Positions 1-64,000 of a stretch of 64,000 nucleotides of DNA are shown in pieces. This stretch comes from Granulicella sp. L46 (GTDB taxonomy: Bacteria > Acidobacteriota > Terriglobia > Terriglobales > Acidobacteriaceae). A model generated the notes under the pieces. That model made no database searches, was not told the origin of the DNA, and saw only the letters and a list, made by a program, of their open reading frames with translations. The stretch spans positions 509,406 through 573,405 of the forward strand of contig NZ_LMUT01000009.1 in assembly GCF_009765785.1 (NCBI RefSeq), in the 5' to 3' direction. The translations under genes were made by a program, and so were the position numbers. Within the stretch, counting starts at the first letter, position 1. Every line of letters starts with the position of its first letter.

Positions 1-3000
1 GACCAGACCAGCGTCACGGTGGACGGCCTTGACGTGAACGATATCGCGGCCGGTACGACCTTCGGGATCATTGCAACCGCTCCCGTCGATTCTGTTGAAC
101 AGTTTACCGGCACGGTTGGCGGTCTCACCTCAGGCCTTGGCACCGGCAGCGGCGGTCAGTTCCAGCTGGTCACCAAGCACGGTACCAATCAATTCCATGG
201 CAACGTCAATGAATACCACCGCGATACGTCGACGGCCTCCAATACCTACTTCAATAACAATGTTGGTCTGGGACGTACTCCCCTTATCCGCAACCAGTTC
301 GGCGGCAACATCGGTGGCCCCATCATCCGCAACAAGCTGTTCTTCTTCTTCGATTTCGCCGACTCGCGCATCATTCAGTCCAACGCGGCTGAACCCATCG
401 TGCCCATCCCGGCGCTGTACTCCGCTAATCCGACCTTGAACTACATCAACAATAACGAAGGCTGCGGCGACACCAGCCGTCTCAACAACGCCCCTAATTG
501 CATTAGCAGCATCGATGCTGCACAGGCCGTCGCTTTAGATCCGGCCCACATCGGCTTCAACCCGAATGTCCTGGCGTTCCTCGCCAAGCGGTACCCCGCA
601 CCCAATGACCCGACCCAGGGCGATGGTGTCAATACCGAAGGCTTGCGCTTCACCTATCCGCAACCTGACTTCGAGACCACGTACGTCGGTCGCGTCGACT
701 ACAACCTGACCCAGAAGAACAAGATTTACGGCCGCTTCACCATCAATCGCACCAATGAGGTCTACCCCACCAGCGAGGGAGCTCCCCAGTTCCCTGGCGA
801 TCCGGCCAGCTTGACCGAAGTCGACCGCAGCTACGGTTATGTTGTCAGCGACATCTGGAGCATCGGCAACAACAAGGTCAACCAGTTCTACTACGGCGAC
901 AACATCTCCAAGCTGACTTTCCTCGCTGGGGATTTCACCACCTCACCGAATGTGTATACCTTCACTGGCCTGGCGAACCCGTACGGAACCTCCAACACGC
1001 AGTCGCGCCGCATACCGATTCCGGTTGTGCGTGATGATTTCAACTGGCAGGTTGGCAATCACAGCCTTACCATGGGCGGCCTGTTCAAGTTCATTAAGAC
1101 CAATAGCAACAACATCACGAACTATAACTTCGTTTCTGTAGGCGCAATTGGCTCGAAGTTAGGCGGAGGTCTTTCTCCACTCTTGCGCCCCGGGGACATC
1201 AACCAGAACTCCCAAGTCGCATTGAATGACTACGACCAGATCTTTACGACCACACTCGGTGCCATCGGCGAGATCGCCACGAACTTCGATTATGGCAAGT
1301 CAGGCAATCAACAGCCAAACGGGGCGGGCAACCCTTACGCGTATCGTTACTACCAGACGGAGCTTTACGTCGGCGACAGCTGGAAGGTGGGTAAGCAGCT
1401 CACTCTCAGCTATGGCCTCCGTTGGCAGACCAACTCTGTTCCCTATGAAGTTCACGGATTGCAATCCGGCTACCAGCTGCAAGGTCTCTCCTATCCCCAA
1501 TCGACTTTCAACCGGTATTTCGGCATTCGCCAGCAGTTGAATTCTACCGGCAGCCTCAACCAGACACTGCCTTACTTCCAGGCCGTCCTGGGTGGCAAGG
1601 CCAACAATGCTCCGCCTTCCTACGCGCAGACCTATACAGACTTTGCGCCTCGCTTCGCCTTCGCGTACAACCCATCCTTCTCGCCCAAGACCGTCTTCAA
1701 CGGCAGTGCAGCCCTCGTGTATGATCGCACCGTTATCAACGCGATCAATAACCTTCAGAGTCAGCTGTCGTTCCTCTTCGAGAACTCGGCCACCAACCAG
1801 CTCGGTGATCTGAGCAACCCGGACCAACGGCTCGGTGCGAACCTGTCGTACGATCCGAGCCTTGCCCCCACTGGGTCCGCCCCTCCCTCGGGCTTCATTC
1901 CCTATGTCGACCCATCCTTCGGACCGTATGGCCTGTTGGATGGACAGGAAGGCTTTGATATCGATCCGGGCCTGAAGGATCCCTACTCGATCTCCCTGAA
2001 TGCGGGCGTCCAGCAGGAGCTTCCCTGGCACACGATTCTGAAGATCAACTACGTTGGTCGCCTCGGTCGCCGGCTGCTTGCCGATGCCGATGCATCCCAG
2101 ATTCTGAACTTCCCGGATACTACCTCTGGGCAAACCCTTTCTCAGGCGTTCGCCGGCCTCACTGGTCAGTTACGAGCCGGTGGCCCCCTCACGCCGCAGC
2201 CTTGGATTGAAAATGTGGTTGGCTACTCTGCAGCCAATAATCCCAATAGCGCCGGTGGCCCCTGCAACTCTCCGTATTGGCCTAGCGTGCTCTACGGGCC
2301 TGGTACCACCGCCCCTCCGTTTGCTAACTGCACCGAGCTGGTGGCCGCGACCTTCGGTCAGTACGGGCCGCGCGGTGACCTCGGCGACGGTATTCCCTTC
2401 GGCCTGGCCACGTTCGGCTTGTTGCCTAACAACGTAGCTATGCCTTCACAGTTCGGTGCGAACGGCTTCCTCACCAACAAGGGCTTCTCGAGCTACAACG
2501 CCCTTCTGGTCACGCTGAGCAAGAATCTGACGCAAGGTCTGCAGTTTGACTTCAACTACACGTTCTCGCATTCCATCGATAACAACTCGCAGACTGCAAA
2601 CAATAACGCTCTGTTCAACTCCACGGGCATCATCTGCGACGTGACCCAACCTCGCGCCTGCCGCGGCAACTCGGACTTCGACGTGCGCCAGATCATCACG
2701 GCGGACATCCAGTACGATCTTCCCTTCGGCAGGAACAGGAAGTACTTCGCCGGTGCCGGGACCTTTACGAATGAACTGATCGGCGGATGGAGCATATCCG
2801 GTATCCCGTCGTGGCGCACAGGGCTTCCGATTAACGTTCTCTCCGATGCCTTCATCTCCTCGTTCGCGGCGGAAGATCCGGCAATCTTTACCGGCACTCA
2901 CGGTGACCTCGGATTCGAGAGGTCCAAGCCCAACAACGTTCAGGGAACGGTCTACAATTTCCCTGGCGGTTCAACGGGTGCGTCGAAGGCCCTCAGCTTC

Positions 3001-3303
3001 TGGCGCGGCCCGCTGGGTCTGGAGTACGGTTCACGCAACCTGATCCACGGACCAAGCGCAGGCAACCTCGATCTGGGCCTCGCCAAGATCTTCGGCATCA
3101 TCCCGTCGAAGGGCGTGAACCTGACCTTCCGTGCGGATTTCTTCAATATCTTCAACCACCCGAACTTCGCCAACCCCAGCGGCAGCGTGCCGGACATCGT
3201 CAACAACGTCTCGCCATTTGGCCAGATCACCTCAACCATCAGCCCGTCCGGACAAGTCGGCGACATTCGTGTCGGCCAGTTCTCTCTCCGTCTGGAGTTC
3301 TAA
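1..3303 (+). CDS. TonB-dependent receptor, Oar/SusC-like, 5' end missing
   Basis: The reading frame is open to the left edge, so this is the 3' part of a large outer-membrane receptor gene. The first visible residues read as the plug-domain motif VDGLDVND, so the signal peptide and any carboxypeptidase-like N-terminal domain lie outside the window. What follows is typical of acidobacterial Oar-like receptors: GGQFQLVTKHGTNQFHGN, then IRNQFGGNIGGPI, then KLFFFFDF, many aromatic beta strands, a late TFRADFFNIFNHPNF segment and a C-terminal FSLRLEF ending in phenylalanine, as outer-membrane barrels do. Family role: TonB-energised uptake of an unknown ligand, possibly an oligosaccharide or siderophore. 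The substrate cannot be read from sequence. The gene is followed by two hairpins, the second a convincing terminator. Confidence 0.9.
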   Translation, partial: DQTSVTVDGLDVNDIAAGTTFGIIATAPVDSVEQFTGTVGGLTSGLGTGSGGQFQLVTKHGTNQFHGNVNEYHRDTSTASNTYFNNNVGLGRTPLIRNQFGGNIGGPIIRNKLFFFFDFADSRIIQSNAAEPIVPIPALYSANPTLNYINNNEGCGDTSRLNNAPNCISSIDAAQAVALDPAHIGFNPNVLAFLAKRYPAPNDPTQGDGVNTEGLRFTYPQPDFETTYVGRVDYNLTQKNKIYGRFTINRTNEVYPTSEGAPQFPGDPASLTEVDRSYGYVVSDIWSIGNNKVNQFYYGDNISKLTFLAGDFTTSPNVYTFTGLANPYGTSNTQSRRIPIPVVRDDFNWQVGNHSLTMGGLFKFIKTNSNNITNYNFVSVGAIGSKLGGGLSPLLRPGDINQNSQVALNDYDQIFTTTLGAIGEIATNFDYGKSGNQQPNGAGNPYAYRYYQTELYVGDSWKVGKQLTLSYGLRWQTNSVPYEVHGLQSGYQLQGLSYPQSTFNRYFGIRQQLNSTGSLNQTLPYFQAVLGGKANNAPPSYAQTYTDFAPRFAFAYNPSFSPKTVFNGSAALVYDRTVINAINNLQSQLSFLFENSATNQLGDLSNPDQRLGANLSYDPSLAPTGSAPPSGFIPYVDPSFGPYGLLDGQEGFDIDPGLKDPYSISLNAGVQQELPWHTILKINYVGRLGRRLLADADASQILNFPDTTSGQTLSQAFAGLTGQLRAGGPLTPQPWIENVVGYSAANNPNSAGGPCNSPYWPSVLYGPGTTAPPFANCTELVAATFGQYGPRGDLGDGIPFGLATFGLLPNNVAMPSQFGANGFLTNKGFSSYNALLVTLSKNLTQGLQFDFNYTFSHSIDNNSQTANNNALFNSTGIICDVTQPRACRGNSDFDVRQIITADIQYDLPFGRNRKYFAGAGTFTNELIGGWSISGIPSWRTGLPINVLSDAFISSFAAEDPAIFTGTHGDLGFERSKPNNVQGTVYNFPGGSTGASKALSFWRGPLGLEYGSRNLIHGPSAGNLDLGLAKIFGIIPSKGVNLTFRADFFNIFNHPNFANPSGSVPDIVNNVSPFGQITSTISPSGQVGDIRVGQFSLRLEF

Positions 3304-3311
3304 CCTGACCG

Positions 3312-3335
3312 GCACCGCGGCTTCCGCCGCGGTGC
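3312..3335 (+). terminator. GC-rich hairpin just after the receptor stop
   Basis: A perfect 9-bp stem (3312-3320 with 3327-3335) closes a 6-base loop nine bases after the stop codon. No T tract follows, so it may stabilise the 3' end of the mRNA ahead of the stronger terminator at 3346. Confidence 0.5.
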
Positions 3336-3345
3336 TCTCAACCTC

Positions 3346-3395
3346 AAACCGATACCAACCCCGCAAGAAATGCGGACGTTGGTATCGGTTTTGTC
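3346..3395 (+). terminator. Rho-independent terminator of the first receptor gene
   Basis: A perfect 14-bp stem (3346-3359 with 3378-3391) encloses a second 5-bp stem (3361-3365 with 3371-3375, loop AGAAA) and runs into TTTTGTCGTTT. This is a strong intrinsic terminator downstream of the receptor gene. Confidence 0.8.
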
Positions 3396-3399
3396 GTTT

Positions 3400-3454
3400 G
3401 CGTCCCGAAACTGGGCTAAAGCAGTCGATTTGTAACCCGAAACCGGGCTAAGTC
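3400..3454 (+). repeat. 55-bp dispersed element, copy 1 (double CCCGAAA..GGGCTAA)
   Basis: Two half-units, each CCCGAAA-N-TGGGCTAA-like, lie about 33 bases apart. The same 55-bp arrangement occurs in reverse complement at 11030-11084 with about 8 differences by eye. Both copies are intergenic, suggesting a short non-coding repeat family. Confidence 0.7.
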
Positions 3455-3465
3455 TGCCCATTTTC

Positions 3466-4035
3466 CTAGAATTCGATCCCGCGCTGCGCGAGAATACCCC
3501 TTTGATATGCGTGCTTTACCTCACGCATCTCCGTAACCGTGTCCGCCAGCTCCACCAGCAGCGGATGCGCGTTTCTGCCCGTCAAAATTACGTGCAACAT
3601 CTCCGGCTTCCGCCGCAAAACGTCCGCAACTCGTTCAGGATCAAGCATCTTGTACCCGATCACATAGTTGATCTCATCCAGCACCACCAAGTCCCAATCC
3701 CCCGAAAGGATCGCCGTTTCAGCCTCCAGCCAACCCTCCTCCACCATCCGAAGATCCTCCGGATCGGCCTCCGCCCCTCCCACCTTAACGAACCCGCGAC
3801 CCAGCTTACGCATCACGTAAGTAAAACCATCTAAAGCATTTATCGCCTCTGCAGACTCCATCTCCCCATAGTGCCAGGACCCCTTAAGGAACTGCAAAAC
3901 CAGCACCCGCATCCCATTCCCAGCCGCCCGAAACGCCGTTCCCAGCGCCGCAGTCGTTTTTCCCTTCCCAGCGCCAGTATTAATAAGAATAAGCCCGCGC
4001 CGCGAATCCCCGGCCGAATCCTGCATCGATGTCAT
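3466..4035 (-). CDS. cobO: Cob(I)yrinic acid a,c-diamide adenosyltransferase (CobO/BtuR type)
   Basis: A 189-residue protein that transfers the adenosyl group of ATP to cobalt(I) corrinoids in the cytoplasm, forming adenosylcobalamin precursors. The P-loop TGAGKGKTT lies at residues 20-28, followed by the family strings LGTAFRAAGNGMRVLVLQFLKG and WDLVVLDEINYV, and near the end HVILTGRNAHPLLVELAD and VKHAYQRGILAQRGIEF. Length and C-terminus match CobO/BtuR rather than the unrelated PduO type. The start at 4035 is ATG; an ATG three codons in is an alternative. It lies 45 bp downstream of rlmH on the same strand and could be co-transcribed with it. No other cobalamin gene is present in the window, so a salvage role is possible. 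Confidence 0.93.
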   Translation of the reverse strand: MTSMQDSAGDSRRGLILINTGAGKGKTTAALGTAFRAAGNGMRVLVLQFLKGSWHYGEMESAEAINALDGFTYVMRKLGRGFVKVGGAEADPEDLRMVEEGWLEAETAILSGDWDLVVLDEINYVIGYKMLDPERVADVLRRKPEMLHVILTGRNAHPLLVELADTVTEMREVKHAYQRGILAQRGIEF

Positions 4036-4080
4036 GCGCCTAGACTACCTGAGCGCCGTCCCAGGTTGAACAGAAAATCC

Positions 4081-4533
4081 CTAGTGGCCACTATGGTATG
4101 GATGCCCCGCTCGGATTGTAAGCGCGCGATAAAGCTGCTCGGCGGCGACCACGGCAGCCAACTCATGGGGCAATGTGATTCGGCCGAAAGCAATCGTTTT
4201 GTCCGCTCGGGAAAGGGCCGCTGCGGACCAGCCATCAGCCGACCCAACCGCGAAGATCAACTGTTGTATCCCATTGTCCTGTAGAGAACCGAGAAAACTG
4301 GCGATTTCGAGAGAATTGAGCTGCTGTCCCAGGCTGTCGGTTAACAAAAGCACAGGCCGGGTACGCGCAGAGAGTTCATCGGAATAACCCAGCAGTTCCT
4401 TTTCGGAACCGAAATTGCGGTGGGCACAAGGGGTGAATCTGGAAGATCTCCCAAGGTAGAGCTCAAACAACTCAGCAGAAGGTCCCGAAAGACCAGAGCG
4501 GCGTGATGAGATAGTGGAAAGCAGAATTTTCAT
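4081..4533 (-). CDS. rlmH: 23S rRNA (pseudouridine1915-N3)-methyltransferase RlmH
   Basis: A 150-residue SPOUT-class methyltransferase that modifies pseudouridine 1915 in helix 69 of 23S rRNA using S-adenosylmethionine. The diagnostic C-terminal half is present: LIFAVGSADGWS (knot and cofactor loop), then ITLPHELAAVVAAEQLYRAL, then the ending GHPYHSGH, matching the HPYH signature of the family. The frame is open upstream to 4599, but the ATG at 4533 starts MKILLSTISS, which matches the usual N-terminus and length (about 155 residues), so I chose it. In many bacteria rlmH directly follows rsfS; here a receptor gene on the other strand separates them. The next gene downstream is cobO. Confidence 0.9.
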   Translation of the reverse strand: MKILLSTISSRRSGLSGPSAELFELYLGRSSRFTPCAHRNFGSEKELLGYSDELSARTRPVLLLTDSLGQQLNSLEIASFLGSLQDNGIQQLIFAVGSADGWSAAALSRADKTIAFGRITLPHELAAVVAAEQLYRALTIRAGHPYHSGH

Positions 4534-4665
4534 AGCGTGTTCATCAGATTTTCCTAAAGAGTTCTTCCATATTTCATATTTATATACTCCGATCAGCATC
4601 TTTAGAGTGATTCTTCGGCACCCCGCAAACCACTAACTGGCACATTCCAATAACCACTTCACTTT

Positions 4666-4682
4666 TGGCACGGTACTTGCTA
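4666..4682 (+). promoter_or_regulatory. Sigma-54 (-24/-12) promoter of the receptor gene
   Basis: TGGCACGGTACTTGCTA matches the sigma-54 consensus TGGCAC-N5-TTGCW with no mismatch. The GG (4667-4668) and GC (4679-4680) are separated by exactly 10 bases, the required spacing. The expected start of transcription is near 4692, about 65 bases before the likely start codon. Transcription would need RpoN and an enhancer-binding protein; neither gene is in the window. Confidence 0.8.
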
Positions 4683-4758
4683 TCGGCTATAGCAAGCACA
4701 TGAACTATTGTGTGCGTGTGTGTTCTCAACCGCTCAAGGTGAGGCACTGGAGAGATGC

Positions 4759-7700
4759 GTGATCTTTAAGAAGATGTTTGTGTTCCTTACCATGTTGTTG
4801 ATGCCCTTTTCGCTCGCACTGGGACAGGCGGTTTCGACAAACGGCGGAGCCATCGAGGGAACGATTACCGATCCGACTGGAGCATCCATTCCGGGAGCAA
4901 CCGTTGTCATCGCCGAACCGGCAACTGGGTATACACATACAATCAAGACCGATAGCGCCGGCTATTACAGCGTCGGCCCACTAGTGCCTGGTAGCTACAC
5001 TATTACCATCAGCGCCCCAGCCTTCGAGGGCCTGTCCGACACCAAAGTTGTCCATACCGGTACGGTGACGAGTGGCAACGAAAAGCTCACGCTTGGTGCA
5101 GCGACCCAACAGATCACAGTCACTGCCGGCGCACTGCAGGTCAACACCGATCAGATTGGTGTTGCCGGCATCGTGACGCAGGAGCAGATTGATACGCTGC
5201 CGGTCAATGGCCGCAACATTCTCGACGTTGCACAGATTCAGCCTGGCGTCATTCTGCAGTCGGGTATCACTTTCGATCCGACCAAGGCCGGCTATTCGGC
5301 GCTGTCGGTGAGTGGTGTCGGCGGCCGTACAACTCGAATTCTCCTCGATGGCCAGGACGTCACGGATGAGACGGTCGGAACCACCATCTTCAACATTCCC
5401 AGCGGCGCGGTTGGCGAGGTCCAACTGAATCGCTCCACGCAGGACATTGCTGGTTCGGTAACCTCCACGGGCCAGCTGTTGATGTCGACGCGTTCTGGTA
5501 CGAACGGCTTCCATGGCAATGCGTTTTACAACTTCCAGGACAACAACGCAGGTTTCGCGGACGTGAATGGCCTCGCGGCGCCGTTTCAGCGTAACCAATA
5601 TGGTGGATATGTAGGCGGCTACATCATCAAGGACAAGTTGTTCTTCTTCGGTGGCGGCGAGCGCATCCAGCAGACGGAACTAGATGTAGCCAGCGGCGCG
5701 AACCCAGTGTTTCAGAATATCTTGGACGAGTACCCTTACGTTCCGGCACCGTTCCATGACACCTTCAGCATGGGCCGCCTGGATTACAACGCGCCGCATA
5801 ACATCCACATGTTCGTGCGTGGCGCCTACAGCGTGAACGCGGACGATGCTACTTTCGGATACGGTCCCTACCAGGTCTATCAGAACCGCGACAACGTGCC
5901 GGCCATCGTGGGCGGCGTGGATGTGGCTACGGGCCACTTCAACAACTCCTTCCGTTTCGGTTACGAAAAGTTCCACAACCTGTTGGTTGACGGTACTGCA
6001 GCACTCGGAAGCTCTATCTACAACCCGTCGACGGGCCCAGACAACCAGATCACCCTTGCGGGCGATTTGAACGCCGGTCCCAACTTCCTTGCACCGCAGG
6101 GAACGTTCCAGTCGGATAAGCAGTTCCGCTACGACGGCAGCTACACGATCAGCAATCACAACATCAAGTATGGCTTCGAGATGAACCGGATTCTGGGCGG
6201 TGGGTTTGCGGACTTCTATGGCCCGTCACTGTACACGGAACTCGTAGTGGCCGGCAATCTAGACCCCCATTGCGACGATGATCCCGCCCAAGGCCCCTGC
6301 CCGAACAATCCGACCGAAGGCTACATCTCGCCCCAATACGTGATCGGTAACGGTAATGGTTATTTCTCTGAGCGCCCAGGATTCAACCTCCCGGGCGGCG
6401 GCCAGTTCAGCTGGCGCTTTGCGGCCTATGTTGGGGACACCTGGAAGGCGACCCAGTACCTTACGGTGACCGCGGGTGTTCGTTGGAGCGTAGATACAGA
6501 TCGCGCCAACCAGGATCTGCCAACGCCTCTGTGCTCTTCCGTGGATCCTTCAATGCAATTCGCTGGTTGCACAGGCGATACCCCACTCTTTGACCAATAC
6601 CAGGCAGGTTTGGGAGTCCGCACCCATCAGCCTTACGGCGACTTCGGTCCCCAGTTAGGCTTCGTTTTTAGCCCCGGTACCCACAAAACCTCACTTCGTG
6701 GCGGCATCGGCATCTACTACGAGAGCAACGTCTTCAATAACTCGGGCAATGCTCGTACGCCCTCCATCCAGGCGAATGGTCCCTATTTTGCCCTCGGCGT
6801 GGCGAACGCGGGCGCATCCAGCATCACGGTTCCTGGTGTCCCTGTTATCACCCAAGCTCCCGATGGTACGCCGGTTTCAACCATCCTTAGCGAGTCCATC
6901 GCAAATGCCGCACCGGAGCTGAATGATATCAAGGCTGCCTATCAGGCCGTCGTCAAGAATGCCCTGACGCCAAACAGCAGCTACATTGGAACAGGCGGCG
7001 GTCTCTTTGCGAACAGCATCTACGGCGGCCCGTATCTTGCACCGTATTCCATCCAGTTCAATGGTGGCGTTCAGCATGAAATCAAGCCAGGCCTTCTCCT
7101 GAGCGCGGATTATGTACACAACGCGACGATCAAGGTTCCGATCTCTGTTGATGTGAACCACGACGGAGCCGCGCGCACACTGAATACTGCAGCGGCACAG
7201 AATGCCATTGCTAATACGCTTGCTCCTAACGCCGCTGCGGGTTATGCGGGCTACCCGATGTGCCCGCAGGGTTACTCGGCTGCTTCCATCAATTGCGCCA
7301 TCGCCAACGGCGCCACGATCGGGAGCTTCGCGTCACAAGGTCTTGATAGCGGCACTAACTTTTTGGGCGGGACCGCGGCGTCGTATGGCGGTTTGACACC
7401 GGCTACTGGCGCTGCCTTCCCCGGTACGAACCCGAATGTTGGTGAAGGACTCTTCATCCTTCCCCAGGGCCGTTCCGGCTACGATGCCTTGCAGGTCGTT
7501 CTGCAAGAGCAGAAGGCGCACCCTATGCCTGGCATCGTGGATAGTAACCTGCAGATCTCGTACACCTTATCGCGCATCGTTACCTCAACTTCCACTCTGA
7601 ATAACGCGAACTCTACCGATCAGTTCTTCGGTGGAGCTCGTCCGTGGGACAACGACAACCCGAACCAGTACATGGGGCGCAGCGCGTTGGATCACACTAA

Positions 7701-8397
7701 CGAGCTCAGCTTCGGCGGCAGCATCGGTATCAAGTATGGTCTGCAGGTTGGGTTGATTGGGCACTTCTTCTCGGCGCCCCCATCGTCGCTCACGCTGGAC
7801 AACACGTCTGGAAACACAGGCCAAATCTTTATCACCGACGTAAACGGTGATGGAGTTGGCGGCGATCTGGTCCCGGCCACGAACCCCGGCGCTTTCATGC
7901 ATGCCGTCAAGGGTAAGAGCCTGAATTCCCTGATCAATCAATACAATTCCGTGAATGCAGGTGCGCCCACGCCAGCAGGCCAGGCGCTCATCGCCGCGGG
8001 AATTATGACGCAGGCACAGTTGACCGCCCTTGGTGGTGTACAACAGGCGATCGCTCCACAGCCGCAGAACAATCCGATCAGCAACCCGGCGTTCCGCAGC
8101 TTTGACTTCAACGCTACCTATCCGATCAAATTGAAGTTCCTGGGTGGGCTCAGCATCAACCCTGGAGTTGCCATGTACAACGTTTTCAATATGAGCAACT
8201 TTGGCAATCAGTTGGGAACGCTGTTGAACGCAGCAGACGCAGCTCCGTATCCTCCGGATCCGGGTGCTCCGACAGGCTATGTGAACACCACCAACACAGA
8301 GGGGGCGTTGAACAGGCTCCGCATCAACCGGAACTCGGGTACGTTCGATCAGGGCGGTCCGCGCAGCACGGAGTTCCAGCTGATGATCAAGTTCTAA
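4759..8397 (+). CDS. TonB-dependent receptor with carboxypeptidase-like N-terminal domain
   Basis: A protein of about 1212 residues for TonB-linked outer-membrane transport of an unidentified substrate. It begins with a signal peptide (KKMFVFLTMLLMPFSLALGQA), then a carboxypeptidase regulatory-like beta-sandwich (AIEGTITDPTGASIPGATV through GYYSVGPLVPGSYTI), then a plug domain (LPVNGRNILDVAQIQPGV, ILLDGQDVTDE), then a barrel ending TEFQLMIKF. I chose the GTG at 4759, which has GGAGAG four bases upstream and gives a positively charged signal peptide; the ATG at 4774 is the alternative, and the frame is open back to 4708. A consensus sigma-54 promoter lies just upstream and a terminator follows. 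The gene sits between rlmH and rsfS on the opposite strand, breaking a usually contiguous cluster. Confidence 0.92.
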   Translation: MIFKKMFVFLTMLLMPFSLALGQAVSTNGGAIEGTITDPTGASIPGATVVIAEPATGYTHTIKTDSAGYYSVGPLVPGSYTITISAPAFEGLSDTKVVHTGTVTSGNEKLTLGAATQQITVTAGALQVNTDQIGVAGIVTQEQIDTLPVNGRNILDVAQIQPGVILQSGITFDPTKAGYSALSVSGVGGRTTRILLDGQDVTDETVGTTIFNIPSGAVGEVQLNRSTQDIAGSVTSTGQLLMSTRSGTNGFHGNAFYNFQDNNAGFADVNGLAAPFQRNQYGGYVGGYIIKDKLFFFGGGERIQQTELDVASGANPVFQNILDEYPYVPAPFHDTFSMGRLDYNAPHNIHMFVRGAYSVNADDATFGYGPYQVYQNRDNVPAIVGGVDVATGHFNNSFRFGYEKFHNLLVDGTAALGSSIYNPSTGPDNQITLAGDLNAGPNFLAPQGTFQSDKQFRYDGSYTISNHNIKYGFEMNRILGGGFADFYGPSLYTELVVAGNLDPHCDDDPAQGPCPNNPTEGYISPQYVIGNGNGYFSERPGFNLPGGGQFSWRFAAYVGDTWKATQYLTVTAGVRWSVDTDRANQDLPTPLCSSVDPSMQFAGCTGDTPLFDQYQAGLGVRTHQPYGDFGPQLGFVFSPGTHKTSLRGGIGIYYESNVFNNSGNARTPSIQANGPYFALGVANAGASSITVPGVPVITQAPDGTPVSTILSESIANAAPELNDIKAAYQAVVKNALTPNSSYIGTGGGLFANSIYGGPYLAPYSIQFNGGVQHEIKPGLLLSADYVHNATIKVPISVDVNHDGAARTLNTAAAQNAIANTLAPNAAAGYAGYPMCPQGYSAASINCAIANGATIGSFASQGLDSGTNFLGGTAASYGGLTPATGAAFPGTNPNVGEGLFILPQGRSGYDALQVVLQEQKAHPMPGIVDSNLQISYTLSRIVTSTSTLNNANSTDQFFGGARPWDNDNPNQYMGRSALDHTNELSFGGSIGIKYGLQVGLIGHFFSAPPSSLTLDNTSGNTGQIFITDVNGDGVGGDLVPATNPGAFMHAVKGKSLNSLINQYNSVNAGAPTPAGQALIAAGIMTQAQLTALGGVQQAIAPQPQNNPISNPAFRSFDFNATYPIKLKFLGGLSINPGVAMYNVFNMSNFGNQLGTLLNAADAAPYPPDPGAPTGYVNTTNTEGALNRLRINRNSGTFDQGGPRSTEFQLMIKF

Positions 8398-8416
8398 ACG
8401 CAGTTCTTAACAACGA

Positions 8417-8442
8417 AGGGCGGAGAGAAGACTCTCCGCCCT
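8417..8442 (+). terminator. Hairpin terminator after the second receptor gene
   Basis: A perfect 11-bp stem (8417-8427 with 8432-8442) with loop AAGA lies 19 bases after the receptor stop. The T-rich stretch behind it (CTATTTAATT) is weak. It separates the receptor from the convergent rsfS. Confidence 0.7.
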
Positions 8443-8492
8443 CCGCTATTTAATTCGAGATCAGCAAGGTGTAGAAGACCTGCCAAGCTCAA

Positions 8493-9089
8493 CTAGCGTT
8501 TCGTCGATTTAGCTGTCTTCTTTGCCGGCTTCGCGAGCGCCTTCTTCTTGGGTGCCACTTTCGCCGGAGCCCTCTTTGCAGCGGCAGTCTTCTTTGCAGA
8601 AACCTTCTTCGGCGCAGGCGAGACTGCCTTCTTCTTCGGAAGAGTTTTCTTGTCCGTCGTGGATGCCTTCGCCGACTGCCTGGTGCGGCCTGCAGCGATG
8701 GCTGTCTTGATCGCAACATTGAGATCATCGATGCTGAGCACGGTCGCTGACTTGCGCAAACGCTCCAGCCCATAAAATGCGCGCTTTTCCGCCGAGAAGA
8801 CATGGACGATGAAATCGACATAATCCATTAGGATCCACTCGCCTTGGCGGCGGCCTTCGACCGAATTGGGATAGGTGCCAAAGTCGCGCTTAAGACGAAT
8901 CTCAATTTCATCGGTGATCGCTACATTCTGACGATCACTGAGACCTGTGCAGATGAGAAAGTAGTCTGTCAGGCCGCTCTCGGATGGGTCGAGCGCGAGA
9001 ATGCGAATGTCCTCTGCCTTCTTGTCCTCGCAAGCGGCTGCCGCGACAGCTAGAAGCTGTTGAACCTGTGTTTTCTTGGTGCTTGCCAT
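8493..9089 (-). CDS. rsfS: Ribosome silencing factor RsfS with a histone-H1-like tail
   Basis: Residues 1 to about 120 form the Iojap/RsfS domain, which binds ribosomal protein uL14 and blocks subunit joining when nutrients are scarce. Family strings seen are KAEDIRILALDPSESGLTDYFLIC, then GLSDRQNVAI and then GEWILMDYVDFIVHVF. From about residue 126 to 198 the protein is almost only Lys, Ala, Pro, Ser and Thr, with repeated KKA, APKK and PAKK units like the tail of bacterial histone-H1-like proteins. Most RsfS proteins end near 110-130 residues, so the tail is an addition. The ATG at 9089 has a perfect AGGAGG three bases upstream. The gene follows nadD by 60 bp on the same strand, the classical order. 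Confidence 0.92.
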   Translation of the reverse strand: MASTKKTQVQQLLAVAAAACEDKKAEDIRILALDPSESGLTDYFLICTGLSDRQNVAITDEIEIRLKRDFGTYPNSVEGRRQGEWILMDYVDFIVHVFSAEKRAFYGLERLRKSATVLSIDDLNVAIKTAIAAGRTRQSAKASTTDKKTLPKKKAVSPAPKKVSAKKTAAAKRAPAKVAPKKKALAKPAKKTAKSTKR

Positions 9090-9149
9090 GGGCCTCCTAA
9101 TGCAACCTCAATGGTAGCGCAGGAAGACCCGAAGCGAAGGACGATCGCC

Positions 9150-9770
9150 TCAGGTTCCGTAGAGACGATGGGCACGGATGTAGTTCAGAATGGAGCCAGG
9201 CAGCAGGCCAGAGCAATCCGATCCGACCCTCAGAAGCTCGCGGATGTCGGTGGCGCTCGCAGGTTCATGCACACCCTCAAGCACGTGCACCCGGGATAGC
9301 TGCTCAGGCGTTAGTTTGAGACTCTGTAACTGCTGCAACGAGACGCCCGGGCGGTTTACAACAATCCATTCGGCAAGTTGGAGCAGGCTGTCCGGAGACC
9401 TCCAGCGACGCAGATCCAGAAATGCGTCAGCGCCGACGATAACAAAAAGGCTGTCATCCGGAGAGGTGTTGACGTGTAGCTTGATCAAAGTATCTACCGT
9501 GTAGTTCGGTGAGCCATCTGCGTGTGGGGCATCGACTGAAGACGGTTCAAAGTCCGCATGAGCGCTTGGGGGCTGCAACTCGCAGAGCAATGAAACCATG
9601 GATAGGCGATCGGCAAATGAAGCGGAGGCCCCCTTTGTTTTGAGTGGTTGCCGGCCAGTTGGCGCGAAGAGGATGCGATCAAGCGACAAAGCCTCAGCAG
9701 CGGCGTGCCCAATCCCGAAATGGCCCAAGTGGGGTGGGTCGAAGCTGCCGCCAAAGAAGCCAATTCGCAT
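9150..9770 (-). CDS. nadD: Nicotinate-nucleotide adenylyltransferase
   Basis: A 206-residue enzyme that joins nicotinate mononucleotide and ATP into deamido-NAD, a cytoplasmic step shared by de novo and salvage NAD synthesis. The N-terminus carries the nucleotidyltransferase motif GGSFDPPHLGH (residues 7-17), with RILFAPTGRQPLK following. Further in are YTVDTLIKL, FVIVGADAFLDLRRW and the C-terminal SATDIRELLR region, equivalent to the ISSTxIR motif that contacts ATP phosphates, and an ending YIRAHRLYG typical of the family. Length is normal. It is the first gene of a nadD-rsfS pair. Confidence 0.95.
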   Translation of the reverse strand: MRIGFFGGSFDPPHLGHFGIGHAAAEALSLDRILFAPTGRQPLKTKGASASFADRLSMVSLLCELQPPSAHADFEPSSVDAPHADGSPNYTVDTLIKLHVNTSPDDSLFVIVGADAFLDLRRWRSPDSLLQLAEWIVVNRPGVSLQQLQSLKLTPEQLSRVHVLEGVHEPASATDIRELLRVGSDCSGLLPGSILNYIRAHRLYGT

Positions 9771-9911
9771 GATGGCTGATTGTATCCGGCATGGCGGCTA
9801 TTCACTCGCCACGACGCACTCCGTTAAGTGAGCAGCGACCCTCGCTTCGTCCCTCTAGAGCAGGCGCATAACTGAGCGTTGAGTCTGAGTTAGGCCGTGG
9901 CACAGGGCGCT

Positions 9912-9939
9912 GGTTATTCTGCGCGAAGGCAGAATAACC
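9912..9939. other. Inverted repeat with 11-bp stem, role unclear
   Basis: GGTTATTCTGC at 9912-9922 is the exact complement of 9929-9939, with a 6-base loop. It lies between nadD and the glycine-rich protein gene. No T tract flanks it on either strand, so termination is not shown. Confidence 0.5.
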
Positions 9940-9964
9940 GGGTTGCGACAACGAGAGTGAATAG

Positions 9965-10005
9965 GCAAAAAGAGCCGGGCGGCCGGAGATATCTCCGGAC
10001 GCCCG
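9965..10005 (-). terminator. Terminator of the glycine-rich protein gene
   Basis: The palindrome at 9983-9998 (CCGGAGATATCTCCGG) is extended by CGGGCG/CGCCCG outside a one-base mismatch. Read on the minus strand it is followed by CTCTTTTTGCC. It lies 22 bases after the stop codon of the minus-strand gene. Confidence 0.75.
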
Positions 10006-10026
10006 TAAGTATTGCAGCCAAATGGG

Positions 10027-10917
10027 TTAGTGGTGGCCTCCGCCGCCACCTCCGTGGCCCCCGCCTCCGCCCCAACCGCCGCCACCACCGCCCCAGCCAC
10101 CGCCGCCGTGCCAGCCTCCTCCCCAACCGCCGCCGTAGTAGCCACGACCCCAACCACCACCGTAGTAGCCCCAGCCGAAGCCAAAGTAGTAGGGATAGCC
10201 GAAGTAGTAGGGGTACCCGTAATCGTAGTAAGGATAGCCGGCATACGGCCCGTAGTAGCCGGGACCGGGGCCTGGGGCGCCCATGCCCTGGTTATAGCCA
10301 TAGGGGATGAGGTCGGCGCGCGCTTCAAAGGGGTCAAATTCGAAAGAGCGGATGTCCGGGCCGTTGAAGATGACTGCGTGGTTCTCCTTTATTTTGATCG
10401 GTTTGACTTGGGTGTTGGTGCCGGGATAGGCCCAGGCTTCACCTTTCAAAGTACGGGCGGTGTTGGTGTTGGCGTTGAAGGTGTAGAAGCCGTCTTTGAT
10501 CAAATTTGTCTCGCCGCCGGGGAGGATGATCAGGATCTGGGCGTGCTTGATGGCGCTGTGGATGCTGATGTTGGCTACGCCGCGTTCAACTTTAAGTACT
10601 GTATTTTCATTGCTTAACGTGACTGCGCGGACGGCGCTGCCGCGGCCTACGCGGAGGAAGACGCCGGGGGCGACTACGGCGCTGGCGGAGCCGCGGCCTA
10701 CCGTGAGGAGCTGGCCGGGGGCTAGCTTGGTCGGGGCGGCGTTGTAATCATTAGGGTTAGCTGGAGGGGCTTCCTGGGAGCGCTCGATCGGGGCGGCCTG
10801 GGATTGCATGGGGGGAGTACTCATTTGGCCGCTCTGGGGGTCATTATCCTGCGCAAAAGCGGCAGATGTGAACGTTGTCAGGGTCAGAGCGAGGAGAAGG
10901 GTGGTGAACTTGGACAT
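10027..10917 (-). CDS. Secreted FecR-like protein with Gly/Tyr-rich C-terminus
   Basis: A 296-residue protein of unknown role. Residues 1-22 are a signal peptide (MSKFTTLLLALTLTTFTSAAFAQ). The middle (about 65-195) reads like a FecR/beta-helical surface domain, with LLTVGRGSASAVVAPGVFLRVG and VERGVANISI. From about residue 205 the chain is dominated by Gly, Tyr, Trp and Phe (repeats of GYPYY and GGGWG) and ends in GGHGGGGGGHH, a composition seen in surface-exposed low-complexity proteins. The family call is tentative; I recognise no catalytic motif. The gene is monocistronic, with a terminator just downstream. Confidence 0.75.
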   Translation of the reverse strand: MSKFTTLLLALTLTTFTSAAFAQDNDPQSGQMSTPPMQSQAAPIERSQEAPPANPNDYNAAPTKLAPGQLLTVGRGSASAVVAPGVFLRVGRGSAVRAVTLSNENTVLKVERGVANISIHSAIKHAQILIILPGGETNLIKDGFYTFNANTNTARTLKGEAWAYPGTNTQVKPIKIKENHAVIFNGPDIRSFEFDPFEARADLIPYGYNQGMGAPGPGPGYYGPYAGYPYYDYGYPYYFGYPYYFGFGWGYYGGGWGRGYYGGGWGGGWHGGGGWGGGGGGWGGGGGHGGGGGGHH

Positions 10918-11029
10918 ATGCTGAACCTCTGTCGTAGTAGACGAGATTTTATGCCTAAACGTTGCGGTTTTGCAGGTTCGCGACGATTAGCGGGCGAATC
11001 AACCAGTTTGCGGCGGTGAATTTGGTGTC

Positions 11030-11084
11030 GACTTAGCCCTGTTTCGGGTTACGCAGCGACGTGTTTAGCCCATTTTCGGGACGC
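11030..11084 (-). repeat. 55-bp dispersed element, copy 2
   Basis: The reverse complement of this stretch matches 3400-3454 at about 47 of 55 positions, including both CCCGAAA..GGGCTAA half-units and the TAACCCGAAAC core. It lies in the gap between a DUF3606 protein gene and the glycine-rich protein gene. Confidence 0.7.
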
Positions 11085-11135
11085 ACGTTTGCGGGAAGTC
11101 GTGGGAGGGTGGGATCCTTCGCGGACGGCGGGGGG

Positions 11136-11357
11136 TTAGTGGGGGTGGAGGGCGGCGCGGACCTTGTCGACGTGGGTGCCGTGGACGCGGATGGCCTCGT
11201 GGAGGACCTGGCTGGTGACGTGGAACTCTTTGGACCAGTAGGCGATGTCGGAGGACATCTTGGGGTTGATCTCTTTGGGGTCGTGGGGGCCTGCGGTTTG
11301 TTCTTCGTGGGGGGCGTGGGGCTCGTGGGCTTTGGGTGCGTCGTGGTGCTCGGACAT
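11136..11357 (-). CDS. Small DUF3606-domain protein
   Basis: A 73-residue protein. The last 45 residues fit the DUF3606 pattern: KEINPKMSSDIAYWSKEFHV, then a second helix ending VHGTHVDKVRAAL, which predicts a small helical fold of unknown function. The first 27 residues are rich in His, Glu, Pro and Ala. The frame stays open far upstream through an intergenic repeat, but the ATG at 11357 has GAGG seven bases before it and starts the conserved part, so the long version is rejected. A His-rich microprotein gene lies 400 bp upstream on the same strand. Confidence 0.75.
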   Translation of the reverse strand: MSEHHDAPKAHEPHAPHEEQTAGPHDPKEINPKMSSDIAYWSKEFHVTSQVLHEAIRVHGTHVDKVRAALHPH

Positions 11358-11465
11358 CGGGGTGCCTCGTGTACTGCTTAGAAGGATGTGCGTGCGGCGT
11401 GTGGGGATGTCCTGCGCGGACGGCGAGAGGCTTCCCGTGGCGGGCAGGGAGAGTTGGGGTGCGAG

Positions 11466-11575
11466 AGAGGAAAGCAATTCACTCGTTTCGACTGCGGCTT
11501 CACTCGGGCCTGCGGCAGCGTGGTATCCCACCATGCCGCAGACGCGCGTCATGGATGGGGCTCCCGGCTTCGCGT
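11466..11575. repeat. Intergenic element of about 105 bp, copy A
   Basis: This stretch aligns with 11622-11723 in the same orientation: both have GAGGAA-G-CAATTC, then CACTCGGGCC, then CGGCAG, then GGTATCCCACC, then a region with ATG..GCGTCATG and GATGGGG/AATGGGG. The two copies are diverged. The gap 11358-11763 holds these copies and no gene I can support. Confidence 0.55.
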
Positions 11576-11621
11576 GGGGCGACGAGGTATGGGGTGGTGG
11601 AGTGGAGGGTGTGAGTGATGC

Positions 11622-11723
11622 AGAGGAAGACAATTCGGTCGTTGCGCGTGCGGGTGCACTCGGGCCTTCGGCAGAGCGGTATCCCACCCATGACGCAAAG
11701 GATGCGTCATGAATGGGGACCCG
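11622..11723. repeat. Intergenic element of about 105 bp, copy B, with hairpin
   Basis: Second copy of the element at 11466-11575. It contains a perfect 9-bp inverted repeat, CATGACGCA at 11689-11697 with TGCGTCATG at 11703-11711, loop AAGGA; the corresponding part of copy A is degenerate. The open frames that run through both copies have no start signal or family resemblance. Confidence 0.55.
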
Positions 11724-11763
11724 GGTGCTGCGCGCGCGGCGATGGCGGTGCGTAGGGCGAGGG

Positions 11764-11976
11764 TTACAGGTCGGTTGCAACCTGGGCGACATCCTCGGAG
11801 GCTTCGTGGGCGTGGGTGGAGTGCTTGTGGGCACTGGCGGAGTGCTCGTGAGCCTTGGCGGAGTGCTGGGCTGCTTCTTCGTGGTTGCCGGCTTCGTGGT
11901 GCTCGGCTGCGGCGTGGTGGGCTTTGGCGGCTTCTTCGTGATGATGGGCTGCGGTCTTGTGAGCTTCGTGTGCCAT
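11764..11976 (-). CDS. His/Ala-rich 70-residue microprotein
   Basis: Begins MAHEAHKTAAHHHEEAAKAHHAA and continues with near-heptad spacing of HH, AHxHS and EAA units to the end. Such composition predicts one long amphipathic helix or coil with many metal-binding histidines. Similar short proteins starting MAHEAHKTA are, to my knowledge, widespread and uncharacterised. The ATG at 11976 has AGGAG seven bases upstream (AGGAGATACCCC), which supports translation. No signal peptide or membrane segment. Role unknown; metal binding or stress protection are guesses from composition alone. Confidence 0.7.
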   Translation of the reverse strand: MAHEAHKTAAHHHEEAAKAHHAAAEHHEAGNHEEAAQHSAKAHEHSASAHKHSTHAHEASEDVAQVATDL

Positions 11977-12122
11977 GGGGTATCTCCTGTGACCGGATTG
12001 TCCGGTGTGGGAGATGCTAGGGCTGGGTGTGTTTCATTGGCATGAGGACGAGATGAAATGATTGCACAACGCCCGTCTTACGCCGACCTCGAGGAAATGG
12101 AATAAGCTCGTGCAGATGAAGC

Positions 12123-12485
12123 TTACTTGCATTTATCTAGTAGCATCTGCGCCGCGCCGCTTTTTGAGAGCGCGTAATCTTCGACCCAAACATCAGTAGA
12201 CTCATCGGCCGTGTCATCCAGAATCGTATGCATGCCGTAGGTTGTCATATTTCCGACCATGATGTCGTCCTCGTCAGGATCGTGGCCTCCGAACCATTCG
12301 AGCACGGAATAGTCGACGTTGCTGGGTGTCTTGATTGCAACGATGTAGTAGTCGCAGCCGCTAATTCTATGGGTCACAATTCCTTTCGAGCTGGCAGCTT
12401 CCACTGGAGCGACTTGGCTGGTCGCGAAGGTCGTGGCGATTATGCAAACGGCAGCAAGAATTCTGAGGCCTGATTTCAACTCCAT
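12123..12485 (-). CDS. Small secreted hypothetical protein
   Basis: A 120-residue protein with an N-terminal signal peptide (SGLRILAAVCIIATTFATSQ..VEAA, cleavage near residue 30). The mature part is acidic (GGHDPDEDDIMVG, DDTADESTDVWVEDY) and has cysteines in GCDYYIV and at the C-terminal LLDKCK, which could form one disulfide. I do not recognise a family. The DNA here is less G+C-rich than the gyrA side and resembles the defence-like operon that starts 190 bp away on the opposite strand, so both may belong to one acquired segment. Confidence 0.6.
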   Translation of the reverse strand: MELKSGLRILAAVCIIATTFATSQVAPVEAASSKGIVTHRISGCDYYIVAIKTPSNVDYSVLEWFGGHDPDEDDIMVGNMTTYGMHTILDDTADESTDVWVEDYALSKSGAAQMLLDKCK

Positions 12486-12675
12486 AGTTTTGCCTCTGAG
12501 TGATTGCTTGAAATATAGACCAAGTGGGAATCAACGTGTTGCGGCTCGACAAATAACTTCGCACCAGGGGAAAGGTGAGATAGACTTGGCGCACCGTTCT
12601 CGTCAAATTTTGAAATGCTCACAGGCCCTTATGCGAACCGTATTGTTGAGTTTCCTTTGTCACGTTTGAGGTGCT

Positions 12676-13521
12676 ATGGAGAAGAATCAATTCAATGCCC
12701 TAACTGCCATGCAGCGGCTTCATTTCCAGCAGGCGGCGAATCTCCAATACGCGATCCTATATGTGCAGATTGCGATAGCCGTCCTTGGCGCTGCGGTCGT
12801 GTTCGTGACCGGCCAAATGATCGACTATTCAGCCAGTATTTTAGGCGCGTCGCTGGTAATCAGTTGGCTAATTCTCTTCATAAATTGCAGGAAAAAACGA
12901 GATCTCGCCGAGCGACTTCGCAGAGCCACCTTGGTTTCCGGAGGTCTCGGCATCGTCCTTAGCAGGGAAGAGTTTTGCGATTTAATGTTGGCTTCGGGCG
13001 CCACGGAATCCCAGATTCAGGGCTATCACGATCCCACCTATTACGCAGCGCAGGGTTTGCCTCCAGGCGCTGAAAAGCTCGCCGGTATGCTTTGTGAGTC
13101 ATCATTTTTTTCCGCCTACCTGCTTGCAAGAAGTGCTTGGATTTACGCTTCAGTCTGCTTTGTTACTTTCGTAGTCTGCGTTGGAACAATTCTCGTGGCT
13201 TTGACTGTGCTCGATAGGGGAGCCTTGGTTATCAGTGTCCGCTTCGTTTGCTGCTTCGCGACCCTGCTGGTATCGACCGATCTGCTGGGAGCTTCGATCG
13301 CATACGCCTCGGCTGCGGAGACAGTCAGGAACGTTATCCAGAGGTTAAGGCTAGCAAAGGCAAACGGGTATCCCCAACACGATCTGTTGATGATCCTTGG
13401 AGATTACAACTCCGCTGTTGAAGGGGCACCGCTCTTTCCGCCGGGAGTCTACGCCCATTATGCGGATTGGTTGAACGATACGTGGAAGCGATCGGATAGC
13501 TACGAACCGGCTTGCAAATGA
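12676..13521 (+). CDS. S-4TM family pore-forming effector (CBASS-like)
   Basis: A 281-residue membrane protein with four predicted transmembrane helices in two hairpins: about 25-45, 51-70, 153-176 and 183-205. This 2+2 layout matches the S-4TM (SMODS-associated 4TM) family, as do the cytoplasmic segment YYAAQGLPPGAEKLAGMLCESSFF (split here: residues 122-145) and the tail DYNSAVEGAPLFPPGVY followed by WLNDTW. In that family the protein is the predicted membrane-damaging effector of CD-NTase systems: a cyclic nucleotide made on phage infection would open or assemble it. It is followed after 27 bp by a CD-NTase gene on the same strand. GAGG lies before the ATG at 12676. Recognition is by pattern, not by search. 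Confidence 0.8.
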   Translation: MEKNQFNALTAMQRLHFQQAANLQYAILYVQIAIAVLGAAVVFVTGQMIDYSASILGASLVISWLILFINCRKKRDLAERLRRATLVSGGLGIVLSREEFCDLMLASGATESQIQGYHDPTYYAAQGLPPGAEKLAGMLCESSFFSAYLLARSAWIYASVCFVTFVVCVGTILVALTVLDRGALVISVRFVCCFATLLVSTDLLGASIAYASAAETVRNVIQRLRLAKANGYPQHDLLMILGDYNSAVEGAPLFPPGVYAHYADWLNDTWKRSDSYEPACK

Positions 13522-13548
13522 ATTGATCATATAACTTAGGAGGCAGCG

Positions 13549-14427
13549 GTGGCCCTTTCAGTTGACGCGGGATTCGGCGAACTCATTGAGACAATTCGTG
13601 CGAAGCAAGGCGAGGTTGAATCTGCTGCAGGTCATCGCGCGAGTATCGATGCGAAGCTCAGAAGCGTATTTGGATCGACGGCTTTGTTTAGGACGGGTTC
13701 GTTTGGGAACGGAACTAATGTAGCAGGATATAGCGACGTCGATTATTTCGCCGTAATTCCCGTGGAGAATTTGAAGGCCGACTCCGCTATAACTCTCGAT
13801 GAAGTCGCAACGGCTCTCCGCGATCGATTCCCGTTTACTGATATCCGGATCAATGGTCCTGCGGTGAAGGTTCCATTTGGGTTAGACGGAGCGGAGGCCA
13901 CCGAAATTGTTCCAGTTCATCACACTGGATTCACAAAGCTGGGCTTTAGGCAGTTTGATATGCCTGACGGAAAGGGCGGTTGGAAGTTCAGTGCTCCTGA
14001 ATCTCATAACGCCTATGTCTCCGCGGTCGATGACAAATTCAGCGGTAAGGCTAAGCTGTTGATTCGCCTTTTGAAAGCTTGGAAGTATTACAAGAATGTG
14101 CCGTTGAAGTCGTTCTATCTCGAAATCGTTACCGCTGCATATGCCTCGGCAGAGAAGGCAATCGTCTATCAATTGGATATTCCGAGAGTTATGCGATTGC
14201 TGTTACAGAACGGTGTAACACGTGTGCGCGATCCAAGGTTCCCAAACGACGAAATGTGGCTTGATCCGTGTGCCACCGAAACGCAGCGAAAGGAGATCGC
14301 CGAACATTTGAAGCGTGCGGTTGATTGGGCAGAGGAGGCCTGGGTATCGGAAGTCGCGAATGATATGGAGGAAGCGTTCGATCGCTGGGACCTCGTGTAT
14401 AACTGGGAGTTCCCTACTTATATCTGA
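13549..14427 (+). CDS. CD-NTase (cGAS/DncV-like nucleotidyltransferase, SMODS)
   Basis: A 292-residue cyclic-oligonucleotide synthase. The nucleotidyltransferase core shows G50-S51 in GSFGNG, the metal-binding pair D63 and D65 in YSDVDYF, and a third acidic residue, E119, in ATEIVPV. Helices expected of the family follow: LLIRLLKAWKYY and KSFYLE (187-192). The C-terminal part (VRDPRFPNDEMWLDP and on) resembles the helical domain of OAS/CD-NTases. Family role: making a second messenger that activates the partner effector, here the S-4TM protein just upstream, as in type I CBASS. The start is GTG at 13549 with AGGAGG five bases before it. No Cap2/Cap3 or HORMA/TRIP13 genes are nearby. The nucleotide product is unknown. 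Confidence 0.87.
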   Translation: MALSVDAGFGELIETIRAKQGEVESAAGHRASIDAKLRSVFGSTALFRTGSFGNGTNVAGYSDVDYFAVIPVENLKADSAITLDEVATALRDRFPFTDIRINGPAVKVPFGLDGAEATEIVPVHHTGFTKLGFRQFDMPDGKGGWKFSAPESHNAYVSAVDDKFSGKAKLLIRLLKAWKYYKNVPLKSFYLEIVTAAYASAEKAIVYQLDIPRVMRLLLQNGVTRVRDPRFPNDEMWLDPCATETQRKEIAEHLKRAVDWAEEAWVSEVANDMEEAFDRWDLVYNWEFPTYI

Positions 14428-14450
14428 AGGTCATCGAATGATGACAGCGC

Positions 14451-14485
14451 CGCGGACTTACGGTCCGCGCCGTTTGTTTATTTAT
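14451..14485 (+). terminator. Terminator of the CBASS-like operon
   Basis: Stem CGCGGAC (14451-14457) with GTCCGCG (14463-14469), loop TTACG, followed by CCGTTTGTTTATTTATT. It lies 24 bases after the CD-NTase stop codon and closes the two-gene unit. Confidence 0.7.
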
Positions 14486-14509
14486 TGGTGGGGTTGATTG
14501 TCCGGGATA

Positions 14510-14720
14510 AATCCCGGACCTATCTCAGGTGCAAGGGCAAGGGCCAGAAGTAGATCCCTGCGGGATGACAACCAATAAAGCAGGGGCAACGGCAAGGGCG
14601 TGAAGCAGATTCCCAAAGGGAATGACAGAAAGAAATGCAAGAGCAACGGCAAGGGCAAATACAGGGGTCCTTCGCTTCGCTCTAGGATGACGAGTTTTGT
14701 GGGGAGACGGGAAAGGATGA
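14510..14720. repeat. Intergenic GGCAAG-rich element between the CBASS-like operon and gyrA
   Basis: Contains scattered copies of CAAGGGCAAGGG and CAACGGCAAGGGC, plus the string AAGCAGATTCCCAAAGGGAATGACAGAAAGAAA (split: 14614-14635 then on) and TCCTTCGCTTCGCTCTAGGATGACGAG. The same combination recurs at 32730-32830 and 38435-38600. No gene can be supported in 14428-14793. Confidence 0.55.
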
Positions 14721-14741
14721 CGAGTGTAGTGGGGGAATAGA

Positions 14742-14771
14742 AAAGGGCGCCGAGGTTAGTCGGCGCCCTTT
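14742..14771 (-). terminator. Terminator of gyrA
   Basis: A 12-bp perfect stem (14742-14753 with 14760-14771), loop of 6. On the minus strand it follows the gyrA stop by 22 bases and runs into CCCTTTTCTATT. It can also act on plus-strand transcripts. Confidence 0.8.
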
Positions 14772-14793
14772 GTGTTGTTGGGAAGACGGTTGG

Positions 14794-17721
14794 CTATTGC
14801 AGGAGGGTGCCGTCTCCGCCGTTGACTTTGGGGTCTTCGGGGGGGATGACCGTCGCGCTGGCTACCTTGTCGTCGGTGTCGAGGTCGAGGAGCTTGACGC
14901 CGGAGGTGCTGCGGCCGGCGGCGCGGACGCTCTTGGTGTCGATGCGGATGATCTTGCCGAATTGGCTGATGACCATCATCTCGGTGGTGTCGTCGACCAG
15001 GTTGATGGCGGTGACTTTGCCGATCTTGGAGGTCGTCTTCATGTTGATGACGCCTTTGCCGCCGCGGGACTGGAGGCGGTAGGCGTCGACGTCGGTGCGC
15101 TTGCCGTAGCCGTTGTCGGAGACGGAGAGGATGAGGCAGGGGGTGAGGCCGAGTTTTTCGTCGAGCTTCTGGAGCTTGGCGGCGGCTTCGGGGGAGAGCT
15201 CGGGGGCGGCTAGTTCGCCTGGCTCGGCGAGCTCGAGGGGTTGGGTGGCGGCGGAGTCGGTGGCTTCGTCGAGGACTTTTTCTACCTGATCCTTGAGGCC
15301 CTTGGCGGCGGCTAGTTCGAGGCGCTGCTTGTTGCGGGCTTCGTTGGAGGGAGTGACGGCGGCGCCGATGACGTAGTCGTCCTTCTTGAGGGAGATGCCG
15401 CGGTTGCCGAAGGCGGGGCGACCCATGGGGCGGAGATCCTGCTCGTTGAAGCGGATGGCCATGCCGTCGTGGGTGGCGAGGAAGATGACTTGCTCGCCGT
15501 CGGTGATCTTGGCGGTGATGAGCTCGTCGTCCTTGTCGATGCCGATGGCGATGATGCCGCGAGCCATGACGTTGGAGAAGTCCTTGAGGGCGGTCTTCTT
15601 GACGGTGCCGTTGCGGGTGGCGAAGAGGACGTACTTGCTGTCTTCGTTGAGGTCGCGGACGGGGAGGATGGTGACGACTTTTTCGCCGGGCTGGAGGTCG
15701 ACGAGCGAGGCCATGGCTTTGCCCTTGCCGGCGGCGCCGACGTCGGGGATTTCGTAGACCTTGAGCCAGTAGATGCGGCCGGAGTTCGTGAAGCAGAGGA
15801 GGTACGCGTGGGTTGAATCAATGATGAGTTGCGAGACGAAGTCTTCCTCGCGCGTCTTCATGCCGAGGCGGCCCGTGCCTCCGCGCTTCTGCTGGCGGTA
15901 GATGGTGATGGGCGTGCGCTTGAGGTAGCCGGTGTTGGAGACGGTGACGGCTACTTGCTCGTCGGCGATTAGGTCTTCGAGGGTTAGCTCGGTGGACTCG
16001 TCGAGGATGACTGTGCGGCGGGCGTCACCGTACTTGTCGCGGATGTCTTCTAGCTCCTTGATGATGACTTTGCGGAGCTTCTTTTCCGACGCTAGGATCG
16101 ACTCGTACTCGGCGATGTTGTCGCGGATCGTGCGGAGTTCGTTGAGGAGCTCGTCGATGGAGAGCTGGGTGAGGCGGTAGAGCTGGAGTTCGAGGATGGC
16201 GTCGATCTGGCGGTAGCTTAGGATCAGCGTGCCGGCAGAGTTGTTGGCTAGCTGCGCGGAGACGCTGCCACCTAGGAGGTCGATGTTGTACTTGGTGGGG
16301 TCGAGGGTGACGCCGGCTAGCTCGGTGCCGTTGAGGTTGATGCGGCGGTTGCTGAAGTAGTTGAAGAGGTTTTCGCGGGCGGCTACGCGGGAGGCCGACT
16401 GGCGAATGATCTTGATGACCGTGTCCAGGTGGTCGAGGGCGATCTGGTAGCCGAGCAAGACGTGTTCGCGCTCGCGAGCCTTGTTGAGGAGGAAGGCGGT
16501 GCGGCGGCGGACTACGTCGATGCGGTGGTCGATGAAGGCGTGGATGGCCTTGTCGAGGGGAAGCTCCTTGGGCTGGCCGTTGTGGACGGCCAGGAAGATC
16601 ATGGAGAAGCTTTCCTGCATCTGGGTGTGCTTGTAGAGCTGGTTGAGGACGATTTCGTTTTGCGCGCCGCGCTTGAGTTCGATGACGATGCGCATGCCGT
16701 CGCGGTCGGACTCATCGCGGACGTCGGAGATGTCGTCGATTACCTTTTCGTTGACTAGCTCGGCGATGCGCTTGATGAGGTTGGATTTGTTGACCTGGTA
16801 GGGGATCTCGGTGACGATGATGGCCTGACGTCCGCCGGTGATCTGCTCGAGGCCGCACTTGGCGCGCATCATGAAGCGGCCGCGGCCGGTCTTGTAGGTT
16901 TGCGCGATGTTGGCGCGACCGTAGATGAAGCCGCCGGTGGGGAAGTCGGGACCCTTGACGTGCTCGAGGACCATTTCGAGGTCGGAGCGGGTTTCGGCCT
17001 TGTCCTTTTGCAGGATGGCGATGGTGGCGTTGAGGGTTTCGGTGAGGTTGTGTGGCGGGATGTTGGTGGCCATGCCTACCGCGATGCCGGTGCCGCCGTT
17101 AATGATGAGGTTGGGGATGCGGGCGGGGAGGACGGAGGGCTCGGAGGTGGACTCGTCGTAGTTGGGAACGAAGTCTACGGTGTCGTTGTCGATGTCGGCG
17201 AGCATCTCGGAGGCGATGCGGGTGAGGCGCGACTCGGTGTAACGCATGGCGGCGGGTGGATCGCCGTCGACGGAGCCGAAGTTACCCTGGCCGTCGATGA
17301 GGGGATAGCGCAGGCTGAAGGGCTGGGCGAGGCGGACCATGGTGTCGTAGATGGCACTGTCGCCGTGGGGATGGTAGTTACCCATGACGTGGCCGACGAC
17401 CTTGGCGGACTTGGTGTACTTTTTGTTGAACTGGAGGCCCATCTCCTGCATGCCGTAGAGGATGCGGCGGTGGACGGGCTTGAGGCCGTCGCGGACGTCG
17501 GGGAGGGCGCGGCCGATGATGACCGACATGGAGTAGTCGAGATAGCTGCGCCGCATCTCCTCTTCAATATTGATGGAGAGCATGGAGAGGGCGCCGGGGC
17601 CGGTGGGGGCACCGGGCGCGCCGGGGGCTCCGGGTTCGCCGGTAGGCGGCGGATTATTGGAATTGGCATCCTGGGGAGAGGGAGGATTCTTGTCGTCGGG
17701 GAAGAGGGTTTCGTCAGCCAT
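14794..17721 (-). CDS. gyrA: DNA gyrase subunit A
   Basis: A 975-residue protein, long for GyrA (E. coli 875). With GyrB it introduces negative supercoils using ATP. Seen: [29 protein letters not shown] at the start of the core (in pieces from residue 58), the quinolone-resistance region [11 protein letters not shown] with Ser122 and Asp126 (the sensitive states), the catalytic Tyr161 in AAMRYTE, and the GyrA box as QKRGGTG at 611-617, followed by the C-terminal DNA-wrapping propeller. Two oddities: a Pro/Gly-rich N-terminal extension of about 45 residues, and an Ala/Glu/Lys-rich helical insertion at about 793-860 inside the propeller. gyrB is not in the window. A terminator follows. Confidence 0.97.
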
Positions 17722-18249
17722 GTCTACCCTCCATTATAGCCTCTAAAAGGGGCGAAAAACAGGGTGGGGGGAGGGCCTTGGGAGGTGCGTATTTGTTGGG
17801 GATTCTTTGATTTTGGGTGAGGGTGTTGGTTGTCAGTTCTCAGTTGTCAGTTTTCAGTGGGAATTGCTTTGGTGGACTGAGAATCGAAGTTGCCGATAAC
17901 CCGACTTTAGCGGCACTTCGGAGCTTCCGAGTTTCTTGACGCTTGGGCGTGACTTGAAAGTGTTGAGCTTGTGTGAAGCTCGATGAGCGCGGTGGGGATT
18001 TAGCGTCAAGCAGTGAGCGAGATCCCTTGCTGGTGCCTTGGAGGCTGGGATTTCGAAATTTCTCTATTCCGCAGAACAACTTACATTCAACTTGCGTACC
18101 CAGATTGAGAACGGCTCGGAGATTGTTGATCTCCCGAGATTGCAAACCTCGCACGATTCGTTTCAATCAAAGCATGGAGAGCAATCCAAATAGTTGTAGT
18201 CGGGAGGCCACAGATCAAAGACGCGGCAATCTCGCACTCTAATCCGTTC
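17722..18249. other. Gene-free gap with a 14-bp tandem repeat
   Basis: The gap between the divergent gyrA and the GT39-like gene. It holds a tandem pair GTTGTCAGTTCTCA (17829-17842) and GTTGTCAGTTTTCA (17843-17856), one base different. The rest shows no supportable gene: short open frames have no start signal or family pattern. Promoters for both flanking genes must lie here but I could not place them. Confidence 0.5.
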
Positions 18250-19773
18250 TTGCGTCGCCTGACACCGAGTATGGCCGCTGTCAGTTGCATTGTGCTTGCT
18301 CGTGTTGTGATCTACCTCGTGGCTGCTCCGAACTACGGATATTTCCGGGATGAGCTGTATTACCTCGCTTGTGGTGAGCATCCAGCGTGGGGGTATATAG
18401 ACCAGCCTCCTATGATTGCGTGGATGGCCTGGCTGTTGGAGCATACGATTGGAGTTTCGCTTTACGCGATGCGGCTCCTACCGATGCTGGCGGACGTGGG
18501 CTGCATCGTAATGACCGCTCTGCTGGCCCGCAAGCTGGGTGGCGGTTTCTGGGCAATGCTGCTGTCGTCGCTTGCCGTGCTCGTAGCACCGATCTCCCTG
18601 ACGCTTTCCCAGCTATTCACCATGAATGCGTTCGATCCGCTCCTGTGGATATGGATTGCATGGCTTCTTGTCGATCTTGTCCAAACCGGCAAGGAAAGAA
18701 ACTGGCTATGGATCGGAGTCTTAACCGGTCTTACGCTGCTGAATAAATATGGTGTGCTGTTTCTTCTTCCCGGCCTTATCGCCGGCGCCGCGTTTTCGCA
18801 GCTACGCCGCAGTTTTGTTCGGCCCTGGTTTTGGACAGGATGCGTCCTTGCCACTCTGATTTCGCTGCCGAATTTTCTTTGGCAGCTTCACCGGAATTTT
18901 CCCTTCGTTGTATTGGTAAACACCGTTCGAAAGAATGGACGCGATGTCATGCTGGCGCCTCTGCCGTATCTGGCCCAGCAAGCAGAGATGATCGGATTTG
19001 TGTCATCGCTTCTGGTCATCCTGGCTCTGTGGTTCTTTATCTCTCCGCAGGGCAGGCGGTACGCATTTTTGTTTTGGGGCTTTATCAGCGTGCTGGGCTG
19101 CATGCTCATATTGAAGGGCAAGTTCTACTACGTCGCACCGATTTATCCGATCGTCTTCGCGCCGGGAGCGGTCTGCCTGGAACGCCTGACTGCGGGATCG
19201 GCGCTGAAGTGGTTCCGCCCCGTTTATGCGCTGACAATGCTGTTGGTGGGCGCGCTGGTGGCGCCTACGGCGATTCCTCTGCTCTCGATAGAGGAATACA
19301 TCGCCTATACAAAGAAGCTGGGAATCCAGCAGCAGAAATTCGAGAACCAGCCGCAGAGCCAACTCCCTCAGATTTTTGCCGACATGGTCGGCTGGGAGGA
19401 GCGAGTGAAAATTGTGGCGGACTACGTGCACTCCCTGCCGCCGGATGAACAAAAAATAACAGCCATCGGAGCTTCTAATTACGGCGATGCCGGGGCAGTG
19501 GATCTCTTTGGATCGAAGTACGGTCTGCCAAAGGCAATCAGTACCGCCAGTAATTATCGGATCTGGGGACCGCGCGAGTATACCGGCGAAAGCCTGATTT
19601 TGATGGACGAGGGTTCTCCGGAAAAGTACGAAGGGCATTGCAAATCCTTAAAACTGGTTGCGCGCCCTGACAATCCATACGTCCGTCCGGATGAAAACCT
19701 TCCCATCTATCACTGCGTCGGATTGACTCCAAACCTGCAATCGCTATGGGCAAATGCCAAACCCTGGAAATAG
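18250..19773 (+). CDS. GT39/ArnT-like membrane glycosyltransferase
   Basis: About 500 residues with roughly 10-12 hydrophobic helices in the first 370 and a soluble C-terminal part. The first loop carries FRDELYYLACGEHPAWGY followed by IDQPPMIAWMAWL: the DE pair and the following Q-P-P match the periplasmic loop of GT39/ArnT-type enzymes, which move sugars from polyprenyl phosphate to an acceptor on the outer face of the membrane. LNKYGVLFLLPG and KGKFYYVAPIYP are further typical strings. Acceptor unknown: lipid, protein or polysaccharide. The first in-frame start is TTG at 18250; ATG at 18271 is an equally plausible start. No neighbour shares its strand or pathway. Confidence 0.82.
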   Translation: MRRLTPSMAAVSCIVLARVVIYLVAAPNYGYFRDELYYLACGEHPAWGYIDQPPMIAWMAWLLEHTIGVSLYAMRLLPMLADVGCIVMTALLARKLGGGFWAMLLSSLAVLVAPISLTLSQLFTMNAFDPLLWIWIAWLLVDLVQTGKERNWLWIGVLTGLTLLNKYGVLFLLPGLIAGAAFSQLRRSFVRPWFWTGCVLATLISLPNFLWQLHRNFPFVVLVNTVRKNGRDVMLAPLPYLAQQAEMIGFVSSLLVILALWFFISPQGRRYAFLFWGFISVLGCMLILKGKFYYVAPIYPIVFAPGAVCLERLTAGSALKWFRPVYALTMLLVGALVAPTAIPLLSIEEYIAYTKKLGIQQQKFENQPQSQLPQIFADMVGWEERVKIVADYVHSLPPDEQKITAIGASNYGDAGAVDLFGSKYGLPKAISTASNYRIWGPREYTGESLILMDEGSPEKYEGHCKSLKLVARPDNPYVRPDENLPIYHCVGLTPNLQSLWANAKPWK

Positions 19774-19886
19774 TTCTGAGAATGACACCGAGAGAGTTTC
19801 CATCAGGGGTTGAACTCAACGGTTGCCAACCCGAAGTCGCCGAAAATCCGACGTTTCGGGAACGTTGTTGCAGACAGGGCAGCGAA

Positions 19887-20432
19887 CTACTGCTTCAGCG
19901 CAGACTCGATTGCCGCGATGACCTCTGGCGAATCCGGCGTCACGGCCGGCTCAAAACGAGCGATTGGCTGTCCGTTGCGCGCGATGAGGAACTTGGTGAA
20001 GTTCCACTTAATCTCGCCGCTCACGTTGGGCGCAGCAGTGAGGTACTGGTAGAGCGGCGTTTTATCGTCGCCCTTTACGGAGACCTTCGCCATCATCGGA
20101 AACTTGACGTGGAACTTGGAGCTGCAGAACTCCTTGATCGTTGCATTGGTGCCGGACTCCTGGTTGGCGAAGTTGTTGGCCGGCACGCCGACGATCACCA
20201 GGCCCTTGTCCTTGTACTTTTCGTAGACGGCCTCGAGCGCGGTGTACTGCGGCGTAAATCCGCAGGCGCTGGCGACGTTGACCACCAGCAGCACCTTGCC
20301 CTTGTATGCACCCAACGTGGTGGGGTCGCCATCGATGGTGCTCAGTTTGAACTTGTAGATGGGCGCGCCGGCATCGGCCACGGCCACGCCGCTGAGAAAC
20401 AACAACATCAGAACCAGATAGATCTTTCGCAC
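19887..20432 (-). CDS. Glutathione peroxidase family protein, exported
   Basis: A 181-residue thiol peroxidase that reduces hydroperoxides. Residues 1-20 form a signal peptide (MRKIYLVLMLLFLSGVAVAD), so it acts outside the cytoplasm. Family motifs: NVASACGFTPQY with the peroxidatic Cys57, VPANNFANQESG with the conserved Gln, and KWNFTKFLI with the conserved Trp and Asn. The catalytic residue is Cys, not selenocysteine. As in many bacterial members, reduction is probably by thioredoxin rather than glutathione (inference). Neighbours are unrelated. Confidence 0.93.
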   Translation of the reverse strand: MRKIYLVLMLLFLSGVAVADAGAPIYKFKLSTIDGDPTTLGAYKGKVLLVVNVASACGFTPQYTALEAVYEKYKDKGLVIVGVPANNFANQESGTNATIKEFCSSKFHVKFPMMAKVSVKGDDKTPLYQYLTAAPNVSGEIKWNFTKFLIARNGQPIARFEPAVTPDSPEVIAAIESALKQ

Positions 20433-20592
20433 GGGCGCCTCCAGAAATCGTTATGTTCCCAGTGTAATTGTGGGGCTAATTTAGGTGCTGGCGTCGGCGC
20501 CGATGTTTGCACCGCGTGCGGTCTACAACGCCAAACGGCCAGCAGCATGAAAACGGCGTTCGGAAACTATGGTTCGGAAGTTGTTCCACTAA

Positions 20593-22281
20593 CTATGGAT
20601 AAGGAGGCCCCTTGGTCAGTAGGGCGGTAAGACGCTTATCGTGCCCGTAGATGTCGGCGAAGAAGTGCACTGTACCGTCTTCCTCCGCGACCGCGGTCAC
20701 GTAGAGAATAAGGACCGGAACCTTCACTGTCAGGTTTACCTGCCGATTGTCTTTGCCGGAGTCCATCGCTGTCTGTGCCCGCGCTACAGTCCAGGGTTGC
20801 TGTCCATCCGTTTGATTGCGTAGCAAAAAGGCAGCTAACTCGGCTGGCTTCTCCACTCGAATACAACCTGAGCTGAAGTCACGCCGCGACTTGGCAAACA
20901 ACTCGGTCGATGGAGTGCTGTGGAGGTAGACGGAATGCGAGTTGGGAAACATAAACTTGATCAGCCCAAGCGAATTGTTTGGACCGGGTTTCTGACGTAT
21001 GAAGTATTTGCCCGAGCGTAGCCCGGCGACTAGATCGCCGTTCGGAGACACTACTTTGCCGCGGGAGTCGGTTACCTCGAATTTCTCACGAGCAAGATAT
21101 CCGCTGCTCTTCATGATGCCGGGAATGACTGTCCGACGCAGAATTCCAGGGGGAACATTCCAATAAGGCCGAAACACGATGTAACGGATGTCGTCGGTAA
21201 AAACCGGTGTCTGGGTCGGCGCGGCCTTGCCCACAACGACATTCATGCTGAGTGCGAGTTGATGATCGTCTGAGTAGGCCCTTAGACGAAACTCGGGGAG
21301 GTTGACCAGAACGGGAGGCTGCTGAAACTCGGTCGGCATCCATCGCCACCGTTCTATGGCGTCATCGATTTGCTGAACGCGCACGCTGAGCGGAGTGTTC
21401 AACTCTCGTAAAGTCGCCGCATCTAATTTGCCGTCCGTCGCGAGGCCATGTCTTGCCTGAAAATGTTTGACCCCTTCTACAAGGCCTCCGCTATAGGAAT
21501 CGAAACTTCCACTCTGTGGAAGGTCTCCAAGCAACCGCAATCGCGCTGCCAGCTGAGCGGTTCCGGTATAGCTATCGCCGGGAGCGACAGTTTTGGTCCC
21601 CGCTGGCACTTGTGCGCCGTCGCCTTTGGCGGCCAGATCGACGTATTGCTTCAAGGTAGCTTCAATACGACGATAGCCGGCATACGGGGGTTCAATCTGA
21701 TCAAGAACGGATTGAACGTTTCCCGCGTTCACAACCTGTTGCGCAATAAATTCTGGAAGATTATATTTTTTTGACTTCACGTCGATGCCGAACTTTAAAT
21801 GTTCGGGATTAATTCGACCAATCCGCAGATCCGAGATGTAACGCATCGTCGCTAACGTGAGAGATGCATCGAACGAAGCCTGAGCGGCAGCTGACGCATT
21901 TTTGAGCGACCTCGATTGCGTTGCCAGGCCTTCCGCCCCATAGTCGCTGGGGTTCAGTCCTTTTAGGCGGCTTGCGCGCAGAGCCTCAATCAAATAGGTC
22001 GCTTGCGGTGTCGGCTGATCGTCTTTAATCCACAGTGGCGCAAAGTTCACGGCTTCGTAAAGTCTCTTGATTTGCTCCAGATATCCGGCCGAGCTAAGGT
22101 TATTTCCCAACTGTCCTTTCGCTGCCATCCCACGCAATTCAGCCGCGATTGCGGAGGAAGCAGCGGCGTCCGCAGATGCATTCGGCAGGAAAAGGCCAGT
22201 CGAAGGAAACCAAAGCTTACTCGATCCACCGCCGTGGAAGCAGATCAAAATCAGCGATACAAGCAATTTCCTCGAATACAT
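20593..22281 (-). CDS. L,D-transpeptidase, YcbB/LdtD type
   Basis: A 562-residue envelope enzyme that forms 3-3 cross-links between meso-diaminopimelate residues of peptidoglycan. Order of parts: an N-terminal membrane anchor or signal (LLVSLILICF), a scaffold domain with LYEAVNFAPLWI and GLNPSDYG, a peptidoglycan-binding domain (GLVEGVKHFQARHGLATDGKLDAATLRELN, split here), and the YkuD catalytic domain with HSTPSTELFAKSRRDFSSGC followed by IRVEKP; catalytic Cys473. The frame is open to 22338 with a TTG start, but the ATG at 22281 places a charged residue pair before the hydrophobic segment and is preferred. The gene is divergent from the SulP gene across 363 bp. Confidence 0.92.
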   Translation of the reverse strand: MYSRKLLVSLILICFHGGGSSKLWFPSTGLFLPNASADAAASSAIAAELRGMAAKGQLGNNLSSAGYLEQIKRLYEAVNFAPLWIKDDQPTPQATYLIEALRASRLKGLNPSDYGAEGLATQSRSLKNASAAAQASFDASLTLATMRYISDLRIGRINPEHLKFGIDVKSKKYNLPEFIAQQVVNAGNVQSVLDQIEPPYAGYRRIEATLKQYVDLAAKGDGAQVPAGTKTVAPGDSYTGTAQLAARLRLLGDLPQSGSFDSYSGGLVEGVKHFQARHGLATDGKLDAATLRELNTPLSVRVQQIDDAIERWRWMPTEFQQPPVLVNLPEFRLRAYSDDHQLALSMNVVVGKAAPTQTPVFTDDIRYIVFRPYWNVPPGILRRTVIPGIMKSSGYLAREKFEVTDSRGKVVSPNGDLVAGLRSGKYFIRQKPGPNNSLGLIKFMFPNSHSVYLHSTPSTELFAKSRRDFSSGCIRVEKPAELAAFLLRNQTDGQQPWTVARAQTAMDSGKDNRQVNLTVKVPVLILYVTAVAEEDGTVHFFADIYGHDKRLTALLTKGPPYP

Positions 22282-22644
22282 TGGACCCCAGATCGAGAAG
22301 CGGAGTTTAGGAAATCGGCTCTTTCCTGTTAGCGCCAATAGTAAATCACGATGCCTGGGTTCATTGGCCCGGCTTCACAGGATCATCTGAGCCCCAGCGC
22401 TGAGGTCTATTTCGAAGACGTTGATTCTCGAAATGCGCTTGGGCTGTTATCGTCAACCGACAGCGACTTCCAGATTGCCGTGATCCAGACGCTGGGGCGC
22501 CTGTCGGACTTGGATTTGGGTCGACATTGCGAAATGAAGACATGCAATTTATTGGCGAGTGACGGAACGCACAGAGCAGCCGCAAGTCCGTAGACTCAGG
22601 GTAGACGCTTGAGCCGTAGATAAACGAGACAGTGAGGATTCGCC
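22282..22644. other. Gap between divergent genes, nothing identified
   Basis: The gap between the L,D-transpeptidase and SulP genes. It must contain both promoters. No repeat, RNA or gene could be supported; short open frames on both strands lack start signals. Confidence 0.4.
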
Positions 22645-24300
22645 ATGGCAGGCCGACTGTTGAACTATCAAAAGGAGTGGCTCCGGTTTGATGTGGTCGC
22701 GGGGCTGACAACTGCGGCAGTCGTAATTCCGAAGTCAATGGCCTTTGCGAGCATCGCTGGTTTGCCGGTGGAGGCGGGCCTTTATGTGGCGCTCGTGCCG
22801 ATGTTTGTCTACGCCTTGCTGGGGACGTCGCGTCCGCTGAGTGTAAGCAGCACCAGCACTATCGCGATCCTGACGGCAACCGAGTTGGCGATTGCTGTGC
22901 CTGGCGGAAACCCAGATCAACTGATGGCGGCGGCGTCCACGCTGGCACTGCTGGTGGGTGGGATGCTGATCCTGGCGGGCGTGCTGCGCCTGGGGGCTAT
23001 TGCTAACTTCATCTCGGATCCGATCCTTACCGGGTTCAAAGCTGGAATCGGGCTGGTGATCGTGGTGGACCAGGTGCCCAAACTGCTGGGGGTACATTTT
23101 GAAAGCGGCAATTTCTTCCACAATGTGATTTCCACGCTGCAGCATGTGCCGGAGGCGAACCGCGCGACACTGATACTGGCTGCGGCAATGCTTGCGATTT
23201 TGTTTGGCATGGAGCGATTCTTTCCAAAGATTCCGGCTCCCATTGTGGCTGTGTTGCTGGGGGTGGCTGCCGCTCGATTTTTTGGGTTGGGTAATTTCGG
23301 TATTGCGCTGACTGGTCCTATTCCGGCGGGGATTCCAACTCCCTCGATTCCGAACCTGTCGCTGGTGATGAAGCTGTGGCCGGGTGCGTTGGGAATCGCG
23401 CTGATGTCCTTTACGGAGTCCATCGCCGCCGGCCGTAGCTTTGCCGCACACAACGATCCTCCTGTGGCGCCGGGCCGGGAGTTGATTGCGCTGGGGGCAG
23501 CGAATATTGCGGGGAGTTTCTTCCAATGCTTTCCGGCGGGTGGAGGAACTTCGCAGACGGCGGTGAACGCACGCGCCGGTGCACGCACCCAAGTAGCGGA
23601 GTTGGTGACGGTGGGAGTGGTGCTGGCAACGCTTCTGTTTCTATCGCCACTGATCAGCCTGCTGCCACAGGCTACGCTGGCCGCCATCGTTGTGGTGACT
23701 ACGATTCCGCTTTTGAGTCTGAAGGGATTTCGTTCGATCCTTGAGGTGCGGCGCACGGAATTCCTGTGGGCAGTGGCGGCCTGCGCAGGCGTTGCAGTCC
23801 TTGGGACTTTGCGTGGCATCCTGGTCGCGGTCGCCATCTCGGTCCTGACGCTGATCTACCAGGCCAGCAATCCGGAGGTTTACTCTGTTGGGCGGAAGCC
23901 GGGGACTGATGTGTTTCGACCGGAGTCCGGGAATCATCCGGAGGATGAGACGATTCCAGGTCTTCTGATCGTGCGCACGGAAGGACGAATGACCTTTGCG
24001 AACGCACCGGGGGTGCGGCAGCGGCTTCGGGCGCTGGTGACGGAGGCTCACCCTGAGGTGGTGATCCTGGAATGCAGCGCTATTCCAGACTTCGAGTACA
24101 CGGCACTGCAAGCGCTTATCGAGGCAGAAGAGAGGCTTCGGGAGAGTGGGGTTGAGTTATGGCTGACGACACTGAACCCGGAGGCGCTCAACGTGGTCAA
24201 GCGCTCATCGCTGGGCGAGGCTCTGGGGACTGATCGCATGTTCTTCAACCTTCGCGATGCGGTCACTGCGTTTGAGAAAAGAAGGAAGACGGTGCAGTAA
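22645..24300 (+). CDS. SulP-family anion transporter with STAS domain
   Basis: A 551-residue inner-membrane protein of the SLC26/SulP family, which moves sulfate, bicarbonate or other anions with protons or sodium. The N-terminus LRFDVVAGLTTAAVVIPKSMAFASIAGLPVEAGLY (split at residue 13 on) and LLGTSRPLSVSSTSTIAILT are family signatures, as is GSFFQCFPAGGGTSQTAVN in the second half. About 12-14 membrane helices end near residue 415; residues about 440-545 form the cytoplasmic STAS domain (ILECSAIPDFEYTALQAL). The substrate is not determined. There is no carbonic anhydrase next door, which would have suggested bicarbonate. The start ATG at 22645 follows a GTGAGGA-like Shine-Dalgarno. Confidence 0.93.
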   Translation: MAGRLLNYQKEWLRFDVVAGLTTAAVVIPKSMAFASIAGLPVEAGLYVALVPMFVYALLGTSRPLSVSSTSTIAILTATELAIAVPGGNPDQLMAAASTLALLVGGMLILAGVLRLGAIANFISDPILTGFKAGIGLVIVVDQVPKLLGVHFESGNFFHNVISTLQHVPEANRATLILAAAMLAILFGMERFFPKIPAPIVAVLLGVAAARFFGLGNFGIALTGPIPAGIPTPSIPNLSLVMKLWPGALGIALMSFTESIAAGRSFAAHNDPPVAPGRELIALGAANIAGSFFQCFPAGGGTSQTAVNARAGARTQVAELVTVGVVLATLLFLSPLISLLPQATLAAIVVVTTIPLLSLKGFRSILEVRRTEFLWAVAACAGVAVLGTLRGILVAVAISVLTLIYQASNPEVYSVGRKPGTDVFRPESGNHPEDETIPGLLIVRTEGRMTFANAPGVRQRLRALVTEAHPEVVILECSAIPDFEYTALQALIEAEERLRESGVELWLTTLNPEALNVVKRSSLGEALGTDRMFFNLRDAVTAFEKRRKTVQ

Positions 24301-24365
24301 CGCGTGCTTGGGTTGTGCGGCAATCTCGCTTGTCACACTTTCATCTTCGACGAGAGAACGATGGT

Positions 24366-26825
24366 TCAACCGACATGCGGCGTTGCGCTCATTGGAATGC
24401 GAACGTTGATCTCAGTGCCACCATTCAATCTCGAGAAAATCGAGAATGTTCCGTTCACCAGCTTGGCTCGCTCGCGCATGCTGATGAGACCGAGCCCCCG
24501 TCCCTTGTTGACCGATTCGACATCGAAACCGACCCCGTCATCGCTAACGGTGAGTCGAATCTCTCCGGGCATTTCCAGGAAGTCTACGTTGACCTGCGAA
24601 GCTCGACTATGTTTCGCTGCATTGTGCAGTGCTTCCTGCAAGACGCGGTACAGGCAGAGGGCAACGTCGGGCGATACGGGGTTCGGCAAGTCTCCGCAAT
24701 GAAACTCAATTTTGAATTTCTGTTTTTCTCCGAACTCATGGCAGAAGCCTCTCATGGCCACGACAATGCCCAGATGATCCAACGCCGCAGAATGAAGCTC
24801 GTGAGACAAAGCCTGGATATCGGAGCCCATCTCCCGGGCCTGCTCGCGCAGTCTGTCCACGCGGTGGAGGGCATCGCCGTTCAAGGTGGGAAGGTCCTTC
24901 TTGAGCAGGTCGAGTTCGATGGCGAGTAATGCCATTCGTTGACTGAAGTCGTCGTGAAGCTCCCGGGCAATGCGGGTGCGCTCCTGCTCCTGCGCCTCAA
25001 TCAATCTTCTGCTAACGCTGTAAAGCGCCTCGTCTGCAAGCTTGCGCTCCGTCACATCGATGCAAGATCCGATGTAACCGGCGAATGAGTCGTCGGGATT
25101 AAATCTGGGCGCCCCTATATCGAGAAGCCAACGATATTCTCCAGTGCTCGCCCTGAGCCGATACTCCATTCTGAATGGCTTCCGCTGATCAAATGCCCGG
25201 CAATAGGTTTCGACACACTGGTGCAAGTCTTCCGGGTGCACACCGTCCGCCCAGCCGTTTCCAAGTTCGGCCGATAGTGGCCGTCCAGTGAAGTCGAGCC
25301 AAGTCTTATTGAAATAGGTGCAGAGCTTGTCGGTGCCAGCCATCCAGATCAGCACCGGCGTCGTGTTCGACATTAAGCGGAAGCGTTCCTCGCTTTCTCG
25401 CAGGGCAAACTCCGCTTGTTTGCGTTCAGTGATGTCCACCGCAATCCCGAGAGCACGGGGCAGATCGCTATTGGCTGGAAAATAGAATTTCCCGCTATCA
25501 GAAAGCCATCGTATGACGCCATCGGTACGGACGACGCGATATTCCGCTTCATACTCACTTCGACCTTGCAGTGCATCGGTGAATACGTTCGCGACCCGCT
25601 CGCGGTCGTCCGGGTGAAGGCGCTCCATGAATTCGTGCTCGCGGGCGAGGTAAGGATCCCCGCGAATCCCAAACGTCGGCTCCAGGTCACCAAACCAGAT
25701 GCTCTGTCCGTTAGCAAGGTCCTGGTCCCATCCCATGGATTTACCCGATTTCATGGCCAGGCGAAGCCTGTCGTGGGCGACGGCGACATCAGAAGTGAAC
25801 TCGCGATTGGCAAGATAATTCTCGGCAGAGGCGCCGACAGCGAGAATCAGTCCTGCCACCATGACCATGATGAGACGCATTTCATGGGTTCCGATGGGTT
25901 CGCCCGTTCGGAACAGTTCCCACACGCCAACGACGGGGACAGCGAGTACGGCGAGCGTCGCCAAGGCAGAACTGTACTTGGGATCTGTGGTGTCCAATAG
26001 CACGGCGTGTTTAAGTTTTGATTGCAGCCTGCTTCCTTCAAGTCCGATCCAGAAAAACCAATAGATGGAGGCAGTGAACATCATCCCGGTAAGACCTCTT
26101 ACGACCGCATAATTCGGGCCGGTCAGATCGCCGGAAGGGTCCTTCAAGGCCCAAAGAACGTTCGTGGCCAGGGAGCCACAGGTATACAGGGCCGAGGCGC
26201 CAAACATGTGCTGGTAGATACGCTTCCACGGAGATTGCGCCCGGAAAATCAACCTGCCGAGAATGGCAAGAAGAACGGCATTCTCGATAAAGTAGATCGT
26301 TTCAAAACGCAAGATCATTGCCGTTCCCTCGGTTCCGTATTGATACGGGAAAAGGTAGAAGGCATAGGCGAAAACCCAGACAAACAGCAGGATGAGAAAG
26401 TTGACCGTCGCTCGATAGGGTCTCCGGCTCGGCAACTTCAAGTGAGGACGGGAAGCCACCGCTGCGATCATCAGGACGATGTGCAGAAATAGTGGAGGAT
26501 TGTCGAAGAGGAATGCGGGAATCCTGCCGTGCAGGACCACGCTGTTGAACCAACTGAAAGGAACGAGCGCCCACACCCCAAGCGCCGCAGCAAGGAGCGA
26601 CCAGAATAACCGGGCCGATTGGCTGCTCCGTACGGCATTGCGGATGGCAACTCCACTCGCCAGGAGGAGCAAAACGAGATAGCTGATTTCGCAGTAGGCG
26701 ACCAGGGCCGGACCTTGCCTAAGCGTGAGCGTCAGGATCGCCTGGGCCGCCAGAAGAGCTACTCCTACAGCCAACTCCGAATAGAACCGGCGTCCAAGTT
26801 TTCGAGGCAAGGATGGGTCCAGCAT
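24366..26825 (-). CDS. Membrane PAS-PAS sensor histidine kinase (HisKA_3 type), orphan
   Basis: An 819-residue sensor. About the first 320 residues contain around 8 hydrophobic helices (a membrane sensing module). Two PAS domains with PAC tails follow (about 350-470 and 475-600; ALRESEERFRLMSNTTPVLIW starts the second). The dimerisation helix has H624 in RIARELHDDFSQ, the NarX-like HisKA_3 form that uses ELHDD. The ATPase domain shows N735 in ALHNAAKHSR, DDGVGF at 762-767 and GRGLGL at 775-780, so catalysis should be intact. No response regulator gene adjoins it, so its target is unknown. LuxR-type regulators are the usual partners of this kinase class. The ATG at 26825 has a GGGAG-like site upstream. 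Confidence 0.92.
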   Translation of the reverse strand: MLDPSLPRKLGRRFYSELAVGVALLAAQAILTLTLRQGPALVAYCEISYLVLLLLASGVAIRNAVRSSQSARLFWSLLAAALGVWALVPFSWFNSVVLHGRIPAFLFDNPPLFLHIVLMIAAVASRPHLKLPSRRPYRATVNFLILLFVWVFAYAFYLFPYQYGTEGTAMILRFETIYFIENAVLLAILGRLIFRAQSPWKRIYQHMFGASALYTCGSLATNVLWALKDPSGDLTGPNYAVVRGLTGMMFTASIYWFFWIGLEGSRLQSKLKHAVLLDTTDPKYSSALATLAVLAVPVVGVWELFRTGEPIGTHEMRLIMVMVAGLILAVGASAENYLANREFTSDVAVAHDRLRLAMKSGKSMGWDQDLANGQSIWFGDLEPTFGIRGDPYLAREHEFMERLHPDDRERVANVFTDALQGRSEYEAEYRVVRTDGVIRWLSDSGKFYFPANSDLPRALGIAVDITERKQAEFALRESEERFRLMSNTTPVLIWMAGTDKLCTYFNKTWLDFTGRPLSAELGNGWADGVHPEDLHQCVETYCRAFDQRKPFRMEYRLRASTGEYRWLLDIGAPRFNPDDSFAGYIGSCIDVTERKLADEALYSVSRRLIEAQEQERTRIARELHDDFSQRMALLAIELDLLKKDLPTLNGDALHRVDRLREQAREMGSDIQALSHELHSAALDHLGIVVAMRGFCHEFGEKQKFKIEFHCGDLPNPVSPDVALCLYRVLQEALHNAAKHSRASQVNVDFLEMPGEIRLTVSDDGVGFDVESVNKGRGLGLISMRERAKLVNGTFSIFSRLNGGTEINVRIPMSATPHVG

Positions 26826-27203
26826 AGTTCTCCCTAGACAACGGTTCGATCATGCTGTGAGCAACTTACCGCCAACTTTAGCACGGCACGAGATTCGCTG
26901 TCTGAGGCTGGAGCAGTCTTGCGCGGCAGTCCTTGTCGTGCGACGAATACGGGGACCCTGGATGATTGACCGGATGAAAAATCATTCGGTCGCCTGTTGG
27001 CTCGTCGATTGCGATTCCCTTGAGGATCAAAATGACTGGAGGCAGGCTGGTCGCATTCTACGCGAGGAGGGTTGTCCCTACCGTCCTCAATGGCTGAGGC
27101 CAGTAAAAATATTAGTTGTTTCCGTTGGTCGAAAAGACGATGATTGCAAAGCGCTCCGCCGGTTGGGGCCTACGGACGCAAGCTTGATTGACGAGGTTCG
27201 ATA
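26826..27203. other. Gap before the DUF3300 gene; doubtful 115-codon frame and a weak sigma-54-like site
   Basis: An open frame from GTG 26857 ends with TAATG overlapping the next start at 27204, which could mean translational coupling, but its sequence shows no recognisable family or signal and may be chance. At 26998-27012 TGGCTCGTCGATTGC has GG-N10-GC spacing with one mismatch to the sigma-54 core. Neither is strongly supported. Confidence 0.25.
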
Positions 27204-28388
27204 ATGCGACGCACGCCCTGTATGTCTTTCGTGTCATCCGTTCTCATTGGATTGTTTGTCTTTTCAAGCGCGGCTCCTCTTCTAGAGGCGCAGGCTCCAG
27301 CTCCCGCCACTGAGCAGAAGAGCCCTCCTCCTCCGACGGCACAGGAATTGGATCAGCTGATGGCGCCGATTGCGCTGTATCCGGATGCGCTGCTGGCGCA
27401 GATGACGACGGCCTCGACCAATCCTCAGGAGATTCTCGACGTTACGAATTGGCTAGCGAAGAATCCCAGCCTGAGCGGACCTGCGCTGACGGCGGCCGCG
27501 GAGAAGCAGGGATACGACCCGGCGTTTCTTGCCCTGGTCACGTTTCCGAAAGTACTGCAGATGATGGCTGACCATATTGATGACTATGCCGCGATCGGGC
27601 TAGCTGTGAAGGCAAACCAGGCGGATGTATCGGCTTCGATCCAACGTCTGCGGGCACAGGCGTATGAGGCTGGAAGTCTGCGCAGCAATGAACAGCAGAA
27701 GGTTGAGGTGCAGCAGGCGTCGAGCCAGCCGATTTATGTGATTCAGCCCGCCAATCCGTTGGTGGCGTATGTGCCGGTCTATAACCCCACGGTGGTGTAC
27801 GTTGCGGCGCCGAGTACGACTACTGCGCTGATCACATTTGGGATCGGGATCGGGATTTCGGCGCTGGTCTATAGCAATCAACCATGGGGTTGGGCTGGCT
27901 GGGGATGGGGTTGGGGACGCGGCGGCGTGATTTATTACAACCGCGGACCGTGGGGCGGCATTTGGGTGGGTGGGTATCGGCCGCCGGTGTATTGGTATCA
28001 TCCGCGGCCGCCGTATTATCGGGGCTATCCGGGGTATGGCGGGAACTGGGGATATCATCCGCCGCATTACCGGCCACCGTATCCGGGCAGGCCGCCGGCT
28101 TATCGTCCGCCAAATTATCGTCCGCCTTCGAACGGAACCCCGGGATATCGCCCACCGGGGAGCACGCGGCCTCCCAATGCGGGCAATCGTCCGCCTGGCA
28201 ACGGCAATCGTCCGCCTGCAAACGGAAACCGGCCGGGCACGTTGCCGGTGCGGCCGGGGACGGGTACGAGACCGCCTGGCGGAGGAAATCAACCGAGTAC
28301 TCGTCCTGCGCCGCGTCCGGGAGGACAGCCGCGTCCCGCTCCCAGGCCGGCACCGAGGCCCAGACCTGCTGCTCGGCCATCGAACTGA
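27204..28388 (+). CDS. DUF3300 family secreted protein with Pro/Arg-rich tail
   Basis: A 394-residue protein. It has a signal peptide (SFVSSVLIGLFVFSSAAPLLEAQA) and a DUF3300 domain at about 45-200: LDQLMAPIALYPDALLAQMTTAST, then VTNWLAKNP, then FPKVLQMMADH, then PIYVIQPANPLVAYVPVYNP (family strings, some cut short here). A Trp/Gly-rich stretch follows (WGWAGWGWGWG), then a low-complexity tail from about residue 245 of Pro, Arg, Gly, Tyr and Asn with recurring YRPP and NRPP units. Function unknown; the composition suggests a surface or cell-wall associated protein. The start overlaps the stop of an uncertain upstream frame (TAATG). Confidence 0.88.
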   Translation: MRRTPCMSFVSSVLIGLFVFSSAAPLLEAQAPAPATEQKSPPPPTAQELDQLMAPIALYPDALLAQMTTASTNPQEILDVTNWLAKNPSLSGPALTAAAEKQGYDPAFLALVTFPKVLQMMADHIDDYAAIGLAVKANQADVSASIQRLRAQAYEAGSLRSNEQQKVEVQQASSQPIYVIQPANPLVAYVPVYNPTVVYVAAPSTTTALITFGIGIGISALVYSNQPWGWAGWGWGWGRGGVIYYNRGPWGGIWVGGYRPPVYWYHPRPPYYRGYPGYGGNWGYHPPHYRPPYPGRPPAYRPPNYRPPSNGTPGYRPPGSTRPPNAGNRPPGNGNRPPANGNRPGTLPVRPGTGTRPPGGGNQPSTRPAPRPGGQPRPAPRPAPRPRPAARPSN

Positions 28389-28401
28389 GTTGGTGGCGGC
28401 T

Positions 28402-28575
28402 TTAGCTTGGAATGTGAGAAACACCCTTGCGGCTGGTCTTCTGCCGCAGGGGTGCGGGCGTCAGGCGCGGTGGGGCGGTGGCGTGGGCGAAGACGCGGCA
28501 GACGTTTCCGCCGTCGACTCTGCGGATGTCTTCAGGGGTGAAGCGCTGGGTTAGCGTCTCGGCGACGGGGGGGCG
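28402..28575 (-). pseudogene. Remnant of a dipeptidase-like (peptidase M19) C-terminus
   Basis: Read on the minus strand, this stretch encodes VAETLTQRFTPEDIRRVDGG followed by NVCRVFAHAT, then a Pro/Lys-rich end and TAA at 28402-28404. The string resembles the last helix of membrane dipeptidases, where L..RGYSEEDIRKILGGNFLRV is usual. Upstream of it no coherent frame or start codon was found, so the 5' part appears lost. The assignment rests on about 30 residues and is tentative. The rest of the 28389-28784 gap shows nothing else I can name. Confidence 0.35.
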
Positions 28576-28784
28576 TGGTGGGTGCCGATCGGTGCGCGGC
28601 GCGGCTCTCTGTTTCGAGGGCCGAACGTCTTATAGGAGATCACCTTAATTAATAGGGCAAGTTGCTGTGCGTTCCAGCGTAGGGAACTACTCGGTCGCAT
28701 TGAGCGTATCTGATTGAGCGTATTGGGAAGGATGACTATTTCTGTGAGTGGTTTTGGGCGAGGACGGCGTAGGGAGTGGGGCTG

Positions 28785-31181
28785 GTGAGGTATCGGGCCA
28801 GGAAGATCGGATTCTTGTTGGGCGTTGCGGCGGTTGGATTATTGCATGCGGGGGGCGCGCAGGCGCAGGTGAACCAGGGGACTACTGGAAAGCCGACGGT
28901 TTCGAGCGAGGCCAAGCCGAAGTCGCAGCCGCTGCCGGATGCGAAGGTGCCGTTGCTGGCGGGGCCGATATCACTGAGAGACTTTCCGGACATGGAGCCG
29001 AGGGCGGGGCTGAAGGAACAGCTTGGGTACGCGACTCAGTTCATCCAGAACACGCCGGTGGATGGAGCGGCGGCGACGGAGCGCACGGAGGTGTACCTGG
29101 GGCGAACCAAGACGACACTTTATATTGTCTTCCTGTGTTTCGATGGGCACCCTGATTTGATTCGCTCGCACCTGGCGCGGCGAGAGAACATTCTGAACGA
29201 TGACTATGTGACGGTGAATCTGGATCCATTTCAGGATCGGCAGCGCGGCGTGCAGTTCCAGGTGAACCCGGCGGGTGTGCAGGCGGATGCTTCGTGGACG
29301 GAGACGGGGGGCGCGGATTACAGCTACGACCAGGTGTGGGATTCGGACGCAAAGATTACGAACAAGGGATGGATGGCGTTGATCGCGATTCCGTTTCGGA
29401 GCATACGGTTTCCGCCGAAGAGTACGGTTTGGGGCGCGGTGTTCTGGAGAAACTTTCCGCGCAACAGTGAGAATGATTTCTGGCCGCGGGTTTCGGCGAA
29501 TGTGACGGGGGAGCTCAGCCAGGAGGGGACGCTTCATCTGGATGGTCTAACGGGAACTGCCGGGTCGCACAATATTCAGATTGTCCCGTATGTGCTGGGA
29601 CAGAATGAGCACACGCTGGAGACGCTGGATCCTACCGACCCATATTTTTCGACGCGCAATGCGGAGGCGACGGCGGGCGGCGAGGTCAAGGCCGTGCTGA
29701 AGGATTCGATTGTGCTGGACGCGACGGTGAATCCGGACTTCTCGGATGTGGAGAGCGACCAGCCGCAGTTCACGGTGAACCAGCGGTATCCGGTTTATTT
29801 TCCGGAGCTGCGGCCGTTCTTTCTGGAGAATGCGAGCTACTTTGCTACGCCGCTGACGCTGCTCTATACGCGCAATATTATTCGGCCGGAGATTGGCGGG
29901 CGCGTTACGGGAAAGATTGGGCATACGAATATTGGAGTTCTGGCGATCAATGATCGCGAGCCGGGCCAGACCGTGCTGCCGAACGATCCGCTGTATGGAC
30001 ACAAGGCAGGGTTTTTTGTGGGGCGCGTGTCGCAGGATCTGGGCAAGGGTTCGAATGTTGGGCTGATGTATACGGACGAGGAGTTCGGCGGCGGGTGGAA
30101 TCGCATTGGCGGCGCGGATTTTACCTGGAGGATGAATAGTCACTGGACGACGCTGGGGCAGATGGTGGAGAGCTCGACGATGCAAAGCAATCCGCAGAGC
30201 ACGGCGGCGGTGTTTCCGGCGGGATACCACGCGGGTCCGGCGGCAGATGTGCAGGTGCAGCGCAGCGGGCACTCGTTCAACATGTTCGATGAGTACCAGG
30301 ACATCAGCAGCGGCTTCACGACGCTGGTGGGATTTTTGCAGACGTCGAATATTCGCAGCGATCATTTGCATGCGACGTACCAGTGGTTTCCAAAGCACAA
30401 GAAGGTTCAAAGCTACGGAGTGGAGACGAATCAGAATATAGCGTTCGATCACGCGCATAACCGCGTGTATCACTACACCACGTTCGATCCGTTTGTGCTA
30501 TTGCCGAACAACATTGTGCTGGCGCCGCTGGTTGGGCAGAATTCGGATACGGTGGGGCCGCAGGATGGGTATCCGATGCCGTCGAGTGTGAATTTTACGG
30601 AGAATTTTGGTGGGTTTGTGGCGCGCGGGCAGCCGTTTTCGCAGTTGAGCTTTAACATTCAGGCTCTGAAGAGCGGCAATGTGAACTACAACCCGCCGAC
30701 GGGGCAGGTGCCGTTCCTGCTGCACCAGGAGACGGTGCAGGCGTTGATCTCGATTAACCCGATAAGACATCTGACGGACGACAATACGTACCTGCTGGAT
30801 CGCGACCACGCGGCGCACGGCGGGCAGTTGGTGTACGAGACGCAGACGTTTCGGACGAAGCTGAACTATCAGTTCACGAGGGCGATCTCGGCGCGGGTGA
30901 TTGTGGAGTATGACACGACGCTGGCGAATCCGCTGGAGACGTCGCTGGCGCGGACCAAGCAGATCCAGACGCAGGCGCTGTTGACGTGGCTGCCGCATCC
31001 GGGGACGGTGCTGTATATCGGATATAACGGCGATACACAGAACTACAATCACCACCTCTGCACCGTGGAGCCGGCGGAGGGTACCTGTGATCCGATGCAG
31101 CCGATTCTTCCGCGCGGGCCGGGATATCTGAATGATGGGCGGCAGTTTTTTATCAAGGCGAGCTATCTGCTTCGTTTCTAA
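28785..31181 (+). CDS. DUF5916 outer-membrane protein with CBM9-like domain
   Basis: About 798 residues. A signal peptide (KIGFLLGVAAVGLLHAGGAQAQ) is followed by a carbohydrate-binding-family-9-like domain (about 70-255: ERTEVYLGRTKTTLYIVFLC, then DDYVTVNLDPFQDRQRG, then GWMALIAIPFRSIRF) and the DUF5916 region, marked by NPDFSDVESDQPQFTVNQRY and FPELRPFFLENASYF. The remainder is a chain of amphipathic beta strands ending SYLLRF with terminal Phe, typical of an outer-membrane barrel. Function unknown; carbohydrate-related surface binding is an inference from the CBM9-like fold. I chose GTG at 28785 because AGGGAG lies 8 bases before it; GTG at 28776 would overlap that site. Confidence 0.87.
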   Translation: MRYRARKIGFLLGVAAVGLLHAGGAQAQVNQGTTGKPTVSSEAKPKSQPLPDAKVPLLAGPISLRDFPDMEPRAGLKEQLGYATQFIQNTPVDGAAATERTEVYLGRTKTTLYIVFLCFDGHPDLIRSHLARRENILNDDYVTVNLDPFQDRQRGVQFQVNPAGVQADASWTETGGADYSYDQVWDSDAKITNKGWMALIAIPFRSIRFPPKSTVWGAVFWRNFPRNSENDFWPRVSANVTGELSQEGTLHLDGLTGTAGSHNIQIVPYVLGQNEHTLETLDPTDPYFSTRNAEATAGGEVKAVLKDSIVLDATVNPDFSDVESDQPQFTVNQRYPVYFPELRPFFLENASYFATPLTLLYTRNIIRPEIGGRVTGKIGHTNIGVLAINDREPGQTVLPNDPLYGHKAGFFVGRVSQDLGKGSNVGLMYTDEEFGGGWNRIGGADFTWRMNSHWTTLGQMVESSTMQSNPQSTAAVFPAGYHAGPAADVQVQRSGHSFNMFDEYQDISSGFTTLVGFLQTSNIRSDHLHATYQWFPKHKKVQSYGVETNQNIAFDHAHNRVYHYTTFDPFVLLPNNIVLAPLVGQNSDTVGPQDGYPMPSSVNFTENFGGFVARGQPFSQLSFNIQALKSGNVNYNPPTGQVPFLLHQETVQALISINPIRHLTDDNTYLLDRDHAAHGGQLVYETQTFRTKLNYQFTRAISARVIVEYDTTLANPLETSLARTKQIQTQALLTWLPHPGTVLYIGYNGDTQNYNHHLCTVEPAEGTCDPMQPILPRGPGYLNDGRQFFIKASYLLRF

Positions 31182-31267
31182 AGAGATCTGTTTGAAGCAG
31201 TGAGCGTTCATACAGATGTGGTGTAATGAGGGCTTCTTTGAACCACCTGCCAACAAAGGAGCTTCTT

Positions 31268-32092
31268 ATGCCGACGATTAAAACGAAAGATGGCGTTGAG
31301 ATTTTTTACAAGGACTGGGGAACGGGCCAGCCAATTGTGTTCAGCCATGGGTGGCCGCTCTCGGCCGACGACTGGGATAACCAGATGCTGTTTTTTCTGC
31401 AGCAGGGGTATCGTGTGATTGCGCATGACCGGCGCGGGCATGGGCGATCGGCGCAGGTGAGCGATGGGCATGACATCGAGCATTATGCATCGGACCTGTC
31501 GGCGTTGGTCGACCATCTGGGTTTGAAGGATGCGATTCATATTGGCCACTCAACGGGCGGTGGCGAGGTGACGGCTTACGTGGCGCGGTATGGCCAGGGT
31601 CGCGTCGCGAAGGCTGCGCTGATCAGCGCGATCACGCCGTTCATGCTGAAGACTGATTCGAATCCGCTGGGCCTGCCGAAGTCTGTGTTCGATGATTTGC
31701 AGGCGCAGTTGTTTGCCAGCCGCGCGCAGTTCTATTGGGACCTGCCGGCTGGGCCGTTCTATGGGTTCAATCGGCCGGGCGTGAAGACGCTGACGCCGGT
31801 GGTTCAGAACTGGTGGCGGCAAGGCATGATGGGCGGAACGAAGGCGCACTACGACGGGATTGTCGCGTTCTCGCAGACTGACCTTAGCGACGATTTGAAA
31901 AGGATCGACGTGCCGGTGCTGGTGATGCATAGCGAGGATGACCAGATTGTTCCGTACCAGGCGGCGGGTCCACTGGCCGCGAAGCTGCTGAAGAATGGAA
32001 CGCTGATTACGTATAAGGACTTTCCGCATGGCATGCCGACGACGCATGCGGACACGGTCAATGCGGCGTTGCTGAAGTTTCTCAAGGGGTAA
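31268..32092 (+). CDS. Alpha/beta hydrolase, non-haem chloroperoxidase-like
   Basis: A 274-residue cytoplasmic alpha/beta hydrolase. Nucleophile Ser95 lies in GHSTGGGE; the acid is in VMHSEDDQIVP and the His in MPTTHAD near the C-terminus. The oxyanion-side motif SHGWPLSADDW and the segment HDRRGHGRS are characteristic of the cofactor-free haloperoxidase/arylesterase subgroup. Natural substrate unknown; such enzymes hydrolyse esters and can perhydrolyse small acids. The frame is open to 31226, but the ATG at 31268 has AAAGGAG seven bases upstream and starts the conserved domain. A terminator stands between it and the convergent next gene. Confidence 0.93.
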   Translation: MPTIKTKDGVEIFYKDWGTGQPIVFSHGWPLSADDWDNQMLFFLQQGYRVIAHDRRGHGRSAQVSDGHDIEHYASDLSALVDHLGLKDAIHIGHSTGGGEVTAYVARYGQGRVAKAALISAITPFMLKTDSNPLGLPKSVFDDLQAQLFASRAQFYWDLPAGPFYGFNRPGVKTLTPVVQNWWRQGMMGGTKAHYDGIVAFSQTDLSDDLKRIDVPVLVMHSEDDQIVPYQAAGPLAAKLLKNGTLITYKDFPHGMPTTHADTVNAALLKFLKG

Positions 32093-32107
32093 GAGCGTGA
32101 GAGGGTT

Positions 32108-32138
32108 GCGGGCGGCCAGGAATTTGCTGGCCGCCCGC
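32108..32138. terminator. Bidirectional hairpin between convergent genes
   Basis: A perfect 12-bp stem (32108-32119 with 32127-32138) with a 7-base loop lies between the hydrolase (+) stop at 32092 and the membrane protein (-) stop at 32146. The T-rich tail is short (AGTTCGTTT on plus). Confidence 0.7.
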
Positions 32139-32145
32139 AGTTCGT

Positions 32146-32625
32146 TTAGCTCGCGGCGATGCTGTGTTGTTGGGGTTGTGGGCGAGTGCCGCGCTTCGGA
32201 TTGTAGACGTAGGTTACGAACGCGTATCCCCATGGCATGGCGACGATCGGGAGAATTACCCAGAGAAATTGCGCGGTGATGTCTGCGGCGGGCGAGGCTG
32301 CTAACGTTCCGCGAGACCAGAGGGGATAGGCGACGACTACGAGCCACAGCACCTTGTAGAAGATCTCCAGGAGAATGATGGGGAGGAACTTCAGGGGGTG
32401 GAGAATGCCGAGGCCGGCTAGGGTGGCGAAGGCTGTCCAGACGCACCAGGCTACGGCGTTGGTTGGATCCCATGGGCCTTTGTGCGTGAGGATGTGCGTC
32501 CACGTCATCTGGCCGAGGACGAAGAACATCAGGATGTAGAGGAGGCGGAGAAGGTAGATGTTGATGGGGCGGACGCCTTCGTACTTGGTGGAGGGGCGGA
32601 ACGGGTATAGAGGGTCGATGGGCAT
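32146..32625 (-). CDS. Hypothetical four-helix membrane protein
   Basis: A 159-residue protein with about four hydrophobic helices (INIYLLRLLYILMFFVLGQ, AVAWCVWTAFATLAGLGIL, FLPIILLEIFYKVLWLVVVA, ITAQFLWVILPIVAMPWGYA). The N-terminus MPIDPLYPFRPSTKYEG is soluble. I do not recognise a named family; the layout resembles small uncharacterised inner-membrane proteins. ATG at 32625, with AGGAGA upstream (TAGGAGACTCAC on the minus strand). It stands alone on its strand. Confidence 0.75.
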   Translation of the reverse strand: MPIDPLYPFRPSTKYEGVRPINIYLLRLLYILMFFVLGQMTWTHILTHKGPWDPTNAVAWCVWTAFATLAGLGILHPLKFLPIILLEIFYKVLWLVVVAYPLWSRGTLAASPAADITAQFLWVILPIVAMPWGYAFVTYVYNPKRGTRPQPQQHSIAAS

Positions 32626-32729
32626 GTGAGTCTCCTATGGGCGCATGGGGCCTGTGTCGCGGTGGGCGTTGGATGGGTGCATCTGAAGCGAAAACAAAAA
32701 ACAGGAATCCGTGGCCTGGGTAGCCGAGA

Positions 32730-32840
32730 GGCAGAGTCCCTGAGGTAATGACAGAAAGAAAATCAAGAGCGAGACGGGCAAGAGTAAGAACCGGAGAAAG
32801 CAGGTTCCTCGCTGCGCTCGGAATGACAATTTCTTTTAGA
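32730..32840. repeat. Intergenic element sharing AATGACAGAAAGAAA with 14510-14720
   Basis: Carries TAATGACAGAAAGAAAATCAAGAGC and, 50 bases on, AAGCAGGTTCCTCGCTGCGC followed by TCGGAATGACA. The same strings occur near 14615 and near 38440, always between genes. The gap 32626-32875 contains no supportable gene. Confidence 0.5.
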
Positions 32841-32875
32841 AATTGTCGAAGAAAGGCGACGGCAACAACGGAGCG

Positions 32876-33091
32876 CTAGTCTTCGACTTCTTCGGCAAGG
32901 ACGAGGATGTCGCCGGGTTGGCAATGGAGTGTGGTGCAGATGGCTTCGAGGGTGGAGAAGCGGATGGCGCGGGCTTTTCCGGTCTTGAGGATGGAGAGGT
33001 TGGCTAGCGTGATGTCGACGGCTTCGGAGAGTTCGGTGAGGGACATGCGGCGGCGGTCGAGGACTTCGTCGAGCTTGATGGCGATGGGCAT
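32876..33091 (-). CDS. Small XRE-family regulator, YozG-like
   Basis: A 71-residue DNA-binding protein that is nearly all helix-turn-helix: MPIAIKLDEVLDRRRMSLTE, then LSEAVDITLANLSILKTGKA, then the final helix ending CQPGDILVLAEE. This compact Cro/CI form is typically encoded directly after a DUF2975 membrane protein, as here (3 bp spacing), so the two are one operon. It probably regulates its own operon; the paired TTAT(C/T)GATAAAC sites upstream of the DUF2975 gene are candidate operators. Confidence 0.92.
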   Translation of the reverse strand: MPIAIKLDEVLDRRRMSLTELSEAVDITLANLSILKTGKARAIRFSTLEAICTTLHCQPGDILVLAEEVED

Positions 33092-33094
33092 GGG

Positions 33095-33634
33095 CTACAC
33101 GGTTCCTTCCAGCTCGTCGCGCATGGTGGAGCCGGCGGCGAAGACGCGGCTGAGGACGAAGACCATGAGGACGGCGAGCCAGCCGCCGGGAGAGAAGGAA
33201 GCACCGGGCGCGGCGGAACCGAGGGCGGGACAGAATTTGTCGAGGAGCGCGCAGGGGATGGCGAGCAGTTGGAGGCCGAGCAGCGCCCAGCCGATGGTTT
33301 GTAGTCGGCGCGCGTTGGCGGCGATGAAGGGATCGCCGGCGCCGGCGCTGGTGATGATCTGCGCGAGGGTTCGGAGAACGATTTCGGTGGCGACGGCCAT
33401 GGCGAGACCGACGAGCATTAGGAGGCGGAGGCCGGTGAGGGCAGAGGGCAGATCTGCGGCCGAGGTGGTTGGGATGAGCAGCGGGACGAAGCGGGTCGAG
33501 AGGATGATGGAGACGACGAGCATGGCAATGACGCCGAAGAAGAAGGCCCGGTTGACGATGAGGGCGATGCGAACGAATAGGCGTGAACCTTTGATGAGGC
33601 GGTCTTTGTTGGTTAAGTGGGCGGTGGGTAGCAT
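33095..33634 (-). CDS. DUF2975 membrane protein
   Basis: A 179-residue integral membrane protein with four predicted helices (FVRIALIVNRAFFFGVIAMLV, LLMLVGLAMAVATEIVLRTL, TIGWALLGLQLLAIPCALL, GGWLAVLMVFVLSRVFAAG). The segment GDPFIAANARRLQTIGWALLG is the family signature. Its partner is the YozG-like regulator gene immediately downstream. Function unknown; the pair is widespread in bacteria and thought to act as a membrane-linked regulatory module (inference). ATG at 33634 has AAGGAG six bases upstream. Confidence 0.92.
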   Translation of the reverse strand: MLPTAHLTNKDRLIKGSRLFVRIALIVNRAFFFGVIAMLVVSIILSTRFVPLLIPTTSAADLPSALTGLRLLMLVGLAMAVATEIVLRTLAQIITSAGAGDPFIAANARRLQTIGWALLGLQLLAIPCALLDKFCPALGSAAPGASFSPGGWLAVLMVFVLSRVFAAGSTMRDELEGTV

Positions 33635-33643
33635 GGCTGCTCC

Positions 33644-33706
33644 TTATCGATAAACAATAAATAAGGATGTGTGCGGCGTCAAGAGAAATTTATTGATAAA
33701 CGATAA
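33644..33706 (-). promoter_or_regulatory. Two A/T-rich direct repeats, candidate operators of the YozG-like operon
   Basis: TTATCGATAAACAATAA (33644-33660) and TTATTGATAAACGATAA (33690-33706) differ at two positions and start 46 bases apart, in an otherwise G+C-rich gap of 123 bp. The first contains the palindrome TTATCGATAA. They lie directly upstream of the DUF2975 start. They could also serve the divergent reductase-like gene. Confidence 0.6.
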
Positions 33707-33757
33707 TTTCTTTTGGGGCCCTAGAATGGAGTTTTGCGGGCAGGAGGCTCAACTCCC

Positions 33758-35497
33758 ATGAGCGACGAGACAGCGAACAATAGCAATGGATGGAACACGC
33801 CGGAATTTCGGCCGGACCTTGCGTTCCCGAAACTTACCGACGACATGGTCGAGCGGCTGCGCGGGTATGGGCGGGAGGAGACGTTTGCGGCGGACGTGAA
33901 ACTGTTCAAGCAGGGGGACCGGCAGGTGGATATGTACGTCGTGCTGTTGGGGGAGATTGAGATCTCGATCCCAACGGAGAACGGCGGGTGCAAGGTCATT
34001 GCAAATCATCGGCGGTTTGATTTCACGGGCGAGTTGAACTTGCTGAACTCGCAGGGATCGCTGGTGGAGGCGCGGACGGTGGAGGAGACCCTGGTGCTGC
34101 GCATACCGCGCGATGGGTTGCAGCGACTGATGCGCGCGCAGGGAGATATCGCGAACGTGATTACGTCGGCAACGATCTGGCGGCGGATCGGGATCATCGG
34201 CGATGAGACAGGCGGTGTGGTGGTGATGGGGCACGCGGGCGATGCGGAGACGATGGAGGTACACCGGTTCCTGCTGCGCAACAGCTATCCGCATCGGATG
34301 GTGGAGGCGGCGGCGGAAGAGGCAGGTGCGACGGATGATCCTTTGGCGGAGAATGAATCGGCTCTGCCGGCAGTGACTCTTTCGGATGGGCGTGTACTGC
34401 ATCGACCGACGATCACGGAGCTTGCGGATGAGCTTGGGATTACGGAGCTGCCAGACCCATCGATCATTTATGACGTGGCGGTGGTGGGTGCGGGGCCGTC
34501 GGGGCTGGCGGCTGCGGTGTATGCGGCGTCGGAGGGACTGTGCACGATTGTGATTGAGGGAACGGCTCCCGGGGGGCAGGCCGGGACGAGCTCGAAGATC
34601 GAAAATTATCTTGGGTTTCCGACGGGGATTTCAGGGCAGCGGCTCGCGAGTCGAGCGCAGTTGCAGGCGCTAAAGTTTGGCGTGCGCTTCGCGATTTCGC
34701 GCGAGACGATTACGGCGGAGCAGGTGGATGGGATTCATAAGCTGACGCTTGCGGGTGGAATTACGCTGTGCGCGCGGGCGGTGGTGGTGGCGTCGGGTGC
34801 GCAGTATCGCAAGCTGTCGGTGGAGAACTACGCGCAGTATGAGAACCGCGGAATTTATTATGCGGCGACTGCGATGGAGTCGTTGCTGTGTCGCGAGAAT
34901 GAGGTGATTGTGGTGGGGGGCGGGAATTCGGCGGGACAGGCGGCGGTGTTTCTGTCGGGGGTTGCGAAGCATGTGCACCACATTGTGCGCGGTCCGTCGC
35001 TCGCGAGCAGCATGTCGCAGTATTTGATCTCGCGGATTGAGAACTCTTCGCACATCACGCTGTATCCGAACTCGGAGATTGAGATGTTGGAGGGGGCGAC
35101 GGCGTTGGAGCGCGTGGCGTGGGTGGATCGCGCGACGGGCGAGCGGACGGATAAGCCGATTGGCAGCGTGTTCGTGATGATTGGCGCGGAGCCGAATTCG
35201 GGGTGGCTGTTCGGCACGGTGAAGCTGGATAAGAAGGGCTTCATTCTTACGGGCGGCGAGGAGGGGTTTGAGAGTACGCCGTACGCTACGAGCGTGCCGG
35301 GGATGTTTGCGGTGGGGGATGTGCGGTCGAACTCGGTGAAACGGGTTGCGTCGGCGGTGGGTGAAGGCTCGGTGGTGATCTCGGATGTGCATCGATATTT
35401 GGCGGACCACCGAAATCAATTTGCGGTGGAGCCGAACTCGGCGCTGGCGGCGCTGCGGTCTGCGGGGGCTGCGGCGGCGGTGACTTCACAAGCCTAG
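33758..35497 (+). CDS. Cyclic-nucleotide-binding/thioredoxin-reductase-like fusion without CxxC
   Basis: A 579-residue three-part protein. Residues about 25-140 form a cyclic-nucleotide-binding (CRP-like) domain (LFKQGDRQVDMYVVLLGEIEI, TGELNLLN). About 150-230 form a glutaredoxin-like linker domain (EVHRFLLRNSYPHRMVE, LPAVTLSDGRVLHRPT). Residues 238-560 are a thioredoxin-reductase-like flavoprotein: FAD motif GAGPSGLAAAVYAA, PGGQAGTSSKIENYLGFP, NADPH motif VGGGNSAGQAA and final GDVRS. Where thioredoxin reductase has CATC, this protein reads AATA (369-372), so the redox-active disulfide is absent and disulfide reduction by the normal route is impossible. ATG at 33758 with CAGGAGG upstream. Substrate unknown. 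Confidence 0.9.
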   Translation: MSDETANNSNGWNTPEFRPDLAFPKLTDDMVERLRGYGREETFAADVKLFKQGDRQVDMYVVLLGEIEISIPTENGGCKVIANHRRFDFTGELNLLNSQGSLVEARTVEETLVLRIPRDGLQRLMRAQGDIANVITSATIWRRIGIIGDETGGVVVMGHAGDAETMEVHRFLLRNSYPHRMVEAAAEEAGATDDPLAENESALPAVTLSDGRVLHRPTITELADELGITELPDPSIIYDVAVVGAGPSGLAAAVYAASEGLCTIVIEGTAPGGQAGTSSKIENYLGFPTGISGQRLASRAQLQALKFGVRFAISRETITAEQVDGIHKLTLAGGITLCARAVVVASGAQYRKLSVENYAQYENRGIYYAATAMESLLCRENEVIVVGGGNSAGQAAVFLSGVAKHVHHIVRGPSLASSMSQYLISRIENSSHITLYPNSEIEMLEGATALERVAWVDRATGERTDKPIGSVFVMIGAEPNSGWLFGTVKLDKKGFILTGGEEGFESTPYATSVPGMFAVGDVRSNSVKRVASAVGEGSVVISDVHRYLADHRNQFAVEPNSALAALRSAGAAAAVTSQA

Positions 35498-35526
35498 GAA
35501 GCCAGAGACCGGTGCCTGGCATCCCC

Positions 35527-35585
35527 TCAAGGGCTAAAGCCCAGATGGTTCTTGGCCTTTTTTGGCACGACTGAAGTCGTGCCCC
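35527..35585. repeat. Palindromic element GGGCTAAAGCCC plus GGCACGACTGAAGTCGTGCC
   Basis: Two neighbouring inverted repeats just after the reductase-like gene: GGGCTAAAGCCC near 35530, and GGCACGACTGAAGTCGTGCC near 35564-35583, which forms an 8-bp stem and tetraloop. Similar AGGGCTAAAGCCC...GAAGTCGTGCCC elements are, as I recall, common between genes in Terriglobia. It may also terminate transcription. Confidence 0.6.
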
Positions 35586-35588
35586 TTC

Positions 35589-35672
35589 GAACCAATGCTT
35601 GTGAAGAGATTCTTTCGTTCGAATGCTGGTGAAGTGGTTCTTTCGGACAGCGCTTATGAAGAGGTTCCTTCT
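35589..35672. repeat. Three 28-bp tandem repeats
   Basis: Units at 35589-35616, 35617-35644 and 35645-35672 share the pattern A(A/G)(T/C)GCT(T/G)(G/A)TGAAG(A/T)G(A/G)TTC(T/C)TTC with exactly 28-bp spacing. They follow the palindromic element directly. The gap 35498-35849 contains no supportable gene. Confidence 0.7.
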
Positions 35673-35849
35673 ATGGAGCGGGAGGGGGCGTTGGCACATT
35701 CCGTTGGCGCGCGGGCGGGGTCACGGATACACTGAAAACTCCCACTCTTTCTTCTTCTCGTGTGTCGGTGAAGTTCCCCGATCCTGGGGAGAATACTTTA
35801 TTGCTGGCTGCAAAACGGTTCGTCATTTTGGTAGCGAGGTATTTCTTCG

Positions 35850-37442
35850 ATGGGATTTTCACGGCGTGATTTTTTGATGCGGGTGGGGCAGGTGGGGGGA
35901 TATAGCGCTGCGTTTGTTGCCATGCAGTCGATGGGTTTGGCGCCGGTGATGGCAGAGGCCGCGGTGCCGTTGAGCGTGGCTCCTGGGACGGGCAAGGGTG
36001 TGAAGGTGGTGGTGTTGGGCGGCGGAGTCGCCGGGCTGGTGGCGGCGTTCGAGATGAAGGCGCTGGGGTACGAGTGTACGGTGCTGGAGGCGCGCGAGCG
36101 TCCCGGCGGTCGGAACTGGACGGTGCGCGGAGGGGATACGGTCGCGTTTACGGATGGCACGAAGCAACAGTGCACGTGGGATGCAGGGAACTATCAGAAT
36201 GTGGGGCCGGCTCGGTTGCCCTCGATCCATAAGACGATGCTGGGGTACTGCCGTAAGTTCGGGATTGAGATGCAGGTGGAGGTGAACACCAGCCGGAGCA
36301 GCCTGCTGCAGAACGATGCGGTGAATGGCGGCAAGGCGCTGGTGCAGCGGGAGGTCGAGGCCGATACGCGTGGGCATGTGAGTGAGCTGTTGGCGAAGTG
36401 CGTGAGCCAGGGTGGGCTGGATCAGGAGATGTCGAAGGACGATCGCGATCGGATGCTGACGTTTTTGCGCAGGTACGGGTCACTGGATGACGCGGGTAAG
36501 TATGCGGGATCGGATTCGGCGGGGTACTCGTCGACGCCGGGCGCTGGTGACGATGCTGGCGTGTTGAGTCAGCCGGTCGACATGCATACGCTGCTCAATG
36601 CGGACTTCTGGGATGGGATTTTGTTTGAGGAAGCGTTTGATATGCAGGCAACGATGTTTCAGCCGGTGGGCGGGATGGACAGGATTGCGTATGCGTTTGC
36701 GAAGGCGTTGGGTGAGACGGTGATTTATAACGCGCCGGTGACGGAGCTTCGCAAGACGGCGAAGGGCGTGCGCGTGGGGTATACGCATGCGGAGCAGCAC
36801 AAGATGATCGAGGCGGACTATTGTGTGTGCGCGCTGCCGCTGACCATGATGAAGAAGATGCCGAATGATTTGAGTGCGCCCTACCAGCAGGTGATCGAGC
36901 AGTGCACGTACTCGCCGACCTTCAAGATTGCTTGGGAGAGTCGACGGTTCTGGGAGCAGGACTACAACATTTATGGCGGGCTGGAGTTTGTGAAGCAGGG
37001 ATGCAGTCCGGTGTGGCTACCGTCGGCGGGAATGTTTTCGGAGCGCGGCGTGCTGGTCAGTGGGTACGAGTGGAGAATGCGGCCGGAGTTTGCTGCGCTC
37101 GATATGAAGGGCAAGTTTGAGGCGTCGCGCGCGTCGGTGGAGCGGCTGCACCCGGGGCACGGCAAGGAACTGGAGAAGCCGCTGTATATCGGGTGGGGGA
37201 TGATTCCGTGGAACGAGGGCGCGTGGATTGAAGCGTATGGGCCGGATCAGATCGCACGGCGTGGGTTGCAGGTGTCGAACGGGCCGAAGCCAGGATACGA
37301 GTTGTTGATCGAGGCGGATGGGCCAGTTTATTTTGTGGGCGATCATGTGAGCCACCTTGTGGGATGGCAGGAGGGCGCGGCGTTGAGCTCGCTGCGGGCG
37401 GTGCAGATGATCAGCGATCGGGTGAAGGCGGCGCGGGCTTAG
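35850..37442 (+). CDS. Tat-exported flavin amine oxidase (L-amino-acid-oxidase-like)
   Basis: A 530-residue FAD enzyme that oxidises an amine or amino acid to the imine, yielding hydrogen peroxide. The N-terminus SRRDFLMR is a twin-arginine signal, followed by a hydrophobic stretch and AEA cleavage near residue 37, so the folded enzyme goes to the periplasm. FAD-binding: VVVLGGGVAGLVAAFEMKALG with VLEARERPGGRNWTVRGGD. The C-terminal FAD loop is YFVGDHVSHLVGWQEGAALSSL. Substrate not determined. The last 32 bp overlap the 3' end of the VWA gene on the opposite strand. ATG at 35850. Confidence 0.92.
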   Translation: MGFSRRDFLMRVGQVGGYSAAFVAMQSMGLAPVMAEAAVPLSVAPGTGKGVKVVVLGGGVAGLVAAFEMKALGYECTVLEARERPGGRNWTVRGGDTVAFTDGTKQQCTWDAGNYQNVGPARLPSIHKTMLGYCRKFGIEMQVEVNTSRSSLLQNDAVNGGKALVQREVEADTRGHVSELLAKCVSQGGLDQEMSKDDRDRMLTFLRRYGSLDDAGKYAGSDSAGYSSTPGAGDDAGVLSQPVDMHTLLNADFWDGILFEEAFDMQATMFQPVGGMDRIAYAFAKALGETVIYNAPVTELRKTAKGVRVGYTHAEQHKMIEADYCVCALPLTMMKKMPNDLSAPYQQVIEQCTYSPTFKIAWESRRFWEQDYNIYGGLEFVKQGCSPVWLPSAGMFSERGVLVSGYEWRMRPEFAALDMKGKFEASRASVERLHPGHGKELEKPLYIGWGMIPWNEGAWIEAYGPDQIARRGLQVSNGPKPGYELLIEADGPVYFVGDHVSHLVGWQEGAALSSLRAVQMISDRVKAARA

Positions 37443-38355
37443 TGGGTCGTTTGGGTTTTGGGGCGTAGTAGCCGGCGCGGATGGTGAGGGTGGCTACGCG
37501 GTCGGGGGTGGCGAGGACGATGGGGTGGAAGGCGCCGTCGTGCGCGAGGGCGGCGGGACGGAAGACTAGTCGGTACTGGTTACGCAGGTTGGATTCGATG
37601 GTGCGCAGGTCGGTGAAGATGTCGGCTGCGGATGCGTCGTCGTGGAAGAGCGCGCCGCCGGTTTGCGCGGCGAGTTGCGCGAGGGTGGGGATGCCGGGTG
37701 AGCTGGGGTCGGGGCTGAAGGCGTAGATGGCGGTGTTGGTGCGCTGGCACATGTCGACGGCTGTTTCGAGATCGAGAAAGCTGGCGTTGTCTTCGCCGTC
37801 GGAGAAGAGAAGGATGAAGTTGCCGCTGCTGCGGTGATCGATTTCGCCGAACTGATAGCGGCAGGCGGCGTAGAGGGTGTCGAAGAGCGCGGTGCCGCCG
37901 ATGGGGTCTCCGTGGGTGGTGGTGTGGATGGCGGCGGTGAGCGCGGTGGGGCTGTTCGTCCACGATTGGATGGCGTGCGATGTGCGATCGAAGTGGGTGA
38001 CGAAGGCCTGATCGGTCTGCTGGCGCAGGAGTTGCTGCGCGTATTGCGTGGCGATGGATTGGTCGCGAAAACGATGCGATGACATCGAGGTGCTGGTGTC
38101 GATGAGGATGCCGGCGCGAATGGGAAAGTTTTGCTGGAGTTGGAAGTCGAGGATTTTTGCGGGAGGGATGCCGTTATCGAGGAGGGTGAGGTCGGAGAGC
38201 TTGAGGTCGTTGACCGGGAGGCCGTGCGCGTCGGCTGCGTGGAAGGTGAGGATGACTTCGTCGACGGAGACGTTGAGGCGGTAGGGCGCGTCTGTTTGGG
38301 CGAAGGCGGGTGAGGCGAGCGCGAGGAAGAGGAGAATATTCAGGCGGTGGCGCAT
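37411..38355 (-). CDS. Secreted VWA-domain protein, acidobacterial VWFA-related type
   Basis: A 314-residue protein with signal peptide (RLNILLFLALASPAFAQ). A short N-terminal beta domain (LNVSVDEVILTFHAADAHGL, VNDLKLSDLTLLDNG) is typical of the VWFA-related domain family abundant in Acidobacteria. A von Willebrand A domain follows with the metal site DTSTSMSSHR, a threonine loop (GGTALFDTL) and LLFSDGEDNAS, so the metal-ion adhesion site is complete. The C-terminus YRLVFRPAAL..IRAGYYAPK matches the family end. Likely a periplasmic or surface adhesion/assembly protein; partners unknown. It overlaps the amine oxidase gene by 32 bp at the 3' ends. Confidence 0.92.
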   Translation of the reverse strand: MRHRLNILLFLALASPAFAQTDAPYRLNVSVDEVILTFHAADAHGLPVNDLKLSDLTLLDNGIPPAKILDFQLQQNFPIRAGILIDTSTSMSSHRFRDQSIATQYAQQLLRQQTDQAFVTHFDRTSHAIQSWTNSPTALTAAIHTTTHGDPIGGTALFDTLYAACRYQFGEIDHRSSGNFILLFSDGEDNASFLDLETAVDMCQRTNTAIYAFSPDPSSPGIPTLAQLAAQTGGALFHDDASAADIFTDLRTIESNLRNQYRLVFRPAALAHDGAFHPIVLATPDRVATLTIRAGYYAPKPKRPTKPAPPSPDR

Positions 38356-38434
38356 AATTTTCTCTCGCTAGTGTAGCGACGTTGAGGGTGGGGAATCTCT
38401 TTCGATTTCGCGAAGCAAGAACGGGCGCTTGCTT

Positions 38435-38600
38435 CGCAAGCGTGAAGCAGGTTCCTCCCCTTCGGCTTCGCTCAGGGTCGGAATGACAGACAGAAAGGCA
38501 AAGGCAAAGGCAAAGGCAAAGGCAAAAGCAAAAGCAAAGGCAAAACAAAGGCGAGAGCGAGAGCGTGCGAGGGTAGGGCAAAGGCAAGAGCAAAGGTCCG
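38435..38600. repeat. Hexanucleotide (GGCAAA)n array in an intergenic element
   Basis: After GCAGGTTCCTCCCC..TCGGAATGACAGACAGAAA come about nine 6-bp units (GGCAAA or AGCAAA) from 38495 to 38552, then GGCGAGAGCGAGAGCG. The first part matches elements near 14615 and 32800. The 396-bp gap 38356-38751 lies between divergent genes and contains both promoters plus this element; no gene is supported. Confidence 0.65.
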
Positions 38601-38751
38601 GTTTCGTGGAACGACGGAACCTCGATGCTGGGGCGTGCGTATGGGATGAAGAGAGAACTTTGCGGAATCTCTCCTGGCACGCTGTGCTCGCAAGACGGCA
38701 TGGTGAGGCGCTTGGGAGGCGTGCACGTGGCTTCCGCAGAGGTGAGGGTTC

Positions 38752-41532
38752 ATGAAGGAATTTTTTATTGCCGCCGCAGCGGTTGCGGCGCTTGCGCTCC
38801 CCTATGCGTCGGCGCAGACGGCTTGCACGGGATCGACGTTAGGCGGAACGGTGCGTGACACGACGCAAGCGTTGGTGCCGGGAGCGACAGTGATGCTGGA
38901 TGGGCGGCGGCAGGTGGTGAGCCGATCGGATGGCGGATTTCAATTTGCGTGCGTAGGTGATGGGAAGCATCGGCTGCGAGCGAGCGAGCTGGGGTTTGCG
39001 CCGCTGGAAGAAGCGGTGGTGGCGCCGCATGCGAGCGAGATCCGGCTGGTGCTGAAGCTGCAGGATGTGCAGACGCAGGTGGATGTGTCGGGCGCGAGTG
39101 GGGTGGCTACGAATGCATCGGCGTCCGGGCCGACGCAGACGATTGCGGGAGATAGGCTGCAGACGCTGGCGGATGATCCGGATGATCTGAAGCGCGAGTT
39201 GCAGCAGTTGGCGGCCGTGGGTGGCGGAAGTCCTGCGAACACGACGATTTCGGTGGATGGGTTCCAGGGCGCGAGTGCGCTGCCGCCGAAGAGTTCGATT
39301 GCGTATATCGAGGTGAATCCCGACCAATTTTCGGCTCAGTATCGTGAGCCGCCGTTCGATGGTGCGCGGGTTGAGATCTATACGAAGCCGGGGCAGAAGA
39401 CGTATCACGGGGCGGTGTTTGCGACGAATGGAAGTCCGTGGGAGAACGCGCGCGATCCGTTCTCGGTGAGTTCGGCGCCGATTGGGAAACAGCGGTATGG
39501 GTTTGAGTTGACGGGGCCGGTGCGGAAGACGGGCAGCGATTTTTCTTTGGCGTTGGAGCATCGCAGCATTGAGAACTATGCGGTGGTGAATGCGATTACA
39601 GTGGACGCTTCGGGCAACCTGGTGGCGACGAACGCGAATGTCGCGGCGCCGCAGCAGTTGTGGCTGGGGACGGCGCGACTGGATTGGCAGCTGGGCGCGA
39701 AGAACACATTCATCGCTAGCTATAGCGCGAATGTAAATTCTCTGCAGAATGTTGGCGTGGGTGGGGAGTCGCTGGCGGAGACGGGGTACAACAGTGGGAC
39801 GTATGAGCATATGTTTCGGGTGAGTGACGTGACGACGGTGTCGACACACTTGATGCATGAGGCGCGTGTGAGCTTTCGGTTTGATGGCGAGACGGATGTG
39901 CCGAACTCGACGGCTGCGCAGGTGAATGTGGCAGGTGCGTTTGTGGGTGGCGGCGCGACGATTGGGCAGCAGCGGCTGCGCGAGTTCAACCTGGAGGCGG
40001 ACGATGATGCGGTGTTGACCACCAAGCATCACACGATGAAGTTCGGTACGCAGTTCATGCTGTATGACGAGCGTCAGCAGCTGACCACGAACTTCAATGG
40101 GACGTACACGTTTGGCGGCGGCCCGGCTCCAGTGCTGGATGCGAATAACCAGCCGATCCCGGGAGAGACGACGACGATCACTGGGGTGCAGCAGTATCAG
40201 AGAGCGGTGCTGGGGCTCGCGGGCGGGAGTGCGACGGCATTTAGCAATGTCGCGGGGACGCCGGTGGTGAACTTCAACATGGTGCAGAATGCATTGTTCT
40301 TCCAGGATGACTGGGAGGCTGGGCATGGGCTGCACGTGGCGTATGGCGTGCGGTATTTCGTGCAAACCGATCCGACGATTTTGGACAGCGCCGTGCCGCG
40401 GTTGGGGATCTTGTGGTCGCCAAATAAAAAGGGGACGTGGACGCTGCATGCGCACGCGGGCATGTTCTCGGGACGCTTTGGGGAGTCGACGAATGCGGAA
40501 GTTCAGCGCGAAGACGGAACGCAGCGGGTGACCAGCACGATCTACAGCCCGGTGTGCGGAGGGACGGGCACTGCGTTTAATCCGGCGACGTGCAATCCGT
40601 TTACACAGGCGACGCCGATCCACAGCATGCGTGCGTATGCGCCGGGTATCACCAACCTGACGTGGGCGGCGGAGAACGTTGGCGGCACGCGGGTGCTGCC
40701 GGCGGGGTTCAATTTGTCGCTGGACTATTACGTGGGGCGGATCTGGAACTATACGCGGTCGAACAATATCAACTCACCGCTGAATGATGAGCCGACGGGG
40801 CCGCGGCCGGGTCCAGCGAATTTGAACATTCTGCAGATGCAGAACAGCGGGCAGGGTCGGGTGGACGTGGTCTTCGCCGGAGTGGAGAACCACAAGTTCA
40901 AGCGCGTGCAGTTTTTTGTTGGCGGCGTGCGGGTGAACCTGATCGACGACACGGATGATAGCGAGTTGTTTACGCCGCAGAGCTCGCAGACGAATGCGGG
41001 TGAATTTGCGCATCGGACGGGGCAGCCGGTGTGGAATGTGTTTGGCAATGGAACGTTGAAGCTGCCGGCGAAGATTGTCGTGAGTACAGATTTCAACGCG
41101 CATGGAGGGAGCCACTACAACATCACGACGGGCTACGACAACAACGGGGATGGCAACTTCAACGATCGGCCAGTGTATGCGTTGCCGGGAACGCCGAGCT
41201 GCGCGGCCGAGCCGAACGCATCGCCGTGCTCGTACGCGACGCCGTGGGGGGAGTTGGTGGCTTCGGGAGGGACAGGGGTATTTCCGCGCAACAAGGGTGC
41301 GTTGCCGTGGAGCATTTATCTGGACGCAAATGTGGAACGGAATTTCTCATTGACGAAAAATACGAAGGCAAATCATCCGCAGGCGCTGCTGGTGAATGTG
41401 CGGTCGTCGAACGTGTTGAATCACACGAACGTGACGCAGGTGGGAGGGGTGTTGGGGTCGCCGGATTTTGGGGTGCCGTATGCGGCGGATAATGGGCGGC
41501 GTATCGAGGCAGGGGTGCGATACAGCTTCTAG
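38752..41532 (+). CDS. TonB-dependent receptor-like protein with carboxypeptidase-like domain
   Basis: A 926-residue outer-membrane protein. Signal peptide FFIAAAAVAALALPYASAQ; then a carboxypeptidase regulatory-like domain (STLGGTVRDTTQALVPGATV, DGGFQFACVGDGKHRLRA). A short plug-like region follows (DDLKRELQQLAAVGGGSPAN, ISVDGFQGASALPPKSSIAY) in place of the longer LPVNGR/VDG plug of the other receptors here. The barrel ends EAGVRYSF with terminal Phe. It resembles a recognised subgroup of acidobacterial carboxypeptidase-regulatory-domain proteins. Ligand unknown. ATG at 38752 has GAGGTGAGGG upstream. It runs toward the c-di-GMP genes but is 660 bp away from them. Confidence 0.87.
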   Translation: MKEFFIAAAAVAALALPYASAQTACTGSTLGGTVRDTTQALVPGATVMLDGRRQVVSRSDGGFQFACVGDGKHRLRASELGFAPLEEAVVAPHASEIRLVLKLQDVQTQVDVSGASGVATNASASGPTQTIAGDRLQTLADDPDDLKRELQQLAAVGGGSPANTTISVDGFQGASALPPKSSIAYIEVNPDQFSAQYREPPFDGARVEIYTKPGQKTYHGAVFATNGSPWENARDPFSVSSAPIGKQRYGFELTGPVRKTGSDFSLALEHRSIENYAVVNAITVDASGNLVATNANVAAPQQLWLGTARLDWQLGAKNTFIASYSANVNSLQNVGVGGESLAETGYNSGTYEHMFRVSDVTTVSTHLMHEARVSFRFDGETDVPNSTAAQVNVAGAFVGGGATIGQQRLREFNLEADDDAVLTTKHHTMKFGTQFMLYDERQQLTTNFNGTYTFGGGPAPVLDANNQPIPGETTTITGVQQYQRAVLGLAGGSATAFSNVAGTPVVNFNMVQNALFFQDDWEAGHGLHVAYGVRYFVQTDPTILDSAVPRLGILWSPNKKGTWTLHAHAGMFSGRFGESTNAEVQREDGTQRVTSTIYSPVCGGTGTAFNPATCNPFTQATPIHSMRAYAPGITNLTWAAENVGGTRVLPAGFNLSLDYYVGRIWNYTRSNNINSPLNDEPTGPRPGPANLNILQMQNSGQGRVDVVFAGVENHKFKRVQFFVGGVRVNLIDDTDDSELFTPQSSQTNAGEFAHRTGQPVWNVFGNGTLKLPAKIVVSTDFNAHGGSHYNITTGYDNNGDGNFNDRPVYALPGTPSCAAEPNASPCSYATPWGELVASGGTGVFPRNKGALPWSIYLDANVERNFSLTKNTKANHPQALLVNVRSSNVLNHTNVTQVGGVLGSPDFGVPYAADNGRRIEAGVRYSF

Positions 41533-42192
41533 GGACAGGGGCTTCCGCTACGACCTTTGGGTAGGTAACGGGTTACCTGTGTGGTATTACGAATGCGCGC
41601 AAACTGTGGAAAGCTTGAGGGATAGCAGCCAAAAGCTTCAGGTAAGATTCGGTTAATTGAACTTGCATGACGCTGGTATGTTGGACGTCGGCCGAAGCGA
41701 GATTGGACGTTTTCGGGCGCTCGGTACTGACGTCGGACCGTGCGCCTGTTCTGAAGTACTGAGCGGGTGTCTACGGCAAGAGTGAGCGTGGGCTGAGTGG
41801 ATCGGTCATCCGGAAGAGTGGATGGAACGGGCGCTCCAGAAGGAAACAAAGCATCCGAAGCAGATGACATAGCGCAGACGAAGCACCTCCAGCCAAAAGG
41901 GGGCGTCAGGAAATGTGCGATGTCACGCGTGTGGTTTATCGCGGAGTGCTTTGCGGTACGAATACGGGCTTGGGAAACGGGCCCGGGATTTCGATGGGGT
42001 TTTCGCGAGGCATGTAGGCCGCACCGCATCGGGACAAATGCAATGGATGGATGCAGTGGCAGCAAACGAAGGCGCCGATTGAGACGCTGTCTGGATTTAT
42101 CTGCGGAAAGGACAGCAGGAGAGCTAGAACGGCATTCAACGTGCAGCAGCAATTAAGGCTGAGTAGGCGCTTTTGAGTTGAGGTAAGGCACG
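41533..42192. other. Long gene-free gap before the diguanylate cyclase gene
   Basis: 660 bp. A short palindrome AGGTAACGGGTTACCT (41563-41578) follows the receptor stop, and GGAAAGCTTGAGGGATAGCAG lies near 41610, partly repeated upstream of the next c-di-GMP gene at about 43920. Open frames within the gap have no start signal or family resemblance. A long untranslated leader is possible. Confidence 0.35.
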
Positions 42193-43884
42193 ATGCAGGG
42201 TCCGATCGTCGATCTCGTACTGTTGTTGCTGCTGATCCTGTTCTTCGGATTGCAGCAGCGGCGTCGTCCGCAGGTCTACTTTCGGTTCTGGTTTGTGGGC
42301 TGGATCTTTGTCTTCTTGAGCTACGTGGCATGGTTTATACAGGCGAGGGAAACGAACTTCCAGCCGCTGCAGAATGCGGAGTGCTTCGACTTTCTGTTGC
42401 TGGGCGTGCTGACGTTCCTGATGTCGCTGCTGGCGAAGGAGCATGGGACGCGCAAGATTATCCTGTGCGGGTTGGCCCTGGCCGCGGCCTCGATGGTGAT
42501 TGTCGATACGCGAGAGTTCATGGCGATTCCGCCGCTGGTGCTGGCATCTGGAGTTCTGCTGGCCGAGGTTATCGGGTTTTCTATCGCGTTCATGCTGATC
42601 CCCAAGCGGTGGCCGCGCAGGCGCTACGGGGTTCTGGCGATCTGCGTGGTGTATGGATCGGCGTTGACGGCGTATGCGTGGCTGACGCCCGCGACGAACC
42701 TTGATCAATGCGTGGTGGTGGAGGTGCTGCTGTGCGCGGCGGTGATGTATGCGGGTTCGGCGGGCAGGCGTGGTGTTTCGGGGTGGGCAGGGACAGTGGG
42801 GTTTGCGGCGTGGGCAGGATTCTACCTGCTGAAGATGCATCCGGGGAATCCGGCGTGGCTGAAGATCGGGCTGGCCGAGTTCTGGAATTTTCCGAAGTAC
42901 TTTGTCGGCTTCTCGATGATCCTCAAGGTGTTTGAAGAGACCGCTGACGACAAGGCGCGGATGGCGGAGACGTTCCGCGATCTGTATGAGGACTTCCGGC
43001 TGTTGTATGACACGCATCCGCATCCGATGTGGATCTGCAATGAGTCGAGAGGACGGTTTCTGACGGCGAATGAGGCGGCCACCAAGGAGTATGGGTACAG
43101 CATCGCGGAGTTTCAGGGGATGACGATGTCCGAGCTGGAACTGCCTCACGACCCGGAGGCCGAAGAGGTGGACAGCGTGCTGGGCGAGCCGGCCGAGGGC
43201 GTGCGTGTGCGGCATCAGCACAAGGACGGCCGCGTGGTGTGGGTGAACATGGTGGAGCGGGAGATCGTGTACCTGGGGCAGGAGGCGCGGCTGGTGATTG
43301 CGCGCAATATTACGGAGCGGTTGAAGCTGGATCGCGAACTCTCTTTCCGCGCGCAGCATGATGTTCTGACGGGACTGCCCAACCGGCAACTGCTGGAGGA
43401 GCGTTTGGAGCAGTGCCTGCAATCCTGCCGTGTGGAAGAGCGGCGGGCCGCAGTGCTGACGATTGACGTGGACCACTTCAAGCTGATCAACGACACCTAT
43501 GGACATTTGGTGGGCGACGAATGCCTGAAGGAAGTGGCGGCGCGGTTGAAGAGCAAGATTCGCAAGGTGGACACGATTGCGCGGACGGGGGGCGAGGAGT
43601 TTACGGCCGTGGTGAGCGGGTTGAATAAGGCCTCGGATGCGGAGAAGGTGGCGGCGAGCCTGATGCGGGTGTTTGAGGCGCCGGTGGAGTTGCCGTTTGG
43701 GGCGCTGGGTGTGACGGTGAGTGTGGGTGTGGCGGTGTATCCGGACGACGCGGTCGATTCGACGACGTTGCGCCGGCTGTCGGATGAGGCGATGTATCGG
43801 GCCAAGCGTGCGGGCAGAAATCGGGCAGCGTATTCAGGGGAGAAGACGACGGTGCTGGACTTCAAGAAGCCAGAGGCGAGCTAG
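42193..43884 (+). CDS. Membrane diguanylate cyclase (7-helix region, PAS, GGDEF)
   Basis: A 563-residue inner-membrane enzyme that makes cyclic di-GMP from two GTP. About seven hydrophobic helices fill residues 1-245. A PAS domain follows (about 262-375: YDTHPHPMWICNESRGRFL, then RLVIARNITERLKL). The GGDEF domain runs from about 380, with HDVLTGLPNR, VDHFKLINDTYGH and the active-site motif GGEEF at 466-470, an accepted active form. The inhibitory site RxxD is present as R457-K-V-D460, five residues before the motif, so product feedback is expected. The sensed signal is unknown. It precedes a GGDEF/EAL gene by 427 bp on the same strand. ATG at 42193. Confidence 0.94.
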   Translation: MQGPIVDLVLLLLLILFFGLQQRRRPQVYFRFWFVGWIFVFLSYVAWFIQARETNFQPLQNAECFDFLLLGVLTFLMSLLAKEHGTRKIILCGLALAAASMVIVDTREFMAIPPLVLASGVLLAEVIGFSIAFMLIPKRWPRRRYGVLAICVVYGSALTAYAWLTPATNLDQCVVVEVLLCAAVMYAGSAGRRGVSGWAGTVGFAAWAGFYLLKMHPGNPAWLKIGLAEFWNFPKYFVGFSMILKVFEETADDKARMAETFRDLYEDFRLLYDTHPHPMWICNESRGRFLTANEAATKEYGYSIAEFQGMTMSELELPHDPEAEEVDSVLGEPAEGVRVRHQHKDGRVVWVNMVEREIVYLGQEARLVIARNITERLKLDRELSFRAQHDVLTGLPNRQLLEERLEQCLQSCRVEERRAAVLTIDVDHFKLINDTYGHLVGDECLKEVAARLKSKIRKVDTIARTGGEEFTAVVSGLNKASDAEKVAASLMRVFEAPVELPFGALGVTVSVGVAVYPDDAVDSTTLRRLSDEAMYRAKRAGRNRAAYSGEKTTVLDFKKPEAS

Positions 43885-44311
43885 CAAACCCCCCAAGGTG
43901 TGTACGGTGGGGAGGATTGGAAGCTTGAGGGATGCAGAGGGCGTTTGCAAACTGGGATCCGATGAGCGCCTTTCTGAATGTGCGAATGAACTATTTTGTA
44001 TGAAATGACGTACAGTCTAGTGAATCAATAGACACCCAAAGCTGCTGTTTTCAAACGCTTGACGGCGATTGAGACCATGGCAGATCGGCTCTGGTATAAC
44101 CAAACACGGACAATGATGTATCCCTGGACGCTGCGGGTAGCGGAAGTTCGTTGTTATTGATACCGGGGATTCGTTCAAGCAGAACAGGAGAGGCATCACG
44201 GTAGAGGGTGCCGCCTGAGTGCAAGGGCCGACCGAAAAATACGACCTCAACAGGTATGGGACTTCCCAGCCAGCTTGATTGAGTGATGCGGATTCTTAAG
44301 GCAAGCTCAAG
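43885..44311. other. Gap between the two c-di-GMP genes
   Basis: 427 bp with no gene I can support. GGAAGCTTGAGGGATGCAG at about 43919-43937 resembles GGAAAGCTTGAGGGATAGCAG near 41610, upstream of the preceding cyclase gene. No terminator with a clear T tract was found after the cyclase. Confidence 0.35.
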
Positions 44312-46504
44312 ATGGATGGAATAGCTAACTTTTTTTCTGTCGTACCGAATCCGATGGTCCTGGTAAACACGCAAGGCATCGTGGTGCTTGCGAATGAGCG
44401 CGTGTGCAATCTGTTTGGGTATGACGAGGGCGCGCTGACGGGGAAGGCGGTAGCGGATCTCATTCCGGAACGCTTTCGGGAATCGCATCTGAAGTTGCTG
44501 ACGACGTATTTTCAGGCACCGCACGTGCGTGAGATGGGGATTGGGATGGAGCTGACCGGGCTCCACAAAGATGGATCTGAATTTCCGGTGGAAGTGAGTT
44601 TGAATCCGTACGGGGAGAAGGACGCGGTCTACACGCTGGCGTCGGTGCGGGCGATCAAGGAGCGCAGGGCGACGGAGATCAGGATTCGCCATCTGAACCG
44701 GATCCTGGCGATGCAGAGCCGGATGCATGCGTTGATTGTGCGTGTGCATGACCGCGAAGAGCTGTTTCGTGAGGCGTGCCGCATTGCGGTGGAGGCGGGC
44801 GCGTTCACCATGGCCTGGATCGGGCTGGTGGATCCAGAGACTTCGCAGATACAGGTGGTTGCGAGTCATGGCGCGCGCGCGAAGGAGTACCTGACAGATA
44901 TTGAGGCCGAGGTACCGCTTTCGGCAGGGCCTGCAGGGACTGCAATCACCGAGAACCGGCCGGTGTGGATACAAAACCCGGAGGACCAAGAACTCGACAC
45001 CCCATGGCACCGACATGGGAAGGGTTTTGGCTGGAGTTCGATGGCAACGTTGCCCCTGCATCGAGCGGGTGTGCCGATCGGCGCGCTGGTACTGTATGCG
45101 GGCGAGATTGGCGCATTCGACGAAGAGGAAGAGCGGCAGCTGATGGAGCTGGCGGCGAATCTTTCGTTCGCGATCGACCATATCGAGAAGGAGCGCAAGC
45201 TCAACTACCTGGCCTACTACGATGTGCTGACCGGGCTGGCGAATCGCACGCTGTTTCTTAATCGCGTGACGCATTACCTGCGCAGCGCGGTGAGCGGACG
45301 CAAGAAGCTTGCCGTGTTCCTGATTGATCTTGATCGGTTCAAGAATATTAACGACAGCCTTGGGCAGTTGGCAGGCGATAAATTGCTCAGGCAGGTAGCC
45401 AAGTGGCTGACGCGCGAAGTAGGCGACGCGAATCTGCTGGCGCGGCTGGATGCCGATCACTTTGCGGTGGTGATTCCTGAGATTGGGCAGGAAGATGACG
45501 TGGCGCTGCTGGTGGAGGGATGGATGAAGGCGCTGCGCGATCATCCGTTTGGGGTGAAGACGGCGACGTTCCGGATCAGCGGGAAGGTCGGGATTTCGAT
45601 GTATCCGGAGGATGGGTCGAACGCGGATACGCTATTCAAGCACGCGGAGGTAGCGCTGAAGCAGGCGAAGGCCAGCCGCAATCGATACCTGTTCCACACG
45701 CCGAAGATGACGGAGATGATGGCGGGCAAGTTTGTGCTGGAGAATCAGCTGCGCCAGGCGTTGGATAAGCACGAGTTCATGCTGCACTATCAGCCCAAGA
45801 TGAACATGGCGAGCGGTAAGCTGACGGGCGCGGAGGCGTTGATTCGGTGGAACGATCCGCGCACAGGGTTGGTGCCGCCGGGCCGCTTTACGCCGATGCT
45901 GGAAGAGACTGGGCTGATCTACGAGGTGGGGCGCTGGGCGCTGGGACAGGCGATCGAGGATTACCTGCGCTGGCGGCGGTCCGGGCTGCCGGCGGTGCGC
46001 ATCGCGGTGAATGTTTCGCCGCTACAGTTGCGCAATCGTCACTTCATCGGGGACATCGAACGGGCGATTGGCAGTGATCGCGATGCGGCGGCCAGCCTGG
46101 AGCTCGAGATCACCGAAGGCCTCATCATGGAGGACGTGGACTATAGCATCGCGACGCTGCGTGCGATCCGCGCGATGGGTGTGAGCATTGCGATTGATGA
46201 CTTCGGCACGGGATTTAGCTCGCTCAGTTATCTTTCGAAGCTGCCGCTGGATACGCTGAAGATTGATCGCACGTTTGTGTCGGACCTGACGGAGGCGCCG
46301 GAGGGGTTGGCGCAGGTGTCCACGATCATTAATTTGGCGCACTCGCTAAACCTGAAGGTGGTGGCTGAAGGAGTGGAGACGGCGGAGCAGGCGCGGCTGT
46401 TGAAGATGCTGGGTTGCAACGAGATGCAGGGGTTTTATCTGAGCAAACCGCTGCCGGGGAATCTGTTTGAGTCGCGCTATCTTTCTCCGTATCACGCAGG
46501 CTGA
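44312..46504 (+). CDS. PAS-GAF-GGDEF-EAL protein, predicted c-di-GMP phosphodiesterase
   Basis: A 730-residue soluble protein. PAS at about 1-120 (VVPNPMVLVNTQGIVVLANE), GAF at about 140-290, GGDEF at about 298-455, EAL at about 475-720. In the GGDEF domain the start (YDVLTGLANR, DLDRFKNINDSLG) is normal, but the active-site motif reads DADHF (390-394) instead of GGDEF, so cyclase activity should be lost; such domains often bind GTP to tune the EAL domain. The EAL domain looks active: E508-A-L, LELEITEG, AIDDFGTGFSSLSYLSKLPL, LKIDRTFV and VVAEGVET. Predicted role: degrading c-di-GMP in response to a ligand. No membrane helices. ATG at 44312. Confidence 0.93.
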   Translation: MDGIANFFSVVPNPMVLVNTQGIVVLANERVCNLFGYDEGALTGKAVADLIPERFRESHLKLLTTYFQAPHVREMGIGMELTGLHKDGSEFPVEVSLNPYGEKDAVYTLASVRAIKERRATEIRIRHLNRILAMQSRMHALIVRVHDREELFREACRIAVEAGAFTMAWIGLVDPETSQIQVVASHGARAKEYLTDIEAEVPLSAGPAGTAITENRPVWIQNPEDQELDTPWHRHGKGFGWSSMATLPLHRAGVPIGALVLYAGEIGAFDEEEERQLMELAANLSFAIDHIEKERKLNYLAYYDVLTGLANRTLFLNRVTHYLRSAVSGRKKLAVFLIDLDRFKNINDSLGQLAGDKLLRQVAKWLTREVGDANLLARLDADHFAVVIPEIGQEDDVALLVEGWMKALRDHPFGVKTATFRISGKVGISMYPEDGSNADTLFKHAEVALKQAKASRNRYLFHTPKMTEMMAGKFVLENQLRQALDKHEFMLHYQPKMNMASGKLTGAEALIRWNDPRTGLVPPGRFTPMLEETGLIYEVGRWALGQAIEDYLRWRRSGLPAVRIAVNVSPLQLRNRHFIGDIERAIGSDRDAAASLELEITEGLIMEDVDYSIATLRAIRAMGVSIAIDDFGTGFSSLSYLSKLPLDTLKIDRTFVSDLTEAPEGLAQVSTIINLAHSLNLKVVAEGVETAEQARLLKMLGCNEMQGFYLSKPLPGNLFESRYLSPYHAG

Positions 46505-46658
46505 TGGGGCTGCATCGAGCAGGTCGAGGGCCAGTGTGGGGACGTATCGCCTGAGGAACCCGGTGGAAAAAATTCAGCTTCTATTGTTGTAGCGGTTATT
46601 GTGCATTTGCGTTGCACGAGCATGCTTTAGGCAGGTTAGGACATCTGCGGGGGAACGC

Positions 46659-47858
46659 ATGCAAATGCAATCGAAGGTTACGAGCCAATGGAAGCAGCCA
46701 CTCGCGACCCAAGAGTTTACGACCGGGGTCTCGCTGCACAGCCACACGAGCGTGTCGGAAGAGACGCTCGGGTTCATCCACGCAATGTTTGTGGTGATGC
46801 CCGGGTTGAAGCGGGTTTTTGACTTCTACGCGGACCGTAGCGCGCGGTATGGCGTGACGCTGGATTATGCGCGTGCCAACTGGCGGCCGCCACTGCAACC
46901 CAAGATGGCGTATGACCTCGAGTCGAAGCAGATTCAGCGGCTGGGGATGAACTCGCTTGTGTCGATCACGGACCATGACACGATCGAAGCGCCGATGCTG
47001 CTGCGGACGGTGCCATCGTCGCGGCATATTCCGGTGAGCGTGGAATGGTCGGCGCCGTTTGGCCGGACAATCTTTCACCTGGGGATTCATAACATCCCGA
47101 GCCGCGATGGCATGGAGTGGATGCGGCGGTTCGAGGAGTACACGGCCGCTGCTGAGGCACGGCTGGCCACCCCGCAGCAGGGAACGGCCGAGATGGATGC
47201 GCGGCTGTTGAGCATGCTGCGCGAGTTGCACGAGAGTCCGCAGGTGCTGATCGTGTTCAACCATCCGCTGTGGGATCTGCACAAGGTTGGGCCGATGCAT
47301 CAGGCCGAGGTGCTGCGGTTTCTGCGCGAGGCGGGGCGGACGATTCATGCGATCGAACTGAACGGGCTGCGGCATGTGCGCGAGAATCGCGATGCGGCGC
47401 AACTGGCGAAGGAGACGGGACACCTGGTGATCTCGGGCGGCGACCGGCATGGGCTGGAGCCGAACGCGAATATCAACCTCACGTCGGCTGCGAGCTTTAC
47501 GGAGTTCGTGGAAGAGATTCGGGTGGATCGCGTGAGCCATGTGCACTTCATGCCGCAGTATCAGGAGCGTTGGGAGCAGAGAATCTTCCGCTCGACGCTG
47601 AATGCGGTCACCGACTTTCCTGAGTTCATGCCGGGCTGGCAGCGGTGGGATGAGCGTGCGTTTCATCCGGATAAGGATGGCGTGATGCGGTCGTTTTCGG
47701 AGCTGTGGCCCCGAGGGCACGCGCCGCGGTTGCTCCGCGGAGCAATCCAGGTGGTGCGACTGGGTGGGGTGCGCGGGCTTTCTGCTCCGCTCAGCCTCGC
47801 GTTCCCGGGGGTAAACAGGCTGGAGCGGGAGATGAGCGTGGGAGCGGAGTGGGTGTAA
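46659..47858 (+). CDS. PHP-domain metal-dependent hydrolase-like protein
   Basis: A 399-residue cytoplasmic protein with the polymerase-and-histidinol-phosphatase (PHP) fold. Metal-ligand motifs: SLHSHTSVSEETL, SITDHDTIEAP, VFNHPLWDLHK and ISGGDRHG. The family hydrolyses phosphoesters with two or three metal ions; the substrate here is unknown. The segment between the first two motifs (FVVMPGLKRVFDFYADRSARY) is longer than in short PHP proteins. The frame is open from 46599, but the ATG at 46659 with GCGGGGGA before it starts the conserved part. The gene ends with a strong terminator. Confidence 0.85.
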   Translation: MQMQSKVTSQWKQPLATQEFTTGVSLHSHTSVSEETLGFIHAMFVVMPGLKRVFDFYADRSARYGVTLDYARANWRPPLQPKMAYDLESKQIQRLGMNSLVSITDHDTIEAPMLLRTVPSSRHIPVSVEWSAPFGRTIFHLGIHNIPSRDGMEWMRRFEEYTAAAEARLATPQQGTAEMDARLLSMLRELHESPQVLIVFNHPLWDLHKVGPMHQAEVLRFLREAGRTIHAIELNGLRHVRENRDAAQLAKETGHLVISGGDRHGLEPNANINLTSAASFTEFVEEIRVDRVSHVHFMPQYQERWEQRIFRSTLNAVTDFPEFMPGWQRWDERAFHPDKDGVMRSFSELWPRGHAPRLLRGAIQVVRLGGVRGLSAPLSLAFPGVNRLEREMSVGAEWV

Positions 47859-47901
47859 GGCAGGGGATAGGGGATAGAGTGTAGAGGATAGGGAAAGACC
47901 C

Positions 47902-47930
47902 AAGGGCGCGGCTTCGGCTGCGTCCTTTTT
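47902..47930 (+). terminator. Strong rho-independent terminator after the PHP gene
   Basis: An 11-bp stem (47902-47912 with 47917-47927, two G-U pairs) capped by a TTCG tetraloop and followed by TTT. It lies 43 bases after the PHP gene stop. Confidence 0.8.
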
Positions 47931-48057
47931 GCGTTTGGGGATGCTTGCGGGCGTGGGTGGGGAATTTGAGCGTTGGGCGTTAATCGCCGAACGGCGCTGT
48001 GATATCCGACACATACGGTCTGAGTTATATGGGACTACGGTGGTCGTATATCGCAAT

Positions 48058-48071
48058 GGCGCTTGTTTAGC
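48058..48071 (+). promoter_or_regulatory. Weak sigma-54-like site upstream of the third complete receptor gene
   Basis: TGGCGCTTGTTTAGC has GG (48058-48059) and GC (48070-48071) with the required 10-base spacing, but TAGC replaces TTGC. It is 50 bp upstream of the receptor start. Recorded because another receptor gene in the window has a perfect sigma-54 site. Confidence 0.3.
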
Positions 48072-48120
48072 GGGTTGCGGCACCAAACGCTGACCGATTG
48101 GTGAGGAAGGTTTTAGAGCA

Positions 48121-51100
48121 ATGTGCAGGGTCGCGAAGAGTGTTGGGTTGATTTTGGGATTGTGTTCGGTTGTGGGAATTCGTGGGCAGAATGTCGAGGT
48201 AACTGAGATTGCAAAGCCGGACCGGGTGTGGGTGTCGGGTGTGGTGGTGGACGCTTCGGGTGCGGGCATTGGGCAGTCGGAGTTGGTGTTGGAGCGTGGG
48301 GGCGCGGAGGTTGCGGAGGCCAAGGCGAGTGCGGCGGGGCGGTTCGAGGTGCCGCTGCCGGAGGGGATCGCGTCGGGCGCGGAGGGAGCGTGTTCGCTGG
48401 TGGTGACGGCGGCGGGATTTGAGCCCAGCACCACGCCGGTAGCCTGCGGAGCGGAGGGGCGGGCACTGACGATTCAGTTGGGGGTGGCGAGAGCGTCGGA
48501 GCAAGTGGAGGTGGAGGGCGACGCGGCGGGTGGGGATGTTGAGCCGAACGAGACGCAACTGGGGTCGGTGCTGAACCGGCAGCAGATGGCGAGCGTGCCG
48601 CTGAATGGGCGAAGCTTTACGGATTTGCTGGCGCTGACGCCGGGGGTGGTTCCGCAGAGCTCGACGCAACCGAACGCGGTGGTGATGAGTGGCGTGGCGA
48701 GCACGCCGCCGTCGGGTGATTTGGATATTGGCGCGCTGAGCGTGAGTGGGCAGCGCGAGACGCAGAATGCGTTTCGGGTGAACGCCGCGAATGTGCAGGA
48801 AGACGAGAACATGGGCGTGGCAGTGGTGCCGACGCTGGACTCGATTTCTGATTTGGAGGTGCTGACGAGCGAGTTCGACGCGAAGCTGGGAAACCAGAGT
48901 GGTGGACAGATTTCGGTGACGACGCGCAGTGGGGGCGACCGCCTGCATGGGAGTGTGTATGACTATTTTCGGAACACGGCGCTGGATGCGCGGAATTACT
49001 TTTCGCTGACGCGTGCGCCATTTCATCAGCAGATGTTTGGTGGGACGATTGGAGGGCCGGTGCCGCGGGCGAAGAACCTGTTTTTCTTTGGCGACTACCA
49101 GGGGACTCGGCAGACGCAGGGCGTGGATACCGGGTTGATTGCGGTGCCGACGGTGGCGGACCGCGCGGGGAATTTGTCCGACCAGAGCGCGGCGCTGACT
49201 GGGTCGGTCAGCGGGCCTTACTTTGCGCAGTTGCTGAGTAGCAAGCTGGGGTATGCGGTTGCGCAGGGTGAGCCGTATTACTCGGCGAGTTGTACGGCGG
49301 CAAATGCGCAGTGCGTGTTTCCGGGCGGGGTGATTCCGCAGAGTGTGTTTTCAGCACCGGCGCAGCATTTGCTGCAGTACATTCCGCAGCCGAATGCGGG
49401 AAGTGGAACGTTCTCGACGTCTACGTATGCGCAGACGGTGCGGGACGATAAGGGCTCGGTGCGGGTCGATCGGGAGACGCGGTGGGGTGCGTTGATGGGG
49501 TACTACTTTCTCGACGATTACTCGCTGCTGAATCCGTATCCGACCGGACAGGGGGGAGCGACGGTGCCGGGATTTAATGCGCAGACGAATGGGCGTGCGC
49601 AGTTGGTGGCGGTGAATCTCCAAACCGTGATGGGTGCGACGGGAACCAATCTGGCGCATGTGAGTTATATGCGGAACGCTGCGGCGGCGGGACAGCCGCG
49701 CGGCGGTGTGGGTGTGTCGCTGGCGTCACAGGGATTTGTTACGGGCGAGGGCACGTCGGGGATTGTGCCGCTGCTGCCGGATATTGAGGGCGTGGCGAAT
49801 GTGATCTTCAACGGCTACACGATGGGTGTGGATGTCACGAGTTTGTACCAGGCGGAGAACACGTTTGAGGTTGGCGACGACATGAGCCGAACTATAGGTC
49901 AGCATGTGATTTCATTTGGCGCTGACTTTCATGCCGACCAGATCAACACGCATCCGACGGTCTATGACAACGGAAGCTTTTCGTTTACGGGGAGCGAGAC
50001 GGGTTCGGATTTCGCGGACTTTCTGCTGGGGATCGATTCAAGTTACACGCAGGGTCAAGGGCAAAAGTTTTATAACCGGAATCACTACCTTGGCTTGTAT
50101 GGGCAGGATAGCTGGAGGGTGAGTCCGCAGTTGACGCTGAACTATGGGCTGCGCTGGGATGTGCTGCCGCCATGGTCGGAGAAATTCAACCAATTGCAGA
50201 CGCTGAATCCGGACGAGCAGTCGCTGGTGTTTCCGAATGCGCCGAAGGGGATTTTGTTTCCGGGTGATCCGGGAGTGCCGACCACTCTCTCGCCAACGCG
50301 ATACGGAAATGTCGCGCCGCGGGTCGCAGCTTCGTGGGCACCGAAGGCGAGGCCGGGTGCGCTTGCATGGATGCTGGGAGCTCCGGGAGCTACGCTGGTG
50401 AAGGCAGGCTATGGGGTGTACTACAGCGCGTTCGAAGGTTTGTCGGCTGGCATCATGAGCGGCAATCCGCCGTATGGTTTCACCGACACGAGTGCGGCGC
50501 CGACGCTGTTCAACGAGCCGTTTGTGACGGCGGCGACGGGCGTCAGTGTGGGGCAGCGGTTTCCGTTGCAGACCGTGGCGTATGGAGCCTCGCAGACGCA
50601 TCCAAACACGAGCGTGAACTGGGCGAACTTCGAGCCGCTCGACGGCATTCCCGCGTTTGCGATGAACAACGTGACGCCGTATGCGGAGAACTACAGCGTG
50701 TCGGTGGAGCGCGAGGTCGGCGCGCATACGGTGGTCAGCGCGGGGTATGTGGGGACGCAGGCGCATCATCTTTTAGTTATTCAAGAAGTGAACCCGGGTG
50801 ATCCGGCGGCGTGTTTGGCGCTGAGTACGCCGGCCAGCGTGGCGTCGGGGTCGGCTACGTGCGGGCCGTTCGGCGAGAGCAGCACGTATACGACGGCGGC
50901 GGGGAAGGTGGTACAGGGGACGCGCACGGATTTCGGGCCGGCGTTCGGCAGCGTAAATCTGCAGCGAACGATTGCGAACTCGCACGACAATGCGCTGGAG
51001 GTAAGTGTGAAGCACTCGACGCGCACGCTGTTTTTGCAGGTGGGATATACGTGGAGCAAGTCGATTGATCAGTCGTCGAGTTTGGCGGAGGCGGTGTACC

Positions 51101-51711
51101 CGAATGTGCCTGGACTGAGCAATGCGGGGATGAGTCGCGCGCTTTCGGCGTTTGATCTGACGCAGAACTTTGTGGCGACGTATCGGTACACGCTGCCGCT
51201 GGGGAGCATGTGGAAGGGGCATGCTCGGTTGACGGAGGGTTGGAATGTGTCGGGGCTGACGCGGTTCAGCACGGGATTTCCGGTGACGCTGCTGAATAAC
51301 AATGACACGTCGTTGCTGGGGACGCAGCCGAACGGCATCAACAACAATGGCATCGATGAGCCGGAGGTTGCGGTGGGTGATATGCAAGTAAATCATCGGC
51401 CGGGGACCGGCGGGTACGCGTTCAATACGAATTTGTTTTCGCTGCCGGCACTGGGGACGCTGGGCAATGCGCGACGGCGGTTCTTCTATGGCCCGGGCGC
51501 GGAGAACACCGACCTCGCGCTGGAGAAGACGACTCAGCTGCGCAAGGGCATGTCGCTAGATTTGCGCGCGGAGGCGTTCAATGTGTTCAACCACGGACAG
51601 TTCTTTGGGCCTGCGGCGGTGAGCGGAAATATTTCGAGCACGAACTTTGGGCAGGTGCAGAGCTCGTCGAGCCCGCGACTGATGCAGCTGGCGGCGCGAT
51701 TCACGTTCTAA
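48121..51711 (+). CDS. TonB-dependent receptor with carboxypeptidase-like N-terminal domain
   Basis: A 1196-residue outer-membrane receptor. Signal peptide (AKSVGLILGLCSVVGIRGQ), a carboxypeptidase regulatory-like domain (WVSGVVVDASGAGIGQSELV, AAGRFEVPLPEG), then the plug (VPLNGRSFTDLLALTPGVVP, GALSVSGQRETQNAFRVNAA) and the barrel with GNQSGGQISVTTRSGGDRLH, FGGTIGGPVPRAKNLFFFGD and the terminal LMQLAARFTF. Same Oar-like family as the other receptors here but diverged from them. Ligand unknown. The stop codon TAA (51709-51711) directly abuts the stop of the convergent FG-GAP gene. GAGGAAGG lies 11 bases before the ATG. Confidence 0.92.
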   Translation: MCRVAKSVGLILGLCSVVGIRGQNVEVTEIAKPDRVWVSGVVVDASGAGIGQSELVLERGGAEVAEAKASAAGRFEVPLPEGIASGAEGACSLVVTAAGFEPSTTPVACGAEGRALTIQLGVARASEQVEVEGDAAGGDVEPNETQLGSVLNRQQMASVPLNGRSFTDLLALTPGVVPQSSTQPNAVVMSGVASTPPSGDLDIGALSVSGQRETQNAFRVNAANVQEDENMGVAVVPTLDSISDLEVLTSEFDAKLGNQSGGQISVTTRSGGDRLHGSVYDYFRNTALDARNYFSLTRAPFHQQMFGGTIGGPVPRAKNLFFFGDYQGTRQTQGVDTGLIAVPTVADRAGNLSDQSAALTGSVSGPYFAQLLSSKLGYAVAQGEPYYSASCTAANAQCVFPGGVIPQSVFSAPAQHLLQYIPQPNAGSGTFSTSTYAQTVRDDKGSVRVDRETRWGALMGYYFLDDYSLLNPYPTGQGGATVPGFNAQTNGRAQLVAVNLQTVMGATGTNLAHVSYMRNAAAAGQPRGGVGVSLASQGFVTGEGTSGIVPLLPDIEGVANVIFNGYTMGVDVTSLYQAENTFEVGDDMSRTIGQHVISFGADFHADQINTHPTVYDNGSFSFTGSETGSDFADFLLGIDSSYTQGQGQKFYNRNHYLGLYGQDSWRVSPQLTLNYGLRWDVLPPWSEKFNQLQTLNPDEQSLVFPNAPKGILFPGDPGVPTTLSPTRYGNVAPRVAASWAPKARPGALAWMLGAPGATLVKAGYGVYYSAFEGLSAGIMSGNPPYGFTDTSAAPTLFNEPFVTAATGVSVGQRFPLQTVAYGASQTHPNTSVNWANFEPLDGIPAFAMNNVTPYAENYSVSVEREVGAHTVVSAGYVGTQAHHLLVIQEVNPGDPAACLALSTPASVASGSATCGPFGESSTYTTAAGKVVQGTRTDFGPAFGSVNLQRTIANSHDNALEVSVKHSTRTLFLQVGYTWSKSIDQSSSLAEAVYPNVPGLSNAGMSRALSAFDLTQNFVATYRYTLPLGSMWKGHARLTEGWNVSGLTRFSTGFPVTLLNNNDTSLLGTQPNGINNNGIDEPEVAVGDMQVNHRPGTGGYAFNTNLFSLPALGTLGNARRRFFYGPGAENTDLALEKTTQLRKGMSLDLRAEAFNVFNHGQFFGPAAVSGNISSTNFGQVQSSSSPRLMQLAARFTF

Positions 51712-54700
51712 TTAGGGCGTGATGGTGGCGTTGATGGTGACGGCGTGAGTGATGGCGGTGGAGGTGCCCTGGCTGGTGCCCACTCCTGTGAAGGTGATGG
51801 GGTAGGTGCCAGTGGTGATGGGGATGAAGTGGTCGGGGCCACAGGCGGTGGTCATGCTAGCTAGTGTGGTGAGTACGACCAGGCAAAGAAGAGTGCGAAC
51901 CGTTGTGCGGCTTTTGCGTGCGAGACCCATGAGGCCGAAGAAGCTGAGGGGAAACAATGCGGCAAGGGCGAGGCGTGTGGAGCGAGCGATGGGTTGGCTG
52001 CTCGCGGAATAGTCAGGTGAGAGGGTGTAGGTAACGTAGGTGCTGAAACCATTCGGTAGAGAGACGTTGGAGGTCTGGAGTTTACAGGTGTAGCCCGGCG
52101 GATAAGGCGGGTTGCAGGTGAGCGCAACGGAGCCTGAGAAGCTGCCCACAGAGGCCAGCAAGAGTTTGCCGGTTCCCGCGTGATTGATCTGAACGGTGAT
52201 GTCGGTGCCGGTGAGCGAAAAGTCGGGAGGGTTGACAGGGACGTTGACGTCCTGGATCAGCGATGCCTGACCGGTGAGCGAATTGGCCGTGGCGAAATAG
52301 GAGGCGGTGATGAGGTACGAACCTCGGGTGAGGGAGCTGGTGGTGTAGGTGGATGTGCCCGCGGCGTTGGGCGTGGTGGTGATGTTTTGTCCGTTGACGT
52401 TGAAGATGATTGTGCCGCTGGAACCGGGAGCGACCTGTGCGGTGAAGGTGATGGGAGTAAGAGCAAGCGCGGGATTGAGGCTCGAGGTGAGGGTGATGAC
52501 GGACGAGGTTTGCGTAATGGTGACGGGCACGGTGTTGCAGGTACTAGGCGCAAAGGTGGCATTGCCGGCATAGGTGCAGGTGAGATAGTCGGTGCCAGGA
52601 GGAAGGGTGGTAGTGGTGAAGCTGGCGGTGCCCGAAGTGATATGAGCGCCGGCATCAATAACTGTGGAGCCGTTGTAGAAGGTGAATGTGCCGGCGGGGC
52701 TGCCGCGGAAGCCGGGAGGGCCTCCCGAAACATTCGCGGTAAGAGTGACGGGGTCTCCCTGGCTCGCGACGGTGGGAGCAACGGAGAGCGTGGCAATGGT
52801 CGTGAAGCCGCTCACCGTCAGCACGCAGGAGGCTGAGCTGGCGGCGAAGGAGCCGGTGGGGACATAGGTCGCGACGATCGTACGGGTACCGCTCTGCCGA
52901 GCGGTTAAGGTGTAGGACGCGATGCCGCTGGAGAGGGTCGGCTGACTGAGTGCGGTGCCATTGTCGGTGAAGAGGATGGAGCCGGTGGGGGTGCCGCTGG
53001 CCGAGGACACTGTGGCGGTGAAGAGCGAGTTGGTGTCGACGGATAGGGTGGTGGGATTGCAGGTGAGGGTAGTGGTGGTGGCGGGAAGGCCGGTCACGGT
53101 CGTGAGGTAGATCGAGACGCCGCCGTACTCTCCGGCGACTGCAAGATCGGAGAGGCCGTCACCGTTGAAATCGCCGGCGACTCCATTCGTGGGAATCTGA
53201 CTGTCGCTGGCGGTGACGGACGCGAAGGTGCCATCGCCGTTGTTGATGAGGGCGTAGACGTTCTGGTTGACGTTGGTTGGTTGATAAACCGCGAGAAAGC
53301 CACCGATGTCTGGTTTGCTATCGCCGTTGAAGTCACCGAGCGCAAACCCTTCGAGATACGGGAGGGGAATCTGGGGCGACGACGAATCGAAGGTCCCGTC
53401 GCCCTTGCCAAAGAGCATGGAAATGGTGGTAGGCGTGCCGACGTTAAGGACGGCGAGATCCAGCTTGCCATCACCGTTGAAGTCTGCAGCTAGAATCGAT
53501 TCCGGTCCAATGCCAACGGGTACGGAAGGGGCGGCCGCAAAGGTTCCGTCCCCTTTACCCAGGAGGACCGTCACGCTGCTTGGAGCTAAAATTCCGGGTT
53601 GCGCCACCGCATTGCAGACGGCAATGTCCAGGTGTCCATCGCCATTAAAGTCACCGAGCGCGACGCCCAGCGGATTATCGCCTGTCGCGGGAGTTTCGGG
53701 TACCTGGGTAAAGGTTCCGTCGCCGTGCCCCAGAAAGATGCGCAGCGTTTGTGCCGCGGGCTGCGATAGGACCAGATCTTCGATGCCGTCGCCATTCACA
53801 TCCCCAACAGCGAGTGCGCCGACATTGGCGAAAGTACCCAGGATGGAGACTCCCTGAGTGAAGGTGCCGTCACCGTTGCCCAGAAAGATCGAGATCGATC
53901 CATCCACTTCGGATCCAAAAGCGAGATCGGGCTTACCGTCTCCGTTGAAGTCTGCGGTAACCAGGGTGCTCGGAAATGTATCCGTAACGAGGGTTGGCGC
54001 AGCGGTGAAGGTACCGTCGCCTTTGCCAAGCAGGATGACGACGCTACCTGGAACATAGGTGCCGAGACTGTCGAAGACGGTGATCGTGAGATCGAGAATG
54101 CCATCCCGGTTGAAGTCGGCAGTAACGGTTTGGCTGGGTAGTTGCCCGGTCGGGTACGTTGCTCCCGGAGTCAAGATGAGGTCGGAAGCACCTGGGGCGA
54201 GATGGGGTGTTCCGAGGGCGTTGGTCGCGTGGTTCGTCTGCAGATAAGAGGATATTTCTGTTGGAGAGAGCGGAGTGGAAGCAGTCGCTGTGGATGAGGA
54301 GTCAACGGAGAGAGTCTGTGTGGACGAGGTGCTGGCGGAAGCGTCGGCATTCCCTCCGAAGACGGCCTTGTAGTTGTGGACGCCGCTTCCTGGCACGAAG
54401 GAAAGCGTGGCGGTTCCGGCAGCTGTGATCTGCGCGATGCCGAGTCGGTTGATGTCAGTGCAGAGAGGAGCCGTCGCGTTGCAGAAGCTGACCTGACCCG
54501 TTGTTACGGAAGAACCGTCGGCGGTGACCGTCGCCGTCAGGGTGACAACCGTCTTTGATGCGACGGCGGACGTCTGCGTTCCTGCAGCGGAGAGCACTAG
54601 CGCAGTCGCGGTTTGCGTCGGGTTGGCGAAGGCCGGCTGTGCGGCCAATGTCCAGAGGCCGATCGCCACAAGAAGACATGACGACCTTTTGTGGGTTGGG

Positions 54701-54747
54701 GAGCGGGCGGCCGCGGGGACCAATGAGTTGCGCAGCTTCGAGAACAT
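51712..54747 (-). CDS. Secreted FG-GAP/VCBS-repeat and Ig-like-domain protein
   Basis: A 1011-residue extracellular protein. A signal sequence (CLLVAIGLWTLAAQPAFA) is followed by one Ig-like beta domain (ATALVLSAAGTQTSAVASK..), then seven FG-GAP-type repeats with calcium-binding loops (DFNRDGILD, DFNGDGKPD, DVNGDGIED, DFNGDGHLD, DFNGDGKLD, DFNGDSKPD, DFNGDGLSD), enough for one beta-propeller. Three or so further Ig-like repeats follow (TTTLTCNPTTLSVDTNS, TIATLSVAPTVASQGDPVTL, SVITLTSSLNPALALTPITF). Near the end come two hydrophobic stretches and MTTACG. This design fits a large surface adhesin or binding protein; the partner is unknown. It converges on the receptor gene with no spacing. Confidence 0.88.
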   Translation of the reverse strand: MFSKLRNSLVPAAARSPTHKRSSCLLVAIGLWTLAAQPAFANPTQTATALVLSAAGTQTSAVASKTVVTLTATVTADGSSVTTGQVSFCNATAPLCTDINRLGIAQITAAGTATLSFVPGSGVHNYKAVFGGNADASASTSSTQTLSVDSSSTATASTPLSPTEISSYLQTNHATNALGTPHLAPGASDLILTPGATYPTGQLPSQTVTADFNRDGILDLTITVFDSLGTYVPGSVVILLGKGDGTFTAAPTLVTDTFPSTLVTADFNGDGKPDLAFGSEVDGSISIFLGNGDGTFTQGVSILGTFANVGALAVGDVNGDGIEDLVLSQPAAQTLRIFLGHGDGTFTQVPETPATGDNPLGVALGDFNGDGHLDIAVCNAVAQPGILAPSSVTVLLGKGDGTFAAAPSVPVGIGPESILAADFNGDGKLDLAVLNVGTPTTISMLFGKGDGTFDSSSPQIPLPYLEGFALGDFNGDSKPDIGGFLAVYQPTNVNQNVYALINNGDGTFASVTASDSQIPTNGVAGDFNGDGLSDLAVAGEYGGVSIYLTTVTGLPATTTTLTCNPTTLSVDTNSLFTATVSSASGTPTGSILFTDNGTALSQPTLSSGIASYTLTARQSGTRTIVATYVPTGSFAASSASCVLTVSGFTTIATLSVAPTVASQGDPVTLTANVSGGPPGFRGSPAGTFTFYNGSTVIDAGAHITSGTASFTTTTLPPGTDYLTCTYAGNATFAPSTCNTVPVTITQTSSVITLTSSLNPALALTPITFTAQVAPGSSGTIIFNVNGQNITTTPNAAGTSTYTTSSLTRGSYLITASYFATANSLTGQASLIQDVNVPVNPPDFSLTGTDITVQINHAGTGKLLLASVGSFSGSVALTCNPPYPPGYTCKLQTSNVSLPNGFSTYVTYTLSPDYSASSQPIARSTRLALAALFPLSFFGLMGLARKSRTTVRTLLCLVVLTTLASMTTACGPDHFIPITTGTYPITFTGVGTSQGTSTAITHAVTINATITP

Positions 54748-54830
54748 GGCCGGCCTTTATCGCAGGGGTCGGCGCTAGTATAGCGTGATCGCTGCCGGGC
54801 CGCGTTCTTCTCGCGCGGTGAATGGTGAGG

Positions 54831-55640
54831 CTAGGCTTCGGGTTCGACGGTGAGGGGCTCGCGGATGTCGATGTACTTGTTGGTGAAGGGGCGCTTGAAG
54901 AAGGTGGTCCAGAGATAGTTGATGGAGTAGCGTGCGGCCATGGTGAGCATGCCTTCGCTCTTGAGGCGGCGGGCGGAAGAGGACATCTTCAGGTCGAAGG
55001 TGAAGCGGACTTCGCCGACATCGTTGAGCCGGCGGGCGATGTCGGTGTCTTCGCCGTAGAAGCTGATGGCGGTGTTGAAGCCGCCGATGGCTTCGAGGGA
55101 CGCGCGGCTTACGACGAAGTTGCCACCTTGCACCATGGAGCCGACGCGCAGGATGTAACGGTTGATGGCGTAGGTGGTCCAGGCCGTCATGTAGAAGATG
55201 TGGACGAGGCGGCGTTGTTGGGGCGTGAGGTCGTAATAGACGAGCGGGCCGGAGAAGGCGGCGAGTGGACGATGGGCTTCGGGTTTGGCAGCGGTGGCCG
55301 TGGCGGCTTCGGCAAAGGTGGTGAGGACCTTGGCTACCCAGCCGGGGGTGAGGCGCGAGTCGGCGTCGACGTTGGCGATGAGGTCGCCGGTGCTGGCGGC
55401 AAAGCCTGCCTGGCGGGCGAAGGTGAGGCCCTTGCGCGGCTCGTCAACCACGGTGACGCCAGGATAGCGAAGCGCGACTTCACGGGTGCGGTCGTTGCTG
55501 GCGTTGTTCACCACGATGATCTCGCAGGCGTCGGAGGCCAGGCCGCTGGTGACTGGATCGATCTGGTTGAGGATGGATTCGAGGCAGGCGGGAAGGTAGG
55601 CCTCCTCGTTGTATGCGGGAACGACGAAGCTTAGGCGCAT
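54831..55640 (-). CDS. Family 2 glycosyltransferase
   Basis: A 269-residue GT-A fold enzyme that transfers a sugar from a nucleotide donor. The N-terminus LSFVVPAYNEEAYLPACLES is the family signature; nucleotide binding is at EIIVVNNASNDRT and the metal-binding DxD is D92-A-D94 in NVDADS. A later GEDTDIARRL supplies the catalytic acidic residues. The C-terminal part ends near the membrane-proximal SINYLWTTFFKRPF. Donor and acceptor are unknown. It lies 83 bp from the start of the FG-GAP protein gene on the same strand, so it could lead an operon with it. Confidence 0.9.
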   Translation of the reverse strand: MRLSFVVPAYNEEAYLPACLESILNQIDPVTSGLASDACEIIVVNNASNDRTREVALRYPGVTVVDEPRKGLTFARQAGFAASTGDLIANVDADSRLTPGWVAKVLTTFAEAATATAAKPEAHRPLAAFSGPLVYYDLTPQQRRLVHIFYMTAWTTYAINRYILRVGSMVQGGNFVVSRASLEAIGGFNTAISFYGEDTDIARRLNDVGEVRFTFDLKMSSSARRLKSEGMLTMAARYSINYLWTTFFKRPFTNKYIDIREPLTVEPEA

Positions 55641-55764
55641 ACGTTGACGCTACGCACGCATTGTTGCAGGAAGAGAAATATTGAACGAAGAAAGGTATCG
55701 GGGGAGGAACGTGGGCGGCTGTATGCTGGTGCCGTGGGCTTGAGAGCTTGCGGAGGAGGCGTCT

Positions 55765-56829
55765 ATGCGAGCGTGGATTGCGGCAGGAGCGGTGGTGGCG
55801 TTGATGCCAGTGTGTGTGCTGGCGCAGGTGTCGAGCGGGGACCAGAAGTTTACCGACGGCAGCAAGATTCAACCCGATGGCACGGCGTATGTGACGCGCG
55901 TGGTGCCGGTGCCGAAGACGGTGAGTCCGGAGGCGCAGGCGATGCTGGCGCGGGTGGTGTCGGATGCAGCCGGGCCAAAGGCCACGATTGAACAGGAGCG
56001 AGCGGGCATCGACCGATGGCAGGCGGGTGCAGGTGAGGTGTCGAAGCAGCTGTATCCGGTGAACGTGGCTGCGGCGACGATTGCGGGCGTGCCGGTGCGC
56101 GTGGTGACGCCGCTGACGATCGCGCCGGAGAAACAGAATCGCGTCCTGATCAACGTGCATGGCGGCGGGTTTCATGTGGACTCGGGATCGCTGACCGAGT
56201 CGATACCGATTGCGAACTTGACCGGGACGAAGGTGATTTCGGTGCTGTACCGCATGGCGCCCGAGCATCCGTTTCCGGCGGCGGTCGACGACACGATTGC
56301 GGTGTACAAGGAGATGCTGAAGACTTACTCGCCGAAAAATATCGGGATCTATGGGACGTCGGCGGGCGCGATCCTCACCGGCGAGGTGACCGCGAAGATC
56401 AAGCAACTGGGACTGCCAATGCCGGGCGCTACGGGGGTCTTTTCGGGCCTCGGAGACATGAGCGTGACTGGCGATTCGATTGCGATGTATTCGCTTGATG
56501 GGCTGTCGGGACATCTGGACGTGCCAAACCAGTCTGGGGGCGATCTCGGAGATTACGCAGGGTCGATCGATCGGAAGGATCCGATTTTATCGCCGCTGCA
56601 GGGAGACATCACTGGTTTTCCCCCGACGCAGTTTATCACCAGCACCCGCGACTTGCTGTTGAGTGGCACGACGATTATGCATCGCGCCTACCTGCGCGCG
56701 GGCGTGGATGCTCAGCTGGTGGTGTTCGAGGCGCTGCCACATGCGTTTTGGAATAACCCGAAGCTGCCCGAGTCGAAAGAGGCGGATGCACTGATGGCAA
56801 AGTTCTTCGACACGCACTTGGGGAAATAG
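55765..56829 (+). CDS. Exported alpha/beta hydrolase, HSL/esterase type
   Basis: A 354-residue protein with a signal peptide (AWIAAGAVVALMPVCVLAQ). The hormone-sensitive-lipase-type oxyanion motif is NVHGGGFHVDSGS, the nucleophile is in YGTSAGAIL, and the catalytic His is in EALPHAFWN. The spacing fits a carboxylesterase acting outside the cytoplasm. Substrate unknown. ATG at 55765 with GGAGGAGG upstream. A run of short direct repeats (GGAGAT..GATAGATAGAG) follows the stop. Confidence 0.9.
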   Translation: MRAWIAAGAVVALMPVCVLAQVSSGDQKFTDGSKIQPDGTAYVTRVVPVPKTVSPEAQAMLARVVSDAAGPKATIEQERAGIDRWQAGAGEVSKQLYPVNVAAATIAGVPVRVVTPLTIAPEKQNRVLINVHGGGFHVDSGSLTESIPIANLTGTKVISVLYRMAPEHPFPAAVDDTIAVYKEMLKTYSPKNIGIYGTSAGAILTGEVTAKIKQLGLPMPGATGVFSGLGDMSVTGDSIAMYSLDGLSGHLDVPNQSGGDLGDYAGSIDRKDPILSPLQGDITGFPPTQFITSTRDLLLSGTTIMHRAYLRAGVDAQLVVFEALPHAFWNNPKLPESKEADALMAKFFDTHLGK

Positions 56830-56929
56830 GAGATGGATAGATAGAGAAATAGGAGATAGATAAGCTTGTATGCCGACCAAATGAGTCGGATATAAACCGT
56901 TAGGCATGCGGGTTTCGTGCGAAAGAATT

Positions 56930-56956
56930 GACGGCACAGGCAACAGCGGCGCTATT
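56930..56956 (+). promoter_or_regulatory. Possible housekeeping promoter of the Cys/His microprotein gene
   Basis: TTGACG at 56930 is followed after 17-19 bases by GCTATTCT, a plausible -35/-10 pair, 40 bases before the start codon at 56995. Weak evidence. Confidence 0.35.
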
Positions 56957-56994
56957 CTGTGAGTCCCAGATGGTGTGGGCACAGGAGGTGCACT

Positions 56995-57207
56995 ATGCAG
57001 GCAGTTCAGATTCACGACGGTCAATGCGGTTTGTGCGGTCACTTCGGAGAACACAGCCATTCGGCAGCGCTGATTTCCATCCACTCGAGCAAGAAGGCAG
57101 ACGAAGGATTGCTGGACGAATGCGGTCATCCTAAACATGCGGCGCTCCACCTTAAGGTGACGCCGATTTCCGGTTGCGACGGATTTGTGCCGGCTGCTGA
57201 AGCCTAG
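56995..57207 (+). CDS. Small Cys/His-rich protein, putative zinc-binding
   Basis: A 70-residue protein starting MQAVQIHDGQCGLCGHFGEH and continuing to ECGHPKHAALHLKV and SGCDGF. Cys11, Cys14, His16, His20, Cys43, His45, His48 and Cys61 could form one zinc site of the CxxC...CxHxxH kind. AGGAGG lies 6 bases before the ATG, so translation is well supported. No family name known to me; similar short proteins are likely conserved in Terriglobia. The gene ends at the terminator shared with rpoD. Role unknown. Confidence 0.8.
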   Translation: MQAVQIHDGQCGLCGHFGEHSHSAALISIHSSKKADEGLLDECGHPKHAALHLKVTPISGCDGFVPAAEA

Positions 57208-57254
57208 GTTTGATTTCGTTCGCAGAGTTTGAAGACGGCAACATTTGAAGACAG

Positions 57255-57300
57255 AAAAAGGGCGCGCCGTTGGAGGTAAATCCTGGCGCGCCCTTTTTTT
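57255..57300. terminator. Bidirectional terminator between the Cys/His microprotein and rpoD
   Basis: A 14-bp stem (57255-57268 with 57285-57298) including GGGCGCGCC, with a 16-base loop. It is followed by a T tract on plus, and by TTTTTCTGTC on minus, so it can end both transcripts. Confidence 0.85.
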
Positions 57301-57312
57301 GCTGTGACGCAA

Positions 57313-59034
<1,722 letters not shown>

Positions 59035-59387
59035 GTGGGCGCTCCTAAGGGAGACTCACGCAGCGCGGAGTCTCGTAAAATTTTGTGCGGGAGATATTTC
59101 CGCGGGGGATCATACATCGGTCGCGGAGAACTCCCTGGGTTGTGACGGGGTCGTTGGGACGGGGTATGCGGTCAAGGCCGCGGGCGCGGGCGGAAGACAC
59201 TTGCAAAAGTGCTTCGGCAACTCGGAGGCGCACGTCTCCAGCGAATTTTAGTCTACCACTGATTTAGACGTATCCGGGCGCGAAAAGATTCCAAACGCAC
59301 CACAGCCCGCACTGGTTTGTGCAGGCTGTAGATTCCGCGAAAAACGGGTCCGGACTCGATCTCCGGCCAGTCTGAGACGTTGTGTCT
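59035..59387. other. Gap upstream of rpoD with one hairpin
   Basis: Holds the rpoD promoter region. A 10-bp stem with one mismatch (ACAGCC.GCAC at 59302-59312 with GTGC.GGCTGT at 59320-59329) and a second imperfect stem at about 59370-59394 just after the microprotein stop are the only structures seen. A 62-codon minus-strand frame at 59045-59233 has no family pattern and is not annotated. Confidence 0.4.
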
Positions 59388-59507
59388 CTAGACGGGTAGG
59401 CTGAGGCCGCAGCCAATGGAGATTGCCATCGCGTAAATGCAGATAATGGCTGCGATCATTGCGAACATTGGGCTGTAGTTGCTGACGAAGTTACGAAGAT
59501 TTGCCAT
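59388..59507 (-). CDS. 39-residue single-helix membrane microprotein
   Basis: Minus-strand ATG at 59505-59507 opens a 39-codon frame ending TAG at 59388-59390. The product begins MANLRNFVSNYSPMFAMIAA, continues with IICIYAMAISIGCGLSLPV, and is mostly one transmembrane helix (about residues 13-36). A Shine-Dalgarno-like AAAGGGA lies 5-6 bases before the ATG. Too short for usual gene finding; support is the coherent start signal and hydrophobic helix. Function unknown. It lies 353 bp upstream of rpoD on the same strand. Confidence 0.55.
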   Translation of the reverse strand: MANLRNFVSNYSPMFAMIAAIICIYAMAISIGCGLSLPV

Positions 59508-59761
59508 TGGAATCCCTTTCAAAAGAGCACGTTGCACGGGGTTCCGAGGGAAACGGGGAGGAGGCCAATGGCCTCGCTTCCGGCAAACCTGCCGCGAGAT
59601 GATCTCTATATCGGCGGGGGTTCAGGAAACATGAGTCAGGATGGGAAAATTATGCGATGTGCAACAAACAAAGCCTGTTAGCCCCAGGCCAGGCACATCG
59701 GTCGGAGGCGGTGTTGCGGTATCGGACGTTATTGTCTGTGAATTGCGGCGGGCGGGCGGGA

Positions 59762-60397
59762 TTAAAGGGGCTTGGCGAGGATCAGGTCGCAGCATTGCTG
59801 GCTACCTACCTGGAAGACCCGCGTGCCAACTTCGACGAAGCCGTTGCGGTGATAGAAGGCGATGGCCCGGAGGTTCGTCGCGTGTGTGCCGAGCAGGAGT
59901 CGCTTTCCACCCAGCGCGCGTGCGTCGGCGACGGCGGCGTCCATGAGAGCCTGGGCGGGACGAAGGTTGGGGATGGTTGCGCCTGTCGCTTCGAGGACAG
60001 GCACGGAACGAAAGCGCGAAAACAGGTAGATGCGCTTGAGCTCGATGTCGGTGGGGGCGACGTCGATGGTGGGCAGCTCCGGGGTGCAGAGCATCACGTA
60101 GCCGACGATCGATCCGGGGTTGTCAGGAAAACCAACAGCAGGACCGGTAACGGCGACCGTGATGCGGGTATTGGGATCGGCGAGGTAGTGAGCATACGCA
60201 TCGGCTGTGTGGTTCTTGAGCGCGTGGGCGACGATGTCGGCGCCGGGCAACATCCAGGTAAAGGCTTCGAGGAAAGTAGCGGCGCCGGTGAGGGCGAGCG
60301 CGGGCGCGTCGGCAAGTGTGGCGCGGCGGAGCGTGACGGTCTCGGTGGTATCTTGTGCAGGGTTTGGAGCGCAGGATTTGATGGCGTCGATGGACAT
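59762..60397 (-). CDS. GNAT-family N-acetyltransferase
   Basis: A 211-residue cytoplasmic enzyme moving an acetyl group from acetyl-CoA to an amine. The N-terminal VTLRRATLADAPALALTGAA is the usual first strand and helix; ELKRIYLFSRFRSVPV carries the central strand; motif A is replaced by a stretch rich in Ala and Leu; KRLLLGTHATNLRAIAFYHRNGFVEVG is the conserved acceptor-side end (given in part). The frame continues upstream through the photolyase gene on the other strand, but the ATG at 60397 is the only start that gives a normal-length GNAT protein. It is divergent from the photolyase gene, 60 bp apart. Substrate unknown. Confidence 0.88.
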   Translation of the reverse strand: MSIDAIKSCAPNPAQDTTETVTLRRATLADAPALALTGAATFLEAFTWMLPGADIVAHALKNHTADAYAHYLADPNTRITVAVTGPAVGFPDNPGSIVGYVMLCTPELPTIDVAPTDIELKRIYLFSRFRSVPVLEATGATIPNLRPAQALMDAAVADARALGGKRLLLGTHATNLRAIAFYHRNGFVEVGTRVFQVGSQQCCDLILAKPL

Positions 60398-60457
60398 GGA
60401 TTTTCTCGCAAGGACGATGGTAGCTGATGTCCGGGATTCAGATAGCGTGGAGAGGAG

Positions 60458-61939
60458 ATGGAGAAGACTTTCGCGTCGATGACGGTGCAAGAGAAGGACG
60501 CCGCGTACAGCCGGTTGGCCCAGCAGCTGGTGGACGATGAGCGCGTGCCCAGGGCGCTGCGTGAACTGGCGCAGGATCCTCGCGTGACGGTGCGGCGGGG
60601 CGGCGCGCCGGGTGAGGGCAAGTGCGTTGTGTACTGGATGCAGCGGGCGCAGCGCGGGCTCGACAACCATGCGCTGAATCTGGCGATTGCGGTGGGGAAT
60701 GCGCTCGATCTGCCGGTGGTTGCGTACTTTGCGGGCATCAGCAACTTTCCTCATGCGAACCTGCGGCACTATGCGTTCCTCAACCAGGGCTTGCCGGATG
60801 TGGAGGAGGATTGCGCCGAGCGTGGCGTGGGGTTCGTGATGCGGAGGGCTCCGCACGAAGATCACCTCAAGTTCTTTGCGGATGTCGACGCAGTGATGGT
60901 GATTGGCGACGAGAACCCGATGCGCGAGCCGGAGAAGTGGCGGGTGCATCTGGCCGAAGAGCTGCGAGTTCCCTTCTGGACTGTCGATGCGGATGTGATT
61001 GTGCCGTCGAAGCTGCTGGAGAAGGCGCAGTTCAGTGCGGCGGTGGCACGGCCTCGACTGTATCGCGCGCTGCCGGAGTTTCTTGTGCCGTACAGCAATC
61101 CTCACGCCGAGATGAAGTGGAAGCGGCCGCCTGGATTGCACGCCGACGATGTGCGCGAAGACATTACGCGCGGATGGAAGGATTTCGATTGCAGCGTGAA
61201 GCCGGTGGAGGCGTGGACGGGCGGACACCATGCCGCGGTGAAGCGGCTGCACGCGTTCGTCGCAACGATGCTGGCGAACTACGATCGCGATCGGAATCAT
61301 CCGGAGATCGATGGGACAAGCAAGATGAGTCCGTACCTGCACTTTGGGCATATCGGGCCGCAGACCATTGCGCTGGCGGTGGCTGCCGCGGCGAAACAGC
61401 ATCCGCACATGATGGCGGAGCGCGAGAGCTATTTCAATGAGCTCATCGTGTGGCGCGAGTTGAGTGTGAACTTCGTGCGCTATCAGCCGGAGTATGACTC
61501 GCCTGCCTGCGCTGACAAGTGGGCGCGCGAAACGATCGCCGAACACGACCGCGATCAGCGCGAGCTGCTCTACAAATTGCCGCAGTTGGAGAATGCGCAG
61601 ACGTACGACGAGCTATGGAATGCGGCGCAGATCCAGATGGTGCGCTATGGCTGGATGCACAACTACCTACGCATGTACTGGGCGAAGAAGATTGTGGAGT
61701 GGACGCCGAACGTGCGCATCGCGATGAAGGTGGCGATCTATCTGAACGATAAATACTTCATCGACGGCCGCGATCCGAATGGCTACGCGGGCATCGCCTG
61801 GTCGATGCTGGGCAAGTTCGATCGCGCCTGGTTTGATCGCCCGATCTTTGGCAAGCGGCGGTACATGTCCGGTGGGAGCACGGGGAAGAAGTTTCGGTCG
61901 GCTCTTTATATAGAGCAGGCCAAAGCCTTGCCGGAGTAG
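60458..61939 (+). CDS. phr: Class II deoxyribodipyrimidine photolyase
   Basis: A 493-residue flavoprotein that splits cyclobutane pyrimidine dimers in DNA using light. The N-terminal antenna domain starts VVYWMQRAQRGLDNHALNLA, the class II hallmark, with YFAGISNFPHANLRHYAFL. The FAD domain has GTSKMSPYLHFGHIGPQT, ELIVWRELSVNFVRY and, near the end, MRYGWMHNYLRMYWAKK-like and FIDGRDPNGYAGIAWSMLGKFDRAW (here RYGWMHNYLRMYWAKKI). Class II photolyases use a different tryptophan route from class I. The first ATG, at 60458, directly follows GAGAGGAG with no spacer; the ATG at 60479 may be the true start. UV repair fits a soil or surface habitat. Confidence 0.96.
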   Translation: MEKTFASMTVQEKDAAYSRLAQQLVDDERVPRALRELAQDPRVTVRRGGAPGEGKCVVYWMQRAQRGLDNHALNLAIAVGNALDLPVVAYFAGISNFPHANLRHYAFLNQGLPDVEEDCAERGVGFVMRRAPHEDHLKFFADVDAVMVIGDENPMREPEKWRVHLAEELRVPFWTVDADVIVPSKLLEKAQFSAAVARPRLYRALPEFLVPYSNPHAEMKWKRPPGLHADDVREDITRGWKDFDCSVKPVEAWTGGHHAAVKRLHAFVATMLANYDRDRNHPEIDGTSKMSPYLHFGHIGPQTIALAVAAAAKQHPHMMAERESYFNELIVWRELSVNFVRYQPEYDSPACADKWARETIAEHDRDQRELLYKLPQLENAQTYDELWNAAQIQMVRYGWMHNYLRMYWAKKIVEWTPNVRIAMKVAIYLNDKYFIDGRDPNGYAGIAWSMLGKFDRAWFDRPIFGKRRYMSGGSTGKKFRSALYIEQAKALPE

Positions 61940-62156
61940 ATAGCTGCGGCTAATGACTTGATCGGAACAATTGATTGAAAAAGTTGAAACTTTTACCCCG
62001 TTCGCGTTTTCTGAGCGCGCGAAATCTCCTGTGTCCATGCGGGTGTTGAGAGCATCTACTAAAACAGGTTGCGCACACTGTGAGCGCAGCTACGGCTTCC
62101 GTGGCTTGCACGAGCCCGCCGAACCTACACACAGAAGAATGAAAGGAACCACCTGA

Positions 62157-62759
62157 ATGAAACTGAATCCATTGATGACTCTCTCTTTCACTGCTGCACT
62201 CCTTCTGCCTTCGATCGCACATGCTGCGCGCACCGCACCGGCGAGCACGGCTGCGATCAGCGGCACTGCGGGAGTAGTGCAACTAACCCAAACGCTGGAC
62301 GCACGCAAACTAAGTAAGGGTGCGACGATCCAGACGCGGCTCATGAACACCGTGCATCTGCCGGATGGAACCAAGCTGCCGAGCGGCACCTTGCTGACGG
62401 CGACGGTAGAGAACGACAGCCTGCAGGACGGAAATGTGCGGCTGGCGCTGCGCTTTACGTCTGCGCAGTTGAAGCATGGAGCGACCGTGCCGCTTGCAGC
62501 CAGGATCGTGGACGTATCGGCGGGCACTGTTGACGACAGTGAGCCGAACGAGGTTACGGTTCCCGAAACTCTCGATAACATGAACGCGAGCGAGGACATT
62601 CAGGATGTCGTTTCGGGCGTGAACCTGCACAGCCAGGACAGCAGCGCGAACTCGGGCGTGTTTTTGAGCAAGACCAAGGCCAACGTGAAGCTTCCCGCCG
62701 GCACACAGCTGGAGTTGGCGATACGGACCGGAGCGGGCGCAACTGCAGCCGGAGAGTAA
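62157..62759 (+). CDS. Secreted hypothetical protein
   Basis: A 200-residue protein with signal peptide (MTLSFTAALLLPSIAHAA). The mature part is predicted beta-rich, with LSKGATIQTRLMNTVHLPDG and KLPSGTLLTATVENDS, a layout seen in acidobacterial periplasmic proteins whose strands repeat a G-T-L-L-TATV theme. The C-terminal part repeats the pattern as VKLPAGTQLELAIRTG. No family recognised with confidence. AAAGGAA lies 9 bases before the ATG. It stands alone between the photolyase and amidohydrolase genes. Confidence 0.75.
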   Translation: MKLNPLMTLSFTAALLLPSIAHAARTAPASTAAISGTAGVVQLTQTLDARKLSKGATIQTRLMNTVHLPDGTKLPSGTLLTATVENDSLQDGNVRLALRFTSAQLKHGATVPLAARIVDVSAGTVDDSEPNEVTVPETLDNMNASEDIQDVVSGVNLHSQDSSANSGVFLSKTKANVKLPAGTQLELAIRTGAGATAAGE

Positions 62760-62905
62760 CCCTCAGCCCGGTGGTGCGCGGCGTCGTTGGCGATGATCGC
62801 CGCGCCGTGAATGGTACTCGGCGAACGATGAAATCGTGCGCTGGGTACCGTTTGCGTTTAATTTGGCACACGGCGTCGCGGGCGCTTTGAGGATTGATGG
62901 CTTCG

Positions 62906-64000
62906 CTAACGACCGGGCAGCTTGTAGAGAGTTTCGGCGTTGCGGTGCAGGACCATGTGGGCGAGTTCGGCGGCGCGCGCGGGGGAGATTTCGCCGTCCT
63001 GCTGCATTCCGTTGAGCGCGATGGCGAGAGCCTTGCGGGCGTTGCGCGAGCCCAGCCAGGTGGCTTCTTCCCATCCAATGGTGTCACTGTAGGGATAGCC
63101 GTCGGTGCCGAAGAGGACCTTGTCGGGATAGAGCTCGAGCCACTCGCGCAGCCACGTGGCGAGCGTGCGTGCGGGAATCATGATGGCCTGCTGTGAGATG
63201 TCGAGATAGACGTTCGGTTTCTGCAGCAACGCGCCTGCTTCATGGACGAACGGCCAGCCACCGTGGAGAAGGACAAAGTTGGTGTGGGCGAAGCGTGGGT
63301 CGTTGAACAACGGCTCGAGGTTCAGCGGATTGACGCCGGTGATGGAGAAGTAGCGGCCGGCGCCGGCGAGATCGTGAAGGTGGACGGCCATGCCGAGGCG
63401 GCCAGCTTCAAGAGCAATGGTGCGAAAGAGGAAGTCTTGAAGAAGTTTGTAGTCGGCTGGAGTCGGCACGCCGCCGTGGACGTAGCGCGCGTAGATATCG
63501 GCGGCGCGTGCGGCGTCGGCGGGAGTGTCAGCGGGTGAAGGATCGCTGATGTTGAGCGAGCGTAGGTAGGCGAGCTCGAACTTGATGGCGATGGCGCCGC
63601 CGGCGTGCTGACTGCGGAGCGTGGGATAGACGAGACGATTGAGGTAGCCGTCGAGCGTCGCCGGAAGAGCGGCGAGGTGTACGTCGGCGAGGTAGCGAGC
63701 GCGGAGTTTATCTTCTAGCGGAAAGAACTGCACGCGATCGGGGGTGTCGGCAGCTGTGGTGTTGTCAAGTGGGAAGAGCAGCGCGTCGTCATACGGCACC
63801 CAAAGGAAGCGCGGAGGCTGAACGCCATTGCCCATCACTACGCGGTTGGCGACCATGGTCGCGATGTTCGCCTGGTCGAGAACCCACGCGGAGTAGTGAG
63901 CGCCCTCGCGAGCTTTCACGGCGGCGCGCGCTGTAGCGAGTTTGGCACGGCCGGTGGCGTCGAGCGGCGTAGACAGGTCGACGTGGAAGAGTGCGCGCCA
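62906..64000 (-). CDS. Amidohydrolase family protein, 5' end outside the window
   Basis: The reading frame continues to the right edge, so only the C-terminal 364 or so residues are seen. It is a TIM-barrel metal hydrolase: AVHLHDLAGAGRYFSITG contains a metal-ligand HxH pattern, FVLLHGGWPFVHE a second His, and VLFGTDGYPYSD the catalytic Asp. The N-terminal HxH motif would be outside the window. The final helix (AHMVLHRNAETLYKL) matches the amidohydrolase family 2 end. Substrate unknown. The gap to the preceding secreted protein gene is 146 bp. Confidence 0.88.
   Translation of the reverse strand, partial: WRALFHVDLSTPLDATGRAKLATARAAVKAREGAHYSAWVLDQANIATMVANRVVMGNGVQPPRFLWVPYDDALLFPLDNTTAADTPDRVQFFPLEDKLRARYLADVHLAALPATLDGYLNRLVYPTLRSQHAGGAIAIKFELAYLRSLNISDPSPADTPADAARAADIYARYVHGGVPTPADYKLLQDFLFRTIALEAGRLGMAVHLHDLAGAGRYFSITGVNPLNLEPLFNDPRFAHTNFVLLHGGWPFVHEAGALLQKPNVYLDISQQAIMIPARTLATWLREWLELYPDKVLFGTDGYPYSDTIGWEEATWLGSRNARKALAIALNGMQQDGEISPARAAELAHMVLHRNAETLYKLPGR

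Follow-up and report, generated by a model that had tools for sequence, protein, structure and literature searches.

A predicted sigma-54 promoter ahead of an Oar-like TonB-dependent receptor gene in Granulicella sp. L46, with a candidate kinase-activator operon

The site at 4665-4681 in the analysed stretch of the Granulicella sp. L46 genome (64,000 nucleotides, hereafter the window) very probably works as a sigma-54 (RpoN) promoter for a gene encoding an Oar-like TonB-dependent receptor, judging from the motif and its conservation. In the proposed mechanism, RNA polymerase carrying RpoN would form a closed complex on the -24 and -12 elements at 4665-4681. ATP hydrolysis by an AAA+ enhancer-binding protein (EBP), itself bound further upstream, would remodel this complex, and the receptor would then be made from a start near 4692. 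A sigma-54 closed complex cannot start transcription without ATP hydrolysis by an EBP. Within the group of Oar-like TonB-dependent transporters of this bacterial family to which the receptor belongs, a good half appear to keep such a promoter, and TBDR1, the tandem receptor just upstream, would be wired likewise. The leading candidate for the activator is a family-conserved pair of a PDZ-GAF-PAS kinase and an NtrC-like EBP, which itself seems to lie behind a sigma-54-type promoter; its candidate enhancer, the dyad TATG-RNTTTYYRTA, is shared by the upstream regions of some receptor orthologs. What can be read from the sequences themselves are the motif and its conservation, rpoN, the kinase-EBP operon and the shared dyad. 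These bacteria carry dozens of Oar-like receptors per genome, about whose regulation and substrates, to our knowledge, little has been established. Our comparison points to two receptor groups under predicted sigma-54 control, to a single conserved kinase-activator operon and to an enhancer-like element. Since sigma-54 promoters are silent without their activator, the activator's signal would point to the cargo of these receptors.

The promoter site and its surroundings

The relevant features of the window are listed below.

19..3303, + strand: TBDR1 (tandem receptor), C-terminal part, from domain matches; its start lies before the window
3466..4035, - strand: cobO/btuR, corrinoid adenosyltransferase, from a domain match
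4081..4533, - strand: rlmH, divergent neighbour, with a SPOUT_MTase domain
4665..4681, + strand: predicted sigma-54 (RpoN) promoter, -24 TTGGCACG, spacer GTAC, -12 TTGCT, from sequence match and ortholog conservation
4676..4696, no strand: inverted repeat CTTGCTAT-CGGCT-ATAGCAAG, 8 bp and perfect, over the -12 element and the predicted start, seen by eye
4692, + strand: predicted transcription start (+1), 12 bases past the C of the -12 GC, from promoter geometry
4749..4754, + strand: ribosome-binding-like GGAGAG, seen by eye
4759..8397, + strand: Oar-like TonB-dependent receptor, 1212 aa, GTG start, from domains and fold
8493..9089, - strand: rsfS, from a domain match
9150..9770, - strand: nadD-like nucleotidyltransferase gene, with a CTP_transf_like domain

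The sequence TTGGCACGGTACTTGCTA occupies positions 4665-4682 of the + strand, its TGGCAC...TTGCTA portion corresponding to 4666-4682. Ten bases lie between the GG and the GC, which is the -24/-12 spacing. The preliminary description of this DNA had claimed a consensus match with exact spacing, and an exact match was indeed found at 4665-4681 (+). Its distance of 77 bp to the receptor's start was also correct, counted from 4682 to the in-frame GTG at 4759; the ATG at 4755 does not share the receptor's reading frame (ATG CGT GAT CTT TAA). The site falls within the 225-bp gap between the receptor and rlmH (start at 4533, - strand), and a crude scan of the + strand ahead of the receptor gene revealed no sigma-70-type promoter-like site. 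The inverted repeat at 4676-4696 is possibly an operator, or else a chance occurrence. The receptor interrupts the nadD-rsfS-rlmH order (window 4081-9770) and lies on the opposite strand; it is placed inside the same gene order in genomes G012 and G011. As nadD-rsfS-rlmH is the usual gene order, the gene at 9150..9770 is presumably nadD, and we likewise take the SPOUT_MTase gene at 4081..4533 to be rlmH.

The receptor has a signal peptide (seen by eye), a CarboxypepD_reg N-terminal extension (PF13620, E 5.3e-16) and an OMP_b-brl_4 outer-membrane barrel domain. In fold comparison, most of the structure model of residues 24-1212 (1189 residues, mean pLDDT 85.8) aligned with TonB-dependent transporters, including YddB (E 9.8e-25), FusA (Z 34.4 over 670 residues, rmsd 5.0) and BtuB 1nqe (Z 33.3 over 526 residues, rmsd 2.6). 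The modelled fold thus agrees with a large outer-membrane barrel of the TonB-dependent transporter type. The receptor gave no match to the plug domain PF07715 at 0.001, and the fold alignments began at model residue 1 to 108; three of the five other receptors behind a consensus site gave a PF07715 match just under the cut-off. The search of solved-structure sequences with the receptor alignment returned seven sequences, all of them over the region of the N-terminal carboxypeptidase-like domain only. The named records holding the closest orthologs were from Bryocella, Edaphobacter and Granulicella. cobO adjoins the receptor in G027 and G012 and in none of the other 18 ortholog stretches examined. 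The cobO neighbour and the BtuB fold match hint at a corrinoid as ligand, but BtuB is only one among many matches of this type.

The genome of the window (G000; 5.48 Mb, 39 contigs) contains one copy of rpoN (PF04552, E 2.5e-56), whose product carries the RpoN box RRTVAKYRE. The gene whose absence, according to the preliminary description, would refute the promoter is therefore present. The same genome encodes 11 strong EBP matches (PF00158) out of 16 listed, and none of these 11 is located in the window. Across the family, rpoN was found in 191 of 200 genomes and the candidate kinase in 192 of 200. Because both are nearly universal, their presence does not track the receptor and carries no information, and their co-occurrence with it was discarded as evidence.

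Counting of motifs in the window's own genome was also abandoned as evidence. Searching the window for TTGGCACGNNNNTTGCT with up to two mismatches gave 2 matches versus 2.18 expected, the only exact one being the 4665-4681 site. The sigma-54 consensus is TTGGCACG-N4-TTGCW, and its exact form occurs twice across G000. With up to one mismatch, the genome-wide count was 14 versus 12 in the reversed control, and YTGGCAY-N5-TTGCW gave 9 versus 7, in neither case an excess. The exact string is thus rare in G000, but the motif by itself proves little; as the counts do not rise above controls, conservation in relatives decides. The other exact consensus site of G000 (L293 6384, - strand; G000:C5:408367-408383) lies 373 bp ahead of a gene for a PEP-CTERM-motif product (Pfam E 2.9e-4). 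One further consensus-like site (L291 5710, - strand; G000:C9:111693-111709) is situated just beyond an EBP gene and, by our reading, precedes a possible small basic protein starting MAVSKKSIIKS.

Conservation upstream of receptor orthologs and other receptor genes

The 400-bp upstream regions of receptor orthologs were scored with the -24 and -12 elements placed at gaps 0 to 11. We set the score weights from the sigma-54 consensus, ahead of any look at ortholog sites. For the -24 element, the string TTGGCACG was used at first and TTGGCAY from the 94-region count onward; this latter string and the thresholds (18.5 and 20.5) were fixed after the first ortholog sites had been seen and were reused unchanged for the TBDR1, kinase, per-genus and later sets. 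Start codons came from a signal-peptide/RBS heuristic, which was clearly off for a few receptors (e.g., L030, L038, L125). Removal of L092, whose upstream region is cut by a contig end, from the 95 ortholog loci left 94; the set was made up of 20 rows, 28 new loci, 6 second copies and 40 further rows, with weaker or partial ones left out.

At the sigma-54 gap, 55 of the 94 upstream regions scored at least 18.5, versus 3-19 at the eleven other gaps and nine on the antisense strand; among the control gaps, 7 and 8 stood above the rest with 18 and 19 regions. The stricter threshold of 20.5 was reached by 23 of the 94 regions versus 0-4 at other gaps. Taking one region per genus gave 24/43 versus 1-8 (antisense 4). 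A later set from named genomes, reduced from 80 loci to 40 by dropping 33 duplicates and 7 unusable ones, gave 25/40 versus 3-10 (antisense 7), although it covers largely the same genera as before and not independent lineages. Under a GG...GC rule, 54 of the 94 orthologs, from 27 of the 43 genera, have the site and 40 do not. Unscored bases were skewed too, C being nearly absent (1%) at one spacer position. The nearest ortholog (L087 of G012, 79% identical) is without a site by the GG...GC rule and has a weak TTGGTGCAACAACTGCG. RpoN control of the receptor, as put forward in the preliminary description, thus appears well supported by the exact-spacing, sense-strand conservation of the site in a good half of the orthologs.

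The presence of the site was clustered on the receptor tree, built by a quick method from 54 full-length rows: its distribution takes 12 changes to explain, of which well-supported branches force 9, against a shuffled mean of 18.0. The site has been gained or lost repeatedly across this tree. Second copies in G145, G082, G226 and G215, together with one of the three in G198, are without it, whereas the other copies in these genomes keep it. Upstream regions were too diverged for alignment outside close relatives. In L132, L133 and L136, close orthologs from a single genus, upstream blocks are conserved around TCTATGAAAAAG-AGATATATCAGGT, ahead of the promoter; these blocks are possibly a genus-specific enhancer.

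TBDR1 starts at G000:C2:508827, before the window, and shows only distant similarity to the receptor of the window, with 32% in the best segment. Its sigma-54-type site, TTGGCATGCCATTTGCA, lies at G000:C2:508692-508708, 135 bp before the ATG, and scored 23.0, compared with 24.0 for the window receptor's site. For TBDR1 and its relatives, 16 of 30 regions reached the threshold at the sigma-54 gap versus 1-6 at other gaps (antisense 1). The preliminary description had suggested a search for the motif before other Oar-like genes of the same genome, and 53 receptor genes were surveyed, four weaker ones and a broken fragment being left out. Strong near-start sites were present at the window's receptor and TBDR1, while the other 51 were at background: five of the 51 reached 18.5 at the sigma-54 gap versus 2-8 at others, and the best site among them scored 21.0 at -341 (L117). 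Two receptor genes of G000, at C5:331485-334277 (within L288) and C15:61571-64255, contain an in-frame stop (TAG, TGA), the former gene being located near the kinase-EBP operon described below.

Over 15 genomes, exact TTGGCAY-N5-TTGCW matches summed to 47 versus 15 in the reversed control. Seven of these sites immediately precede genes for receptors that have CarboxypepD_reg and OMP barrel domains, and many of the 47 fall inside longer reading frames. Genes with sigma-70 regions (one), FliL (one) and histidine kinase domains (one) are found behind further sites. By our reading, L248, which has sigma-70 regions, is sigma-28-like, and L263 and L266, neither with a Pfam match, are FliK-like and a kinase, respectively.

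A candidate kinase-activator operon and its dyad element

In the relative G005, one exact site stands ahead of a large kinase-like gene, which is followed by an NtrC-like gene. The same operon is present in G000 (G000:C5, about 338520-342945; in L288 kinase 10955-13942, EBP 9523-10959, both on the - strand), where TTGGCCGCTGATTTGCA stands just before the kinase frame, beginning 53 bases ahead of the conserved SGAQTR segment; the operon of G166 has TTGGCAAGCGACTTGCT as its sigma-54-type site. The G166 kinase comprises PDZ, GAF, PAS, HisKA and HATPase domains, and the G000 EBP a receiver, an AAA+ and a Fis-type HTH domain. The usual EBP loop that contacts sigma-54 is GAFTGA; the loop reads GAFTSA in all three proteins examined (L002, L289, L290). 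Eighteen of 30 kinase promoters scored at least 18.5 at the sigma-54 gap versus 0-5 at others (antisense 4). EBP genes close to the receptor were sought by tblastn with nine EBP reading frames from L002-L008 and L011. Among the 42 fetched stretches and the window, hits came only from L172 and L176, where the distance between the kinase gene and the receptor ortholog is about 3.6 and 4.7 kb, respectively. With only these two matching, a general linkage between EBP and receptor genes was rejected.

The kinase operon is preceded by a sigma-54 site and by a dyad resembling TATGATTTTYYRTAG; this dyad was seen by eye upstream of 21 of 30 kinase promoters. These 21 served for training and nine were left out; in three of the 21 the site scored 18.0, where the threshold elsewhere was 18.5. 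An EM search from our seeds recovered nTATGATTTTnnGTAG, and the best-scoring of 40 random-start runs arrived at that motif as well, either as such or shifted. Relative to the -24 element, most dyad copies are found around -66, -87 and -152, at distances of roughly whole helical turns, and weaker copies occur at -110 and -143; given the relatedness of the loci, such a spacing is no more than suggestive.

Receptor promoters were scanned with a matrix trained on the kinase promoters alone, with expectations taken from shuffles. Dyads scoring at least 12 were found before 14 of 54 receptors with the sigma-54 site (0.8 expected) and 0 of 40 without it (0.4 expected); in 33 of the 54 the score was below 10. 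At a threshold of 10, TBDR1 and its relatives (29 of 30 loci scanned) gave 5/15 with the site versus 0.2 expected and 1/14 without it versus 0.0 expected. In the later set (39 of 40 loci scanned), 5 of 23 receptors with the site reached 12 (0.25 expected) and 2 of 16 without it reached 14 (0 expected). The strict form TATGRNTTTYYRTAK matched 12 times in 15 genomes, versus 6 in the reversed control, and was present in 11 of the 15. These genomes were chosen because they had trained or shown the motif, so that the rarity of the dyad is informative but its match rate is not unbiased. Eight of the matches lie before the kinase, two before receptor orthologs (G011, G213) and two elsewhere; each of the former ten is followed 65-153 bp on by a sigma-54-like site (score 18.0-22.0). 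The strict form had no match in G000 and three more of the 15 genomes, and the kinase dyad of G000 is the variant ATATGAATTCGTGCAT. Before the window's receptor, the scan for this one candidate dyad gave a best score of 3.1, which is the shuffle level. With no recognisable dyad in the window's promoter, we infer the activator of the window's gene from relatives only, and its identity is weakest for that gene.

That the kinase-EBP pair controls a regulon including the window's gene is, from these comparisons, a possibility that we put forward tentatively. The broader picture, which we hold with similar reserve, would be a family-wide sigma-54 regulon of outer-membrane transport: a near-universal, self-activating PDZ-GAF-PAS kinase/GAFTSA activator would sense envelope or nutrient state and, via the TATG-RNTTTYYRTA enhancer, switch on two distantly similar groups of Oar-like receptors, including the window's receptor and TBDR1. 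An EBP, for which a candidate has now been identified, may sense the relevant nutrient, as the preliminary description had supposed.

Alternative readings and known systems

The principal competing explanation differs from the one preferred here in the activator only. The sigma-54 promoter could be driven by another EBP, with the dyad marking some other regulator or the window's receptor having switched activator, and we give this reading not quite an even chance. The genome offers eleven strong EBP domains, none of them in the window, whose promoter has no dyad copy, and 33 of the 54 site-bearing ortholog promoters score below 10 for the dyad. Against this, the strict dyad is rare (12 in the 15 chosen genomes), 10 of the 12 copies are at kinase-EBP or receptor promoters, and among the 94 orthologs an excess of the dyad is seen only where the receptor also has a sigma-54 site before it.

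The match might instead be due to chance, with the receptor transcribed from another promoter and the motif idle; in G000, sites this good are no more frequent than in the reversed control, and the nearest ortholog has only a weak one. We nevertheless consider chance very improbable, given that orthologs conserve the site with exact spacing and in sense orientation (27 of the 43 genera have it), as does the later set, and that the crude scan of the + strand ahead of the gene turned up nothing resembling a sigma-70-type promoter. Sigma-54 might also bind the site and mainly block or tune another promoter, the repeat at 4676-4696 then being a repressor operator. The perfect 8-bp inverted repeat does extend across both the -12 element and the start predicted at 4692, but by eye it is absent from the two nearest aligned orthologs, and this reading seems very improbable to us. 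A working sigma-54 promoter at 4665-4681 is the preferred explanation.

No report of sigma-54 control of TonB-dependent receptors, including Oar-like ones, in Acidobacteria was found in the open-licence literature searched. The title of one paper presents sigma-54 as a controller of the bacterial exterior, with cell-surface targets (PMC3162934); in its main text, TonB, Acidobacteri-, Solibacter, Koribacter and 'outer membrane receptor' have 0 occurrences. The accessible part of PMC10433810 does not tie RpoN to a TonB-dependent receptor. A sigma-54-controlled TonB-dependent receptor may have been reported in another phylum. For Bradyrhizobium sp. DOA9, the accessible part of a published study gives a predicted RpoN site, TGGCCTGGCTCTTGC, at -47 before a Ni/Co TonB-dependent receptor (PMC13207237), so that the idea of RpoN acting on such receptors is not without precedent. 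That case differs from ours in concerning one gene, another phylum and another receptor type, and in coming from a genome-wide prediction table (PMC13207237). The title of another paper links NtrYX of Paracoccus denitrificans, an NtrC-family two-component system, with iron homeostasis, and the accessible text contains 'TonB-dependent' and 'sigma54' (PMC9409073). According to the accessible part of its description, Oar of Myxococcus xanthus likewise has a CarboxypepD_reg extension ahead of a TonB-dependent transporter barrel, but is needed for secretion of the protease PopC; sigma54, sigma-54 or RpoN has 0 occurrences in the main text of that paper (PMC6434023).

AtoS and AtoC were the best NCBIfam matches of the G000 kinase and EBP, at least among the matches listed, and PEP_resp_reg also matched the EBP. 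These scores lie below the curated cut-offs (AtoS 276.2 of 646, AtoC 449.8 of 714, PEP_resp_reg 384.7 of 502.6), and the candidate activator reached no curated cut-off among the best 25 of 118 NCBIfam rows. The site shares with known sigma-54 promoters served by NtrC-family activators the -24 GG and -12 GC at exact spacing, and the genome holds both rpoN and activators. The enhancer-like dyad, 65-153 bp upstream in the kinase operons and before some receptors, also resembles NtrC-type systems. Unlike in known systems of this type, Oar-like TonB-dependent receptors form the predicted target group, and the candidate activator reads GAFTSA.
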